From assembly GCA_027604685.1 (NCBI GenBank), contig JADHYX010000006.1:62001-126000 (forward strand): 64,000 nucleotides of DNA. Direction: 5' to 3'. The stretch's first letter is position 1, and each line of letters starts with the position of its first letter. A program made the translations under genes and the position numbers. Under the pieces are notes generated by a model. The model did no database searches. It saw only the letters and a list, made by a program, of their open reading frames with translations, and was not told the origin of the DNA. The DNA is from Lobulomyces angularis (Eukaryota > Chytridiomycota > Chytridiomycetes > Lobulomycetales > Lobulomycetaceae). This document shows, piece by piece, positions 1 through 64,000 of the stretch.

Positions 1-133
1 CAGAAAACCACATCTAATATTGTCTAAGTCTATTTGTACATTATAGACAGCTACAATATCTACTTTAATAAAGACCTTTATTATTTTCGTTATATGAATT
101 AAAAAAAAGGATCTATTCTGATAAAAAAAAACT

Positions 134-2479
134 TCACACGTTACAAGTTTTTAGTACTTCCTCCAGGATTTTCATATCCTGACAACCTCTCATTACTTCA
201 GAGGGATGAATATTAAGAAAAAACTTTTTACTTTTGTCCCTAATGGAGGAACCAGGACAAATAGATTTATAACTGAGCTTGTTAAAATTCAGTACAATTT
301 TTATTAGACTTAATGCCTCAAGAAGGTTTACCAAGTCTTGAAATTCACTTCTACTCACTGGTGGTGGTAAATTATTCTTACTGCTTCGGCAAAGATTAAA
401 ATATTCTTCTTGTAACTTAAAAATAATTTTTAAAAATTTAATTTGCTCTTCATTACCTTGCTAATGCTTAATTCACTTTTTTTCTCCCCTTCTAAAATTA
501 CTGCAGCTATCAAAAGTATCTTTTGATGCAAGTGCAAATTTTTTACTTTCATTACTCCAGTCGAGGAATTTCCAAGAACTTCTGAAGTAACCTTAGAAAC
601 TGTTATGAGTTAATTAGTTTGAAAAATACTACAGATTTTAATTTTTTTTGATAGTACCATGACGTAAAGTAACTTTTGGTACGTCCTGTAAACTAAGAAA
701 CTTGTTCCCATGGTCTTCATTACGGTTTTCTTTTTTATATTCGCATTCCAAAATTTCAATGGATTGTCTAAAAATTTTATTACGTTGAAGTTAAGTAAAC
801 CTTTAGATATTTTTTTTTTTAAAACACCTGCACACATCTAGCGCTTTCCTCAAATCTCCAATTCCAACTAGCTTCCTTGCACAAAACTCAATTGCTGAAT
901 CTTGCATTAGTGGAAAATTTGCAACGTCTCTCTTATTATCTCCAGGATCAAAATCATATAATCTCATTAACCTATCTTTAATTATGTCGGATATTTCGTT
1001 TATCTCATAAGGCTTAAAATTTAAAAGTTTGGGTTCCATATTTTTTGCTCTCAATCGTGGTAGAAATCTTCCAGTCATATCCAGTGCTGGATTTAGAATA
1101 AGTAATTTATTAAAATGTCAATAGATTATGAACGATACCATTTGCTATTCCAATCAACACCAACTTGCTACTTTCATGACTGGCCCATTCAAACAATTTA
1201 TACAAAACTTCTTGGTCTTTTGTTAACAAATAATCAATTTCATCTAAAATAATCACACTTTCTTCTCTTTAAAAAATTGATATAACAAGAAAATGCTTAC
1301 TATGTACTTAAATGAGCTTTACTTTCTGACATCAACTTTTTTAAAAAACTATTTGATTTAGCATTGCCGCACTGATTGTTATCAGTTGAAATAAATATGC
1401 CACTTAAGATGTCAATGCATTCTTTGATATTAAAGGAATCTAAATCCTTGATTTTTCTAAAATCTTTTAAAATTATTTTAAATATGTATTTTGGATCTTT
1501 CAGCGCCATGCAATTAAATTTGCAAAATTTTATCTTATATTTTCTCTAAAAAAAATTGGTTTTATGAAATAAAAAAAAAAAAAACTTACCGGTTTTTCAA
1601 TTTTTTTCATTGAGTTGAATAAAACTTCATCTAAAAGTGCAGTTTTGCCAGTACCCGGACAACCTTATTTTAAAAAATATAAAAGAATTTTTGAGCAGCA
1701 GTAGAGTAAGGTAAAAGCTTACCCGATAGGTATAAACTGCCGTTTTCTCCTTTAACAATATGTTCAGTAATAAAGTTTTCTAAAAATTTTCTCTCTTCCA
1801 CCCGACCAACTTTTCAAATTATTAAATTTTTTTTTTTCCGACTATCATACCTAACTTCTTTGGTGTAGAACATCTTTTAAAAGCAGATTTTGCTTCGTTA
1901 ATGAATTGTAATGGAGTTTTTGGTGTGCTCGGAGTTTTCGGTGTTGCTACAAGGAGAGCCTTCCTTCTTTGCGGTGTTTTAATGTTCTCTAAAGATGCTC
2001 TAAATGCAGTAGATGCATCAGAAAGATTTCCGTTCTGTTCTTCATCGTTAAGATTCTCTTTATCTAACTCTGTATCACTACTTTCCTTACTAACCTCTCC
2101 TTTAATATTTCATTTGGCATTAAAAAAAAAAAAGGTAAATTTAAGTAAGTGAACCTGTTTTGGCCTTTTTCAATTTTAACGCACGATTTTGCATTGATCC
2201 ACTGTCGTCTTTGCTTTCCTCTTCACTACTGGACCTCATCCTTTTTAAAAACTTACAATCTGCAACGCTACCTTAGTATTTTTTTAAAGAAAATGGTATT
2301 AAAAACAATTTTTTATAGTTTTAGCTTACTGGAGTTCGAAACATTGTTAAGATCATGTAGAGGAGCAACACCTACTTTTAATTAAATTGTGTTTGTGATG
2401 TTTTTAACATACCGAGAACCTTCCTGTTTGCAGTATTACTTATCCTAGCACTTCTTCTCGGAGTGGAGGCATTTATCAT
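134..2479 (-). CDS. CDC6: CDC6 replication licensing ATPase
   Basis: Cdc6 is an AAA+ ATPase that joins ORC at replication origins and loads the MCM helicase in G1. The start is ATG at 2479 (MINASTPRRSAR), followed by about ten short introns and a stop at 134; the product is about 600 aa. The first ~160 residues are polar and hold several S/T-P sites followed by K or R (TPRR, TPQRR, TPKTPSTPKTP, STPKK), typical of CDK control of Cdc6. The ATPase core follows: Walker A GCPGTGKT near residue 186, Walker B IILDEID near 295, sensor 1 GIAN, then LDMTGRFLPRL and the sensor 2 region CARKLVGIGDLRKALDVCR. A C-terminal winged-helix region completes it. The GRFLPRL and ALDVCR blocks favour Cdc6 over Orc1. 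It looks complete. Confidence 0.93.
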
Positions 2480-3120
2480 TTGATTTTAATATCTACTTAT
2501 TGAAGTAATTAAACTTAAAATGACTTGGTGACAAGGGTTTTTAAGAAAATTTTGAAGAAAAATTTTGAAAAAAGGAATAAGGATAATAACTGATTAGATG
2601 TATAACAATAATAGTAAAGAAGTTAAGTTTTTGATGTTTGCAACTGCAGCATTATATCTGTTGTATAGATGACAAATTAAAATTAGTTTTTTAATTTTGT
2701 TATAATTTAAATCAATATTTTGGTCTCAATTCTCCAATAACACAACTTTTTCTATTAACTCTATCAAGTTTTCAAAAAATTAGATAAGATAAGTTGCTGA
2801 ATTGAAAATGAGAACTGTATATGTTTAAAAATTGAGAACTTCAGAAAATAACCAAAAGGAAATCTTAGATATGGTGAATGAAGAAAATAGACTTGGAAGA
2901 AAAGTAGCTACAACTTCAACAAAATAAAACCAATATAAAAAGGGAAGTGCAATCTAATGTACTTAAAATTAAAAAAAAATACTTCCATTACTGTAATAAA
3001 ATATATTATCATAAATAAACAAAAAAAGAAAAATAATCTCAAAGTAAATTATGAATTTAGATAAAGTAAACATAAAAAAATTTTTTTTTAGAAAACTTTA
3101 AATAAAGTGACCTAAAATTT
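2480..3120. other. gene-free spacer, CDC6 5' side to TOM40 3' side
   Basis: About 640 bp of AT-rich sequence with short A and T runs. It should hold the CDC6 promoter next to 2480 and the TOM40 terminator next to 3120. I saw no conserved coding segment on either strand. Confidence 0.5.
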
Positions 3121-4504
3121 TTAAGCTTCAAGCTGAAATCCTAAACCAATTCTACCTTGACCATCAGCTGATTTTCCATAATCAATTTCACCCGAGATCT
3201 AAGTTTTTTAGGAAAATATAAATGTAAAGTATGAAAAAAGAAAAATTACGTTGAACATTAACCCTGGAGCTAAAGTGTAATCAGCAGTACCACTAACCCT
3301 ACCCATGGTATCAATCATACCTCTAACTTGACTAAAAACTGTAACTAACTTAAATCCGACAGAGGCTATACCTTCTCTTCTACCAAAGCTGCCTCCTATA
3401 CCTGGAGTTAGCAATGATTGTAGTTCACAACAAACATCCAGCCTTTGATTTACTTTTTTAAAATAACTACAATGCAACATTCCCGAGTTAGGTGAGAAGC
3501 TTGCAGTATAAATTTCTGTTGGATCCAAAGGATTTACTAAAGGAAATGGGCTCGTAGAACCTAATGGTACTGTTGATGGAATGGGTAATTCAACTGGATT
3601 TGGAATGTACCTATAAAACTATTCAAAGAAAATTCCCAAAATTACAAAATACCTTCCAACTAAATTGAAACTTGGCTCTTCTTGATCAGGTGTAGGTCTT
3701 TGATAAAGAAATTCACCTCCCAAAGTTAAATTTTTTGAAACAGATTGAAGATAAGACAGAGTATACATGCCTGTGATAGTTGAGTTTTTAGATTTTAAGT
3801 TGTAAGACGGTGGAGAATTAAATGGATTCGGATTAATTGCTTTCAACGCAACTGAATAATCTACAAAAAAACAATTTAGGCACAAAAAAAAAAATGCTTT
3901 ACCTTGACCAATGTGTTCATGTTCCAATGCAATCATCGGAGGGTGCCCTTCTACAGTAGGTAATGAACAATCCACTTTCGTTTTTATAGATGGTTTTGGA
4001 AGTTGAGAAACTGGTACATCTGAACCATCAGGTTTCACTGAATCAGGCTTTAAAGCTTTTTCTAAATACCAGTTATAATGTGCTCTAGCTTGTAAGTTCC
4101 ATTTGCTATCTAATTGACCTGATAACCCGTACTTTAACACAGAAAAAAAAATTATTTTATAAATAAAAAGCCAAATATACATTATCGGTATTGTAGTTAG
4201 CACCAAAATGATATGTTGGAGGATATTCCTGGCCACCCCATTGGAGACTGTGAGTGACGTGAAAATTTGGACCCAAAACTGCAGCTGCATCCAACTTTGC
4301 TCCATCGATGAGGTGCAAAGTAGGTAAAGTATCTGTTAATTAAAAATTATAGTGATCAATTTGTTTACATTGAAAATAATAAAATAAAACAAGCAACATA
4401 CTTTTAACTTCTCGATGTAAAGTTTCAAATGAACCTGGGCATTGCAAATTTGATCTTTTTCTGTAATGGTTAAATCGTGAAAATAAATCTGAAAAATGTT
4501 CCAT
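3121..4504 (-). CDS. TOM40: Tom40, outer-membrane protein import channel
   Basis: Tom40 is the beta-barrel pore of the TOM complex, the entry gate for almost all nuclear-encoded mitochondrial proteins. Start ATG 4504 (MEHFSDLFSRF), stop at 3121, about 385 aa in roughly six exons. Family signatures: the N-terminal PGSFETLHREVK segment, VLGPNFHVTHSLQWGG followed by YPPTYHFGANY, GLSGQLDSKWNLQARAHYNW, GGEFLYQRP, and the last strand SGEIDYGK...IGLGFQLEA, which fits a beta-signal. Odd: after SFNLVGRY there is a proline-rich stretch (IPNPVELPIP to PLVNPLDP) of about 25 residues where Tom40 normally passes straight into the next strand. The gene is divergent to the RFC gene. Confidence 0.92.
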
Positions 4505-4567
4505 AAATGTTTACTAGTATCTATACAATTTGAAAGAATTATTTGGATTAGTTGGTAAAAACTCTAA

Positions 4568-4600
<33 letters not shown>

Positions 4601-4930
4601 ATTCTTACAAGAAAAAATTAAAATTGTTTAATACCACGAAATTAAATTAATAAACAAAAATTCTAGAACTGTTTATCGGTTTTTTATTACTCAGTTTCAG
4701 TGTTATTAAATCACTTGATACTGCTAAGAAACATCGCATTGTAATTTGTACACTTAACTGAATTTTTTTTGCAGTTCCTTTAATATCTCGATATCATTGT
4801 CTATCTTTCTATTAAAGAATGCTTTAAAAGATTGTCATAAAACTGCAAAAAAAGAAAACTCAAATAACTTATTTTTCTCACACCAAAAATGTTTTGTTAA
4901 ACCCACTATAACCCTTGAACAAAATCTAAG
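4505..4930. promoter_or_regulatory. divergent promoter region TOM40 / RFC with T13-A21 tract
   Basis: This spacer separates the start codons of TOM40 (minus) and the RFC subunit (plus). It contains a run of 13 T (4568-4580) directly followed by 21 A (4581-4601). Long poly(dA:dT) tracts are known to exclude nucleosomes in fungal promoters, so a role as a shared nucleosome-free region is plausible. No factor-specific motif was identified. Confidence 0.45.
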
Positions 4931-6230
4931 ATGTTTGGTTCATCAAAATCTACTCCTTACGAATTACCATGGGTTGAAAAATATAGACCAACAATATTAA
5001 AAGATATTGTTGGAAATAATGAGACCATTCAAAGACTTCAAATAATTGCTAATGATGGAAATATGCCAAACATAATTATAAGTGGTTCACCTGGAATTGG
5101 AAAAACAACTTCCATACTATGTTTAGCACATGAATTATTGGGCAGTAGCTATAAAGAGGTATGGCTTTTTATATCAGCCTTATTCTCAGTTTTAGGCTGT
5201 TCTTGAGTTAAATGCTAGTGATGATAGGTTTTGAACCAACATATATTCAACTTCTCGTATTAACATATACTAGGGGTATAGATGTTGTTAGAAATAAAAT
5301 AAAAATGTTTGCTCAAAAGAAGGTAAAATTAAAGTATAAAAGTTTTAACTCTGGCTCAAAGGTGACTCTCCCACCCGGAAGAACAAAAATAGTAATACTG
5401 GATGAAGCTGATAGTATGACTAGCGGTGCTCAACAAGCGTTGCGAAGAACTATGGAAATTTTTTCACACACCACAAGGTACTAAAATTTCACAGATAAAT
5501 GCTTAGTGTTCATCTTTAGATTCGCTTTGGCTTGCAACATATCTAGTAAAATTATTGAGCCTATACAAAGTAGGTGTGCTATACTAAGATATAATAGATT
5601 AAGTGATTTGGAATTATTAAAAAGGTTGAAAGAAATTTGCGAATTTGAAAAAGTAACCAATAAACTTTTCTTTTATAACTAAAAAACGAAAATGAAGGTT
5701 GAATACACCTCAGAAGGGCTAGAAGCATTGATTTTCACGTCAGAAGGAGATATGCGGCAGGCCGTTAACAATTTACAAAGCACTTATTCTGGGTTTAAAC
5801 TAATCTCTCCAAATAATGTATTTAAAGTTTGCGATCAACCTCATCCTGTTATGGTTAAGGAAATTTTAGACAGTTGCTTAAATGCGAATGTACAAAAAGC
5901 GTGCGACTTAATGGAGAATGTACTACTAATTTATCAATAATTTAACTTTTTTCATTAATAGTTGTTTGGCCAAGGGTATAGTTCAATAGATATAATCAGT
6001 ACACTGTTTAAAGTTGTGAAGTCCTTTGATATGATGGAATATCAAAAACTGGAGTACATCAGGGTTCGTTAATATTATACATTTAATTTTCATTCATTTA
6101 TTGCGTCATATAGATCATTGGAAATAGTCATTTAAAAATTTTAGAAGGTTGTGAAAGTTTGGTTCAATTATGTGGATTGATTTGCCGGCTTTGTGCTATC
6201 AGTATTGATCCTAAGCAGTTGAATTTGTAA
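4931..6230 (+). CDS. RFC4: Replication factor C small subunit (human RFC2 / yeast Rfc4 type)
   Basis: A subunit of the RFC clamp loader, which opens PCNA and places it on primed DNA using ATP. Start ATG 4931 ([20 protein letters not shown]), stop 6228-6230, about 335 aa in eight exons. AAA+ motifs: Walker [23 protein letters not shown], Walker B ILDEADS, RFC box [13 protein letters not shown] and sensor 2 [13 protein letters not shown]. The block [11 protein letters not shown] and the C-terminal collar helices match human RFC2 / yeast Rfc4 closely and distinguish it from the other small subunits. Introns are 37-50 nt. The gene symbol follows yeast naming. It is complete, with no missing catalytic residue. 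Confidence 0.95.
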
Positions 6231-6627
6231 TAATTTCGTTAAGCATGAAAAAATTCTTTTCAATAAGGATATATTTGATTTTAATAAAATTTTTGTTAAG
6301 TGTTTTTTTAAAATTTTTCTTGAATTTTTGTGTCACATTAAGCTGCTATAGTTTTTACCAAAATATAATCAGGGAAGGTGTTAGTTGTACTTAAGGTTTC
6401 AGGTGAAACTGTACCTCAGAATTGAGAGGAAATCAATATGAAATTTAATCAAGATCTAAACGAACACTTATAGTTTCATATTCTTTCTCTTTATAACTAA
6501 CATAATATCAAAAATCCGTAACTTTAGTTTAAACTACCTGTCAAACATGAAATTTTTAATTTTAATAAATATTAAGAGATATACAATTTTTAGTTAATGC
6601 TAATTATAGTATTTTCTCTCGTTATAG

Positions 6628-6717
6628 TTCGAGCGAAATTCTTGGGAACCTAAACAAAATCTAACTAACTGTCCAGAGATCCTGAAAAGATTTAAAGAAA
6701 AATATCCGAGAAACTAA
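6628..6717 (+). pseudogene. orphan chromodomain fragment
   Basis: A 29-codon open stretch starting right after a TTATAG (a possible splice acceptor) reads FERNSWEPKQNLTNCPEI followed by LKRFKEKYPRN and a stop. NSWEP...NL.NCPE.L..F is the second half of a chromodomain, as found in HP1 proteins and at the C-terminus of chromovirus (Ty3/gypsy) integrases. The first half, with the YLVKWKGY-type strands, could not be found in the 390 bp upstream in any frame. The stop soon after the domain fits an integrase tail. Most likely a relic; a real gene with an unrecognised upstream exon is the alternative. Confidence 0.35.
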
Positions 6718-6878
6718 TAAAGATTACATTCCTCAAATTAAAATAAATTTTGATAAGATGCAAAAAATTAAAAATAGTTTATGGAGTGTAATAATTTTGA
6801 GCGATGTTGAATAGATATTGATACATGTTTATGAATTGATTGAAGTAAGAGAGATGCTGATACATAATTGAATAAAAA

Positions 6879-7481
6879 ATGAAGATTACTTATGGACACA
6901 GCGAGTTTCGATATCAAATTACAATAACTCTCCCTGCTGAAAAGGCAGCCCGACACAGTCAAATCGAATGCAACTTTGTTAAATTAGTGAACAGATTTGT
7001 TATCTTCAAAGCTTCTGCAACGAATCTGTGCTCCACAAGATAGACCTTATTCAAGTAAAGTAATTCTTTTCAAATTCCATTAAATTCATATAAATTCAAT
7101 CAGTTAAGAAAACATCCAATGAAATGTAGTTCAGTTTAATTCATTTTTGTCTTAATTTCTTTTCATTATGTTTTCTTCAATATATCAAGACGATCTTTTC
7201 CAAATATCTCTGAACCTCTACAATGGTTTATCTACTTTTTACTTTTACCAATTACTTCAAAGTTAATTTAAATGATATGACAACGAATACTTTTTATTTT
7301 TTCCTTTTAAAAGTAAAGTTGTTGAAAATATTGAAAATGAAGTTGCTGGAAATGAAGTGGAAAAATCTGACACTACTACTGGTCATTTTCTCCTTAAATT
7401 TCTCATTCTTAATAATTTTTTTTTGTTTTATAGATTTGCTGAACTATTTTCATTCCACATCACAAGTATTAGTGCTGTGAT
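6879..7481 (+). CDS. possible small multi-exon gene, unknown function
   Basis: ATG at 6879 opens a 54-codon frame (MKITYGHSEFRYQITITLP...). With three introns whose phases agree (gtgctcc...aatcag, gtagtt...atcaag, gtttat...aaaag) it can be joined to exons reading RSFPNISEPLQ and VVENIENEVAGNEVEKSD, and, after a gtcatt...tatag intron, to a short tail ending at 7481. The result would be about 105 aa. I do not recognise it. The first donor (GTGCTC) is poor, so this model is tentative and the region may be non-coding. Confidence 0.22.
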
Positions 7482-7632
7482 TTAAAATAAAACCACTTTT
7501 TAAGAATTTTTGTTAACATTTAATTTTTAAAAAAAAAAAATCATTTAACAAATAAATATATTTTAAATAAATATGCTCTATTCTAATTTCAAATATATAT
7601 ACAAAAAATGAATTTTAACGTGGTGGTTAGTG

Positions 7633-10600
7633 TTATTTAATATCAGTATTTGAAAATATTATTTTTCTCAATGTTGGTATAAACTTCAAACCTCCATTAA
7701 CTTTCAAGCCGTGCAGGGTGCTAGTATAGGTTTTAGAGTTGGGTAAAGGGTAATATTGTTTTTTTCCGGTGTTATGGTTCTCTAAGGATGCTTTGAGAAT
7801 GTAAATTACTTTTTCAAATTTTTTAAAATGGCATAGTGCCTCAATATAGGAAGTTAATACATTGGAGTCTAGGTTTACTGTATAGTCCAAAGCAAAATCC
7901 CAGATAAATTCTAAATCCTCATACAAGTTTCCATGTTTGCATGCATCTAAAGCCACAGAAAACATGATGTTGCTAGCAGTTTCATTGGGCAAATTAAGTT
8001 CTTTAATTTTTACTGGTAAATCAGGGGGATCCAGCCCACCAAATGTACCAGTTAATTTGCGAAATATGTATACAGCCGTAGGATTATCATTACAATATGA
8101 AAAACATGTCATTATGGAAGTCCATGTGGAAATATCTGGAGAAATAGAAAGACCAAAAAATTCCTTCATATTGCTGATTAGAAGTTCTTTAGCCTCATCC
8201 AAATTTTGAAATTTTCCCACACTACTGAAATATAGAATGTTGTAAGTTATGATGTTCGGTGTTAAACCTTCTTTTAACAATTCCTCTGCATAGCGAAAGG
8301 CTTTAACAACATCATCCTTTATTGCACTGGCAATCAAAGTGTTATACGTTACAATATCAGGTTTGATTCCGGATGACACCAGTTTCTCAAAGTATACATC
8401 AACTTTTTTTGCATCAGCCAATTTCGAATAGCAACTCAACAAAATATTATATGTAAACAAGTCAGGAGCAACGCCACACTCTTGCATGTAATGAAAGTAG
8501 TATTCTACTTTTCCAACATCCTTTTCATTTGCAAATCCACGAATTATATTGTTAAATGTTGTAACATCAACGTTGAGTTTGCTATTAAAAATTAAATCAA
8601 GAGTTTCATTAACCATTAACAAATCTTTTTGTTTAGAATAGTAATTAAAAATTGCATCGTTGGTGAAGGAGCTCCTCTCTATTTTATCCACATTTATTTT
8701 TCTTATAAAAAATTCGACTTTATCTCGGTTATTAACTTTAGAATAAATCCTAATTAAAGCTGTATAAATAAATTCATTAAGTGCTATGCCTTGTGTCTGC
8801 ATTTCTTGAAGCAAAAATTCAACTCTCCAAATATTATTTTCAGAGCTGCTGATTAATGCACCATACAAGTGAGCATCGGGTTTAATGCCTTCCTTTTCTA
8901 ATTCTTCAAAATAAAAAAAAACCTTTTTTTCATTTTTCACTTTTGAAAAAGCTTTGATAAGTATGTCAAAGGTCTTGATGTCAGGTTTCAAATCATTTGC
9001 TATCATTTTCTGATAATACCTCTCACCACAATTCCGCTGATTATTTAAAACGTATGCTTCAATGATCGCATTATATACGGGGACATCAAACGTTATACTA
9101 TCTTTCTGCATTTGCAGTATAATATCTTCAACTTTTTTTAAATTCTTTAAAATTGAGTACATTTTTATTAAAGAGCAGTAAATGTGATGATCTAACTTGA
9201 TGCCTCCTGCCACCATGTATTTCACTATCTCATCCACTTGTTGAAGATCACCAACTTTTGTAAAGGCAGCAACAATGGAGGAAAGAAGTTTTTGATTCAG
9301 CTTAAATCCCTTGGTTTTCACTTCCTTCAGGTAATAACCCACTTTTTTTAAATTATTAAATCCTAAAAATGCACCAATTACGATATGGTAAGTTACATTG
9401 CAAGGGGTAAAGCCGGTAACGTAAAAATTTTGTAAGTACTGTGTAAATTTTGGCATATTCCGAGAATGGACTTTCAATATAGTATTAAAGGTGCTATGCT
9501 CTGGTAATATTGACATTGACTGCATCTCGTTAAAAAAATACAAAATTTCATCCTCATTGCTTACTTTTGCATAAGCAATTAATAATGCATTGTAATTCAA
9601 TTTGGACAATAAATTAAACTTTTTGGCTTGCTGATAGTAATACTGCACCTTTTCTATGTGTCCTTCCACACTATGCGCAGTAATCAAAAAATTGATGCTA
9701 ACTATACTAGGAACCAGCTTCATTAAAGCCATTTTATCAAAATAATATTCAGCCTTTTCTAAATTTTTGTTTTTTATTTCAGCTTTAATTAGCACTTCGT
9801 AGTTTTTTGAAATTGGTTTAATTCCACTTGCAAGCATGGCTTTAAAATGCTGTTCCACCCGTCTACTACTCTGCTTGTAAGAGCTCTGCATGTAAAAGTA
9901 CATAATTGCGTTTGGCTTTATCTTCTCGGCAGTTAGATGCCTCCAATACACTGAACATCTATCTGGACGAAACCTCCATGAAAAATATCTTAAAATTAAT
10001 TCATAAAACGTTACACGAGAAATTTGTGTCATATTCAAGATTTCAAATAGTTCGCTTTCGGCAATACTGTAATCTGTAACAAAATTATTCAGAGATTTGT
10101 TTAATATTTTTTCATCTCGTATAATATGTCCCAATGCTATAAGGGATCGTAAATAAAAATAAATTCTATTGACTTCTAATTCGTTGCTTGCGACCTCGTC
10201 TAGCAGAAGGTCTTTGTTGTCGATAAACTGAAAAACATTCTTAGGTAATGAATCTTTGAAAGATGCGTTTGGTATATTTCTCTACAAATTAAAAAAAAGT
10301 TCATTAAAGATATTTTAGTTACGTTTTGTACATAGTTAATCCCAAAGAGTAAAATCTCCTCAACATTGGCAGCTAAAATCTCGCATTTTGATGAGAGGCT
10401 CTTTAAAAGATCCTCCTTCCTCCCAGTTGGAGCATTTGTTGTGTTTAAAATAATATCCTTCAAATGAAATTTTACCAAATCTTTAATTTTAAAATTAACA
10501 TAAAAGTTTAAAAAGCAAGAAAGAATTTTTTTATTTAAATTGTTTGGAGTTATGCTGTCAAAGCAGTATTTCACAAGGGTTATATCTTGATGTTTCATAA

Positions 10601-12654
10601 AAATATTGGATAATAAATAGATGGTTTCTTCATCAAATTTTACGTCTCTTGACCGCATATATTGAAATAACCTATCTACCTTCGTAATCGACGCATCAGA
10701 TTCCAAAATAAGTTCAAAAGCCGTGTTGTAATGATCTGTGGTGAAATTCAAACCTTTTTCAGTTGAAGTTTGATAAAATAATTTAGCATTCGATTCAGAT
10801 GACAACAAAAATACTCCCATTAAATTTAAATAAGTAATACGATCTGGTTGCACATTACAAGATTCCATCATATCAAATGCTTTAACAGCGCTATTCACGT
10901 CGGTATGGCTCTTAATCCATATATTCAAAATAGCAACATTTGGAACAATTTTGAAATCTTTCAATTTTTTAAAATAAAATATTATACTCTGTTTGTCATT
11001 GATACTTTCCAAAAATTTAAAAAGCCTTGTGAATAAGTTAATATCAGGGTCCTTAATTAAGGAAAAAAACTTAAAATATTCCCTTGACATTAAGTTTTTA
11101 GAAAGATAGTCTAGAATCAAGTGCAACTGATTGCTATGCACTGCAATTTGAAGAAAATTCGAGATAAAATTTTTTAAATTCACTTCTACGTCACCCAAAG
11201 TCTAAAAAGAAAATTAATTAGAATCAATAACGATACTTAATAGTTACATTAATACCTGGGGCATCCACCAACAATTTTTGGAGTTGAAGATTGCGAGTAT
11301 GTGTAATACTATTAACAGCAACAAAATTTTCATCGATATAAAGATCAATCTTTTCTAAATATACTTTTAAAAGAACACTCCAACTCATATCCAGAATCAA
11401 GTTATTTGATATCAATATCTTTATGTAAGTTTCCAGTTTGTAAAAAAACTTATTTCGATAATAGTATTCTAAAATGAAAGCATTATTGGCTTTGTTTGGA
11501 AATAAATTCCTTGACAGCATTTCCTTTAAATAATTTTCGGCTTTCAAAACTTGGTTGCTGATTAAAAGTGCATTGATTAGTGAATTGTAGGAAGCTGCAT
11601 CTGGTTGTAGGCCGTTCCTCGAAATTTCTTTAAAGTAAAACTCGGATTCTGTAGCGTTAACGGTGGAAAACGCTTGTATCAAACAATTAAAATGAAACTT
11701 ATTAGGTTTGATGTGATGTTCCATAATTCCAAATAAGAAATCCTTCACTGATTCTATATCGTTATTAACGGAAAAATAATTAATTAATGTAGAAAAGCTT
11801 AAGTCTCTAGAAATGTTTTTTGCCATCATGTCTTTTAAATAAAAATCAATTTGGTGATAGTCTCTAACTTCAGCGCAGTATTTAATTGATGCATCGTATG
11901 CATAAGCAGCAGGTTGAAATTTGTTATTTATCATATATCTGCAAAAATACTCCAATTTTCCAAACCGCTTTTCTTTAAAACAAGCAGCAATTATTACATT
12001 AAATGTTTCGCTATTTGGTCTAACATCGTTAAATTGTGAATCGTTAAATAATTTTATAACCATAGAAGATTGAGAGTGTTCCAAGTAACAATTCATCATT
12101 CTATTGTAAATGTAAATGCTTGGCTTTATTTTAGCAGTGAGCAGACAACCAAAGTAGTAGGTTACTTTTCTTCGATTTAATGAAATTGTGTAATGGTTAA
12201 TAAGTGGTAGATAATGTGAAATACTTGGATATTTAATTGAATTCAATAAAGTTGACAAATTTTCCTCACACTCATTTGCTGCTAAGAATGCCAGATAATA
12301 ACCAGTGATTGAAGGTGAAACCTTATTTTGTGCAGATTTATAGTTAAAATAACTAATTACCTCTTTTATAGTGGAATAACCAGACTGCATCATGAACATC
12401 AGTTTTGAATCAGACAAGTTGGAATCCTCCAGCAAAGATACAGTTTTCGTTGATAAATCACTCTCAGGTATTTTATCTTCAGTAAGTTTTTTCTCGTTAA
12501 TGGTTACCACTGTATAAACGTTTGAAAAAAAACGTTTAAGAGATGTCCCTTCAGTTGGCGGAAGGTTTTCTGATGAAAATTTTAGACTTTTATGAGGGAA
12601 CTACGCAAGAACAATTTATTAGATCGTTGTAAAAGGCTGAATTATTACATACAT
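7633..12654 (-). CDS. very large pentatricopeptide repeat (PPR) protein, about 1,628 aa
   Basis: PPR proteins bind single-stranded RNA, usually organelle transcripts, one base per ~35-residue helical hairpin. Three long open frames join as one gene: exon 1 12654-12649 (Met-Tyr), exon 2 12600-11248, exon 3 11201-10323, exon 4 10281-7633. The introns are 48, 46 and 41 nt (gtaata/gtaact/gtaact...tag), all in phase 0. The N-terminus is basic and Ser/Thr-rich, fitting mitochondrial import. At least 30 P-type repeats can be picked out by eye, densest and most regular in the last 750 residues (e.g. FTYNILLSCYSKLADAKKVD, VTYNTLIASAIKDDVVKAFR). No extra catalytic domain (SMR, DYW, PRORP nuclease) is visible. 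The best repeats often pair Asn at the base-selecting position with Asp at the repeat end, which in the plant code prefers U. Target unknown. Confidence 0.85.
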
Positions 12655-12908
12655 ATTTTTTTAAACCATTTAAAAAATAGTAATTTGATAATGTTATCAT
12701 ACCAATTTTGGTTTGTTACACGAAACTAACTTGAATCAAAATTAAATATTTTTAAAAAAATCACAATTTTGCAAGGTTTTTTACACACTTTGATAGCTAT
12801 ATTTATTAATATTTAAAGTTTTTTTTTTCTCATAATAATTTTATTTCACATCTTTTTATTTGATGTTGTATACTTTGACTCTTCATAGGGTCAATATAAT
12901 GTGTTGGT

Positions 12909-14239
<1,331 letters not shown>

Positions 14240-14418
14240 ATTTAACAGTTTCAACTATCACCCAGTGTTATCTTTGCAACGATTGTATTTATATATAATT
14301 TTAAAAACTACAGATTTTTTTTTAATAGATATTAGACAATTGTTAATTTACCTATTTTTGTGTAAAATGCAAAAATAAAAAGTTTGAAAGACAGGGTTTA
14401 CAAGGTTTTTTGCAGAAG
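14240..14418. promoter_or_regulatory. 179-bp bidirectional promoter, TYMS / POLD2
   Basis: Only 179 bp separate the two start codons, so both promoters must lie here or overlap the coding sequence. Both products are needed in S phase, so shared control is plausible. I looked for MCB (ACGCGT) and E2F-like (TTTSSCGC) sites and found no exact match. Confidence 0.5.
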
Positions 14419-16146
14419 ATGAAGAGATTTGAAGTAGAAAAAAATTCATACTTAATTAATAATAGGTTTTTACTTTCAAATCCAACCTACACGCAGCAGT
14501 TTGCGAACATTTACTATAATAGACTAATGCTTTCCTCTATTCAGCTTTCTCATCTTGATAGTCGAAAAATCATTGACTTAGGAAACAATGAAAAAGCCTG
14601 GATTATTGGTAACTAATATAATTTTAAACGTGTACCTGCAAGAATAATTTAAAATTCTTTGTACTTGTTAATATAAAAATACCATAAATTAGGAACTATT
14701 TACTGTGAGATGAAGTTAAAACCAAACATCCTAAATGAACTGGTTCACAACACGCATTCCTCCCAGGTCGATAGCAATTTAATGAAGTTCACTAATGAAG
14801 ATGATATTTACGTGGTTGAGGATGAATCTGCCAGGTACAGTCAATATGTTACAAATTTTCCCAATGTTTTTATTTAAGTATCTATTTAACGTTTTATAAA
14901 TATAACTAGAATTGAGCTTTCAGGTGAAATATTGAAAAACGAGAAGTTAGTGACAGGGGTAACTTGTGGACTCTTTGGCTTTCAAGATGAAGATGGAAAA
15001 TTTAATGTTTCCGATATTTCATTTCCTAAATTGCGTAATTGTTAAAATGTTTTGTTCATATTTAATTTTATTAGAACCACAATCAAATATAAGTTGTTCT
15101 GATATCTGGGTTGCTTTAATTAGCGGTTTAAATCTTGGTAATCCCTCCTCAATGAACATCAAACTTCAGTTGTTAATAGACTACTTAGATGGTGAATTGG
15201 GCACTCATGACGTAAGTACAAATTAAGTAAATTTATCAAGTTATTATCTAATTACTGTTTATCAGGATCAACAAGAAAACTGTAACTTAACCCGAGTGGT
15301 ATTTGCTGGAAATACCTTAAGTAAGCCAAAATTTGTTGAACACGATTTAGAAGAAAAAAAGGTAATAATTCTCTCGCAAGTTTAAGTATATTAATTTTCT
15401 TTATAATGTAGACGAAAAGATTTGGAAATGATTATACGCCGTTGGATACAAGTCCTATAAAAACGTTAGATTCATATTTGAAACAACTATCAACATCAAT
15501 GAGCGTTGACATAATGCCTGGAATTAATGATCCAACAACTACTACTTTACCACAACAACCGATAAATACAGGATTGTTTCCAAAATCCTCTCCTTATGAA
15601 ACTTTCAATACAGTAACGAATCCGTATATGTTTGAACTGGAAGGCGTAAGGTAAGAAATACGTGCTGTGCAATATTGTATTTACATTAACGGTTGTAAAG
15701 TTTCTTAGGAACTTCGGGACAAAATATTGATGACATCTTTAGATGCAGTAACATGATAGACAGATTAGAAATTTGTGAAAAGACTTTGCTTTGGGGTCAT
15801 ATTTGTCCTACAGCTCCAGATACTTTATGTTAGTTTTTTATTTCTTTTTTTTTAATATTTCTCTAGGGTGCTATCCGTTCAAAGATGATGATCCTTTTAT
15901 TTTAAAACAAAAACCTCATGTGTATTTTGTAGGAAATCAGCCAAGTTTTGAAACCAGAGTTGTTGAAGATGGTATATGTATTTTCATTTTGTTGTACTTA
16001 AAATTTTAGAATTGGGATCAAAAACGAGGATAATACTAGTTCCTTCTTTTGATGAAACAAAGACTTTTGTATTGTTAAATTGCAATACATTAGAATGCAA
16101 AAGCATCACTATTTTAGACGAAATTGAAGAAAAAATTGAACGATAA
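14419..16146 (+). CDS. POLD2: DNA polymerase delta small subunit (POLD2 / Pol31)
   Basis: The B-subunit of DNA polymerase delta, which bridges the catalytic subunit to other subunits and is also found in polymerase zeta. Start ATG 14419 ([12 protein letters not shown]), stop 16144-16146, about 440 aa in roughly ten exons. An N-terminal OB-fold region ([18 protein letters not shown]..., [14 protein letters not shown]) is followed by the inactive calcineurin-like phosphoesterase domain. Signatures: [70 protein letters not shown]. At one junction the predicted residue is Trp where the family has Gly (PDTLGCYPF), so that splice site may be slightly off. Confidence 0.94.
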
Positions 16147-16342
16147 AATTCCACTGCCTAATCAATTACAGAAGTATTAACGAATTTTTTAAAAAATACT
16201 ATTTTTTTCTCCTTTTGTAAAGATATAGAGTAATGTATACTTTTTAAATTAATAAAGTTTAAATTTATCGACAATATATTAAATATTACTATGACCGGTA
16301 TTGTAAATACAATGCTTTTTATAAATATAATGAAAGTTTCCT

Positions 16343-19300
16343 TTATGACAGCAGTTCTCTTCGTTGTTTCTCAATCATTTTTTCCAAATGATTATTCTTT
16401 ATGAGCATTTCATCAATTTGCAGTCTTAAGGAATTAATTATTTCTTCTTTCCCTGCTACAGTTTTTTTTACTTGTTCCTCCACAATAGAAAATGTAGATT
16501 CCTAAAAAAAAAAAAGTTAAACATAAATGCAGAATTCTTATGGAAATACCTTCTGTTTTGTTATCTCAATCATTTCATTTTGATGTTTTCTCTGTAGAAT
16601 GTCAAGTTGATTTTTAAAATTATCTATTTCTTGTTGTAAGTTTTTATTGAGCTGTTCTTTTTTCTCTAATTCCGACTCAAATTCCGTTCCTGAATAATAT
16701 TAATTGTTATGTAAACTAGAAGTATAAGCAATTGACATACTTATTAAGTCAGATAAAGCGGTTTCATCAACTTGTAGTCTATCAAGGCTGTCTTTTTGTT
16801 TCTTAATAGTATTCTCCTAAAATAATAACTTTATACAAAAAAAAAATTATTTGGATTATTTACTTTTGCTTGCTTAGAGTGTTGTAAAATTAACACTTCT
16901 TTTTCTAATTCCATATTTCTCTCCTCGCAAGTCTTCAATTCGTTTTTTGTTTTTAAAATTTTATCGAGAGCTTGACGATGAGAATCCCTTAATTCTTTCA
17001 GTTCTTCACTTTGCTCCTGTCTTAATTTTTCTAATTCCAATCTGTGCCTTCTCTCGACTTCGCTGTTTCCGCTACCAGATTCACTTTCTAGACGCTGTAT
17101 AATCATTTCTATTTCTGAATCTCTTTCTTTTAACAGTTTTTCTTTGAAAGTTTTCTATTGTTTTTAAGGTGTGAAAAATTCAAATTCTTTATTTTTATTA
17201 CTTCTCTGCATCTAATTTCTCCTTCTTGCTTTTCCATGTACTGCTTCTGCCAATCTTCCTTCTGTGCCATCAGCTTTTCTTGTAATGCATGAAGCTATAT
17301 TGATAAAATAACCAGTATTAGTGTGGTTCTTTCCTTGAAAAATTTTACTTCGTCTTGGTGTCTTTTTCTCATGTTTTCGGAATTTTTATCATTTTCTAAT
17401 CTTAACTCTGCCAGTTCGTTTCTTAAACCCTCTACAATATTTTTCAATCTCGATTCTTCTGTCCTTCTTTCCTCCTTTGCTATTTCACTGCTTATTTGCT
17501 TTTGCTCATTGAATTCCGATAAAAGTTTTCGCTTTTGTTGTTGAAACTGAAAAAATATAAATAATCAAGTAGAATATTAGTTATAATTACTTCCATTTCG
17601 TCCCTCTCTAGTTGTTTTTGATATCTTTGCCTTGCAAATTCCCTCTCTTCTTCACAAGCTTTTTGTCGTTCTCCAACAATCCTATCACGAACGTTTGCTA
17701 GTTGACGTTGATGCTGGTCAATTAGTAGATCTTTCTCTTTTGAAAATTCATCCCGAAGTTTTTCTTCTAACTGTCTCAGTTGCAGTTTATGATGCTACAA
17801 AATTACAAATTAAATTACTTAATTTTAGGAATACCGCCAGCATTCTTTGAATTTCTGGTTCTAATCCTTTCACCGTTTGATCTTTGATCAACTTTGTTTT
17901 TTCACTAATCCATTTATCTCGTTTAACTTTTTCCGTAGCTTGCCAAAGTTCCTTCTGTTGCTTTATTTCTTTCAGATGTTGTTCTTCAATACTTTTGCAC
18001 TTTCAGAAATATTAAAATATATTTTTCATACAAAACAGCATGTATGTACCTTTTCTTTGAAACCTTTTTCTATTTGCTTTACTTCTTCTGTTAAATTTTC
18101 ACATTTTTTTCCTAAATCGTCTTTTTCTAATAATAATTTATCAATGAAACCTAAATGTCTTTTAATGATGGTTTCATATTCTTTCTTTTGTAAGCTAGTT
18201 TTAGATTTTAAGTCCTTTTTGCTGAAGTTAATTTAGCATCAAAAAATACAAAATAGAATTTAATTTAATTATACTATTGATTTGCATTTTCTTTATTTTC
18301 TTCTTTCAGTCTCTTAATTTCAGTTTTAAAAGCAAGTATAGTCTGAGTTTTTTCTTCTAGTTCCAATTGCTGCCCAATGATTTTTGCTTTAACCCCATCA
18401 AAGACGGCAGCTACAACAAGAATTATATGAAAAGAAGAAAAAAAAGTAACACTGCTACCTGTTCCAAAACTACTTGCCTTATAACTGTGAAATATAATTT
18501 AACTAAAATTAAAAATTTCATAAAACATACGGTTCGGTAAATGCATCAGCGTTAATTGACGTAGCATTCTTTTCTATTACTAACTTACTTTTTTTTTTTT
18601 GATCATCATCTTCAACGTTTTTTAAAAATCCTAAAATCCTTTCAATTCTTTCGTTTGTTTGCTCTTCCTGTATCAAACTCTGGCTATAATTGGAATCTGC
18701 TTCTAAATTTTCTTCTTTGCTTTCTGTGGAATAAGATGAAACACTTTCGTTTTTTGTGTCTGTACGCGATCTGGATTTGACACATGAGTTTACATTTGTC
18801 TTACTGCGATTTTCCCAAGTGGAATCTGCGGAAACTTTATTCGAAATTGTGGACGAAGTTTTGGTAGAATCGCTTGTACAAGTTCTACTGCGAACTTTAA
18901 GGTTTTTTAGGCTTTTATTGGATGTATACTCATTAATTACTGGTTTATTTGATTCAAAACAAAATTTGCCTTCGGCTTGCATTGTTGTCAATTTTTTCGT
19001 TGCTTCAGGTTTAAATCTAATATCGCTATTTATTTCTTTAGCATTCTGTGCTCTGCAAAACAAATTTAAGAAAAGACAAAGTCGAAACTTCAGTTTACCT
19101 TATAGATTGCACGCTTTCTGTATCTGAAAGTTTTTCTCCAATAATTGAATCCACATGTGCTACCTTATCCTCCTTACAAGGAATCTCTGTAAAATTTATT
19201 TGGGAATACCTACAATAATATTTTAGAGCTGCAATGCGTATAATAAGCTACCTTGGTGAAGGTATATTCTTACAACCCGGAGGGAGAGAATCCCCTCCAG

Positions 19301-20382
19301 GCTTTCTTGTAACTGTATTATGATAAGAGTTTTCATTAATGCTATTCAAACTATCTTCCCATTCATTAATTGTTGAAGTTCCACTGAGTGCATTTCCAAG
19401 CGGGATGTCGTAGTCACTTTTCTTTATTTTGGTAGTGCTGTAATGTGATTGCAAAGTGTGACTTTCTTGTAAGTTGTCAAAGCATACTTCTTCGAAAAAA
19501 TTTTTACTACCATTTAACTCTAAAGTAGTTAACTCAATTTCCGCATTTCCATCACTTCCTTGAATAATGCAATCTTTATCAGCGAGTTCGCTGTTTTTCC
19601 ACTCTCGTTTATTGATATCTTGTTGAAGATTGGAATTTAAGTTGTGTTTAACGTTACTAAAGCTTTCATTTTTTCCTAAAACCCAATTGTATACTTGCTG
19701 AACATTGTCATTAGAAAATTCTTCATGTTTTGGCTGCGATTTTTCCTTACATAAATCTGTGAAATCGAGATAATTTTCGCTTTGATCTTCTTGCAGTTCA
19801 ATTAAAGTTTCCATGCTAGAATTTTCAGATTTATGTCGAAGAAATTCTTTTAATAGCTCCTACGATTTAATATATAAGTATTATAATTTAAGTAATATAG
19901 CTGATTTTGATTACATCTTTTACTCGTTTTGCACTATCTTCCCGTCTTTTCTTTACAATATCTTTATTTGTTAGTGTACTATTTACCTCCGTACAAGGTT
20001 GGAATTTTTGCCTTAATTTTTTCCAGTTCGATACTTCTCCAATCTTCATATTACTGGTTTGCTGTTGTATGACTGAACTTATCAAGTTTTTTCTTTTCAA
20101 AATAATATTTCTATACCACACTTGAATTTTTTTTGCATTTGAATCCAAAATCGAGAGAAAATCTGAACCGACTTCACGTAATATTTTGTTGTTGTTTACA
20201 GATGGTCCTTGTTTTGAAATAGAAAACGACTTAAATTTTTTGTTGCTTTGGGGTATTTTATTTTTTGCTTTTATGGGTATATTGCCAGTGCCTTTTCTTG
20301 TTGTATTTAATTTGGAATTTTTACTCTCTGTTTTAGTTGAAGTCGAATTTGTTACTAAGAATGAAACGCTGGTTTTTTTCAT
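16343..20382 (-). CDS. CEP131: CEP131/AZI1-like centriolar satellite and cilium protein
   Basis: CEP131 is a coiled-coil protein of centriolar satellites and the basal body, needed for cilium or flagellum formation. Start ATG 20382 (MKKTSVSFLVTNS), stop at 16343, about 1,100 aa in some 15 exons, close to the human length. A disordered, Ser/Lys-rich N-terminal half carries an IQ-like helix (AKKIQVWYRNIILKRK). The C-terminal half is continuous coiled coil. Strong family blocks: RHLGFIDKLL, WISEKTKLIKDQTVKGLEPE, a QRMLA-type heptad run, FARQRYQKQLERDE and RHRLELEKLRQEQSEELKEL. Its presence argues that the organism builds a flagellum. Several long plus-strand frames overlap it and are shadows. 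Confidence 0.9.
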
Positions 20383-20641
20383 AATGGTTTCTTTTGTTTA
20401 TAATTTTAAACCCCGAAAAAGTAAACGCGAAAAATTTTACAAAGCTGTTTTCCATTCAAAAACTACCTATTGTGGCTGTTTTTGGTTTTAAAAATCTATT
20501 ACTAACAAATAGTAGCGAAATCTTATGAATTAATGCAACATTGCTGCAATTTTTTGTTGCAAATAAAAAACCATTTAAAAAGTTATTTTAATTATATAAG
20601 AATTAAAAAAAATAGTTTTCAGAGAAAAAGAGCTATATAAA

Positions 20642-23251
20642 TTAGGAAGTTTTCGTTTTTAAATCGAACATGGTATTAAAACGAGAACCTGGCCTAGAAA
20701 AGTATATAGTATCAAGTAAATTTAAGGATTTTCCTCCTAAATTTAACATCCCTAAGTATCCGTTTGACGTAACCCTTATGCTATGGAGATATTAAAACAA
20801 ATACAAGTAAAAAAAAACTTACTAATGACAAAATATGGCTATCACTTGAAAAACGTTATTCCTTTTGGGATACACATCCCATATAGTTTTACCTTCTACA
20901 ACTAAATTATAATGCGGGGGTAATTTTGAATAATGTCTGATTTGTATACTTTTCGATGGATCTAAAAAAGTGCTCAATTTAACATTTAAAGTTATATTCA
21001 ATTTAAAGTTCCTTACCTGGCTTTGAATCAACGCTTAAAAAATATTTGCTTAAAAATGGGTGTGAACCTAACATTGCACTATTTTCTCCTGGCATACTCG
21101 CGTCCAAAAATGTACAAAATAAACTCATTAACAATTGAGCATCAGTGGGGAAGAGATCACTGTTGAAGGGTCTATTTAAGTAGCTTCCACCAGAGTTCCA
21201 GTTAAAAGACGATAAGCATCCACCTTGAGCCAAATCTTTAGTGTATTAACAACAAATTCAAGAAATAGTGATTTATAGGCATACCATTTATTCTATTGAC
21301 TATGTAGCCCCTGCAAGATGAATCAAAAACACACAAATAATTTTCTAACTTAAATCTTTCTTGCACTACTGGCAACTATGTGAGACATAAATCATTTTTT
21401 TTATTTATAATGAAAAATTACATGAAAATATCTTTGGGCAAGTTCTGAGAAGCTGCCAATTTTGGCGTTAGTTTGATTCGCGGGCATTTGAGCCTGACTA
21501 GATCCAAATAAACTACTCTTTGGGGCCAAGGCGTTGCCAACACCAAATAAACTGCTAGCAGCTGGATGTTTTGTTGGTGAAATGGAACTATTTGAGGTAG
21601 TACTAGAGACCAGTCCAGTGCAACAATGTAAACAATTAAACTCGGAAATATTATTCGCCTTAAATTCAGAATCCACCACTTCAATTCGCTTGGAGAGCGG
21701 TACTATAACTTTTAACGACAACCACTACAATTTCATCCAAATTAATTTTTTATAGTAAAACTGTTTACTTACTCTCCTAATTCCTTCTGTCCATTCATCA
21801 ATTACATCATGAATATTTAATTCCTTCAAAACCTATTTTTCAAATATTAACCCAGATTTTTTTCTCAAGTCTTACATCACTAGGATCTTTCACAACCAAT
21901 CCACCTTCGACTCTCTCCTTTATTACAATACCGCTATTTAATCTTTTGGCAGACATAAACTTTGGTAAGTTAGTTGCATTTTTCGAAGCAAATTGAGCTA
22001 TAGTGTTAAAAAAGGAATTTTCCTTCTGTTTATCTTGATAGGTGGCGTGGGGCAACACTTTAATAGATATAAGTTAATGAAAATTCATTTCTAAACTATA
22101 CTTTGAGGCTCCGATTCTGCAAATAAATTCTCCAGCTCTCTTTGGTCTGTTATTGGTTTATTATCAGAACTTGCTGAAAGAAAAAAAATTTAAAGAATTT
22201 AGAGAATGTAAATATATTACGAGATGCTCCAACAAAGACAGTGAAAACCGAAGGACTTTTTAATGGGGTTTGTTGTATAAATTTATTTATTGAAGTAGAA
22301 ACATTTTGCTTTGACAATGGCGAGGAGGCTACTTTTCTTTGAGAAAGTATATTCGGAGTTTCCGATAGAGTTTTTCTTGGAGATTTTACCTATGTAAATA
22401 AAAAATATTAGCTATTGATACTTTCAATACTAACTGGTGAATGTCTTGGAGGTTTAACTTCAGTTGACACTAAATCTTTGATAAAGTTGCGTTTTTGGTT
22501 TGCGGTAACTTCTTTTGAATTTTTGACAAAGAACTCAATACTGCTAGATTGCTTTGGTGAATACGACGCACTTCGTGTGTTTTCTGCGTTACTACAAATG
22601 AACGATGCTAATTAAGAAATTTAAAAACGTTAAAAAAGTTACCCGGATAACAAAAATTTCAGTAAATTCAAAGATAAATTTAGTATCAATAGTGTAAAAA
22701 TTATTCTATCCACATAAAAGTAACCTTTTTTTAAATTAATTGTCAACGCCTTTGTTGCTGTAAGGTGCTTTGATAGCGATTGGCAAATTTTTCTAAATTT
22801 GGTTAAATACTTAACGTTAAAAAAAGTAAAAATAAGGCACTTCTTACGTTTCCCATGTACATTTGTAGTAAACATATAAAACTAGAGAAAGGAAATTGTA
22901 GATTCCAAAATTTTTATCCTCAAAAGTGTATTGATTAACCCAAATATTATTTAAGGAAGGATGAAACCAAACTCCAAAATGAAACTTTTCATTTTTAGTT
23001 GAAGAAACGGCGGGGTCTTCTTTGTTTAAAACTAACCTTTCAGTGGAATTCTCAATTGAAGGACTGAGATCATTATTATAAGGAGATCTATTGCTATTAT
23101 CTTGCTGCAACTGCTGTAAAGGTGAAGATCTCCTATTCATAAAATCACGTTCCTTGAGATCATTGGGACTAAAATGACTCGGTATACGATATTGGTTACC
23201 TTGTTGCTTAATAGGTGTTGCGAAAGGAGAACGAGTTTCTGAGGGATTCAT
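20642..23251 (-). CDS. TMEM209: TMEM209-like nuclear envelope membrane protein
   Basis: TMEM209 is a nuclear-envelope protein linked to the nuclear pore (Pfam 'cytochrome B561, N-terminal'; no cytochrome activity is implied). Start ATG 23251 (MNPSETRSPFATPIKQQ), stop at 20642, about 680 aa in roughly 12 exons. After an ~80-residue polar N-terminus come two hydrophobic segments (around IYNFLSLVLYVYYK and IIFTLLILNLSLNLLKFLL), then a long Ser/Pro-rich linker. The conserved C-terminal part reads YIVNRINDLAQGGCLSSFNW, DLFPTDAQLLMSLFCTFLDA, LPPHYNLVVEGKTIWDVYP, RNNVFQVIAIFCHYI and GYLGMLNLGG, matching TMEM209 from animals. The large polar N-terminus before the membrane hairpin is unlike the animal protein; a different start cannot be ruled out. 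Confidence 0.82.
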
Positions 23252-23558
23252 GATGTAAATTGGAAAGTACGTAGATTTAAATATTTGAATTTTTTCGAAA
23301 TCCATTAAGTATGGTTTTGTGATATTATAAAATTCTAACAAGCATTAAGAACCTGAACTAGTTTTTCAATTAATAATTTAAAAATTTGATTTTATCGTTT
23401 ATAAAAATACATAGATTTTACTACACATTGTATTCATCGAGAATAAACTCCATTTTCAATTGACACAATGCATAATTCAATATTTTAAAAAATATATTTT
23501 TTTTGAAAAAAGTTTCATTGCAATAAAGTAAAATTAAAAAATTTAAAAGAAAAAAAAA
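23252..23558. other. 307-bp spacer, TMEM209 promoter side to Rho-GDI 3' side
   Basis: AT-rich with no coding signal seen. An in-frame extension of the TMEM209 frame upstream of its ATG exists (to about 23341) and contains another Met, so the start of that protein could be slightly further upstream. Confidence 0.4.
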
Positions 23559-24374
23559 TTAATCCCAATCTTTCTTAATATCAAAACTCCAAGAAAATTC
23601 TAAGTGTGGATGAAGGTCATCATCAATAAATCTACTTTTAACGTCATAATGGCCTCTAGCTAACATCCCTGAAGGAGCTTCTTCAGGTAAAAATTTTTTT
23701 TCATAGGGAGTAGGTGACGGCCCATAACTTCCCAGCATTTCTTCCATTTTATCCACTAAAAATAAGGTTAGTTACTACAAAAATACTAAGTTATGAAAAG
23801 CTTACTTTTAATTCCTTTACGCTTGACAACATGAATGTATTTTAATCCAGAAATAACATCATTATTCACTCTGATAAATAAAAATAAATCGAAAATATAA
23901 AAAATTATTACTTAAATTTAACCTTCAAGCGATATTCAACTCCTTCCTTAATTGTCATCTGCTGTTTCTTCAATGCTTCGATATGCTCTTCATAACATTA
24001 ATTTTTTAAGTAGAAAAAATTTACCCGCAGTTGAGAGCTCAATAACGACATCAGGCCGCCCGGCTACCTCCATTGCCAAAGAAAGAATAACAACTTTGCG
24101 ACTGTCTCCACCTTTTACAAAATTTAGAAAGCAAATAAAAAGTAAGCTTAAACCTGCGGTGGTAGTAGCACTAGCCGTGAGACCTAGCGACTCTTTCCAT
24201 TTGCGAAGAGATTCTGGAAAAAAAATTGAAATTAAGCAAAGATCAATGTTTTTTACCATCCCCTGCATCCAGCTGGGCAAGTTCCTCAGCCGTTTTTTTT
24301 ACTCCAGCTTTATAACCTGTAGTTGCAGATGGGTTTAAATCATCAGTGCTTTCACTTATGTTTGGGTTTGACAT
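23559..24374 (-). CDS. RDI1: Rho GDP-dissociation inhibitor
   Basis: Rho-GDI extracts prenylated Rho/Rac/Cdc42 GTPases from membranes and keeps them inactive in the cytosol. Start ATG 24374 (MSNPNISESTDDLNPS), stop at 23559, about 198 aa in six exons, the usual family length. The N-terminal regulatory arm contains DAGDESLRKWKESLGL. The immunoglobulin-like prenyl-binding domain shows VEYRLKVKFRVNNDVISGLKY, VDKMEEMLGSYGP, EEAPSGMLARGHYDVKS and the terminal LEFSWSFDIKKDWD. All are characteristic. The gene is complete and unremarkable. Confidence 0.96.
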
Positions 24375-24930
24375 CTTAACTAGAGAACTTTTTTTTAATA
24401 CATTAAATAAACAAAAAATTGCATAATGTAAAGGATAAAACTGATTTTCATACTATTAATCAATTTCAAAATTTATTTGATTAAATGTGAAAGTTAATTT
24501 TTTTTAAAACGTTCAATGATTTAATGTTATTATTTTAATACAAAATAATATTTTAATTAAATGTATTACAAAAAAAAGTATGCTCCAAAATCAAAAAACA
24601 GATTAGTATCAGCTATAACATATCAGTGAAGATCAGCATTGAAGTATCAGTCAAATTCTATGGCAAATCTGCATTGAACGGCGTAATTTAAAATATATGA
24701 ATTTGAAACTTGTTTGTTAAACGCCTTAACATTTTTCAACAACAAACCTTCCGATATATATTAAAAATTGGAGTTCCAACATTTTATAATCGCATCTTAA
24801 TTTCAATCGAGCGATATTACTTATTCAGACAAATATTTTTCTTTTTGGATAAAAATATAGCATAAACAAAATTTTCCTTTCCTTTTCAAAAAATTTCTTC
24901 ACGCAAAATTTAAAAACATTTTTAAAAATT
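24375..24930. other. 556-bp divergent spacer, Rho-GDI / PhoD-like gene
   Basis: Should hold both promoters. AT-rich with mixed A/T runs and no recognised factor site. No coding segment seen. Confidence 0.4.
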
Positions 24931-27254
24931 ATGCCAATTATGCCAATTAATACCAAGAATAATCTTGTGTCTGGTACAATATTTCCGGATTATGGGCATC
25001 CACTTTCACAAAGCTGCAGTATGTATTTCTTATTTTTTAATATTATCTGTTTCTGTATTAGATGAAAAGATTGAAATCGAAAACTCTCAGTTGACTGAAA
25101 AAATTGAATTTATTGGACCCTTTTTGAAATATGTTGGTACGGATTCTGCGAAATTTAATTGGCTTGGTTCAGTTTTAATTATTACCAAGGAACTTTTTCG
25201 TTCTCCTACACTTACAGTTTTTCAACCAAACAATGTTGACTTTACTATTCACATAGAGGGATTTTTACTTGATCATGGTTATCACGCATTGCGAGATAAA
25301 TGTTTTTGGAGGTATTTTTTTGTATGTTACTTCTTGTGACCGTTAATTTTGAAAAGATTTGACTTGCGAGTCCCTTTGGGTCCAGAAAGCAGTGATGTTG
25401 AATACGGTTATTATGTTAACGATGAGAAAACTGCTTTTAACTCGTTTTATGTGGCTGGAAGAAAAACAAAATTCTGGAATTGGTCTTTTTACAGTTGCAA
25501 CGGTTTTAATGGCTTAAGTGAGGAAGCAAAACAAGAAATTGAGGGAGTTACTCCACTATGGAGAGATGTGTAAGGTTTTTTTAATTTTATTTACTAATTT
25601 ATTTTTAAAATGAAACGTTACTAATGCAGCATGTTTCGTCATGCTCAAAAACCAATGCACGTCATGATAGGTGGTGGAGACCAAGTATATGCGGATCAAG
25701 TTTGGACAAAGCACAATAAAATTAAAGAATGGCTGTCATTAAAAGGAAAACAAAATAGAGCCGAATATCCCTGGAGCAGAGAATTGGAGGATGAGATTAG
25801 CAGTTTTTATTACACACTGTATGTAACTTCTTGGGAAGACCAATATGTGAAAAGTATTATTTATATTTTTGACATTTAATCAATTTAGACGCTTTTGCGA
25901 GTATACCACAGGTTAACGTGTTGGATGATCATGATATTTGGGATGGATATGGTTAGTATCCTTATAAATTTAGACAATTTCATATTTAACTTGCTTAAGG
26001 ATCTTACCCAGAAATTTTATCAAATGCCAATGTCTATAAAGGATGTGGCAAAATTGCAATACAATTCTATTTATTGTTTCAGCATCATACAACCATGGAA
26101 AGAGCCTCTATAGATGGATATTTTGGGAAAGGAAATGCAAGTTATAACTTTATTAGGGAGTTTGGACCGTCAACTGCGGTGCTCCTAGTGGATAGTAGAT
26201 GTGAAAGAACTGTTGAGGAGGTGGTTTCGCAGGATTCATGGGAAATGATTTTTCGTGAGCTAAATAAATTAACATGTCAACATTTAATTGTAGTAACAGG
26301 TACTTGCTGTTACTAAAATTATTATTGTTTAAAGTTTAGTGTAGGTGTTCCAGTTATTCATCCAAGGATGAAGTGGGCTGAAACGCAGACCAAGAGATTT
26401 CACAAAGTTAAATTGTCATGCACCAGTTTTGCTAATGGGTATTAATAAATTTAATAAGATATTTTGCAATTAACTATGGAGTTAGGGTAAAATCTAAAGT
26501 TCCTTTTTTGTCTGGTGGCGTGGAGTATATAAAAAAAAAATTAGGAAAAGGAGGTTTACTTAAACCACTGATAAATCAATTTGGTCTACCAGAGTTGGAT
26601 GATGATCTTATGGATCACTGGACCCATCCAAATCATATTGTAGAAAGAAGAATGATGGTATGCTGTATCACATACTCAACATTACTAATTTTTTACGGGA
26701 AGGTAGAAAAGTTACAAGAGATATCAAGGACGAATAAAGTTAGAGTTACATTTCTTGCAGGAGATGTGCATTTGTGTACAGCTGGAAAGTTTTTTAACGC
26801 TGCATTTGAAGGTTCGCTGGATTGTCATTTGATGTACCAAGTAACTTCTTCCGCTATAGGTAGTTTTTTAGTTAATTATGAAAATTGAATGATGTTTTTT
26901 TATTTTAGGAAATGTTCCTCCGCCCAAAGTGGTGGTTGATATTACAGAAAAGCAAGGGAAAAAAACTCATGAATTGAATTCCGAAACTTACGAGCGAATG
27001 ATTCAGCTATTTCAAAAGGAAACCACTAAGTCGTTTCATAATGACTGTATGTTATATATCAATTCTAATTGTTAAGTAATTTCATTTTAGCCGAAGCCGG
27101 GAAGTTTATTAAAAAAACCTGTATGCAAAGAAGAAACTATGCCCTTTTTAGCAACCAAGGAGATTATCTTTTTGTATCTTTCTTAGTGGAAAGCCTTGAA
27201 AAAGATCTTCCCACAATTGCTTACAATTTGCGGATCCCTCCAATAATGGGGTAA
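24931..27254 (+). CDS. PhoD-like metallophosphatase-domain protein
   Basis: A member of the fungal PhoD-like (alkaline phosphatase D-related) metallophosphatase family; such proteins often carry no signal peptide and their substrate is mostly unknown. I start it at ATG 24931 (MPIMPINTKNNLVSG), with a gtatgt...attag intron of 43 nt joining to NEKIEIENSQLTEKIEFIGPF. The alternative ATG at 24992 lies within a less likely reading. Stop 27252-27254, about 610 aa in some 11 exons. Metal-site motifs: GGGDQVYAD, VLDDHDIWDGYGSYPE and FLAGDVHLCTAG; also WTHPNHIVERR and a C-terminal LFSNQGDYLFVSFLVE. No transmembrane segment seen. Complete. Confidence 0.85.
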
Positions 27255-27620
27255 ATTTAACAACGTAATATTATGTGCTTTGTGATAAAGGACATTAATA
27301 TATCATAATTTTTTTTTTTTGGAATGTAGATCAAAATTATTAAATATAATAAAATAAAAAAAAAATAGCTCTTTTAATGTTAAATAGCAACACAGGTGAA
27401 TCATGCAGTTAATTTTTTTAGTGTTTTCGATGTGAAAAGTTAGAATGCACTAAAATATTGTTATGATAGTCATGTTCTTTTATAAAAATCATTTGAATCT
27501 AAAACTATTACTATTTTATTTTACATTAATATTCCTTCGTATTACTCCCTTCTTACCAATAGACGAGTAAATTCTTGAAAAAGTGCACATATATAGATCC
27601 AACTAAAAATACACAGTTTT
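27255..27620. other. 366-bp spacer between convergent PhoD-like and RAB4 genes
   Basis: AT-rich 3' flanks of two convergent genes. No coding or RNA feature seen. Confidence 0.4.
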
Positions 27621-28572
27621 TTAACAACACTTAGATCTTGAACTATCAACTGGGACACCAGAAAAATTCCTTAATGCCAAGTCCCCAAAAGTTATGCCTA
27701 CCAACATTAAAGTATTTTTAACTAAAAATTACCCGTCCCAATGTTGTTCGGATCTATCTCACCCGTTTCAATTTTAGATAAAATGGTTCTAGTAATTTTA
27801 AAAAATATTTCCTCTACCATTTCTCCTGTTAACGCTAAAACACATCAAAAAAAGTTTCTTTAAGCTTAATATATACCTGAAGCTTCTAAAAACATTAAGT
27901 TGTTTACTTGAGCAAAATTGCTGGCTTCAATATATGACACTTCCCTATACTCCTCCAAATCCTTATAACAAAAACATAAATGTTTTCTTTAATGATATTA
28001 TTACAATAAAACTACAGTACCAGTTTGTTTCCCACTAATAACATCACAGCGTCCTTAGATGCTAAATTTCTGGCATCATCCAGCCAACTCTGAATCGATT
28101 TAAAGGAATTCATATCTGTGATATCTATAAATGCTTATTTTAGCCATGACTACCGTTATAAAAAGATTCACCATATACTAGCAAACATCCAGCTGCTCCT
28201 ATAAAAAGACTAAGTCTTTTGTAATTAGTGTGTTACCTCTCCAATAGGATTTTGTGACTGCTCTAAACCTTTCCTGTCCAGCACTATCCTTGAGAAAACT
28301 TAAAATACAAAATTTTATTTATCGGAAATTTACCCATATTTGCAGTTTAACAATTTTATTAGTTAAGTTAATAATTTTTGAGCCAAACTCAATTCCAACA
28401 GTGTGAACTGAAGCTGACTTTGATAGTTAAAATTATGTTAGCCGTTTAAAAATAGGTCGAAATTAGTTAATACCTTAAATTTTCCATCAATAAATCTTCT
28501 CAGCAAACAACTTTTTCCCGAAGACATTGGACCAATAATTATAAACTTACAAAGTAAATCATGTGAAGACAT
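27621..28572 (-). CDS. RAB4: Rab4-type small GTPase
   Basis: Rab4 controls fast recycling from early endosomes to the plasma membrane. Start ATG 28572 ([15 protein letters not shown]), stop at 27621, about 205 aa in eight or nine exons with introns as short as 35 nt. G-motifs: P-loop GPMSSGKSC, switch [19 protein letters not shown] (usually DTAGQ), GNKLD and [28 protein letters not shown], the block [20 protein letters not shown] and [14 protein letters not shown] are Rab4-specific. The protein ends in KCC, a double-cysteine geranylgeranylation signal. Ascomycete yeasts lack Rab4, so its presence suits a deep-branching lineage. Confidence 0.93.
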
Positions 28573-28725
28573 CAGACTTTTAATCTAGATGGTTAATTGA
28601 TAATTTTTTCTTCTATGGTAAATATGATTGTATAATTGATGGTAATTGGAGTAGCTAATTGAGTTTGCTGATATTTGGAATTTTTTTCCAAGAATAATAA
28701 ATAATCTCTCTATTTAATTATTTAA

Positions 28726-28798
28726 TTATTTAAATGTGGAATGTATTAATTAGTTTTATTATTTAAATGCAGTATGTATTAAGTACTATTGTTTAAAT
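28726..28798. repeat. degenerate 32-bp tandem repeat
   Basis: TTATTTAAATG followed by TATGTATTAA-like sequence occurs at 28726-28753 and again at 28758-28785 with a few mismatches; a third partial copy (ATTGTTTAAAT) follows. It looks like decayed minisatellite DNA in a promoter spacer. Confidence 0.5.
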
Positions 28799-28879
28799 CT
28801 CACAGAGTCTATAGTATCAATTAAATGCGAATTATACCGTTGAAATATTAAACAACTGCAGGTTATGAAACTGAAAATA

Positions 28880-29074
28880 TTAGTCCTTTTTTAACAGGAA
28901 ATTAATTTGGTAAAAATTGGGTGAGTATTGTGACTGGAGTTGCTTTATCATATAAAGAAATTCTGAAGATTTCTGAGCACTTTTGAGACTTTTATTGAAG
29001 CTAAATAATTGGCAGTGAGTAATTAAATTTCTATGATTTTTGAATGGACTGATCAATAAAAAATTTTTAAACAT
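28880..29074 (-). CDS. possible 64-aa small protein, unknown
   Basis: ATG at 29074 (MFKNFLLISPFKNHRNLI) opens an uninterrupted frame ending KKD at 28880. The N-terminus is hydrophobic and basic without acidic residues, like a mitochondrial presequence. A more polar middle (SLKSAQKSSEFLYMIKQLQ) follows. I recognise no family, and 64 codons can arise by chance in such DNA. Listed only because base composition and residue pattern look less random than in neighbouring frames. Confidence 0.18.
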   Translation of the reverse strand: MFKNFLLISPFKNHRNLITHCQLFSFNKSLKSAQKSSEFLYMIKQLQSQYSPNFYQINFLLKKD

Positions 29075-29454
29075 AGCCAAACTGGTTATAAATAAAGTTC
29101 ATTTAAGTTCATTCAGTTTGAAATAATAAATAATGCAACACTTACATTTCGCGTTAATGTGTTACTAATCAGTTAGAAAATTGAAAAAGAAGTATCTTAT
29201 GTTATTATTTTTAAATTTTTCTCTGATTCTTCAACTTCACAAGTCATCTCACTTCTCTTAGTAAACATTAATAACTGCAAGTTAATCATATTTTAAACAA
29301 AATTTAAGTTTATTTTTTTTTAAAATTTGTTTAGAAGTTATAAATCTCCTTTTTTTTTTAGATATAATAGCGGTTTCATTTTAAAGCCCTTCATTTCATT
29401 GAATTTGAAAATTGACATTCACCAATAATTTATTTTCTTTTTTTTTAAAAAAAC

Positions 29455-30642
29455 ATGTCTGAGATTTCATTTAGAAATCCAGCAGCGAAACTTTCAAGCT
29501 CAATAAAGCCTTTCAAGACTTTAGGAAAAAATTTGGGTTTAGTTGCTACTGAAAATATTTTAACTAAATATTCAACAATTTTGATTGAAAAGCCAATTTT
29601 ACAGTGGAACTCCGAATCGTATCAAACCTTACTTCAACTTAAAGCAATTCTTCCGTTGAATAAGGAGCTTCTAATTTTGCTTGATCAATTTTTTCCCATT
29701 AGTTTATGCCAGATTCAGCCAAACATTTTAAAACAGTCTCGGAAATTATTAGAACGAAACTTGTTATTAGGTGAAGATGAAAATACAAATTTGAAAATTT
29801 TAAGGTACTTTTTTTTATTCTTAATTTTTATTAAAATTTATATAACAGAGTCTATTTCGTGTTGGAGTGTAATTCGTTTCCATCAGGTCTTTGCTTAAAT
29901 TTAGCGTAATATTTAAAGAAAATCTTAAAAATTTTTTTGCTGAACTATGTGTGTTTAATAGATTATGCAATCACAGTTGCTATCCGAATTCTGAAGTGGC
30001 AGAATTTACTGACGAAACAACTGGAGAAATATATTATCATCTTATAACTACTAGAGATATTAAAGCTGGTGAAGAAATTACAATTTCTTACTTAGAACGG
30101 TAAGGAGTGTATATTACGTTATTTAAAATTAGCTAGATATGTTTTAATTGAAAAGTGCACTTCAAGAAGAAGGATATTAGAAGGCCAATACGGGTTTGAG
30201 TGTCATTGTGAATTATGTTCAACCACCAAATTAGAGTCTTTTAAATGTAAAAGTTGTTTTGCGGAAGTTGATTATTTAAATGCAACTTGTTTATCTTGTG
30301 GTGTAAAGTTTAATTTAAATTGGTTGGACAAACTTGATTCGAAATTAATAAAAAATATTGAAAAACTGAGAAATACAATAAAAGAAATAGAGATGATATC
30401 ACCTACATTTAAATTTGACGTGCTGATAAATTACAAAAGTCTAAATAAAGAGGACAGATATAAGTTAAGACTGTTATTGGAACATTTAGTAGCAATCGGA
30501 GTAGAATTGGATAAGTTTATGTATAAAGACTCCCTTATCCTAGAAATTGTAAGGTAAATATATTGATTGATTTCAATTTTTCAAAAATTTGATGTCTTTT
30601 AGTTTATACAGGTTAAAGTTCAATAAACTCTTAAGTTGTTAG
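29455..30642 (+). CDS. SET-domain protein, SMYD/Set5-like
   Basis: SET-domain proteins transfer methyl groups from S-adenosylmethionine to lysines on histones or other proteins. Start ATG 29455 (MSEISFRNPAAKLSSS), stop 30640-30642, about 310 aa in five exons. The start of SET reads KTLGKNLGLVATENI. The core is SGLCLNLALCNHSCYPNSEV (NHSC..N binds the cofactor), TTRDIKAGEEITISYLE, then a cysteine-rich post-SET region GFECHCELC followed by CKSC...CLSCG, which could bind zinc. No MYND finger splits the SET domain, so Set5-like or an N-lysine methyltransferase is more likely than a true SMYD. The last exon adds a short poorly conserved tail. Substrate unknown. Confidence 0.82.
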
Positions 30643-30818
30643 CTAGCAGTGACCTTCATTTTAATAAGAACAAAAATTCTTTGTGTGAATTAAAGTTTAA
30701 GTCTAATGTGGTTAAAATATTGAAGGCTTTCTCTTTGCAAACTATAATAAGAAACACTGAACACACCACAAAAAAATTAAATTTTATTGGTAATATTAAA
30801 TCTATATAAAGTAAAATT

Positions 30819-32259
30819 CTATTTTTTTTTATCACCAAATAATAACTCAAAATCAATTTCGTCTACCTTTTTCTTTTTTCCTTTGCCGTCAGTTCCTGAC
30901 GACTTTCCTTTGCTGGTCATCTGTAATTCATTCAACAGGTTTTTTACAGTGTCTTTAGATTGATCCTTTTCATTCACATTGCCATCTACTTTGTTAACTT
31001 TATTCTCTGCAGCTCTACCGAACATTGTATTGGTAAAGCTTATAGTATCGTTACTATTTTTGTAGGCAGCTAAACATTAAAACAATCAATAAAGAAAGCG
31101 TTTTTTAATTAATAATACATTCTGCACCAGGTTCTTTTCCTGTAACATATATTTCAGGTTGTCCACTATGATTAATTCTTGCTTCCAGAACCCAAAAATC
31201 CATTAAATTGTCTCTGTTTACTCCAGCAGCAACTCTTCCTTGACCATATGGTAAATGATCCGCTAACATAAAAATAAGAGGTTTGAATAAAAAAGAACAA
31301 ACATACTTGCACAAAAAGCAACAAATCCACTAATTCCTACAGCGTGACCTCCATTTACTTTGCTTAGAATTCTGCCCCTAACTGGCCGAGCCATTATTTT
31401 TCTTATATTAAAATCTGGTACTTCTTTTTGAACTGTACTCAAATTTGTTAATATCACTTCTTTTGAAAGATAAGAGGGAGGGTGGAAAAAGCTACTTCCA
31501 CTTCCATTTGCTTGGAATGGTGCCTTCGGTTTAGTAGTGACATTGAGAAGTTTATTCCAATCCTTGTAAAATAATAGTTAAGTGGAAAACTTCATCTTTA
31601 TGTGGTGATATTTATTCGTTCAGGAAGTAATTGTTATAAATGCTAAATCTAGTTACCTTTGGGTCCAGTAATTTTGCATTTACCAAATCAAGATATAACT
31701 TTCTTAACTTTTTCGCCATCAAAATTAATTTATCATATTCTTTCTGATTTAAGTCACCTAAAAAAATTAAAATTTTCTTAATATCATTAAATAACTACAA
31801 ATACCTATATATTTTGGAAAAGTATCAAATTTTGGTAAACTTTTTAGGTTGTTTTTTTTTAAAATTTCCTTTAAATCATCGCTTTTAGTTCCAGAAAAAT
31901 TATTAGAGTTGTTTAGTATTTCTGCTTCTAAATTAGTAGGTAATATTGGAAGATCATGTTTTTTTTCAGGAAAAATGAAATTTTCCTTCCAACGTTGAGA
32001 TTGAGAGAATGGCAAAAAGCCTGAAGAGACAATAAGTCTTTTACTTTTGTCACTATGTGATTTTACTATGGAAAAATTCGAAGGAACATTTTTTGGTCTA
32101 AAATAGAAACTGTTAAAAATGTAACTTTAATTTAGTTACCAACCTAGTTGATTTTAATCCCCAATCACCTTTCTTAACATTCTGAAGTGTAGTTGTAATT
32201 ACTTGATCCTTTTGTAATGCACAAAATTTTGAAGCTCTAAATAAACTTCCAAAATCCAT
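30819..32259 (-). CDS. MRP51: mitochondrial small-subunit ribosomal protein bS1m (Mrp51 family)
   Basis: Mrp51 is a fungal mitochondrial ribosomal protein; in yeast it is needed for translation of all mitochondrial mRNAs through their 5' leaders. Start ATG 32259 (MDFGSLFRASKFCALQK), stop at 30819, about 385 aa in seven exons. Family features: an N-terminal KGDWGLKST box, a central domain with ARPVRGRILSKVNGGHAVGI followed by SGFVAF, and DHLPYGQGRVAAGVNRDNL. The last ~70 residues are charged and Lys-rich (SKGKSSGTDGKGKKKKVDEID), probably a flexible tail. Mrp51 is a fungal family, which supports placement near fungi. It is divergent to 5-oxoprolinase. Confidence 0.78.
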
Positions 32260-32422
32260 TTGTCATAAATCTTGATTTTTTTTTATTTTTTTTGTAAATG
32301 TACCACATACAACCAAATTAGGGTTTTTATCAGCTGCAAAGTTTTATGTGTGTAACATTTTAATGTGAACTAATTTTCGATTATTTATACAATTTATAAA
32401 ATTAATTTGCTCGAAAACCAAT
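32260..32422. promoter_or_regulatory. 163-bp divergent promoter, MRP51 / OXP1
   Basis: The whole space between two opposed start codons. AT-rich with poly-T runs beside the MRP51 start. No known motif found. Confidence 0.4.
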
Positions 32423-35400
32423 ATGCCCACCAATAGTAATAATGATGGTTTAAAAATTAGAGTTACAATTGATAGAGGTGGGACTTTTACTGATTGTATT
32501 GGTTTCATTCCACAAGAAGATGGTACCTCAAAAACTGTAGTTGTAAAATTACTTTCAGTAGATCCTAAAAATTATCCTGACGCCCCAAGAGAAGGTAATT
32601 ATTTTTTTTTTCTATTGCATCACGCTTTGTAACTTCCAGGTATTAGAAGAATTTTGGAAATTGCCACAGGAAGACCTCACCCAAGAAATGAAAAGCTTGA
32701 AACAAAAAATTTGGATTTAATAAGAATGGGGACCACTGTTGCAACTAATTCCTTATTGTAACTAGTTTAATTGCTCCTTTTTTTTATTCCATATACATCT
32801 TTTATTTTTTCCTCCACTTGTTTAAATTTCAAATCATTATTATACTTTATTGAAAGTTTTTACCAATTGTAAACGAAATTTTTTTTTGTAGAGAAAGAAC
32901 TGGAGAGCCATTTGCCTTGCTTATAACCAAAGGTTTTAAGGATCTATTGCATATTGGAAATCAAGCAAGACCTAAAATTTTTGATTTGTCAATTGTAACA
33001 CCAGAAGTTCTTTATGATGAAGTTATAGAAGGTAATTTTAAGTTAACTGTAATATTTTTAGTTTATTCTATTTTTTTGCAGTTGACGAAAGGTAATAGTC
33101 AGAATCAATTTCATGATAGAACAGTTTAATAACATTATTTTCAAGAGTTACTTTGGTAGGTTATACTTCTTCATTTGAAGGAATGAATATCAATGAGAAA
33201 TGCGATTCAAGTATCGTAAAAGGAGTGACAGGAGAAAGCGTTCAAATAATAAAAAAACCTAATTTCAAACAAATTGAAAGTGATTTGCAAAAAGTTTTTG
33301 AAAAAGGAATAAAAAGCCTAGCGATTTGCTTAATGCACAGTTTTACTTTTACAGACCATGAAGTTGCACTGAAAAACATCGCCTTAAAAGTCGGTTTTAC
33401 TAACGTTACACTATCGAGCGAACTGACACCAATGATTAAAGTTGAAAATTGAAATTTTTTTATTATTAACGCTCTTCCGTTTAACACATTAGATTGTTCC
33501 AAGAGGCACTTCTGCGTGCGTTGATGCTTATTTAACTCCATGTATACAAAAATACATTGAAGGCTTTTTTTCTGGGTTTGATGATGGATTAACTTATGGG
33601 AAAAATTCTTTCAGCAACACTGTCAAAGTTGAATTTATGCAAAGTGATGGCGGTTTAACACCAGTAAAAAAATTTTCAGGATTTAAAGCTATCTTAAGTG
33701 GTCCAGCTGCAGGAGTGGTAGGTTATGCCTTAACATCATTTGATGAGGTAGAAGGAAGCAGTGTTATAGGTTTTGGTATGAGTTTATTTATTTGGTCATG
33801 TTTATAAATGGCTCCCTAGATATGGGCGGAACTAGTACAGATGTTAGCCGATATGCAGGTAGATATGAACATGTTTTTGAAACTACTACAGCTGGAATAA
33901 CAATCCAAGGTAAACTAAGCTAATATTTATTTTTTCATTTTTTGTCTAATTGAAGCTCCACAGTTGGATATACACACAGTTGCGGCAGGAGGGGGCTCCA
34001 GATTGTTTTTTAAAAATGGAATGTTTGTAGTTGGGTATTCTTTTATTTTATTTACACTAATTATATTAGTCCAGAAAGTGCTTCAGCAGATCCTGGCCCC
34101 GCGTGCTACCGAAAAGGGGGACCTCTTACTATTACTGACGCCAATTTACTATTAGGAAGACTAGTAATTAAACATTTTCCAAAAATATTTGGAAAAAATG
34201 AATCTGAAAGTTTGGATTTTGAAATAACAAAGAAACATTTTGAATCTTTAAGAATGGAAATTAATTCTTTCTTACTAAAATCTAATGAGAATGCTAGAGA
34301 GTTGAGTTTGGATGAAATTGCTTTTGGTTTTGTTAAAGTTGCAAACGAAAGCATGGTATATTTGATTTTTAATTATTACATGTTGAGAATCATATTCTGC
34401 ATTAATAGTGTAGACCGATACGTGCATTAACTCAAAGTAAGGGACACGATACTAGCGCTCACATTTTAGCTTGTTTTGGAGGAGCTGGAGGTCAACACGC
34501 TTGTGCAATTGCAAGAAGTTTAGGAATAAAAAAGATATTGATTCACAAATATGCTTCAATTTTGTCATCATATGGTTTATCTTTAGCTGATGTTATAAAT
34601 GAAGTGCAAGAGCCATGTGCTTCAATCTTTAATAAAGAAAATTTGGAAGATCTGAAAGTTAGATCGATGAAACTGAAAGAAAAATGTCTAGAAAACCTAG
34701 TTAACGAAGGTTTTAAAAAGGAAGACTGTGATTTGGAACTATATTTTAATATGAGGTATAATGGTACCGATACCTCTATGATGACTTTACAAACAGCAAT
34801 TGATGACTGGAACTTTGACTTAGAATTTTTTAAAATTTATAAAGCAGAATTTGGATTTTTACTAAGTGGTCGTAGTATCATTGTGGATGATATAAGAGTG
34901 AGGTAAATATTAAGAAAAGAAATTTTTATGTTTTTTAGAGGAATAGGAAAGAGTTTTGGAAATATAAAAACCACGGTACACCAAGAGTTGAAACATTTAA
35001 AAAAATTCCCAGTTACAAATAGAGATAGTGAAGAAGATGTTTACTGGGGAGAAGAATTTGGTAGAAAGTTGACGCCAGTGTATTTATTGAAAAATTTGCA
35101 AATTGGAAACGAGATTGCTGGACCATGTCTCATAATAGACGCTACCGCGACTATTGTTGTAGAACCTAAATGCGTAGCATATATTACATCTGAGCACGTT
35201 GTGGTATGAAATTAGTATTAAAGATGTGAATTAATATAATAATTTTATCGAAAAGATTGAAATAATTGAGCTCAAAGAAGTGAAGGAAGCAAAAATGGAA
35301 AAAAAAGCTGATCCAATACAGTTGTCTATTTTTTCACATAGGTTTATGTCTATTGCTGAACAAATGGGGAAAACTTTACAGCAAACTTCTATATCAACGA

Positions 35401-37292
35401 ATATCAAAGGTACTTTGAAGAAAATTTTTTTGTTTTATCGAATTAAATAAAAATGTCTAGAACGACTGGATTTCAGCTGTGCCTTATTTGGCCCAGATAG
35501 CGGTTTGGTAGCCAATGCTCCACATATTCCAGTTCACTTAGGATCTATGCAAGAAGCTGTCAAATTCCAAAGCCAATTACTTAAAGGAAATTTATTTGAC
35601 GGAGATGTAATATTAACTAATCATCCGCACGCTGGCGGAAGTCATTTACCTGATATTACAGTTATAACCCCAGTTTTTAATGAAAAAGAAATAGTATTTT
35701 TTGTGGCTTCCAGGGGACATCATTCTGATATAGGAGGAATTACAGCTGGTAGTATGCCTCCTAATTCTAGGGAATTATATCAAGAAGGAGCCGCCATAAA
35801 ATCATTTAAGTTAGTTGAAAATGGGGAATTTAATGAGGAAGGTATTACACAATTGTTACTTGTTGAACCAGGAAAGTTTGAAGGTTGTTCTGGTACCCGG
35901 TAACACCTTTTTTGCAAATAATTAATTATTTAATTTATCTATTATTCTAGGTGTTTGAAGGATAATATATCTGATTTAAAAGCTCAAGTCGCGGCCAATT
36001 ATAAAGGAATTCAGTTAGTAAAAGGATTGATAAGTGAATATGGGCTAGAAGTTGTACAGGCATACATGCATTTTATTCAAGAGGTACTCTTATTTTAACT
36101 GTGGTTAAAATTTGATTATTTTTAAGAATGCAGATTTTTCAGTGAGGCAATTATTAAAGCAAACTGCACGTGCATTAAATACAAACATTCTCAGCAGTGA
36201 AGACTTTATGGATGATGGTACGAAGATCCAATTAAAGGTTACTATCAATGTAGAAGATGGAAGTGCCATTTTTGACTTTGAAGGGACAGGAGAAGAAGTA
36301 AAAATTACACTATAGTTTGAATAATTTAATGTCTGACTTCTAATTCCTTTAGGTTTATGGAAATATAAATGCACCTTACAGTATTTGCTACTCTTCCATT
36401 ATATATTGTTTAAGATGCTTGGTTGGGCAAGATATGCCTTTAAATCAAGGAGCTCTTAAACCCATTACTGTGTTGATACCGAAAAATTCCCTGCTTGATC
36501 CTTCAGTAAATTATATTTTTATTTCACAGTAATCGTTATTCTCTTGTTTTTTATCTGCAGGAGGGGTCTGCAGTTGTAGGAGGAAATGTTTTAACTTCGC
36601 AACGATTATGCGATGTAATCTTAAGGGCATTTCAAGCATGTGGTGCTTCTCAAGGTTGTATGAATAATTTAACTTTCGGTGTCGGTGGTAATGACGAGCA
36701 GGGCAAGTACAGAGAAGGCTTTGGATATTACGAGGTAATTTATTAGTTAGTGATAGAAATTGAAAGAATCGTTATTTTAATAATGCGAAAGACAATTGCT
36801 GGGGGTGCTGGAGCAGGACCAACTTGGCATGGTAGGTCCGGGGTTCACACTCATATGACAAACACTAGGATAACCGACCCGGAAATTATGGAACGTAGAT
36901 ATCCAGTTTTATTAAGAGAATTCGGTTTAAGAGAAGGATCAGGTGGGAAGGGGTTGTTTAATGGAGGGGATGGAGTGATCAGAGAAGTATTCACTCAAAC
37001 AAATACTACTATTTAATAACTTTACTATTTACAATCGTAGATTGAGTTTCAAATGAGAATGCAAGTCTCTATATTATCCGAAAGAAGAGTTTTTTCACCT
37101 TATGGTATGCATGGTGGATCGAATGGAAAACCAGGAAAAAATTATTTGATAAAAAGAATAATTGATGAGAATGGAAATGTCAAATTAAAGAAACTTAATT
37201 TTGGTGGTAAAAACAGCACTGTAGTTAATGAAGGTGATATTTTAAGGATTGAAACTCCAGGTGGCGGTGGGTTTGGAAAGATGAACAATTGA
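32423..37292 (+). CDS. OXP1: ATP-dependent 5-oxoprolinase
   Basis: Hydrolyses 5-oxo-L-proline to glutamate with ATP in the gamma-glutamyl (glutathione) cycle, in the cytosol. Start ATG 32423 ([17 protein letters not shown]), stop 37290-37292, about 1,290 aa in some 17 exons. The N-terminal hydantoinase-A half shows [28 protein letters not shown], the phosphate-binding [31 protein letters not shown] and [13 protein letters not shown]. The hydantoinase-B half shows [36 protein letters not shown] and [18 protein letters not shown]. The C-terminus ends [10 protein letters not shown], standard for the family. One intron near 32757-32891 is about 134 nt, long for this genome. Both halves are intact. 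Confidence 0.96.
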
Positions 37293-37709
37293 ATGGAAAA
37301 GCTTCTTAGAAAAAGCATTTAAATTTATGTTCAAGTTTTAGCTGCGTGAACAAGGCGTAATAAATGTTATTTTTTTGGTATAAAGCAGAATTTTCTTTTT
37401 CATCACTAATAATTTACTTGCGATATAAGAAATCTTGTAAAATAAAAAAAGAACAATTCTTAAAATTATAACTCATTGAAAAATCATGAAAAAAAAAATT
37501 GTAAAGATCTACTTATTAACTCGAAATTTTAGGAGTGCCTTGTAGTTTTGTCAATGCCAGAAGTAGATATCTACTTAAATTATCAGCGTAAATTATCAAC
37601 GTAAATTAACTCGTTATTTAACTTACGTAAAACATTTCCTAAAAGTAATTTAGTAAGTTTCTTAACAATAGCATCAATAAAAATGTTATCTGGATGATAA
37701 AAAGCAGAG
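37293..37709. other. 417-bp spacer downstream of OXP1
   Basis: Convergent 3' flanks of OXP1 and the small minus-strand gene. Includes a 13-bp tandem repeat (TAAATTATCARCG at 37578-37603, then a partial third copy). No coding segment is convincing. Confidence 0.4.
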
Positions 37710-37960
37710 CTAAATGGTAGCATTTGATTCCCAAATAACAGTAACTGGAGTACCATCAATATTAATAGTTATTGGAGTATCATTTATGTAAGCAGAAATA
37801 AGTTGTCTAATACGACTTTCCATCATTTATATCAGGTTGAATTGAAACTTTACCGTTTTAAAATATCGGCAACATCCCCGCCATTTGATATCTGTTGTTT
37901 TATATCATTTAATAAAAAAGATTGTTTTTCATTCATATGGGCAATTTGTATATTGTCCAT
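37710..37960 (-). CDS. small two-exon gene, about 70 aa, unknown
   Basis: ATG at 37960 (MDNIQIAHMNEKQSFLL...) runs 36 codons to ADILKR. A short gtaaag...gaaag intron then joins it in frame to RIRQLISAYINDTPITINI and ...TVIWESNATI, stop at 37710. The first half is predicted helical, the second a likely beta hairpin. I recognise no family. The intron has typical length and signals, and the gene is back to back with TMEM223, as with other divergent pairs here. It would be missed by any length cut-off. An alternative Met just inside the intron could begin a shorter protein. Confidence 0.38.
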
Positions 37961-38032
37961 AAACAACTATTTTATTCACTTTAAAACAAATTTTTGAATA
38001 AAAAAATTGTAAAAATATATCGCACAAGCACT
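37961..38032. promoter_or_regulatory. 72-bp spacer between divergent small gene and TMEM223
   Basis: If the small minus-strand gene is real, only 72 bp separate the two start codons, so both genes would share regulatory DNA. The sequence is A/T runs only. Confidence 0.25.
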
Positions 38033-38983
38033 ATGTTTCTTAATTTTACTCAAAGTAGTAACCTTATTGCAACTTGCTTAAAAAAACTGAGCGGTGGGGA
38101 AAGTATTAAATCTGTACAAAGCTTTAGATATAAAGGAAACTTTTTACTAAATACAAAGCATGTAAGTTACCTCTCACGCAATTTACACTCCTTCTCAAGT
38201 ATACTACATGTAAGAAAAGTCACAACCAAAGAAACTAAAACAAGTTTTGAAAGAGGATTTAAAGACAAGTTTTGGAGTGAAAAAAAATTTTTAGAAGATA
38301 CTGTCTTGTTTGAAAATCAAAGTATGTTAATTTTTTTTACGAAGTTTTATTAAGTTATTTTTAATTTATTTTATTTTTTTTTTGCAGGTAAAACGAAAAA
38401 TTTTACAAAGATAATATATTTTTGTGCAGGAACTCAGTTATTATTTTGGATTTTAGTCGCTGATTTCGTTCTTAGGTTTGTTTATGTATTATTTTTTTGT
38501 GAATTAAGTAATTTTTATATTACTTAGTATAAAATAGAAAGAATTTGATGTTAATTTTAATTTTTTTTTAGAGAATTGGTAGATGAAGAAACCAAAAAGA
38601 AAGCTTCTTTGACAAAAAGGTTAATATATGCTACATCTTGTGTATCCGTTGGTATAGCATTTGCAGCGATGGTAACAATTAGTTATATTTTATACCAGCG
38701 AAATAACTTGAAATAATAGGTACAGTATTATGCACATCGTCGATTATCTAGATTAGTACTATTAAAAGGAGGAAAGGAATGTTTAATTGAGGCATCAAAC
38801 TTATTTGGAAGAAAAGGTTTCGTAGTTCCAACTCAAACTATAAAAATTGTTGAAGAAAAAAAGTTCAAAGTTACAGACTCATTAATGTTGCGATTGACTA
38901 ACCACAAAAAAAATTTTTTATTGGATAAAGCTGGTGAATTTCCTAACAAAAGTTTGTTTTATTATATGTTTAATAGTCAGTGA
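38033..38983 (+). CDS. TMEM223: TMEM223-like mitochondrial inner-membrane protein
   Basis: TMEM223 is a mitochondrial inner-membrane protein that associates with mitoribosomes and supports COX1 translation and complex IV assembly in human cells. Start ATG 38033 (MFLNFTQSSNLIATCLKK), stop 38981-38983, about 235 aa, four exons. The N-terminal ~90 residues are basic and Ser-rich, a likely presequence. Then come DTVLFENQS, a first membrane segment (IIYFCAGTQLLFWILVADF), a second (YATSCVSVGIAFAAMV), RRLSRLVLLKGGKECLIEA and the signature FLLDKAGEFPNKSLFYYMF. The LLDKAG.FPN block and the two-helix layout match animal TMEM223. Confidence 0.78.
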
Positions 38984-39526
38984 AGTTAGTTTTTTTTTTT
39001 AATGTTAAAAAAAAGCAATACCCCTATGAAAAATATTGTACTGAGTTTATATAACAATAAAAGAAAATTTTATTATGTTTGCTTTTAATAATAAAGGTGA
39101 GCTCATTCTAGAAGGTGAAAAAATGGTTTTAGAAGTGATATATTATGAATAAATTTACAACAACCGAGGAAGTAGTTTTAAGAAAAATACTATAAATATT
39201 GAGATTTGTTTGAGTAAAAGAAGAGATATAGTGTAGAAGGAGGATGTTGAGAATAGATTGAGTAGATGGAAAATATCTAAAAATAGTCTAAAAATAGTCT
39301 TAGTGGAACGAGAAAAGTAGATAGTAATGTAAAAATAGGGGCATGTCACACAAATGCTTGAAGTTTTTCAAAAGCATGGCGGAAAAGGCTTGAATTTTAC
39401 AGAAGAAATTTTTAAATATAGTTTTTAAAAAAAAAGAAAAATTTTAATACTCAAGTGAATATCAAAATTTGAAGCTTTGAGCTTTCAGTCAATTTCCCTA
39501 TTTTATTAGATTTGAATCTATTCTAA
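38984..39526. other. 543-bp spacer, TMEM223 to anoctamin
   Basis: AT-rich. A 12-bp tandem duplication (CTAAAAATAGTC twice, about 39277-39300) is the only structure seen. No coding segment. Confidence 0.4.
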
Positions 39527-42500
39527 ATGAGCAATATTAGCGATTCCAATGTGCAACTTAAATTTCATCAGGTTTGCTTTTTGTAAACAGTACTTAAATA
39601 ATATCTCAATCTTTCATGAAGGAACCTGAAGAATCTGCTAATTTATTGAATTCAAGCCGCTCAACAATTCTTGATGAAACTATGCAAGCTATCAATGATC
39701 CTAATCTTTTTAACAATAGTTCTGTCAATATTCCACTTACCAACTTTTCAATAAATTTAAATTCCAATTATTTCAATCCATGTCATAGCAACATTATTGT
39801 TAATTCATTGGGAGACAGTACCTTCATTCACTTTTATAAAAAAAAAGATGCTTCACTTTTCGAAAAGATTTCGAATTTTAAAAAAAATAAACAAAATTCC
39901 TCTTTAAGCGATGCTTTGGATAAATTTAGTATTAAAATATATTATCAACCTATTCTTAATATTTGATTTTAATTTGATTCTATAGTTGACTACAACAAAG
40001 CAGATGTTTTTTGTCAATTGCTCTACAAAAATGATACTCTTCTTCCAGCTGCTGTAATAAAATTCGCTTTAAACAAGCTACCTGAAAATTCAGAAAAAAA
40101 TAAAAAAAAAATTTTGGATATTTCTGATTTTGAAGCTGAGCTTTTAAAATTAGGTTTAATTTGTGTTTTCGAGCTCGCCAGTGAGGCTATTGCAGAAGAG
40201 GAAGTTTGGTATATTAAAATTTTTGCTCCATTTTCTACCCTTGCGGATGAAGCTGAAAAAGTTCATCTTAAACTTCCGACAATTGTATACTTACTAATTA
40301 AAAAATCTACTTTTTAAAATAAAAAATATATATATTTTTTTTATAGTTAAAAAAAGCTGACACTATCAAATCTAGATTAAAAGAAAAATCTGTTTTGATT
40401 AAAAAAAATAAAATATTAAAAAGAAACAGTTCTCTTGTAGAATTTAACGAAAATGCGGAGATGCAGACATCTAACTCTAAATCTGACACCGATTCTGATC
40501 CTGAGATTCAAGAAGATTCACAAAAATCTTCTGCACTTCGAAGAAGAACTTTGAGGCAAAGAATGCTAAGTTTAGTGTTAAATAAGAATCCTCCAAAAGC
40601 GTACTTACCAACTTTTGTTGAAGGACCAGGTAGTTAATCATTTTGTCATTTCATTATAACATATATTTCACAATTTGTAGATGGTACATTCATTGGGTCA
40701 CTGAAGTATATGTTTTGTATTATTACAGATCCCCAAATTCCACGTAAACTTAATTTTTAAATTATATATATATATTTTTTTTTTCATAAAAAATTTGTAT
40801 CTAGATCTGGCAAACTTTCGCAAAGATTTTATTAGAGAATTTGTTGGAGGCAACTTAGATAAAAAACTAGTTCAATTAAAATTTTTTTCTTCCTCTCAAA
40901 AAAATTTTTTGACTTATGGAATAATCAATAGGTGCAAAATTTATTCAAGTAAGGATGATGATGATGAAGTGAAAATTTATGGTAAAAAAAACTTACATCG
41001 GTAAAACTAAAAAAGTGTAACTTCATTTTTCAAGGTTTGGAAGAATTGCTGCTCAAAAAAACCTTTGTAGATTTTTTCGCGTTACATTCTGGTCCCCACA
41101 AGCCTTTAAATGAAAGTTATAGATCAAAAATTTTTATTGAAATGAATTTTCATAAACGGTCCTTGTTAAACTCAAAGGCTTTGTTAGCCTTCACTCCATT
41201 AAAAGATGTAAGATATTATTTTGGTGAAAAAATAGCTTTCTATTTTGCTTGGATATGTATAAAAATTTTTTTTGAGAAATTATAAATTAACTTTTCTTTT
41301 TTCCCAGCATTTTATACATTATGGTGTTGGTTGGCTGCCTTGATCGGATTAATAGTTTTTTTTTATGGAGTCTACTTCAATTTTACAACAGTAGATACCA
41401 CATTCCATAATAGCTATGAAATGATTTTTGATAATCCATTGACTGCCCCTTATGCTCTATTCATTTCTTTATGGGCTTTAATCTTTTTGGAATTTTGGAA
41501 ACGACAAGAAGCAACATTGCAAGTTGTTTGGGGTATAACTGAAATGCACAAATTGGTATTATAACTTTATTAAGACATGTATTAACAACTTTTTTTTTTC
41601 TAGAAAATGTACAGACCACAGTGGAAGGGAACAGATATTCGCACAAGTCCTATTACTGGATTACAAGAAAAATATCATCCAAAAAGAAAAAGATTGACTT
41701 TAAAGGCGTTATCTTTTTTGACACTGGGAGTTGGAGTGAGATTTTTATTTTCAAATTTTTAACCTTAAAACTTTTTTTTTTTCATTCTTTTTAATAGATA
41801 CTATTTATAGTATTTATACAAGTTTTAATTATAGTTTATCAAGCCCTTGTGAAAGGAGAAAGAAATGGCAATAAGGACCTTTCAAAGGTATATATTGCTA
41901 GTGGTTTGGGTGCTGCCTTTAGTTTAGTAAACATTATAGTTTTTACTCCAATATACTTGAGATTAGCAACTACACTGACTGACATTGAAAACCATAAAAC
42001 AGAAGGCGGCTGGGAAAGTATGAAAAAAAAAAAAAAAAAATTTTTTTAACATTGGTTATTAGATTCTTTTATTGCCAAAGAATTTGTTTTAAATTTTGTT
42101 TTAACTTACACACCGTTAATTTTTATTGGTGTAATAAAAGTTTTTATCAAAGATGTTTGGGATTCAGCTAATGTAATATCAAAAGTTTATTGTACTAACC
42201 GTTCATTTTTGTGTTATAGCCTGTGTATCGAAGTTATTTATCGGAATTAACTATTCAAATGGTCATTATTTTTATGGGTTATCAATATTTCTATCAAGTA
42301 GTTGAAATTTTAATGGCGTATGCACAATCAAATTACTTATATTCATTTTTATTTACTTTTCTTCCCAGCCCCTTAAAGAATCTGATTGTAAAAATATGGG
42401 AATATTTTTCAAAGACGGAGGAGGAAAAAGAAATGAAGAAGAAGAAATTTATCTATTATCAAGATGAGAAGCTTCAAAAATATGTACAAAGATATGATTT

Positions 42501-43153
42501 TTCAACAAAGATTATACAATTTGGATTCCTAACGTTGTTTTCTGCTGCATTTCCTTTGGCTCCATTTTTTGCTCTTATTTCCAATATTTTTGAGATTAGA
42601 TTAGATACCTTTAAACTTTTAACTCAGGTCCAAAGACCTTTTGCATTGAGACGTAAAATTTATATCTTTAAGTAATTTGTTCTTACCAATTTTTTTTATT
42701 TTTTTTTTTCTTAGAAAAGGATATTGGACTCTGGTTAGATTTTTTAAATTTTTTAGCACTTTTTGGATCAATATGTAACTCAATGGTAATAGCATTTAAT
42801 AGGTATAAAGTTATTATTTGAAATAATACAATTTTTTAATTTTTCATTTTATAGTAAGTGGTTTGATACAAAAGTTAACACATATTTTGATCCAAATTAC
42901 GTAACTGGAGCTGCTATGAGTGAAAGTACCAGCAGTAAAGTCTTGGCATTTAAGTTTGCTTTTGTAATATTTTTTAATTATTTTGTTTTGATTGCAAGGG
43001 TAAATAAAAAAGAACAACATTTTTTATTTCTTCTTTTTTTAGTGGGTTATAAATGTACTAGTTCCTGATTGCCCTGAAGCAATAAGAAATTATATTAAGC
43101 ATGAAGCTTACTGTAAAAAGTTGGAAAGTGGTGAAGAAGCTGACGATTCTTAA
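39527..43153 (+). CDS. Anoctamin / TMEM16 family membrane protein
   Basis: Anoctamins are calcium-regulated ion channels or lipid scramblases with ten membrane helices; fungal Ist2 is a tether form. I place the start at ATG 39527 (MSNISDSNVQLKFHQ), with a gttt...gaag intron to EPEESANLLNSS; ATG 39616 is the alternative. Stop 43151-43153, about 1,000 aa. The cytoplasmic N-terminal ~450 residues contain Ser/acidic runs (SDTDSDPEIQED). The membrane part opens with the family block VRYYFGEKIAFYFAWICIYT and continues with FLEFWKRQEATLQVVWG, MYRPQWKGTDIRTSPITG, a helix series to FLTLFSAAFPLAPFFAL, then an ALRRKI-type linker and the C-terminal VLVPDCPEAIRNYIKHEAY. Calcium-site residues were not checked one by one, so channel versus scramblase is open. 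Confidence 0.88.
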
Positions 43154-43443
43154 AAAAAAAAGTTTTTAACTTTTATTAAAACATTATAGATTAATTTAGA
43201 TAATATAATTACTTATTTTTTTCCATATTTAAGAGTCTATGGAAGATAGTTTGTGATAAAAGTTCCTTCAATTTTATCCATTAATTAATGAAACTTATTA
43301 ATATTATACAAAGGTTGAAATTTTGACTATAAAATTTCACTGAAGAAGAAAAAAGAAGAATTAAGTTCTACGCTGTTAAAAAGTCATAAAAAATTATCTA
43401 GCATAAGAAGTAGATATAGGAATACTCAAATTAAACTGTAGTT

Positions 43444-43542
43444 GAAATAGTTCAAAGAAATGTGTAGAGATGATAGTAAAGTAAGAAAAGTGTAGAAAAA
43501 TGATAATAAAGTAAGAAATTAGTAGAAATAGCTCAAAATAAA
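43444..43542. repeat. degenerate ~30-bp tandem repeat with matching flanks
   Basis: GTGTAGAGATGATAGTAAAG (43462 onward) recurs with two or three changes at 43490 onward, each copy ending GTAAGAAA. The pair is flanked on both sides by GAAATAGYTCAAA (43444 and 43525), so the whole block resembles a nested duplication. Confidence 0.55.
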
Positions 43543-43777
43543 CAAAGTCTATTTTAATAGTAAAGGTTCAGCTAGTGACAGTAGATAAATAAATGCTATA
43601 AATATAATAAAACTATAATACCACACATCAATTAGTTAAAATTTAGTTTTAAAAAAAACGGAGGACAAATAGAATTGATGAAATATGGCTGAATCTGAAT
43701 TCTTGTGTAACTAAATTTGAGGTAAAAAGTTAACAGTTTTAACATTTTTGGTACTCATCATTCTTATTTTTGATGTG

Positions 43778-43837
43778 GTGAAACCTCATCAACTCCTGCT
43801 TCCGAACTCCTTTATTTTCAGGAGTTAACTACTTCAC
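43778..43837. repeat. imperfect inverted repeat
   Basis: GTGAA...ACTCC at 43778-43796 faces GGAGT...TTCAC at 43821-43837. A tighter option pairs AACTCC (43805-43810) with GGAGTT (43821-43826) across a 10-nt loop. Slightly more GC-rich than its surroundings. Could be a transcript hairpin; function unknown. Confidence 0.25.
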
Positions 43838-44313
43838 TTCCGCTGTGGATCTTGATTCTTGTGGTTACAAAAAGTTAACAAACAAATACAATAAATTTCA
43901 TCTTGTATATTGTATAAACCAAATTACTAATACAAGATTCCATAAGACTATCATTACTAATCATTGATTCTATTATGTTATATGGTAGCCCAAGTAAACG
44001 AAATGAAGTTGAAATATGAAAACTTTGCAATTAAATTTTGGATCATTGTAGATTTTTAACAATAAAGCTTTACAATATTATAAAATTCTTGCTGCTTAAA
44101 TATTCTTACTAATAGAGGATAATTTGCTCTAATATGAAACTAAAATTAGGTGTAAATTGAAAAATGTGTAAGATTCCTGAAAGATTCACAGTTGTAGAAT
44201 ACTAGGCGGGCTTGGTGGGACATAATTTGTTTAATTTTAGTATAAATTTAGACCTAGTTATTTGACTGTATTTTGAATCAAAAGAATTTTGACTTAAAAT
44301 TTATATTACTAGG

Positions 44314-44868
44314 ATGCATTTTCTAATAACAGCTTTGTTAATGACTTTATGTACTTCAACTTTAAGTACATCACCTTCCACTAATCACACCAAGGAAGAA
44401 TGTGATAATGCTATACTTCGGTTAAAAACTGATCCAATAACTAAAGACTTTCCTGTACACTTTGACTACCTGTTTTATACCGGCATTGATGACCTTTGCA
44501 ACGATGTAGAAGTTGTTATTTATGCTTCAAAAATTTTAGTAAAAAGTTGCAACCAATTTGTTGATGAAGAGAGTGACATTCAAGAAAATGCTGTTTATGC
44601 TTCTTGGTCAAATGAGAAAGCAGCTCGTGGTGCTTGTAAACCTGTGAAAAAGTACAAATATTGTGTCAACCAAGTATTAAACGCTGCTAATCTTGATACT
44701 ATTACCAAGAAAGAACTTTGCACCCCATGTCAAAAAAGTTTTTGGAAACCTATTCTGAACAATGTTAATTTGGCCCCTAGTACCTTTTATTGGAGCATTA
44801 TGGATAAAAAAGGCTACCTAAACAAAATTGAAGAGGTTTGTGGAAAAAATTTCTTTGGAAAAAATTGA
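44314..44868 (+). CDS. secreted cysteine-rich protein, 184 aa
   Basis: Single uninterrupted frame from ATG 44314 to a stop at 44866-44868. The first ~18 residues (MHFLITALLMTLCTSTLS) form a clear signal peptide. The mature part has eight cysteines (EEC, DDLC, KSC, GAC, KYC, ELCTPC, EVC), an even number consistent with four disulfides; one CxxC (CTPC) is present. No membrane anchor, GPI signal or retention signal is visible. I recognise no enzyme family; small secreted cysteine-rich proteins of this kind are common in parasitic and fungal genomes as wall or host-interaction proteins. It is the only sizeable intronless gene here. Confidence 0.75.
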   Translation: MHFLITALLMTLCTSTLSTSPSTNHTKEECDNAILRLKTDPITKDFPVHFDYLFYTGIDDLCNDVEVVIYASKILVKSCNQFVDEESDIQENAVYASWSNEKAARGACKPVKKYKYCVNQVLNAANLDTITKKELCTPCQKSFWKPILNNVNLAPSTFYWSIMDKKGYLNKIEEVCGKNFFGKN

Positions 44869-45222
44869 AAGTTAAATTTGTTAAAATAGTTAGAATATTA
44901 AACTAATATAAAATATATTAAAAAATTAGGTTTTTTTTATTTATCAATAAACTAAAGTTTAAAGTATACTCTGAACTCCCTTTTCTCACCTTTTCTTACC
45001 ATAATTTTGAATCGATAAATTAATCTTTTAAAGCAGAATATTAATAAACCATTCACAACATTAATTCTCTAATCTGCTTATAAAGCCTTTAAATTGAAAA
45101 CTTATTTTTGTGTAACCAGAAAAATTGATCTGGATAATTGATATACTGTTGAAAAACTACGATTTCTTAATTATAGCTTCTTTTACATTTTCTATTTCTT
45201 ATTTTAACTACAATCTTCTACT
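44869..45222. other. 354-bp spacer upstream of Rab-GDI
   Basis: AT-rich 3' flank and promoter sequence. Nothing further recognised. Confidence 0.4.
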
Positions 45223-47081
45223 ATGGACGAAACCTATGGTTTTATTTCTAAATTTCTGCAATTTACTAACCCGAAAAATTTTTTCAAAAACTAGATGTTA
45301 TCGTTTTAGGAACTGGTTTAACGGAATGCATTCTATCTGGTTTATTATCAGTTGATGGCAAGAAAGTTTTGCACATGGATAAAAATGATTATTATGGTGG
45401 AGATTCAGCCTCCCTAAATTTAACACAGCTATATAAAAAGTTTAGACCAGGGCAAGAACCAGCTGCCGTATGAATTGTACTTTCACTTAATTTTAGTTTA
45501 TATCTGTTTCTTAGGCATATGGAAGGGATAGAGACTATAATGTGGACTTGATTCCAAAATTTGCAATGGCTTCTGGAGAATTCGTTAACATTTTGTACCA
45601 TACCGATGTTACTAGATATTTAGAATTTAAGCAAATTGCTGGATCTTTTGTGTATCGGGATGGCTACGTTGCAAAAGTACCTGCAAATGATAAAGAAGGT
45701 GCATTTATTAAAAAAACACTTGTTTAATTCAACCGAATTAATACATTTTTTTAATAGCTGTGGTTAGTTCCTTAATGGGAATTTTTGAAAAAAGAAGAGC
45801 CAAAAAATTTTTTGAATTCATTCAAAATTATAGCTTTACTAATCCAAGTACTCAATGTGGTATGGATTTAAATACAGTTCCTATGGCTGATGGTATTTTT
45901 TTGGTTTTTGTGTTTAATAACATTTTTTTTATTGTGTAGTTTATAAATATTTTGGCTTGGAAGCAGGAACTAAAGATTTTATTGGACATGCTCTCGCTTT
46001 AGAAACCAATGATGACTATATGACTCAACCTGCTAAAGCGACATATGAAAAAATTTGCCTGTACATGAATTCACTTGCAAGGTATGGAAAATCACCATAT
46101 ATTTATCCAATGGTAAGATTTTTCATTATACCTGCATTTTTATGTTGTTCAAATTTTTTTTTTTTTTAAAGTATGGACTAGGTGAATTACCACAAGGCTT
46201 TGCTAGATTAAGTGCAATTTATGGAGGCACCTATATGTTGAACAAAAAAATTGATGAAATTGTTTATGAAAATGGGAAAGTTGTTGGTGTGAAAAGTGAA
46301 GGAGAGGTTTATTTATTACACTTTTACTACTTTTAACTTCTTTGAATATCTATAGATTGCCAAAACTAAGGTTGTTATTTGTGACCCCTCATATGTTCCA
46401 GACAAAGTAAATAAAGTGGGCCAGGTAGTTAGAGTCATCTGTCTGGTAAAAGAAAAAAATTTATTTGAAAATTTCTTATTTTGGTTGTAATAGCTCAACC
46501 ATCCTATTCCAGATACTGGTAATTCGGATTCAGTTCAATTAATTGTTCCGCAAAATCAAGTTAAGAGAAAAAATGGTATTGATAAATAATGATTTGACGC
46601 ATTATACATTTTTAGATATATATATTGCTTGCGTTTCAACTGCTCATCAAGTATGCGCCAAAGATTTTTATATTGCCATTGTCTCCACTTTAGTGGAAAC
46701 CTCAACACCTGAAAAAGAATGCGATGCAGGTTTAGCTCTACTTGGTATAGAATAACAGAAAATTATAATTCCTTATTAAAAATCAATTTTTTATTTATGT
46801 TTTTAGGTCCTATTCTAGAAAAGTAAAAAGTTAATTTTCTACTGATTTTAATTGAGTTTTTTTTTTTATTAAGGTTTGTCGATATCAGCGACATTTACGA
46901 ACCGAAAACTGATGGAAAAGAAGAAGGGGTATTTGTTTCCAAATCTTATGATGCTTCCTCGCACTTCGAATCAGTTTGTGCTGATGTTAAAAGCATTTAT
47001 AAGAGAGTTACAGGAAACGAATTGAAAATTGAAGGAAAAGTGAAAAAGATTGATGAGGATGGTGCAGTTACTGAAAGTTAA
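45223..47081 (+). CDS. GDI1: Rab GDP-dissociation inhibitor
   Basis: Rab-GDI removes GDP-bound, geranylgeranylated Rab proteins from membranes and recycles them to donor compartments. Start ATG 45223 (MDETY), where a gtttta...ctag intron after five codons leads into [19 protein letters not shown]. Stop 47079-47081, about 450 aa in roughly 11 exons, the normal size. Signatures: [38 protein letters not shown] (Rab-binding platform), [40 protein letters not shown] and [19 protein letters not shown]. The sequence conservation sites of GDI rather than REP (no long insert) are kept. It serves Rabs such as the Rab4 encoded about 18 kb away. Confidence 0.96.
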
Positions 47082-47364
47082 ATTGAGAAGTTTTTTTTAG
47101 ATAATTTTTTTTTAGTTTTTTTTATCTAATATTATAAGGATATTATTGACAGTGAACAATTCTAAAACTTTCTTTTTTCTGAATAGGAGAAGACTAAAAT
47201 TTTTTATCAAATTTTTCTCAAATTTTGCATATCTACAAAAATTCAACACTCCCTCAATAATAACATTTGATATCATTGAAAAGTAGATTTAAAGCAAAAA
47301 TCTTTCATTTATTTACATTAAGCCAGTTTTATTCTTTTTTAAGAAGTAGATAAGTCCATATAAA

Positions 47365-49640
47365 ATGGAGATTTTAAAAGAGGTTTCTAATTTGTATGTA
47401 ACACTTTTTAAAAAAATTAACATTGTTTAGCTGGCTAGATAACCTTTACAATTATTTAACAACTAGACATCCACATAAATCGTATACTGCTCTTCTTGAA
47501 AGAGCGACCAATTATTCTCAATGGCATGGTACTGAAAAAACTTAATAAGTAGAAATTCATTCTTTTTAGCTGCTGCAGAGCGATTAGATAAATTTGATAA
47601 AAAAGTTGTTGCATGGAAAAATGATCCTGTCTCACCTTATTATGAGTATCAATTGATACAAGATAGGTATTTTCTTTGGAAATATCTATTTTACATTACT
47701 TTTTACCTGATTGAAGGTTAGATCAATTGAAAAAAGCAAGAGAAGCGAAAGATCTAAGCTCTACACTGTTTTTGCTAAGGACCAGTTTAACTAGAAATTT
47801 AGGAAATATGACGTCGGAGAAATTGCACGGAGTTTCCAAGGTAGGCACCAAGAAACTTATTGAAGGTAATGAAATCTGAAGAAAAAATAACTGAAAACTG
47901 TGTAAAGACTATATTTGCGAAGTTTGTTCACAGTTGCAAATCATTTGTGAAACCGATCATGGTAAATCTTATTGAAAATTAGACTTGAGTTTTAACGCAA
48001 ATTTTTTTTTTAAAATTTTTTTCCAGCTGATAACTTAAATCCTGATGAAAAATATGAATTTTTTATGAACACTCAGAAATCTTTTGGAAGGACCGCACTG
48101 TTACTTTCAGGAGGTGCCGTATTTGGTTTATCTCATATTGGTATATGATCAGAGATAATTGTTTTAATTTTTTTGATTAAAGGAGTTGTAAAAGCTTTGT
48201 TGGAAACAAAACTGCTTCCCAGAATCATAAGTGGTGCTTCTGTAGGTTCCATAATTGCTGCTGTAGGTTAGTCTTATTGTTGGTTATCCATTTTAATTAT
48301 CGAAATAAAGTGTGCACAAAAACCGATGAAGAGTTAGCTTATATACTTCATTATCCTAATAATATCAATTTGGATGTGTTTGAGAGGCCAGATGAACAAA
48401 ATGGCTGGCTTTTAATGTTTTATAGAATCTTGCATAATCATGTCGTGTTTGAAATTGAAGTATTAATAGATAGCATTCGTGCAAACGTTGGAGATTTGAC
48501 TTTTCAAGTAATAAATTTTTTTGCCTTATTCTTAATCATCATTATTAGGAAGCGTATTATAGGACCAGGCGAATATTAAACATAACTGGTTAGATTACTT
48601 CTCTTTTCTATTACTATCTATGTTTAAATTTTATCTTAGTTAGTTCTTCCACTTTATACGAAATGCCAAGGATACTAAATTATTTAACGGTAAAAAGAAA
48701 TTTTTATATTATCTTTATACTATTTATATTCAAGGCACCTAATGTGTTAATTTACTCCGCAGTGTATACTATTTAATAAACTATTTGGTTTAACATTTAA
48801 CAGCGCTGCCTCTTGTGCAATACCTGGTGTTTATAAATCGTACCCGCTAATGCATAAGGATAGAAACGGGAAAATTGGAGTTTGGAATCAGTCTGGTATT
48901 TTTTAATTAAAAAGGGAATATACTAAAATTTTTTAAAAATTAGGAACTAAATGGATTGACGGATCTGTTGAAAGTGATTTACCAATGGCAAGAATAACTG
49001 AGTTGTTTGGTGTAAATCACTTTATTGTTTCTCAAGGTATTCATTAGAGTCATTTTTTAATTCCCTTTTTTATTTGTAGTTAATCCTCATGTATTACCTG
49101 TTATGAAAGCCTTTTCTTTGCCCTTAGTGAAAACCACCAGTTATTTACTGTGGAGTGAAGTTTCACATTGGATTCAACAGGTTAATTTTTTTTTTTTTTT
49201 TTTTCTTGGAAAGTAATATTTTTTTCTAAGGCCATTGAATTGGGCCTTCCTGGAAATATATTGCAACGTGCCCAAAGTATGGTGAGACAACGCTACACTG
49301 GGGATATAACAATTATACCCTCTATTCCGTTGTCAAATTTGACTGAAATCATGGGAAATCCTAATCCGGTAAATACCGTTAATTATATATTAAGTTTATG
49401 TAGTAGGAACTCATTCTATATTACTCTTTATTGGGAGAAGCTGCAACTTATAAGCTGATTGGTAGAATAAAGACTCATTGCCAGATCGAGTTAGTTGTGG
49501 ACGAGATGTTGTACAGATTAAGAATTCGAAAACTTTCTTCCGATGAGGATCATTTAAATGGTCCTGCTTTTGGTGTAAGATCTAGATTTAAACAGGGAAT
49601 GGGTTTTACGCACCACACTAAAGGTTCCAGTAAAAATTAA
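47365..49640 (+). CDS. patatin-like triacylglycerol lipase (Tgl3-5 / SDP1 type)
   Basis: Serine lipases of this type release fatty acids from lipid-droplet triacylglycerol. Start ATG 47365 ([10 protein letters not shown]), stop 49638-49640, about 545 aa in some 15 exons. The N-terminal DUF3336 region spans roughly residues 10-130 ([50 protein letters not shown]). The patatin domain has the oxyanion loop [19 protein letters not shown], nucleophile motif GASVGS (GxSxG, as in plant SDP1), [13 protein letters not shown] and the dyad aspartate in [12 protein letters not shown]. The C-terminal part contains [18 protein letters not shown]. No membrane helix is evident; lipid-droplet location is inferred from the family. 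Confidence 0.9.
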
Positions 49641-49896
49641 GTCATTATTAAATTTACAAATTCATTTCTGTAAACATTTATTTACGCTAAAGAGAAATAA
49701 AATAATGCAATTTAATTTTCTATATTACTTTCAAATAAATATTTTCTAAGAGTACCCATAATGCCTTTACAAAAAAAATAAAAAAAAACAATAAATCTTT
49801 GTACATTTAAAAAAATTAAAAAATACATCAACAAAGAATCTTATAGCAACTAACAACTCTTTAATAAAAGTAGTGCCACGGCAATTTTCAATACAA

Positions 49897-50467
49897 TCAA
49901 CTATTGAGTTTCGCTTTGTATCCACATTTGAGACAGTTATAAAAAATGGTTTGACCTTCATCAGCGGATCTAGAATATATTTTAATTAAGAAAATAGAGC
50001 AGATAAATATTCAAAAATCTTATACGAACCTTAGCTGCGCAGTTTTAAAAGTTAACTCTGTTGCATCACATTTTGGACATTTTTCATCTATCTGAAAAAA
50101 AAAAAACAAATTTGAATTAAGTCAACAAAAAAAATATATATATATATTTGTACAGTTGCATCAGTCGTTTTAAGGACTTTATCACTTTGATTATCAGGTT
50201 TAAATCCAAATTTATCTATAACATAAGAAAAAAAAACACAAAAATTAATTTCTAAACCTTTCGCCGTCTCGCTTTTTACCGAAAAATTAAGGTATATTTT
50301 GGAATCAACCGACTTTTGACAATTGTGACATTCCAGTGCAGGAAATGTACCTGGTAATGGTAACAATGCTCCACATTGACAAAAAATCATGCTATATAAT
50401 TTTTTGAATTAAAACAATAAAACGAACACTAATACCTATGTAGTCTATGTGTCGTATTTGATGACAT
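49897..50467 (-). CDS. RPA12: RNA polymerase I subunit RPA12 (zinc-ribbon)
   Basis: RPA12 gives RNA polymerase I its transcript-cleavage and termination activity; its C-terminal ribbon resembles TFIIS. Stop at 49897. ATG 50467 (MSSNTTHRLH), with a 44-nt gtatta...tatag intron, joins in frame to SMIFCQCGALLPLPG; ATG 50390 (MIFCQCG) is the alternative start. About 125 aa. The N-terminal ribbon has FCQCG then LECHNCQKS. The C-terminal ribbon is DEKCPKCDATELTFKTAQL, RSADEGQTIFYNC (the acidic DE of the cleavage loop is intact) and LKCGYK. Odd: the first knuckle is CxC instead of the usual CxxC. The LPLPG motif and the size favour RPA12 over RPB9 or RPC11. A run of 25 A lies 12 nt upstream of ATG 50467. 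Confidence 0.88.
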
Positions 50468-51414
50468 TTTTGTGATGATTTTTTTTTTTTTTTTTTTTTT
50501 TTTACCTTTAGTACTCAGAAAAGAAATGTCAGGTGCTTGATACTTCACACTAAAATCTTTTTTAGAAGTTACAATCTAGTAATTATGGTTTTAGAGACTG
50601 AACTATTCATATTAAATTATAATTGAGTTAAAAAGGAAAATATTTCCAAAAAATAAGTAAAAACAGAATTTAAGAAAAAAATGGATTGTAATATTTAAGT
50701 GATTATATTTCAATGTTAACATTTTATAATTTCTTAAAAAAAGTCAATTTTAAAATTTTAAATTAAAAAAAAGATAAAAATAAAATAAGTGAAAATCAAA
50801 AAATTTTATCATATAAAAATTTTAATAATTCAAATAAACTGCATATCAAAGTTTTTTCGCCTCAACAGTTAGCTCTTTTATTTCTTTTGCAACAAAACCT
50901 CCAGTTCAAAGTACTTGTTTATTTAGAAGCAAGAAGCATTGCATGTTATTGTTAGTTGAAAGTGCAGATATTTGCTTACTCGTTAGAAGTGAAATTCTTA
51001 TCAAAACGGACAGCACTTGTTTAACAGTGAGAAGTATGACTCCAAGCAGTGAAAAAAAAATGCATCATTTAAATATGTTTTTTTTTTCACAAAATCTTCA
51101 ACCTTTTGAAAATTTAATTCTATTATTAATTTTTTTTTTTTTTCAAAAGATCCGAATTAAGCATTTAATCTCTGAGAGAAAAAAAATTAAACAAATACCT
51201 TGATTACATAATAAGTAGAAACTTTTCTGGCCGAAGTTCTAAAATTATTTTAGTGTTTTGCATTTCATAATCTAAAATTTGATTAAAATTTTTTTTTTAA
51301 CAGACTTAACAACTGCATTTATTTTATTTTTATTCTTTTTATTTTTATTTTTTTGTAATTATTTCATTATTTCTTCGTATTTTTGTGGTATTTTTGTGTT
51401 AATTGGTAGTGGTA
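50468..51414. other. 947-bp spacer with poly-T tract and broken coding-like segment
   Basis: Starts with T25 at 50479-50503 (an A25 run on the RPA12 sense strand). Around 50850-51060 both strands carry long open stretches; on the minus strand one frame is interrupted only by TGA and contains three similar motifs (see findings). Otherwise T-rich and featureless. Confidence 0.4.
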
Positions 51415-54400
51415 TTAGTCTTCCACTACAGCTTTTAAAACAAATATTTTACAGTGTTCATTCCTATTGACGTGCGAATCACCTTCAACCCCTTTTATAG
51501 GTTGGCTCTGCCCTAACTCAGATTTGTTTAAAACTTCCCTTCCATCAACAACATTAATAAATTTTGTAATTTTTTTGGGCTATAATGAAAAGAAAAATTA
51601 AAGACAAGTTATTCAAACTTACTTTTTGATGATAATTCTTCATGAATTCTATTTCAGTTTGCTTTATGTACCAATTCCTTAATTTTGGGGTGGTATTGAC
51701 ACTATCGTCAAAGGAAAAGCTGACTTTTTTTTCATTAGGATACAAAATATGTACAGTTATTGAACTTTTTGAGAGTTTTCTATGAACAACCTTATTATAC
51801 GGAAAAGCTTTTACTGGATTATCTAGTTGCTTTGGAGACTTTATTGGTGTTATTTGATTTCTTCTTTTTCGATTAAGATTGCTCTCTACCTCACATTCGC
51901 TACTGCTTATATTTGCTTGATAAGAAGTAGCATTGCAATGAATTTCACTAAATTTCTTCGAGAAAGTACATTTTACATTGTTGGTGGCAACTAAATTATT
52001 TTTATCATCAGTGACTTCAGAATTGAGTTTTTTTTTTAACGGTATCTCATCTTCACTTGAAGAAATCATAATTAAGTTTTTTCTCTTCTTTTCTTTTAGT
52101 TTCTCCTTGAACTCTATTTCCCCGGTTGCTTCGCTACTGAAATCTGTTGTACTTTTTTTGTTTGTTGATGATTTTTGTATTTTAATAGCATTGTTAGAAA
52201 TTTTTTTTCTGAAGTTCTCAGAGTTATCCTCACTGTCACTTAATGGTGCAAGAATCAATAAATATTAAGTATAAAATTCAAGTTTAAAACCTGCAATGTA
52301 ATAAGTCAAGAAATGATTTTGAATTTTTTTGGATTTGGCAACTTTCAGAACATTGACTACTAGTAATAATATTTCTTCTACAAATTTAAATAAGTTTCTT
52401 CTCAAGTTTTTAATACTTTTTTTTTCTGGAAACAACGGCCTTTTTTTCCACTTCATCTTTTACAGCACTGGGCTAAACAGAATTTAATCAGGTCAATGTA
52501 AAATTGAATTAATTACTATATATATAGAATAAGTTGAAATTCTGTCGTTGTACACCATTGATTTATCAGAAGACGCCAGTAGTTCCTCTATAGCTCCTTC
52601 CTCTACTGCAGTTGGTCCAATGTTTTTATTTGAATTTGATGACATTTTCTGTCCTTTTTCCATCCTTTCGGAATAATCGATGTGCAAAGATTCATGTTCA
52701 GTATATGGAAAGAAATCCTGTAAAATTGAATTAAAAAAAAATATCAATAGAAAATTACCTTTTTAGGGGACACGGATTTTGAAACAGTTTCCTTTAGATT
52801 TGATAGAAAAGAAAGTAGAAGTGGAGACATAGTTATTACATATATTTCATAATTAAATGTACCTTTTCTCGGTTCCTAAAACGTTTTTCTAAAATCTTGT
52901 TAATTTGTTCTTCAGTGTCTTTAACCTTGCTATAATTCTTCCAATCAACATAGATATTTTTGGTTAGTTGCAAACTTTCTAAAACAATATCTTCGTTGTT
53001 TAAGTTCTTCCCTAATTCGTGTAATGTTTTATAAATTCTTAAGGCTTTTTCCCTTTTGGTATTTGCACTGCAGCAACCACCAAAAAGTTGTAAAATATTT
53101 GCTTTTTCAACACTATCATCTATATGAACCAAGTAGCTTTCAGTTTTTTCGAAATAGTGCAACGATTTCTCATAATTTTTACGATAAAAATAGTGTGCAG
53201 CTTTCAAATTACTTAATAGCGCAAATCCTTTTTTTTTTTACCTAAGTTTGAATACACGAAAAAATACTCCTTAGCAGAAAACTGAAATTTTGCAAATATC
53301 TCTTTCATGTATATCAAATTTTCATAAACTTCCGAATGCCATTCAATTTTTCTGTTATCTTTAATATTTGTTTTGATAACTTAGATAACCCATACCTCGC
53401 AACAAGTACAACCTTTTCTAAAGATTTAAAAATACCATTGTAATCACGTTTTAATTCATATTCTTTTACTTTTAACTTTTCATTATTAATTATTTTCAAG
53501 TCTGACTTCATATTACGTTCCCATTGCTCAATTTTAAGTTTTGCAGTCTAACACAAAATGAATTAAAGTTTTTAGCATATTTTTAATCAATTACGTTTCT
53601 ATTTCTTCCAGGTACATCAAACTGCACTAAAACAATATTTCTTAAAAACATAAGAAATAAAAATACCCTTAGAAAGACACATCTTCGCTTCACTAAACTC
53701 AAGTAGTTGAAGGTGGATTTCATAGAAGCCCCAATATGTATCATCAGTATTGATATTGTTGGTTTTACACAGCACTAAATCCTTCTTCAGAACCTTAGAA
53801 AACAATAAAAGTCATTAAATTAACACCGCAATATCACTGTTTTACATCTTTGGCTGTTTTGAATGCCAAGTTTATCTCATAATATTTTGCTTCTTCTAGC
53901 AAAACTTGATGTTGCCATTGTGGATCGTCTATTTAATAATAAAAATTGATTTAAAAGTATAATTAAATTCTACCTTTCGCGGATTTGTTTAACTCTTTAA
54001 ATTCTTCACTAAAATTGTGTTCCATTTTCAAGTGTTGTTTACAGGTTAGTCGATTTAATCTGGTTTTAAGAATCTCGCCATCTAAATATGATTTAATAAT
54101 TTGTAATATAAGTACAACAATATACCGGCATTTTGCACTTCTGAATGGCTTATGTAGTATTCAAAGGCGTCCAGTGCCAATTTGAAATTCCTTTGTGCAA
54201 ATATACAATTTTGTTCTACTTCCGATATCGCCAATTCAAAATAAATATCCCCTAAAAGTAAGTGATGCATTAAGTAGTCTCTTGCACTCTTCGTTTCTTT
54301 AGCCAATTTTGCGTGGGCACTACAAAACTTCAATGCTAAATCAAACTCTTGCAATCCTTTGTAAGTTTTACTTTTTTTGTACATTAATCTTAAAACAATA

Positions 54401-54723
54401 TAAGACATTAAAAGATAAACAATAATTGCATGTACTACTTCATCTCTTCGTTAGTTGCAAACTTGTAGTGTTCCCGTTGCCTTTTCAACTCTGTTACAAC
54501 TTTCATTGCTTCATCAATCTGAACAATATCTATAAAAAATCTTATAAATAAATAGCTGCAAGAATTATTCAATGCTTTTACTTGAATTCCAGTATCGTTG
54601 ATCATAAGTTTCTAGAACTTCAATTAATTCGTGAAATAGTTTTAATTTATTAAATAAATTTTTAGTAAAAGCAATTTCCCGTATTAAACGTCGAGTAAAA
54701 GATTGTTGAACATTGTGTTGCAT
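51415..54723 (-). CDS. Tonsoku/TONSL-like TPR protein without leucine-rich repeats
   Basis: TONSL/Tonsoku is a replication-fork repair scaffold with N-terminal TPRs, a charged linker, a ubiquitin-like patch and C-terminal LRRs. Start ATG 54723 (MQHNVQQSFTRRLIREI); about 13 introns; stop at 51415; about 900 aa. The first ~550 residues are TPR-like helices (KTYKGLQEFDLALKFCSAHA, LLLGDIYFELAISEVEQN, AHYFYRKNYEKSLHYFEKT). Then a linker with SSSEDE and SSSECE acidic clusters and Lys/Arg runs. Last comes a beta-rich patch (SSITVHILYPNEKKVSFSFD, then ITKFINVVDGREVL) resembling the Tonsoku ubiquitin-like domain. The frame then stops, so no LRRs, and no ankyrin repeats are seen. Family call rests on architecture and moderate similarity; another TPR adaptor is possible. 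Confidence 0.5.
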
Positions 54724-55001
54724 TTTTTCCGTTTTGTTTTACCCCTGTAAAAAATTTTGCATCTGTAACATGAAGTTAAATTTCTTTTCATTCAAAAAAT
54801 TAAGAAAAATTTGGATTATTTATAAAAAAAAAAGTCTGTAATGGAAATTTCCTACTTCAGATTTGCAATACTACAGTTAATGGATGGGTATGACTTAATA
54901 CACATTTATTTCACAGGATAAGACAATTTTAAGACTTTGCTCACTTCTAAAAATTATTTCTAGATATTTGCTAAAGAGAATTGTAGCTTACAAGAATCTA
55001 C

Positions 55002-55764
55002 TCACAGTTTTCTTAAATGTTCTTTAAGCTTATATAAAGCTTTAAATCTATGAGAAATTAAGTTTTTTTTTTCTTTTTCCATCTCTCCAAATGTTAAACC
55101 TTCGCCTTACAAAAAAATTTAACTTAAATTTTTTAAATGCAGTGATACCTTCATCTGGTTCAAAAATAGGATCCCATCCAAAGTTAGAACCTCTAGGTAA
55201 AACAATTTTTCCATCTGTCTTACCTTCAAAAAGTAACACTTCTTTACCCACTCCTTCACAGAATGCAAATGTACATAGTGCATACGCAGATTTATCCTCA
55301 AAACCCATAAGCATTTTATTTAAACCCTCATGACCTAAGCTATCTAAAAACCACTTGATATATGGTCCAGCTAAATTAAAAAGAAAAATTAAAAAAATTA
55401 TGGATTCATATCTTAAATATTTTGTAACGGTTTATAGTATTTACTTGTAAATTACGCACCACATTAACTAAATAAACGTTTTAACTTCTAAACTCTCTTT
55501 TATTAACCAAAAATTACGTAAAGAGTTCATTGCATTAAAACACAACGAAGTATCCTCTGTGATTACAGGACCATTAACTAAAGTAGCAGCAATTTTACAT
55601 TTTTCCGTAGCAATAAATTTGGAAGTTCCTTGGTACTCAGGTAGATCAAGTTTCTTAGATTCAAGAGTAAAGCTCAGCGGATTAGTTTCATCTTTTGCTA
55701 AAATGTGTTGCACTTCCAGTAGCTTATTTTTGTTTCCAGTTACAAATGTTATCATCTTTGACAT
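55002..55764 (-). CDS. HAM1: Inosine triphosphate pyrophosphatase (HAM1)
   Basis: Cleaves ITP, XTP and their deoxy forms to monophosphates, keeping abnormal purines out of nucleic acids. Start ATG 55764 ([17 protein letters not shown]), stop at 55002, about 192 aa in three exons, standard length. Motifs: TGNKNK at the N-terminus, [28 protein letters not shown] then [34 protein letters not shown] followed by FEPD, and the C-terminal [11 protein letters not shown]. The first intron (about 140 nt) is one of the longest in the window. All substrate-binding motifs are present. Confidence 0.95.
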
Positions 55765-55867
55765 CACTATAAATTTTTTTTTTTATAAAAAAAAAAAAAT
55801 TTTAACTTTTTTTGATTGTTCCTTGGTTATATACACTTTGAATTACTACTAGGAAATCGACTCATTA
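55765..55867. promoter_or_regulatory. 103-bp divergent promoter, HAM1 / PreP
   Basis: Only 103 bp lie between the two start codons; the sequence includes T and A runs beside the HAM1 start. A shared promoter is nearly unavoidable. No known motif seen. Confidence 0.45.
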
Positions 55868-58800
55868 ATGCTTCGACATGCTTTGCACAAGTTCGGCAAT
55901 TTTAAAAGGCAGTTTTCAACAAATTTTTTTCGGGAATCCTCACTTTTTAAAAGTAGTATTAAATCCAAGATTTAAAAATTAATTTTAATTTAGATAGTTC
56001 CATTGTTCATGGTTTTAAAGTTATTAATGTTAAACAGATACAGGATCTGGAAATCTCTGCAATTTTATTGAAACATGAAAAAACTAATGCTGAATATTTA
56101 CACCTTGCTAAAAATGACTCAGATAATGTATTTATGGTCGCATTCCCCACTCCTTCATTTAATTCCACTGGAATCGCACACATTCTGGAACATACAACTT
56201 TATGTGGGTCTAAGAAGTTTCCAGTTAGAGATCCTTTTATTAAAGTATATTAATTAAGTGCAATAGTGTTTTAAAGTGTTTTTCTTGTTGTTAGATGTAT
56301 AATAGAAGCTTATCCACATATATGAATGCCATGACTGCTCAGGATTTCACTTTCTACCCTTTCTCAACTGAAAATAGAATAGATTATTACAACTTAATGT
56401 CAGTGTATTTGGATTCAGTTTTTTTTCCTAACCTCAATGAGTTGGATTTTAAACAAGAAGGATGGAGATTAGAAAATGAAGTTACAGAGGATCCCAATTC
56501 TCCTTTAATATTTAAAGGGGTGGTTTTTAATGAAATGAAAGGTGCCATGAGCGATCCTGGAAATCTGATGTGGACTCGCTTAAATGAACACTTGTATCCA
56601 GATTCAGCCTTTGGTCAAAATTCTGGGGGTGAACCCATTAACATTGTTGATTTAACTCATAAGCAGTTGGTAGATTTTCATAAAAAAAATTACCACCCTA
56701 GCAACAGCAAATTTTTTACTTACGGTAATTTCAGTTTAGAGGAGCATCTGAAGCGAGTTGATTCAGTTTTGTCACAATTCAATGCCAGAAAAGCTGAAAA
56801 GTCGACAGAAGTGCAGCTACTAAAAGATTCCAAAATTGTAACGCTTGACTATCCTGCTGATCCTTGTAATTTATATAAGTTTATATTGAATTTATTTTTT
56901 TAATTTAGTAAATTACACTGAAAAGCAGCATAAATTGAGTTTAACTTTCCAGTGCAATGAAACTGTTGATTATGAAGAAGCTCTTGCGGTTAAAATTCTT
57001 TCTTCGTTATTACTTGATGGTAAGAATATTGGATTTTAGCGTTAATTACATTATTTTGATTAGGTCCAAGTTCTCCAATGTATCAAGCATTTATTTCTTC
57101 AAATATTGCATCAGAATATTCTGCAACAACTGGGTATCAAGTTTATCGCAATTATATTTAATTGAAACAATGATTTTTTTCTAATCGCCTTTTACCAAAA
57201 AAGAGTAGACGATTCGACGAATATAGCAACGTTAACTATTGGGTTTCAAGGCATTAGAAAAGATGACATAGAAATGATAAAAGAGAAAATTTTTGAAACA
57301 TTACGTGTTGCTGCTGGGACTGGCTTTACAGATCATCACATCAGCAGTGTGATTCATCAATTGGAACTGAGTCTCAAGCATAGAAGAGTAAACTTTGGCT
57401 TATCCTTAGGACAATCAATAATAGGAAATTGGATGCATGGTGGAAATCCTCTGATTGCGATTAATTTTTCAGAAAATTTAAATATTTTGAAAGAAAAACT
57501 TAACAGAGATAAAGATTTTTTTAATAAATTGATAAAAAAATATTTTCTAGCCGTAAACAAAAAGCATTTTACCTTAATAATGCAACCGAGTGACCAATAC
57601 ATCCATATATTACAGGAGAAAGAAAAAGCCAAGCTAAGTGATATCCTTAGTACATTACATGTGGCCGATAAAAAGAAATTTTTTGAGGATGGGTTAAAAC
57701 TAAAAGAATTGCAAGAAAAGAAAGAAGGTTCGCATTAATCATTGCCTATTAAAGAATTATATTTTTTAAGACTTATCCTCACTTCCTACACTTACTTTAC
57801 AGGATGTATCATCTGAACAGAGGGCCTTTGATGTTTTGCATATACAACAACCGACATCTATTCAGTTACGGGAAACTGGGACGAATGGGGTTTCCTACAT
57901 AAAAGTTCAAAAAACCTTAGACTTGCCTGCGCTATATTATGATTACCTCCCTTTATTTTGTTCCGCCTTCACTTTATTAGGAACCAATAAAAACACCCCT
58001 GCAGAACTTTCAGATAAATTAAATTTATTTACTGGTGGAGTGTCCGCTACAGTTAGTACCATAAATTTAGCAGCATCTCCACTACCAGCATTTTCCTTGA
58101 GTTCTAGTTGTTTGGATATGAATTTTGATAATATGAAAGCAATTTTAATTGAATTAATGACAGAAGTAAATTTTGAAAATTTAGAATCATTGAGAAGTGT
58201 TATTTCTCAATGTGCAAACAGCTTGAGAGATTCAGTACCTCAGTCTGGTCACATTTATTCTATTGCGTGTAGTTCAAGTGATTTTAGTTGGAATTTAGCT
58301 TTGCATCAAAAGCTTCATGGTATGGAACAAGTTTTTTTTATGAACAGGCTGCTGGAAAGAATTAATGGAAAAGAGGGGGAGCAGGCCTTAATTGATGTGT
58401 CTTTCAAGTTGAAAGTAAGTAAACAAATTATGGTCCACTATTAGTTAACACTAATTTAATACTAAGGAAATATTAAATTTTATACTCTCAAATGGAAACT
58501 CAAGAGGGAGTTTAATTACTCAAAATTTATCGAATATCAAACCCAAGTTCCAAAATTTTTTTGAAGACCTCAACTGGACTAATGAACAAAAGATTTATTC
58601 AAAAAAGGAAATCGCTTTAAAGTATGAGAAATTATTGTTAACAAATAAAAAAAAATTGGAAGTGGAAAACAAAATTGTACTTCCCAGCCTTCAAGTAAGT
58701 TTCGCAAGTAAAAGTTTCAAGACTTGTTCTTATGAACATGAAGACTCAGCAAAGTTGCAGGTTTTGGGGAGTATATTAGGAAATAAGTACTTGCACAGAG

Positions 58801-59280
58801 AAATAAGAGAAAAAGGTGGTGCGTATGGTGGAGGAGCCCAATACAACGCGCTTAGTGAAGTACTTCACAACCCAAAAATTCCTTAGCTAATAATTTAGGT
58901 GTTTTCTTTTTATTCCTATAGAGATCCTCGTCCACGAATTACACTAAAAATCTTTGATGATTGCGTTAATTGGGGAGCAAAATTAACTCAACATGTTGGG
59001 GAACAAGAATTAAGTGAGGCAAAATTATTAATATTTAAAGTCTTAGATATGCCTTTGTCAGCTTCCGAAGAGGTAAATCATATTAAGTTACTTTTTTAAA
59101 AACTTGTTTTTAAATTTCTAGGGAAGTGCATTATTTGAGAAAGGCTTAACAGACGAAATGAGATTTGAAAAAAGACGCCAGTTAATGAACGTAACTTTAA
59201 GAGATTGCGAAGAAGTTTGTTTAAAATACTTAAAAAACAATGCATTAAATAAAGCGGTGATGATTGGAGGCGAAGAATGA
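55868..59280 (+). CDS. CYM1: mitochondrial presequence protease PreP (Cym1)
   Basis: PreP is a zinc metallopeptidase of the M16C family that degrades cleaved presequences and other peptides in the mitochondrial matrix. Start ATG 55868 gives an import-type leader (MLRHALHKFGNFKRQFSTNF). Stop 59278-59280, about 1,000 aa in some 11 exons. The inverted zinc motif HILEH lies in STGIAHILEHTTLCGSKKFP, followed by RDPFIKMYNRSLSTYMNAMT and FNEMKGAMSDP. The second half keeps the M16C fold (NFGLSLGQSIIGNWMHGGNP, LPLFCSAFTLLGT) and the C-terminal substrate motif REKGGAYGGGAQYN. All catalytic elements visible. Pairs functionally with TOM40 and the other import-dependent products. Confidence 0.95.
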
Positions 59281-59610
59281 TTTTTTCATTAAACTGATTT
59301 TGTTTTCTGAGTTTACGTAAATAATTTGAGAATTTTTATTGAAACATTTACTATAGATATAAATAAATTTAATTTAAATTGGCTAATAAACTTCACACCA
59401 AACATGTTATTATGGATATAAAAATATTATCATCTCAGTGCTTTACCCAATTCACCTTCATAAATCTTATATTTTTCTATTATTTAAAGAAAATTATGGT
59501 AGTAAAAAGAAACCACTTCATAAAATACAAAATAAAAAATTGGATATTGGGTAAAAAAGGAAGAAAAAATCTAACCCATATCTAAAATCACAAATACAAC
59601 TCTCTTTTAA
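59281..59610. other. 330-bp spacer between convergent PreP and KGD2 genes
   Basis: AT-rich convergent 3' flanks. A 68-codon plus-strand frame crosses it but has no recognisable content. Confidence 0.4.
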
Positions 59611-61369
59611 TTAGACACCTAACAAAATTCTTCTAGGGTCTTCCAGCAGTTGCTTTACTCTAACTAAAAATGTGGTGGCCTCTCTTCCATCAATTAAGCG
59701 ATGGTCATAAGTTAACGCCACATACATCATTGGTCTTATCACGATCTACATCAGAATAAAAATTAAAAAACTATGCTAATATATAATTAGGCTTACTTGT
59801 CCATTAACAACTACAGCTCTTTCTTTTGTAGCATGCATACCCAAAATTGCGGCTTGCGGTTGATTAATGATAGGAGTACCCTTAAAAAAATCATCATTAA
59901 ATTGAATACGACGAAATCAACTACCATCATGGAACCAAAAACACCACCATTGGAAATGGTAAAAGTACCACCAGCCATATCTTCAATTGTAATAGCATTA
60001 TTTTTGGCCTAAGACACAAATATTACAAACAAGTATTAAAATAAACCAATACTTTTTTGGCCAGGGCCGCCATTGCTTTTTCAATTTCAATTAAACTTAG
60101 ATTCTCACAATTTCTCAATACTGGGGTAACTAATCCTTTAGGGGTAGCAACGGCAACTGAAATATCAACAAAATCGCTGTATACCACTTCATTTCCTTCA
60201 ATTCTTGCATTCACTTCTGGTACTTGCTTTAAAGCTTCACTAACGGCTTTAATAAAAGGTGACATGAAACCAAGTTTCACATTTTCTTTTTCCAATACAA
60301 GATCCTTGTATTTTGAACGCATTTCAATAATGTTACTAAAAAAATTAAACTTGAACAAAAACCCAACATACCTCATATCAATTTCATTAAATGTGGTTAA
60401 TGCAGCTGCAGTATTCTGCGAATCCTTTAATCTCTCTGAGATCTTCAAACGCATTCTAGACATTTTAACCTAAAAACATTTATTAAGGTAAGTCTTATAT
60501 TTGCAGTGTTACTCTTCTTTCAGTTCTAGTTCCAAAATTTAATCCAGGTATTTCCCCTTCCAATGGAACTGAATGAGAGGTCTTAGCAGCAGGAGGCGGA
60601 GAAGATGATGGGGTCTGTGCTGTAGAAGGCGGTGGAGGTGATTTTGATAAAGTTGGTGTAGGTTTTTGCTGCTTTGGAATAGGTTTAGGAGAAAGTTTTG
60701 GAGTAGGTTTGGACTCAGCCGGTGGTGCTGAAGGTTTTGCAGGCTCTTCTTTACAAAAAATAAGGAGACCATTTAAAAGAATTACCTTTAGGAGTTGCAG
60801 GTTGAGAAGATGGTTTTCCTGAATCAACTGCATCAGTGTCCAGTTTAAACAAATCCGCTCCAACAACAACAGTGTCTCCTTCTGAAGCTAATAATTCTAA
60901 AATTTTACCAGAGTCAGGAGAATTCACAGTAACGTCAATCTAAACATAAACATAAATGTTAAATAACAGTTAATACTTTGTCGGTTTCAACAGTAGCAAT
61001 GTGTTCATCTCTTTTGACAAAATCGCCAACACTTTTTGTCCATTTAGACAATGTACCTTCCGTAATACTATCAGCCATAGCAGGAGTTTTAATTACTTTT
61101 TCAGCTAAAAAAAAATTTAATAATAAGCAACATTTATTGCATCTTTTTTACCATAGTAACGCTTCTGTTGAAACACAATTTTTTGTGAATTTCTAAAACA
61201 TAAAAAAGTTTATTAGTTTTAAGATCTTTTTTGATAATTAAAGAAATGCAAACATTTTATTCAGTAGAGTAAAGTTTAGAATATGATCATTTGTTGAAAA
61301 TGATCTGTGACATTTAATTGCCAAAGAGTTTGCTTTTGAAATATTTTTTGTTAGAATGTTTGAATTCAT
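59611..61369 (-). CDS. KGD2: 2-oxoglutarate dehydrogenase E2, dihydrolipoyl succinyltransferase
   Basis: E2 of the 2-oxoglutarate dehydrogenase complex transfers succinyl groups from lipoamide to CoA in the mitochondrial matrix (TCA cycle). Start ATG 61369 gives a presequence ([20 protein letters not shown]); a gttt...ttag intron leads to [20 protein letters not shown]. Stop at 59611, about 460 aa. The lipoyl domain has the lipoylated lysine in [14 protein letters not shown] Pro/Ser-rich linker of about 80 residues follows; no E3/E1-binding peripheral domain is visible, as in other eukaryotic KGD2. The catalytic domain has [32 protein letters not shown] and the active-site [10 protein letters not shown]. 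The [17 protein letters not shown] start distinguishes it from pyruvate dehydrogenase E2. Confidence 0.95.
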
Positions 61370-61845
61370 CTCAACACACCAAGAATAATAAATAAGAGAT
61401 AAAAAAAAAAAAAAAAAATCAAATAAATTGCCGTATCTCCATTAAACCAAATATCGCGCATTTATGCATTTTTGAATTAACACACAAAAAGACTTACTAA
61501 TCTTGTAATTAAACACCATATGACAAATATATTCAAAACTTAGGTAAAAATGTGCAAACAAATTTGATTGCATACAATTCAACTCCAACGAGGAATCTTC
61601 TTTTAGTTTTATTTGATCAAAGAACAATGATTTTTCTTCTTCAAATTGCTAATTTTTTCCAATTATAAAGAAAATGGAAAGTTTTATATTAACTGTAAAA
61701 CAATTTTTGTATTGAATAAATAAAAATAATAAATAATTTATAAAAATTTAATTTTAAGCTATTTCCTACAACATTAATTAAATTTACATAAAACATACTA
61801 TCCCTTAGTATTAAATAAATACCCTAAAATATGCTGTTTCTTTTC
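61370..61845. other. 476-bp spacer, transporter 3' side to KGD2 promoter side
   Basis: Should hold the KGD2 promoter near 61370. A 61-codon minus-strand frame (61442-61627) begins in a polar stretch (FDQIKLKEDSSLELNCMQS) but has no recognised homology. Contains an A17-type run near 61400-61417. Confidence 0.35.
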
Positions 61846-63364
61846 TTACCATTTACAGTCTTTTTTCTTAGTACCTTTAACGGCACTTTGAATGATTAAC
61901 AGTAACGTTAGAATAATTAAAAGACAGCCAAATATAATACAGGTAATATGAACAATTTTCTGAAATAAACTAGATTTTACTTTTTTTATCTTCTTAACCT
62001 AAAAAGAAAAAGTAATTTAATAAAAAAAAGGATGGTCTATAATTTTACTTTTAAAAAACAAGCTGAAGGAATTATAAATGCAACTATACTTGCAGTAACA
62101 CCACCTGTGATGTCAATAATTAATCCAAGGTCACCTAAATAAAGGAAATTCATTTGTTAGCATTTTAAACTTAAAAATATGAATGTCGATACATGTAACG
62201 CAACCAACAGTGACAGTTATTGCCAATATAAGTGCTGAAAGGAATATATGACGGTAAAGATTAAAAGCTTTATTCTTAAAGAATAGTTTGTTAATGGTAT
62301 CCCTCGTTACTACAAATCCTATTGGATAAGTAAACATCATATCTATTGCGAATAATACTCGGCATATTATAATGATGACGTTATCTGCTGGAAAGGCATT
62401 GATTATATTACTTTCACTTTTTTCACGAAAAGTTAAATATTGTAGTGCAACTCCAATAGTTAATACAACAGCAATTAACAAAGAAACTTTCGTTACTCTT
62501 GAAAAAGTTTTCAAGTTTTTATTCTTCATTTCATGATAATTCATCAACCTGTAAAAAAAAAAAAAAAAGATGGGTTAAGTCAGTTATTAAAGAATATTAA
62601 TCAGTGTTTACAAATTGTGATGGCAGACATAGGCAAAGGAAAAGCTTCCGATTGCTGAAGGAATTCCTGCTATCTTTACAAAAGTAACTTCTTCTGCACC
62701 CTGCATGAAAGAGTTAATGTTTATTAATTGTTTTTAAGAGTTGTCACCTTGAAAGAGGTTGGCACACTGGTAAACAAAGTGGCCATTATAATAAAGAAAA
62801 CCATGAACATAGCTACTCCAGAAAACTTAGCTAAACCAGCCATGGATCTGGATAGGGAAACAGGGAAAAGCAGGCCGACTGAAACTATAATAATAAGAGC
62901 CCTGCGTGACAGAAGCAAAGAATCTTTGGCACTTGGTAAAAGAGTTCTCATAATATCTGGAAGGATATCTGCCAAAATTACGGTGTATGCCAAAATGGAA
63001 CCCATTGCAAGTAAAAGGAACGTGATGTTTAAGAAAAGCTCTCCAGGTTTTCCGAAACTAAACTTCATTAAATCTTGAATATTCTTCGTCTCACTGTCAA
63101 CACTTGCTCTCACCATTGTCATAATTGTCCAGTAAAAAACTGCACCCATAATAACAATCAAAAACAAACCAAAGTAAAATCCTGAACTTCCAACAGCAGC
63201 AGCACTAGCGAATATGCTATAGGTAGTTAAGTAAATTTATTGTTCATTGAATAGTACCCAGCTCCTATCATTGTCTTCATTATATTAAAAGCAGTCCCAG
63301 TAGGAGAGGCAGTTTGAAGTTTCAAATCTTCAGTTATTGTAAGTTCTTTTTTCTCAATAGTCAT
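61846..63364 (-). CDS. amino-acid transporter, SLC38/AVT (AAAP) family
   Basis: AAAP-family carriers move neutral amino acids, in fungi often across the vacuole membrane. Start ATG 63364 (MTIEKKELTITEDLKLQT), stop at 61846, about 420 aa in seven exons, with about eleven hydrophobic segments. TM1 carries the family's substrate loop, here IMKTMIGAGIFASAAAV (usually IGAGIL.LPYA). Later signatures: GIPSAIGSFSFAYVCHHNLL (TM5-6, the F.F.CHHN block typical of SLC38/AVT), FAIDMMFTYPIGFVVTRD and DLGLIIDITGG in the penultimate helices. A short basic tail (KGTKKKDCKW) ends it. Substrate and membrane cannot be told from sequence. Confidence 0.9.
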
Positions 63365-64000
63365 TGTAGGTTAAAAGCAAGAAATAAAAACTTGAATAAA
63401 TACATAAAGAAACATTGGGAATTTATGACATTATATTAATTGTGTAGTAACAATTAAAAATTGCACAATAAGATGGTGTGTATTAAAAAATATATTTTTA
63501 TTATGTAACAATTCACAAAAAGACATAAAAAAAAATAAAATAACCGATCTGATGATATGGCTACTTTTTGGTTTTTGAAAAATTTTTTTTTGGTTTTTAA
63601 AAAATTAAATCCTTATTATACCTTCATCATTTTAAAATTAAAGTTCTTTTAGTAGTATTTTTGTTGAAGCATTAAAAAATAGAAAATTCCCTATAGTGAT
63701 AAAAAATTTTTAAAGGTATTTGATATTAACTTTTCCTTTTGGTAAATGGAAAGGTTGGTATTCTAATGAAATAAATTCAAAATGGGTTTTATTTTGTAAG
63801 ATGTGTTTACAGGATTGATTATTAAATAATTTGTTTTTTAAACCTTACAATACATCACATCATCTACACTATTGCAGATTTACTAATTGAAATACTAAAG
63901 AATGCCTTTAAATCAAATTATATAATAAGATAAAGCAAATGCAAAATCTATGAGAGGCCAATTTTTTTTTATTTTGAATTTTGTATTTTACAAAAAATTT
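63365..64000. other. right-end spacer, upstream of the transporter gene
   Basis: 636 bp of AT-rich DNA with A and T runs. It should contain the transporter promoter next to 63365. No coding segment recognised up to the window edge. Confidence 0.4.

What the first reader, a model, noticed from the sequence alone, without database searches (positions are those of the whole stretch)
7633..12654. A single ~1,628-codon PPR protein with at least 30 tandem repeats in a fungus-like genome
Three long frames that look like three genes join through 46- and 41-nt phase-0 introns, each with a GTAACT donor, and a 48-nt intron adds a Met-Tyr starter exon. Known fungal PPR proteins usually have fewer, degenerate repeats; this one has a plant-like P-class array. 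Where repeats are well formed, the specificity residue is often Asn with Asp at the repeat end (e.g. repeats starting PVYNAI, TTFNNI, FTYNIL), which by the plant PPR code favours U. This suggests a long U-rich mitochondrial RNA footprint and a dedicated RNA-stabilising or processing role not described for this lineage.
Basis: partly seen in the sequence, partly recalled or inferred. Interest (0 to 1): 0.75.

Follow-up and report, generated by a model that had tools for sequence, protein, structure and literature searches.

The report
Giant chytrid RNA-binding repeat protein
One very long gene in the water fungus Clydaea vesicula encodes a chain of about thirty RNA-gripping repeats, and it belongs to a family of at least ten such genes in this fungus that share an end-piece for which no family model was found.

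Summary
The gene is real. Three minus-strand exons plus a two-codon start exon join through 48-, 46- and 41-nt introns into an intact 1,628-aa PPR protein. A near-identical deposited protein, HK099_006038, names the species as the chytrid Clydaea vesicula and has the same start exon and 41-nt intron. A PPR profile built without this protein finds 21 repeats at E<0.05, 25 at E<1, 29 in all, in three blocks: "at least 30 tandem repeats" is the upper edge. The U-rich footprint is not supported: Asn/Asp pairs are no commoner than in paralogs (4 of 15; 16 of 56), and the decoded array names no target. Best reading: a P-class, probably mitochondrial RNA-binding factor of an amplified fungal PPR family, in a species whose mitochondrial cox1 is heavily split (6 pieces by Pfam, 14 by eye).

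The parts
12649..12654 (-). start exon, Met-Tyr
   Evidence: same start in the deposited protein P0001
12601..12648 (-). intron 1, 48 nt, GTAATA...GCGTAG, phase 0
   Evidence: consistent with the deposited protein
11248..12600 (-). exon 2 (aa 3-453), PPR block 1
11202..11247 (-). intron 2, 46 nt, GTAACT...TTTTTAG, phase 0 (the deposited protein implies a ~298-nt intron 11255-10958 instead)
10323..11201 (-). exon 3 (aa 454-746), PPR block 2
10282..10322 (-). intron 3, 41 nt, GTAACT...TTTGTAG, phase 0
7633..10281 (-). exon 4 (aa 747-1628 and stop): PPR block 3 plus C-terminal module
11389..12222 (-). PPR block 1, 8 listed repeat positions (aa 129-406)
10428..11042 (-). PPR block 2, 5 listed repeat positions, mostly weak, plus one unlisted 35-aa gap of repeat length (aa 507-711)
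8254..9924 (-). PPR block 3, 16 listed repeats (aa 866-1422); 16 alpha-hairpins in the predicted structure
7684..8232 (-). C-terminal module (aa 1430-1612), found at 10 loci of this genome; about five further PPR-like hairpins with a 22-residue loop in the model (aa 1423-1623)

Best explanation
A single nuclear gene of Clydaea vesicula makes a P-class PPR protein. Its three blocks of alpha-hairpins wrap single-stranded RNA, and a conserved C-terminal module of irregular PPR-like hairpins caps the last array. Most likely it enters mitochondria and acts as a site-specific RNA cap and remodeller: it holds one stretch of a mitochondrial transcript single-stranded, shields it from exonuclease and so helps maturation, splicing or translation. 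It is one member of a family of at least ten genes, each presumably aimed at its own RNA. Shown here: gene structure at sequence level, repeats, predicted fold of exon 4, module, family. Inferred: RNA binding, mitochondrial location, transcript-specific role. Unknown: the target.
For: Intact spliced frame and an independent one-protein model in NCBI. Pfam PPR families pass their cut-offs in exons 2 and 4; exon 3 is just below (29.1 against 30 bits). 21 of 29 repeats individually significant with a profile from other loci alone. AlphaFold model of exon 4 with a 9-sequence alignment: mean pLDDT 80.4, pTM 0.51, regular hairpins; the best structural matches are plant and designed PPR proteins, several bound to RNA, e.g. 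6een with TM 0.89 normalised by that chain (0.33 by the model) over 312 columns. Ten loci with the module in the own genome; each of 9 modules is found by a profile of the other 8 at 62-166 bits. Relatives P0058 and P0073 have basic, acid-poor first 40 residues (6 K/R with 0 and 1 D/E; no control run for them). The mitochondrial contig C82 carries a cox1 gene scattered over ~22 kb with homing-endonuclease and reverse-transcriptase frames, i.e. RNAs that need processing.
Against: No RNA or protein data. The window protein's own N-terminus is not clearly a presequence: 23% of internal stretches are as basic and 27% as amphipathic. The code residues name no target. Both joins between the large exons fall in stretches without detected repeats, so repeat continuity does not itself prove one gene. 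The deposited model disagrees on the 46-nt intron.
Confidence: 0.75

Rival explanations
1. Two or three adjacent PPR genes rather than one: exons 1-2, exon 3 and exon 4 are separate.
For: Exon 4 alone (882 aa: array plus module) has the size and layout of a complete paralog (HK099_006026, 825 aa). The exon 2/3 and 3/4 joins lie in 100- and 154-aa stretches without detected repeats.
Against: The frames lie 22 nt apart (stop at 11224, next frame open from 11201) or overlap (10200-10281), with no room for a terminator and promoter; short GT...AG introns in phase 0 sit at the joins; a 39-nt intron is used next door in thymidylate synthase; NCBI's model is one protein across both joins.
Confidence: 0.05
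2. A narrower form of the best explanation: a splicing helper dedicated to the many introns of mitochondrial cox1 in this species.
For: cox1 pieces scattered over ~22 kb of C82, 6 by Pfam and 14 by eye, with LAGLIDADG frames in 7 and group II reverse-transcriptase/maturase frames in 2 of the 10 frames scanned; Rfam finds two group II intron domains; the Umbelopsis relative's C-terminal part weakly resembles Pfam MNE1, a mitochondrial splicing family (E 0.008, below cut-off); the module of 2 of 9 paralogs weakly resembles ATP13 (best E 0.0016).
Against: These Pfam matches are weak. The scan of C82 with the decoded array is at chance (34 of 60 controls as good).
Confidence: 0.2
3. A plant-derived gene gained by horizontal transfer, as was proposed for one PPR gene of Rhizophagus irregularis (PMC5982333, passages seen).
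For: Of the five hits with an organism name other than Clydaea in the whole-protein search, four are plants and one is the yeast Dipodascopsis. In the C-terminal search some plant proteins reach 36-44% over 20-37% of the query.
Against: In the whole-protein search the plant hits have 20-25% identity over 11-36% of the query; the five best own-genome frames have 27-31% over 468-703 aa; the full module is absent from the plant hits fetched (at most 22 bits) but present in Umbelopsis (54 bits).
Confidence: 0.03
4. A non-functional relic of a duplicated gene.
For: Ten loci with diverged modules exist and some PPR matches elsewhere hold a stop (C91, C185).
Against: The window gene is open over 1,628 codons, and the deposited copy, with 4 substitutions over the shared 1,544 aa, is open too.
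Confidence: 0.03

Closest known systems
HK099_006038, hypothetical protein of Clydaea vesicula (NCBI)
   Same: The same gene: same start, same 41-nt intron, 4 substitutions over the shared 1,544 aa
   Different: Lacks aa 451-534; no function named
P-class PPR proteins such as maize PPR10 and designed dPPRs
   Same: 35-aa helical hairpins, profile and predicted fold, N/D code residues in some of the better repeats
   Different: More repeats (about 30), a third of them degenerate, many code pairs outside the plant code as I recall it; extra C-terminal module
Yeast/Neurospora mitochondrial PPR proteins (Pet309, Cya-5, Aep3, Ccm1)
   Same: Fungal mitochondrial PPR proteins; the family profile reaches Aep3 (E 5e-13) and Ccm1 (E 3e-7) in the PDB
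   Different: No orthology shown or tested. Those species are credited with 9-15 PPR proteins (PMC7874006, passages); here 16 loci pass a Pfam PPR cut-off, but the two counts were made by different methods
Plant restorer-of-fertility-like (RFL) PPR families
   Same: Many copies with a shared layout in one genome, some clustered (3 of 10 on contig C6)
   Different: Fungal; lineage limits and code diversification not shown; no link to a mitochondrial conflict gene
JGI proteins P0037, P0057, P0058, P0064, P0068 (short contigs, presumably metagenomic) and Umbelopsis nana P0073
   Same: Same module at or near the C-terminus (54-107 bits)
   Different: 411-799 aa as held (some may be fragments); by eye several JGI ones have far more regular repeats

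Membership tests
P-class PPR proteins | Tandem ~35-aa PPR motifs matching PPR profiles | tested here: met
   21 at E<0.05
P-class PPR proteins | Repeats of one length class (no regular L/S alternation) and no E/DYW tail | tested here: met
   29 of 31 listed positions are 34-35 aa, the others 33 and 38, with a few overlapping by 1-3 aa; no E or DYW family in the Pfam scan of the three large exons
P-class PPR proteins | Sequence-specific RNA binding | not testable with these tools
   Needs a binding assay or CLIP
PLS/DYW editing factors | DYW deaminase domain | tested here: not met
   No DYW in the exons; none in the genome (but no control rang there, so that part is weak)
PRORP (protein-only RNase P) | PPRs plus a NYN/PIN-type nuclease domain | tested here: not met
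   Only the helical PPR_long region matches; no nuclease family over its cut-off (EXOG C-terminal E 0.035, below cut-off)
Pet309/Cya-5 cox1 translation factors | Orthology to those genes | not tested
   No direct comparison made; neither name is among the rows listed
Restorer-of-fertility-like family | Lineage-specific amplification of one PPR clade | tested here: inconclusive
   10 loci with the module; the 10 Clydaea modules lie on one side of a branch, weakly (70/85); other chytrids were not sampled well enough
Restorer-of-fertility-like family | Fast change at code positions 5 and 35 | tested here: inconclusive
   No repeat-by-repeat correspondence between arrays: in-register excess identity 0.010 (other positions, sd 0.027), 0.010 (pos 5), 0.038 (pos 35) over 7 repeats
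Mitochondrial proteins | N-terminal presequence | tested here: inconclusive
   net charge +3 in 40 residues; 23% of internal windows are as basic

The most novel reading that the evidence does not exclude
A fungal counterpart of the plant restorer-of-fertility families: a PPR family defined by a C-terminal module without a described family, amplified separately in Clydaea and in an unidentified lineage seen in JGI sequences, kept in step with a crowded set of mobile mitochondrial introns, each member policing or processing one selfish or intron-bearing mitochondrial transcript.
Probability: 0.15. Interest if true: 0.75.

Novelty: new variant of a known kind. Interest (0 to 1): 0.42.

Why it matters
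To my knowledge PPR gene families with a shared domain layout and many copies are best known from plants. A chytrid with at least ten loci sharing a C-terminal module, beside a mitochondrial cox1 crowded with introns, is a simple system in which to ask whether PPR numbers follow the load of mitochondrial introns. The module itself is a searchable marker for a fungal PPR family that reaches from Chytridiomycota to Umbelopsis.

Tried and rejected
U-rich footprint: rejected as a special property. Naming a target by the plant code: block 3 carries about 5 bits against about 17 needed, and its best match in C82 is at chance. Diversifying selection at code positions: the arrays do not correspond repeat by repeat, so no verdict. 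Plant HGT: disfavoured. C-terminal module as a known domain: in 9 members the only Pfam families under E 0.001 are generic PPR ones (best PPR_2, 1.6e-6; scores are printed for one member only); NCBIfam on four full proteins gives only the PPR repeat. DYW editing: no hit (nothing rang in the controls either, so weak). Presequence of the window protein: not distinctive. AlphaFold without an alignment gave a poor model (pLDDT 52.7) and was replaced by the 9-sequence model. Spizellomyces punctatus PPR protein P0030 lacks the module (best domain 7 bits).
Full report
What is there. On the minus strand of window 12654-7633 lie a two-codon start exon and three long exons, joined by introns of 48, 46 and 41 nt, all phase 0. 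Splicing gives 1,628 aa without an internal stop; the other two frames of the large exons carry 36/47, 28/30 and 79/94 stops, so the frames are not chance. A protein search returned the same gene as hypothetical protein HK099_006038 of Clydaea vesicula, a chytrid of the Lobulomycetales. The window's own assembly is unnamed; the species rests on this near-identical protein. That model is one protein with the same Met-Tyr start and no gap at the 41-nt intron; it differs by four substitutions and lacks aa 451-534, which implies a ~298-nt intron (11255-10958, my count) in place of the 46-nt one. I prefer the 46-nt version: aa 454-534 are open in frame while the other frames have 9 and 10 stops, the implied acceptor follows a purine run, the cut would fall inside the repeat at aa 507-541, and the neighbouring thymidylate synthase gene (Pfam) reads through when a 39-nt GT...AG intron is removed, so introns of this size are used here.

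Repeats. A PPR profile was grown from the window protein and other PPR frames of the genome. A version built only from 89 repeats of other loci finds 21 repeats in the window protein at E<0.05, 25 at E<1 and 29 at E<20; 200 shuffled copies scanned with the full profile give on average 0, 0.045 and 0.8. The full profile lists 31 positions: 8 at aa 129-406, 5 at 507-711 (with one unlisted 35-aa gap of repeat length), 16 at 866-1422, and 2 in the C-terminal module. An AlphaFold model of exon 4 with nine sequences (mean pLDDT 80.4, pTM 0.51) shows 16 regular hairpins matching the 16 repeats of block 3, then about five less regular hairpins with a 22-residue loop. Blocks 1 and 2 were not modelled. 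Foldseek's best PDB matches are plastid polymerase PPR subunits, PPR10 and designed PPR proteins, several with RNA bound. So the array is real and about thirty hairpins long, but in three blocks and with roughly a third of the repeats degenerate.

Specificity. The code residues do not support a long U-rich footprint. In well-bounded significant repeats the N5/D35 pair is 4 of 15 in this protein and 16 of 56 in the other frames. After correcting the register of a few repeats by eye, about 6 or 7 of 31 are N/D. Decoding block 3 with the plant code (weights of my own choosing) leaves about 5 bits of information where about 17 are needed to name one place in the 68.7-kb mitochondrial contig, and the best match there is equalled or beaten in 34 of 60 first-order random controls.

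Family. The gene is not alone. Searches of the whole genome with two PPR families hit places that I group into 18 loci, 16 with a match over a curated cut-off and two (C280, C91) only below. In BLAST the window protein's five best own-genome frames have 27-31% identity over 468-703 aa, and three more module-bearing frames align less well (C6_47k 22% over 824, C265 25% over 655, C172 26% over 292). Repeat by repeat the arrays do not correspond (in-register excess identity 0.010), but the last ~180 residues do: they form a conserved module with a core around LDSNVLTSYIEALC. A profile of any eight modules finds the ninth at 62-166 bits, and a search of the genome with the window's module finds 10 loci: window C6, two more on C6 (one = HK099_006026), C25, C384, C391, C265, C56, C497 and C172 (C172 weakest, E 1e-7). 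Three of ten lie on one 142.6-kb contig. In the module Pfam shows only generic PPR families under E 0.001 (9 members scanned).

Beyond this species. The family profile found 129 proteins, 120 listed. In each the module lies at or near the C-terminus. In a tree of 16 modules the ten from Clydaea fall on one side of a branch (support 70/85, weak) and the five JGI ones on another (96/97); Umbelopsis, C172 and C265 are long branches. This suggests separate amplification in two lineages, but the Clydaea branch is not strongly supported. The searches were limited to candidates sharing exact words and of similar length, so absence from other chytrids is not shown; the one Spizellomyces protein hit lacks the module.

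Setting. Contig C82 of the same assembly is mitochondrial: LSU rRNA, four tRNAs and cox1 on the minus strand. Pfam COX1 matches six separate places in order; by eye, from recalled cox1 motifs, I count fourteen pieces in order from 25.3 to 3.4 kb, each about 1 kb or more from the next, holding 12 TAG codons, most at places where I recall leucine. That would make at least 13 introns. Of the ten frames scanned there, seven hold LAGLIDADG and two group II reverse-transcriptase/maturase domains. TAG = leucine is already reported for chytrid mitogenomes (PMC6131824, passages seen). Such RNAs need protein helpers, which makes mitochondrial RNA processing a natural job for this family; this is inference.

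How it most likely works. Shown: gene structure at sequence level, repeats, predicted fold of exon 4, module, family. Inferred from the PPR class: the array wraps a single-stranded RNA and blocks nucleases or structure, aiding maturation or translation. Inferred from relatives: mitochondrial import (basic, acid-poor N-termini in P0058 and P0073; the window protein's own N-terminus is not distinctive). Not known: which RNA, and what the module binds.

Literature. One paper gives 15 PPR proteins for budding yeast, 10 for fission yeast, 9 PPR genes for Neurospora (PMC7874006, passages seen); my count of 16 loci rests on another method. Searches for chytrid or Chytridiomycota PPR work, fungal PPR work, Lobulomycetales mitogenomes, chytrid mitochondrial code and introns (12 of 112 listed) and Clydaea vesicula listed nothing whose title or shown abstract describes this family; I saw only search listings and the cited passages, and subscription journals are mostly not held.

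Verdict. A real, intact, unusually long P-class PPR gene; an ordinary kind of protein, already deposited unnamed. The new part is the C-terminal module and the multi-copy family it defines.

Noticed in passing
G000 C82:25291-3429 (L036-L038): Mitochondrial cox1 lies in pieces over ~22 kb (6 by Pfam, 14 by eye), with LAGLIDADG and group II reverse-transcriptase frames, and uses TAG inside exons, mostly at leucine-like places.
   Followed up: partly
G000 C82:35056-36286 and 67827-68249: Frames that look, from memory, like pieces of a family B DNA polymerase of a mitochondrial plasmid; not tested.
   Followed up: no
G000 C6:40368-41939 (-) and 46669-48904 (+): Two further PPR genes with the same C-terminal module within 30 kb of the window gene.
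   Followed up: partly
P0016 (NCBI HK099_006822, partial): The NCBI protein carries ion-channel domains (PF00520, PF07885) in front of the C56 PPR paralog, probably two genes merged by annotation.
   Followed up: no
G000 C91:20330-20434 and C185:21895-22020: PPR matches interrupted by a TAG stop, possibly relics or intron crossings.
   Followed up: no
window 12909-13439: Thymidylate synthase on the same strand, upstream of the PPR gene, with a 39-nt intron at 13294-13256.
   Followed up: yes
window 3208-4335: Porin_3-type frames, minus strand (the second frame is below the curated cut-off).
   Followed up: no
P0018: A PPR-matching protein assigned to an Actinobacteria bacterium metagenome-assembled genome; contamination or a bacterial PPR protein.
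   Followed up: no
P0037, P0058, P0064: JGI relatives with very regular, near-identical repeats by eye, which suggests recent repeat amplification in an unidentified lineage.
   Followed up: no
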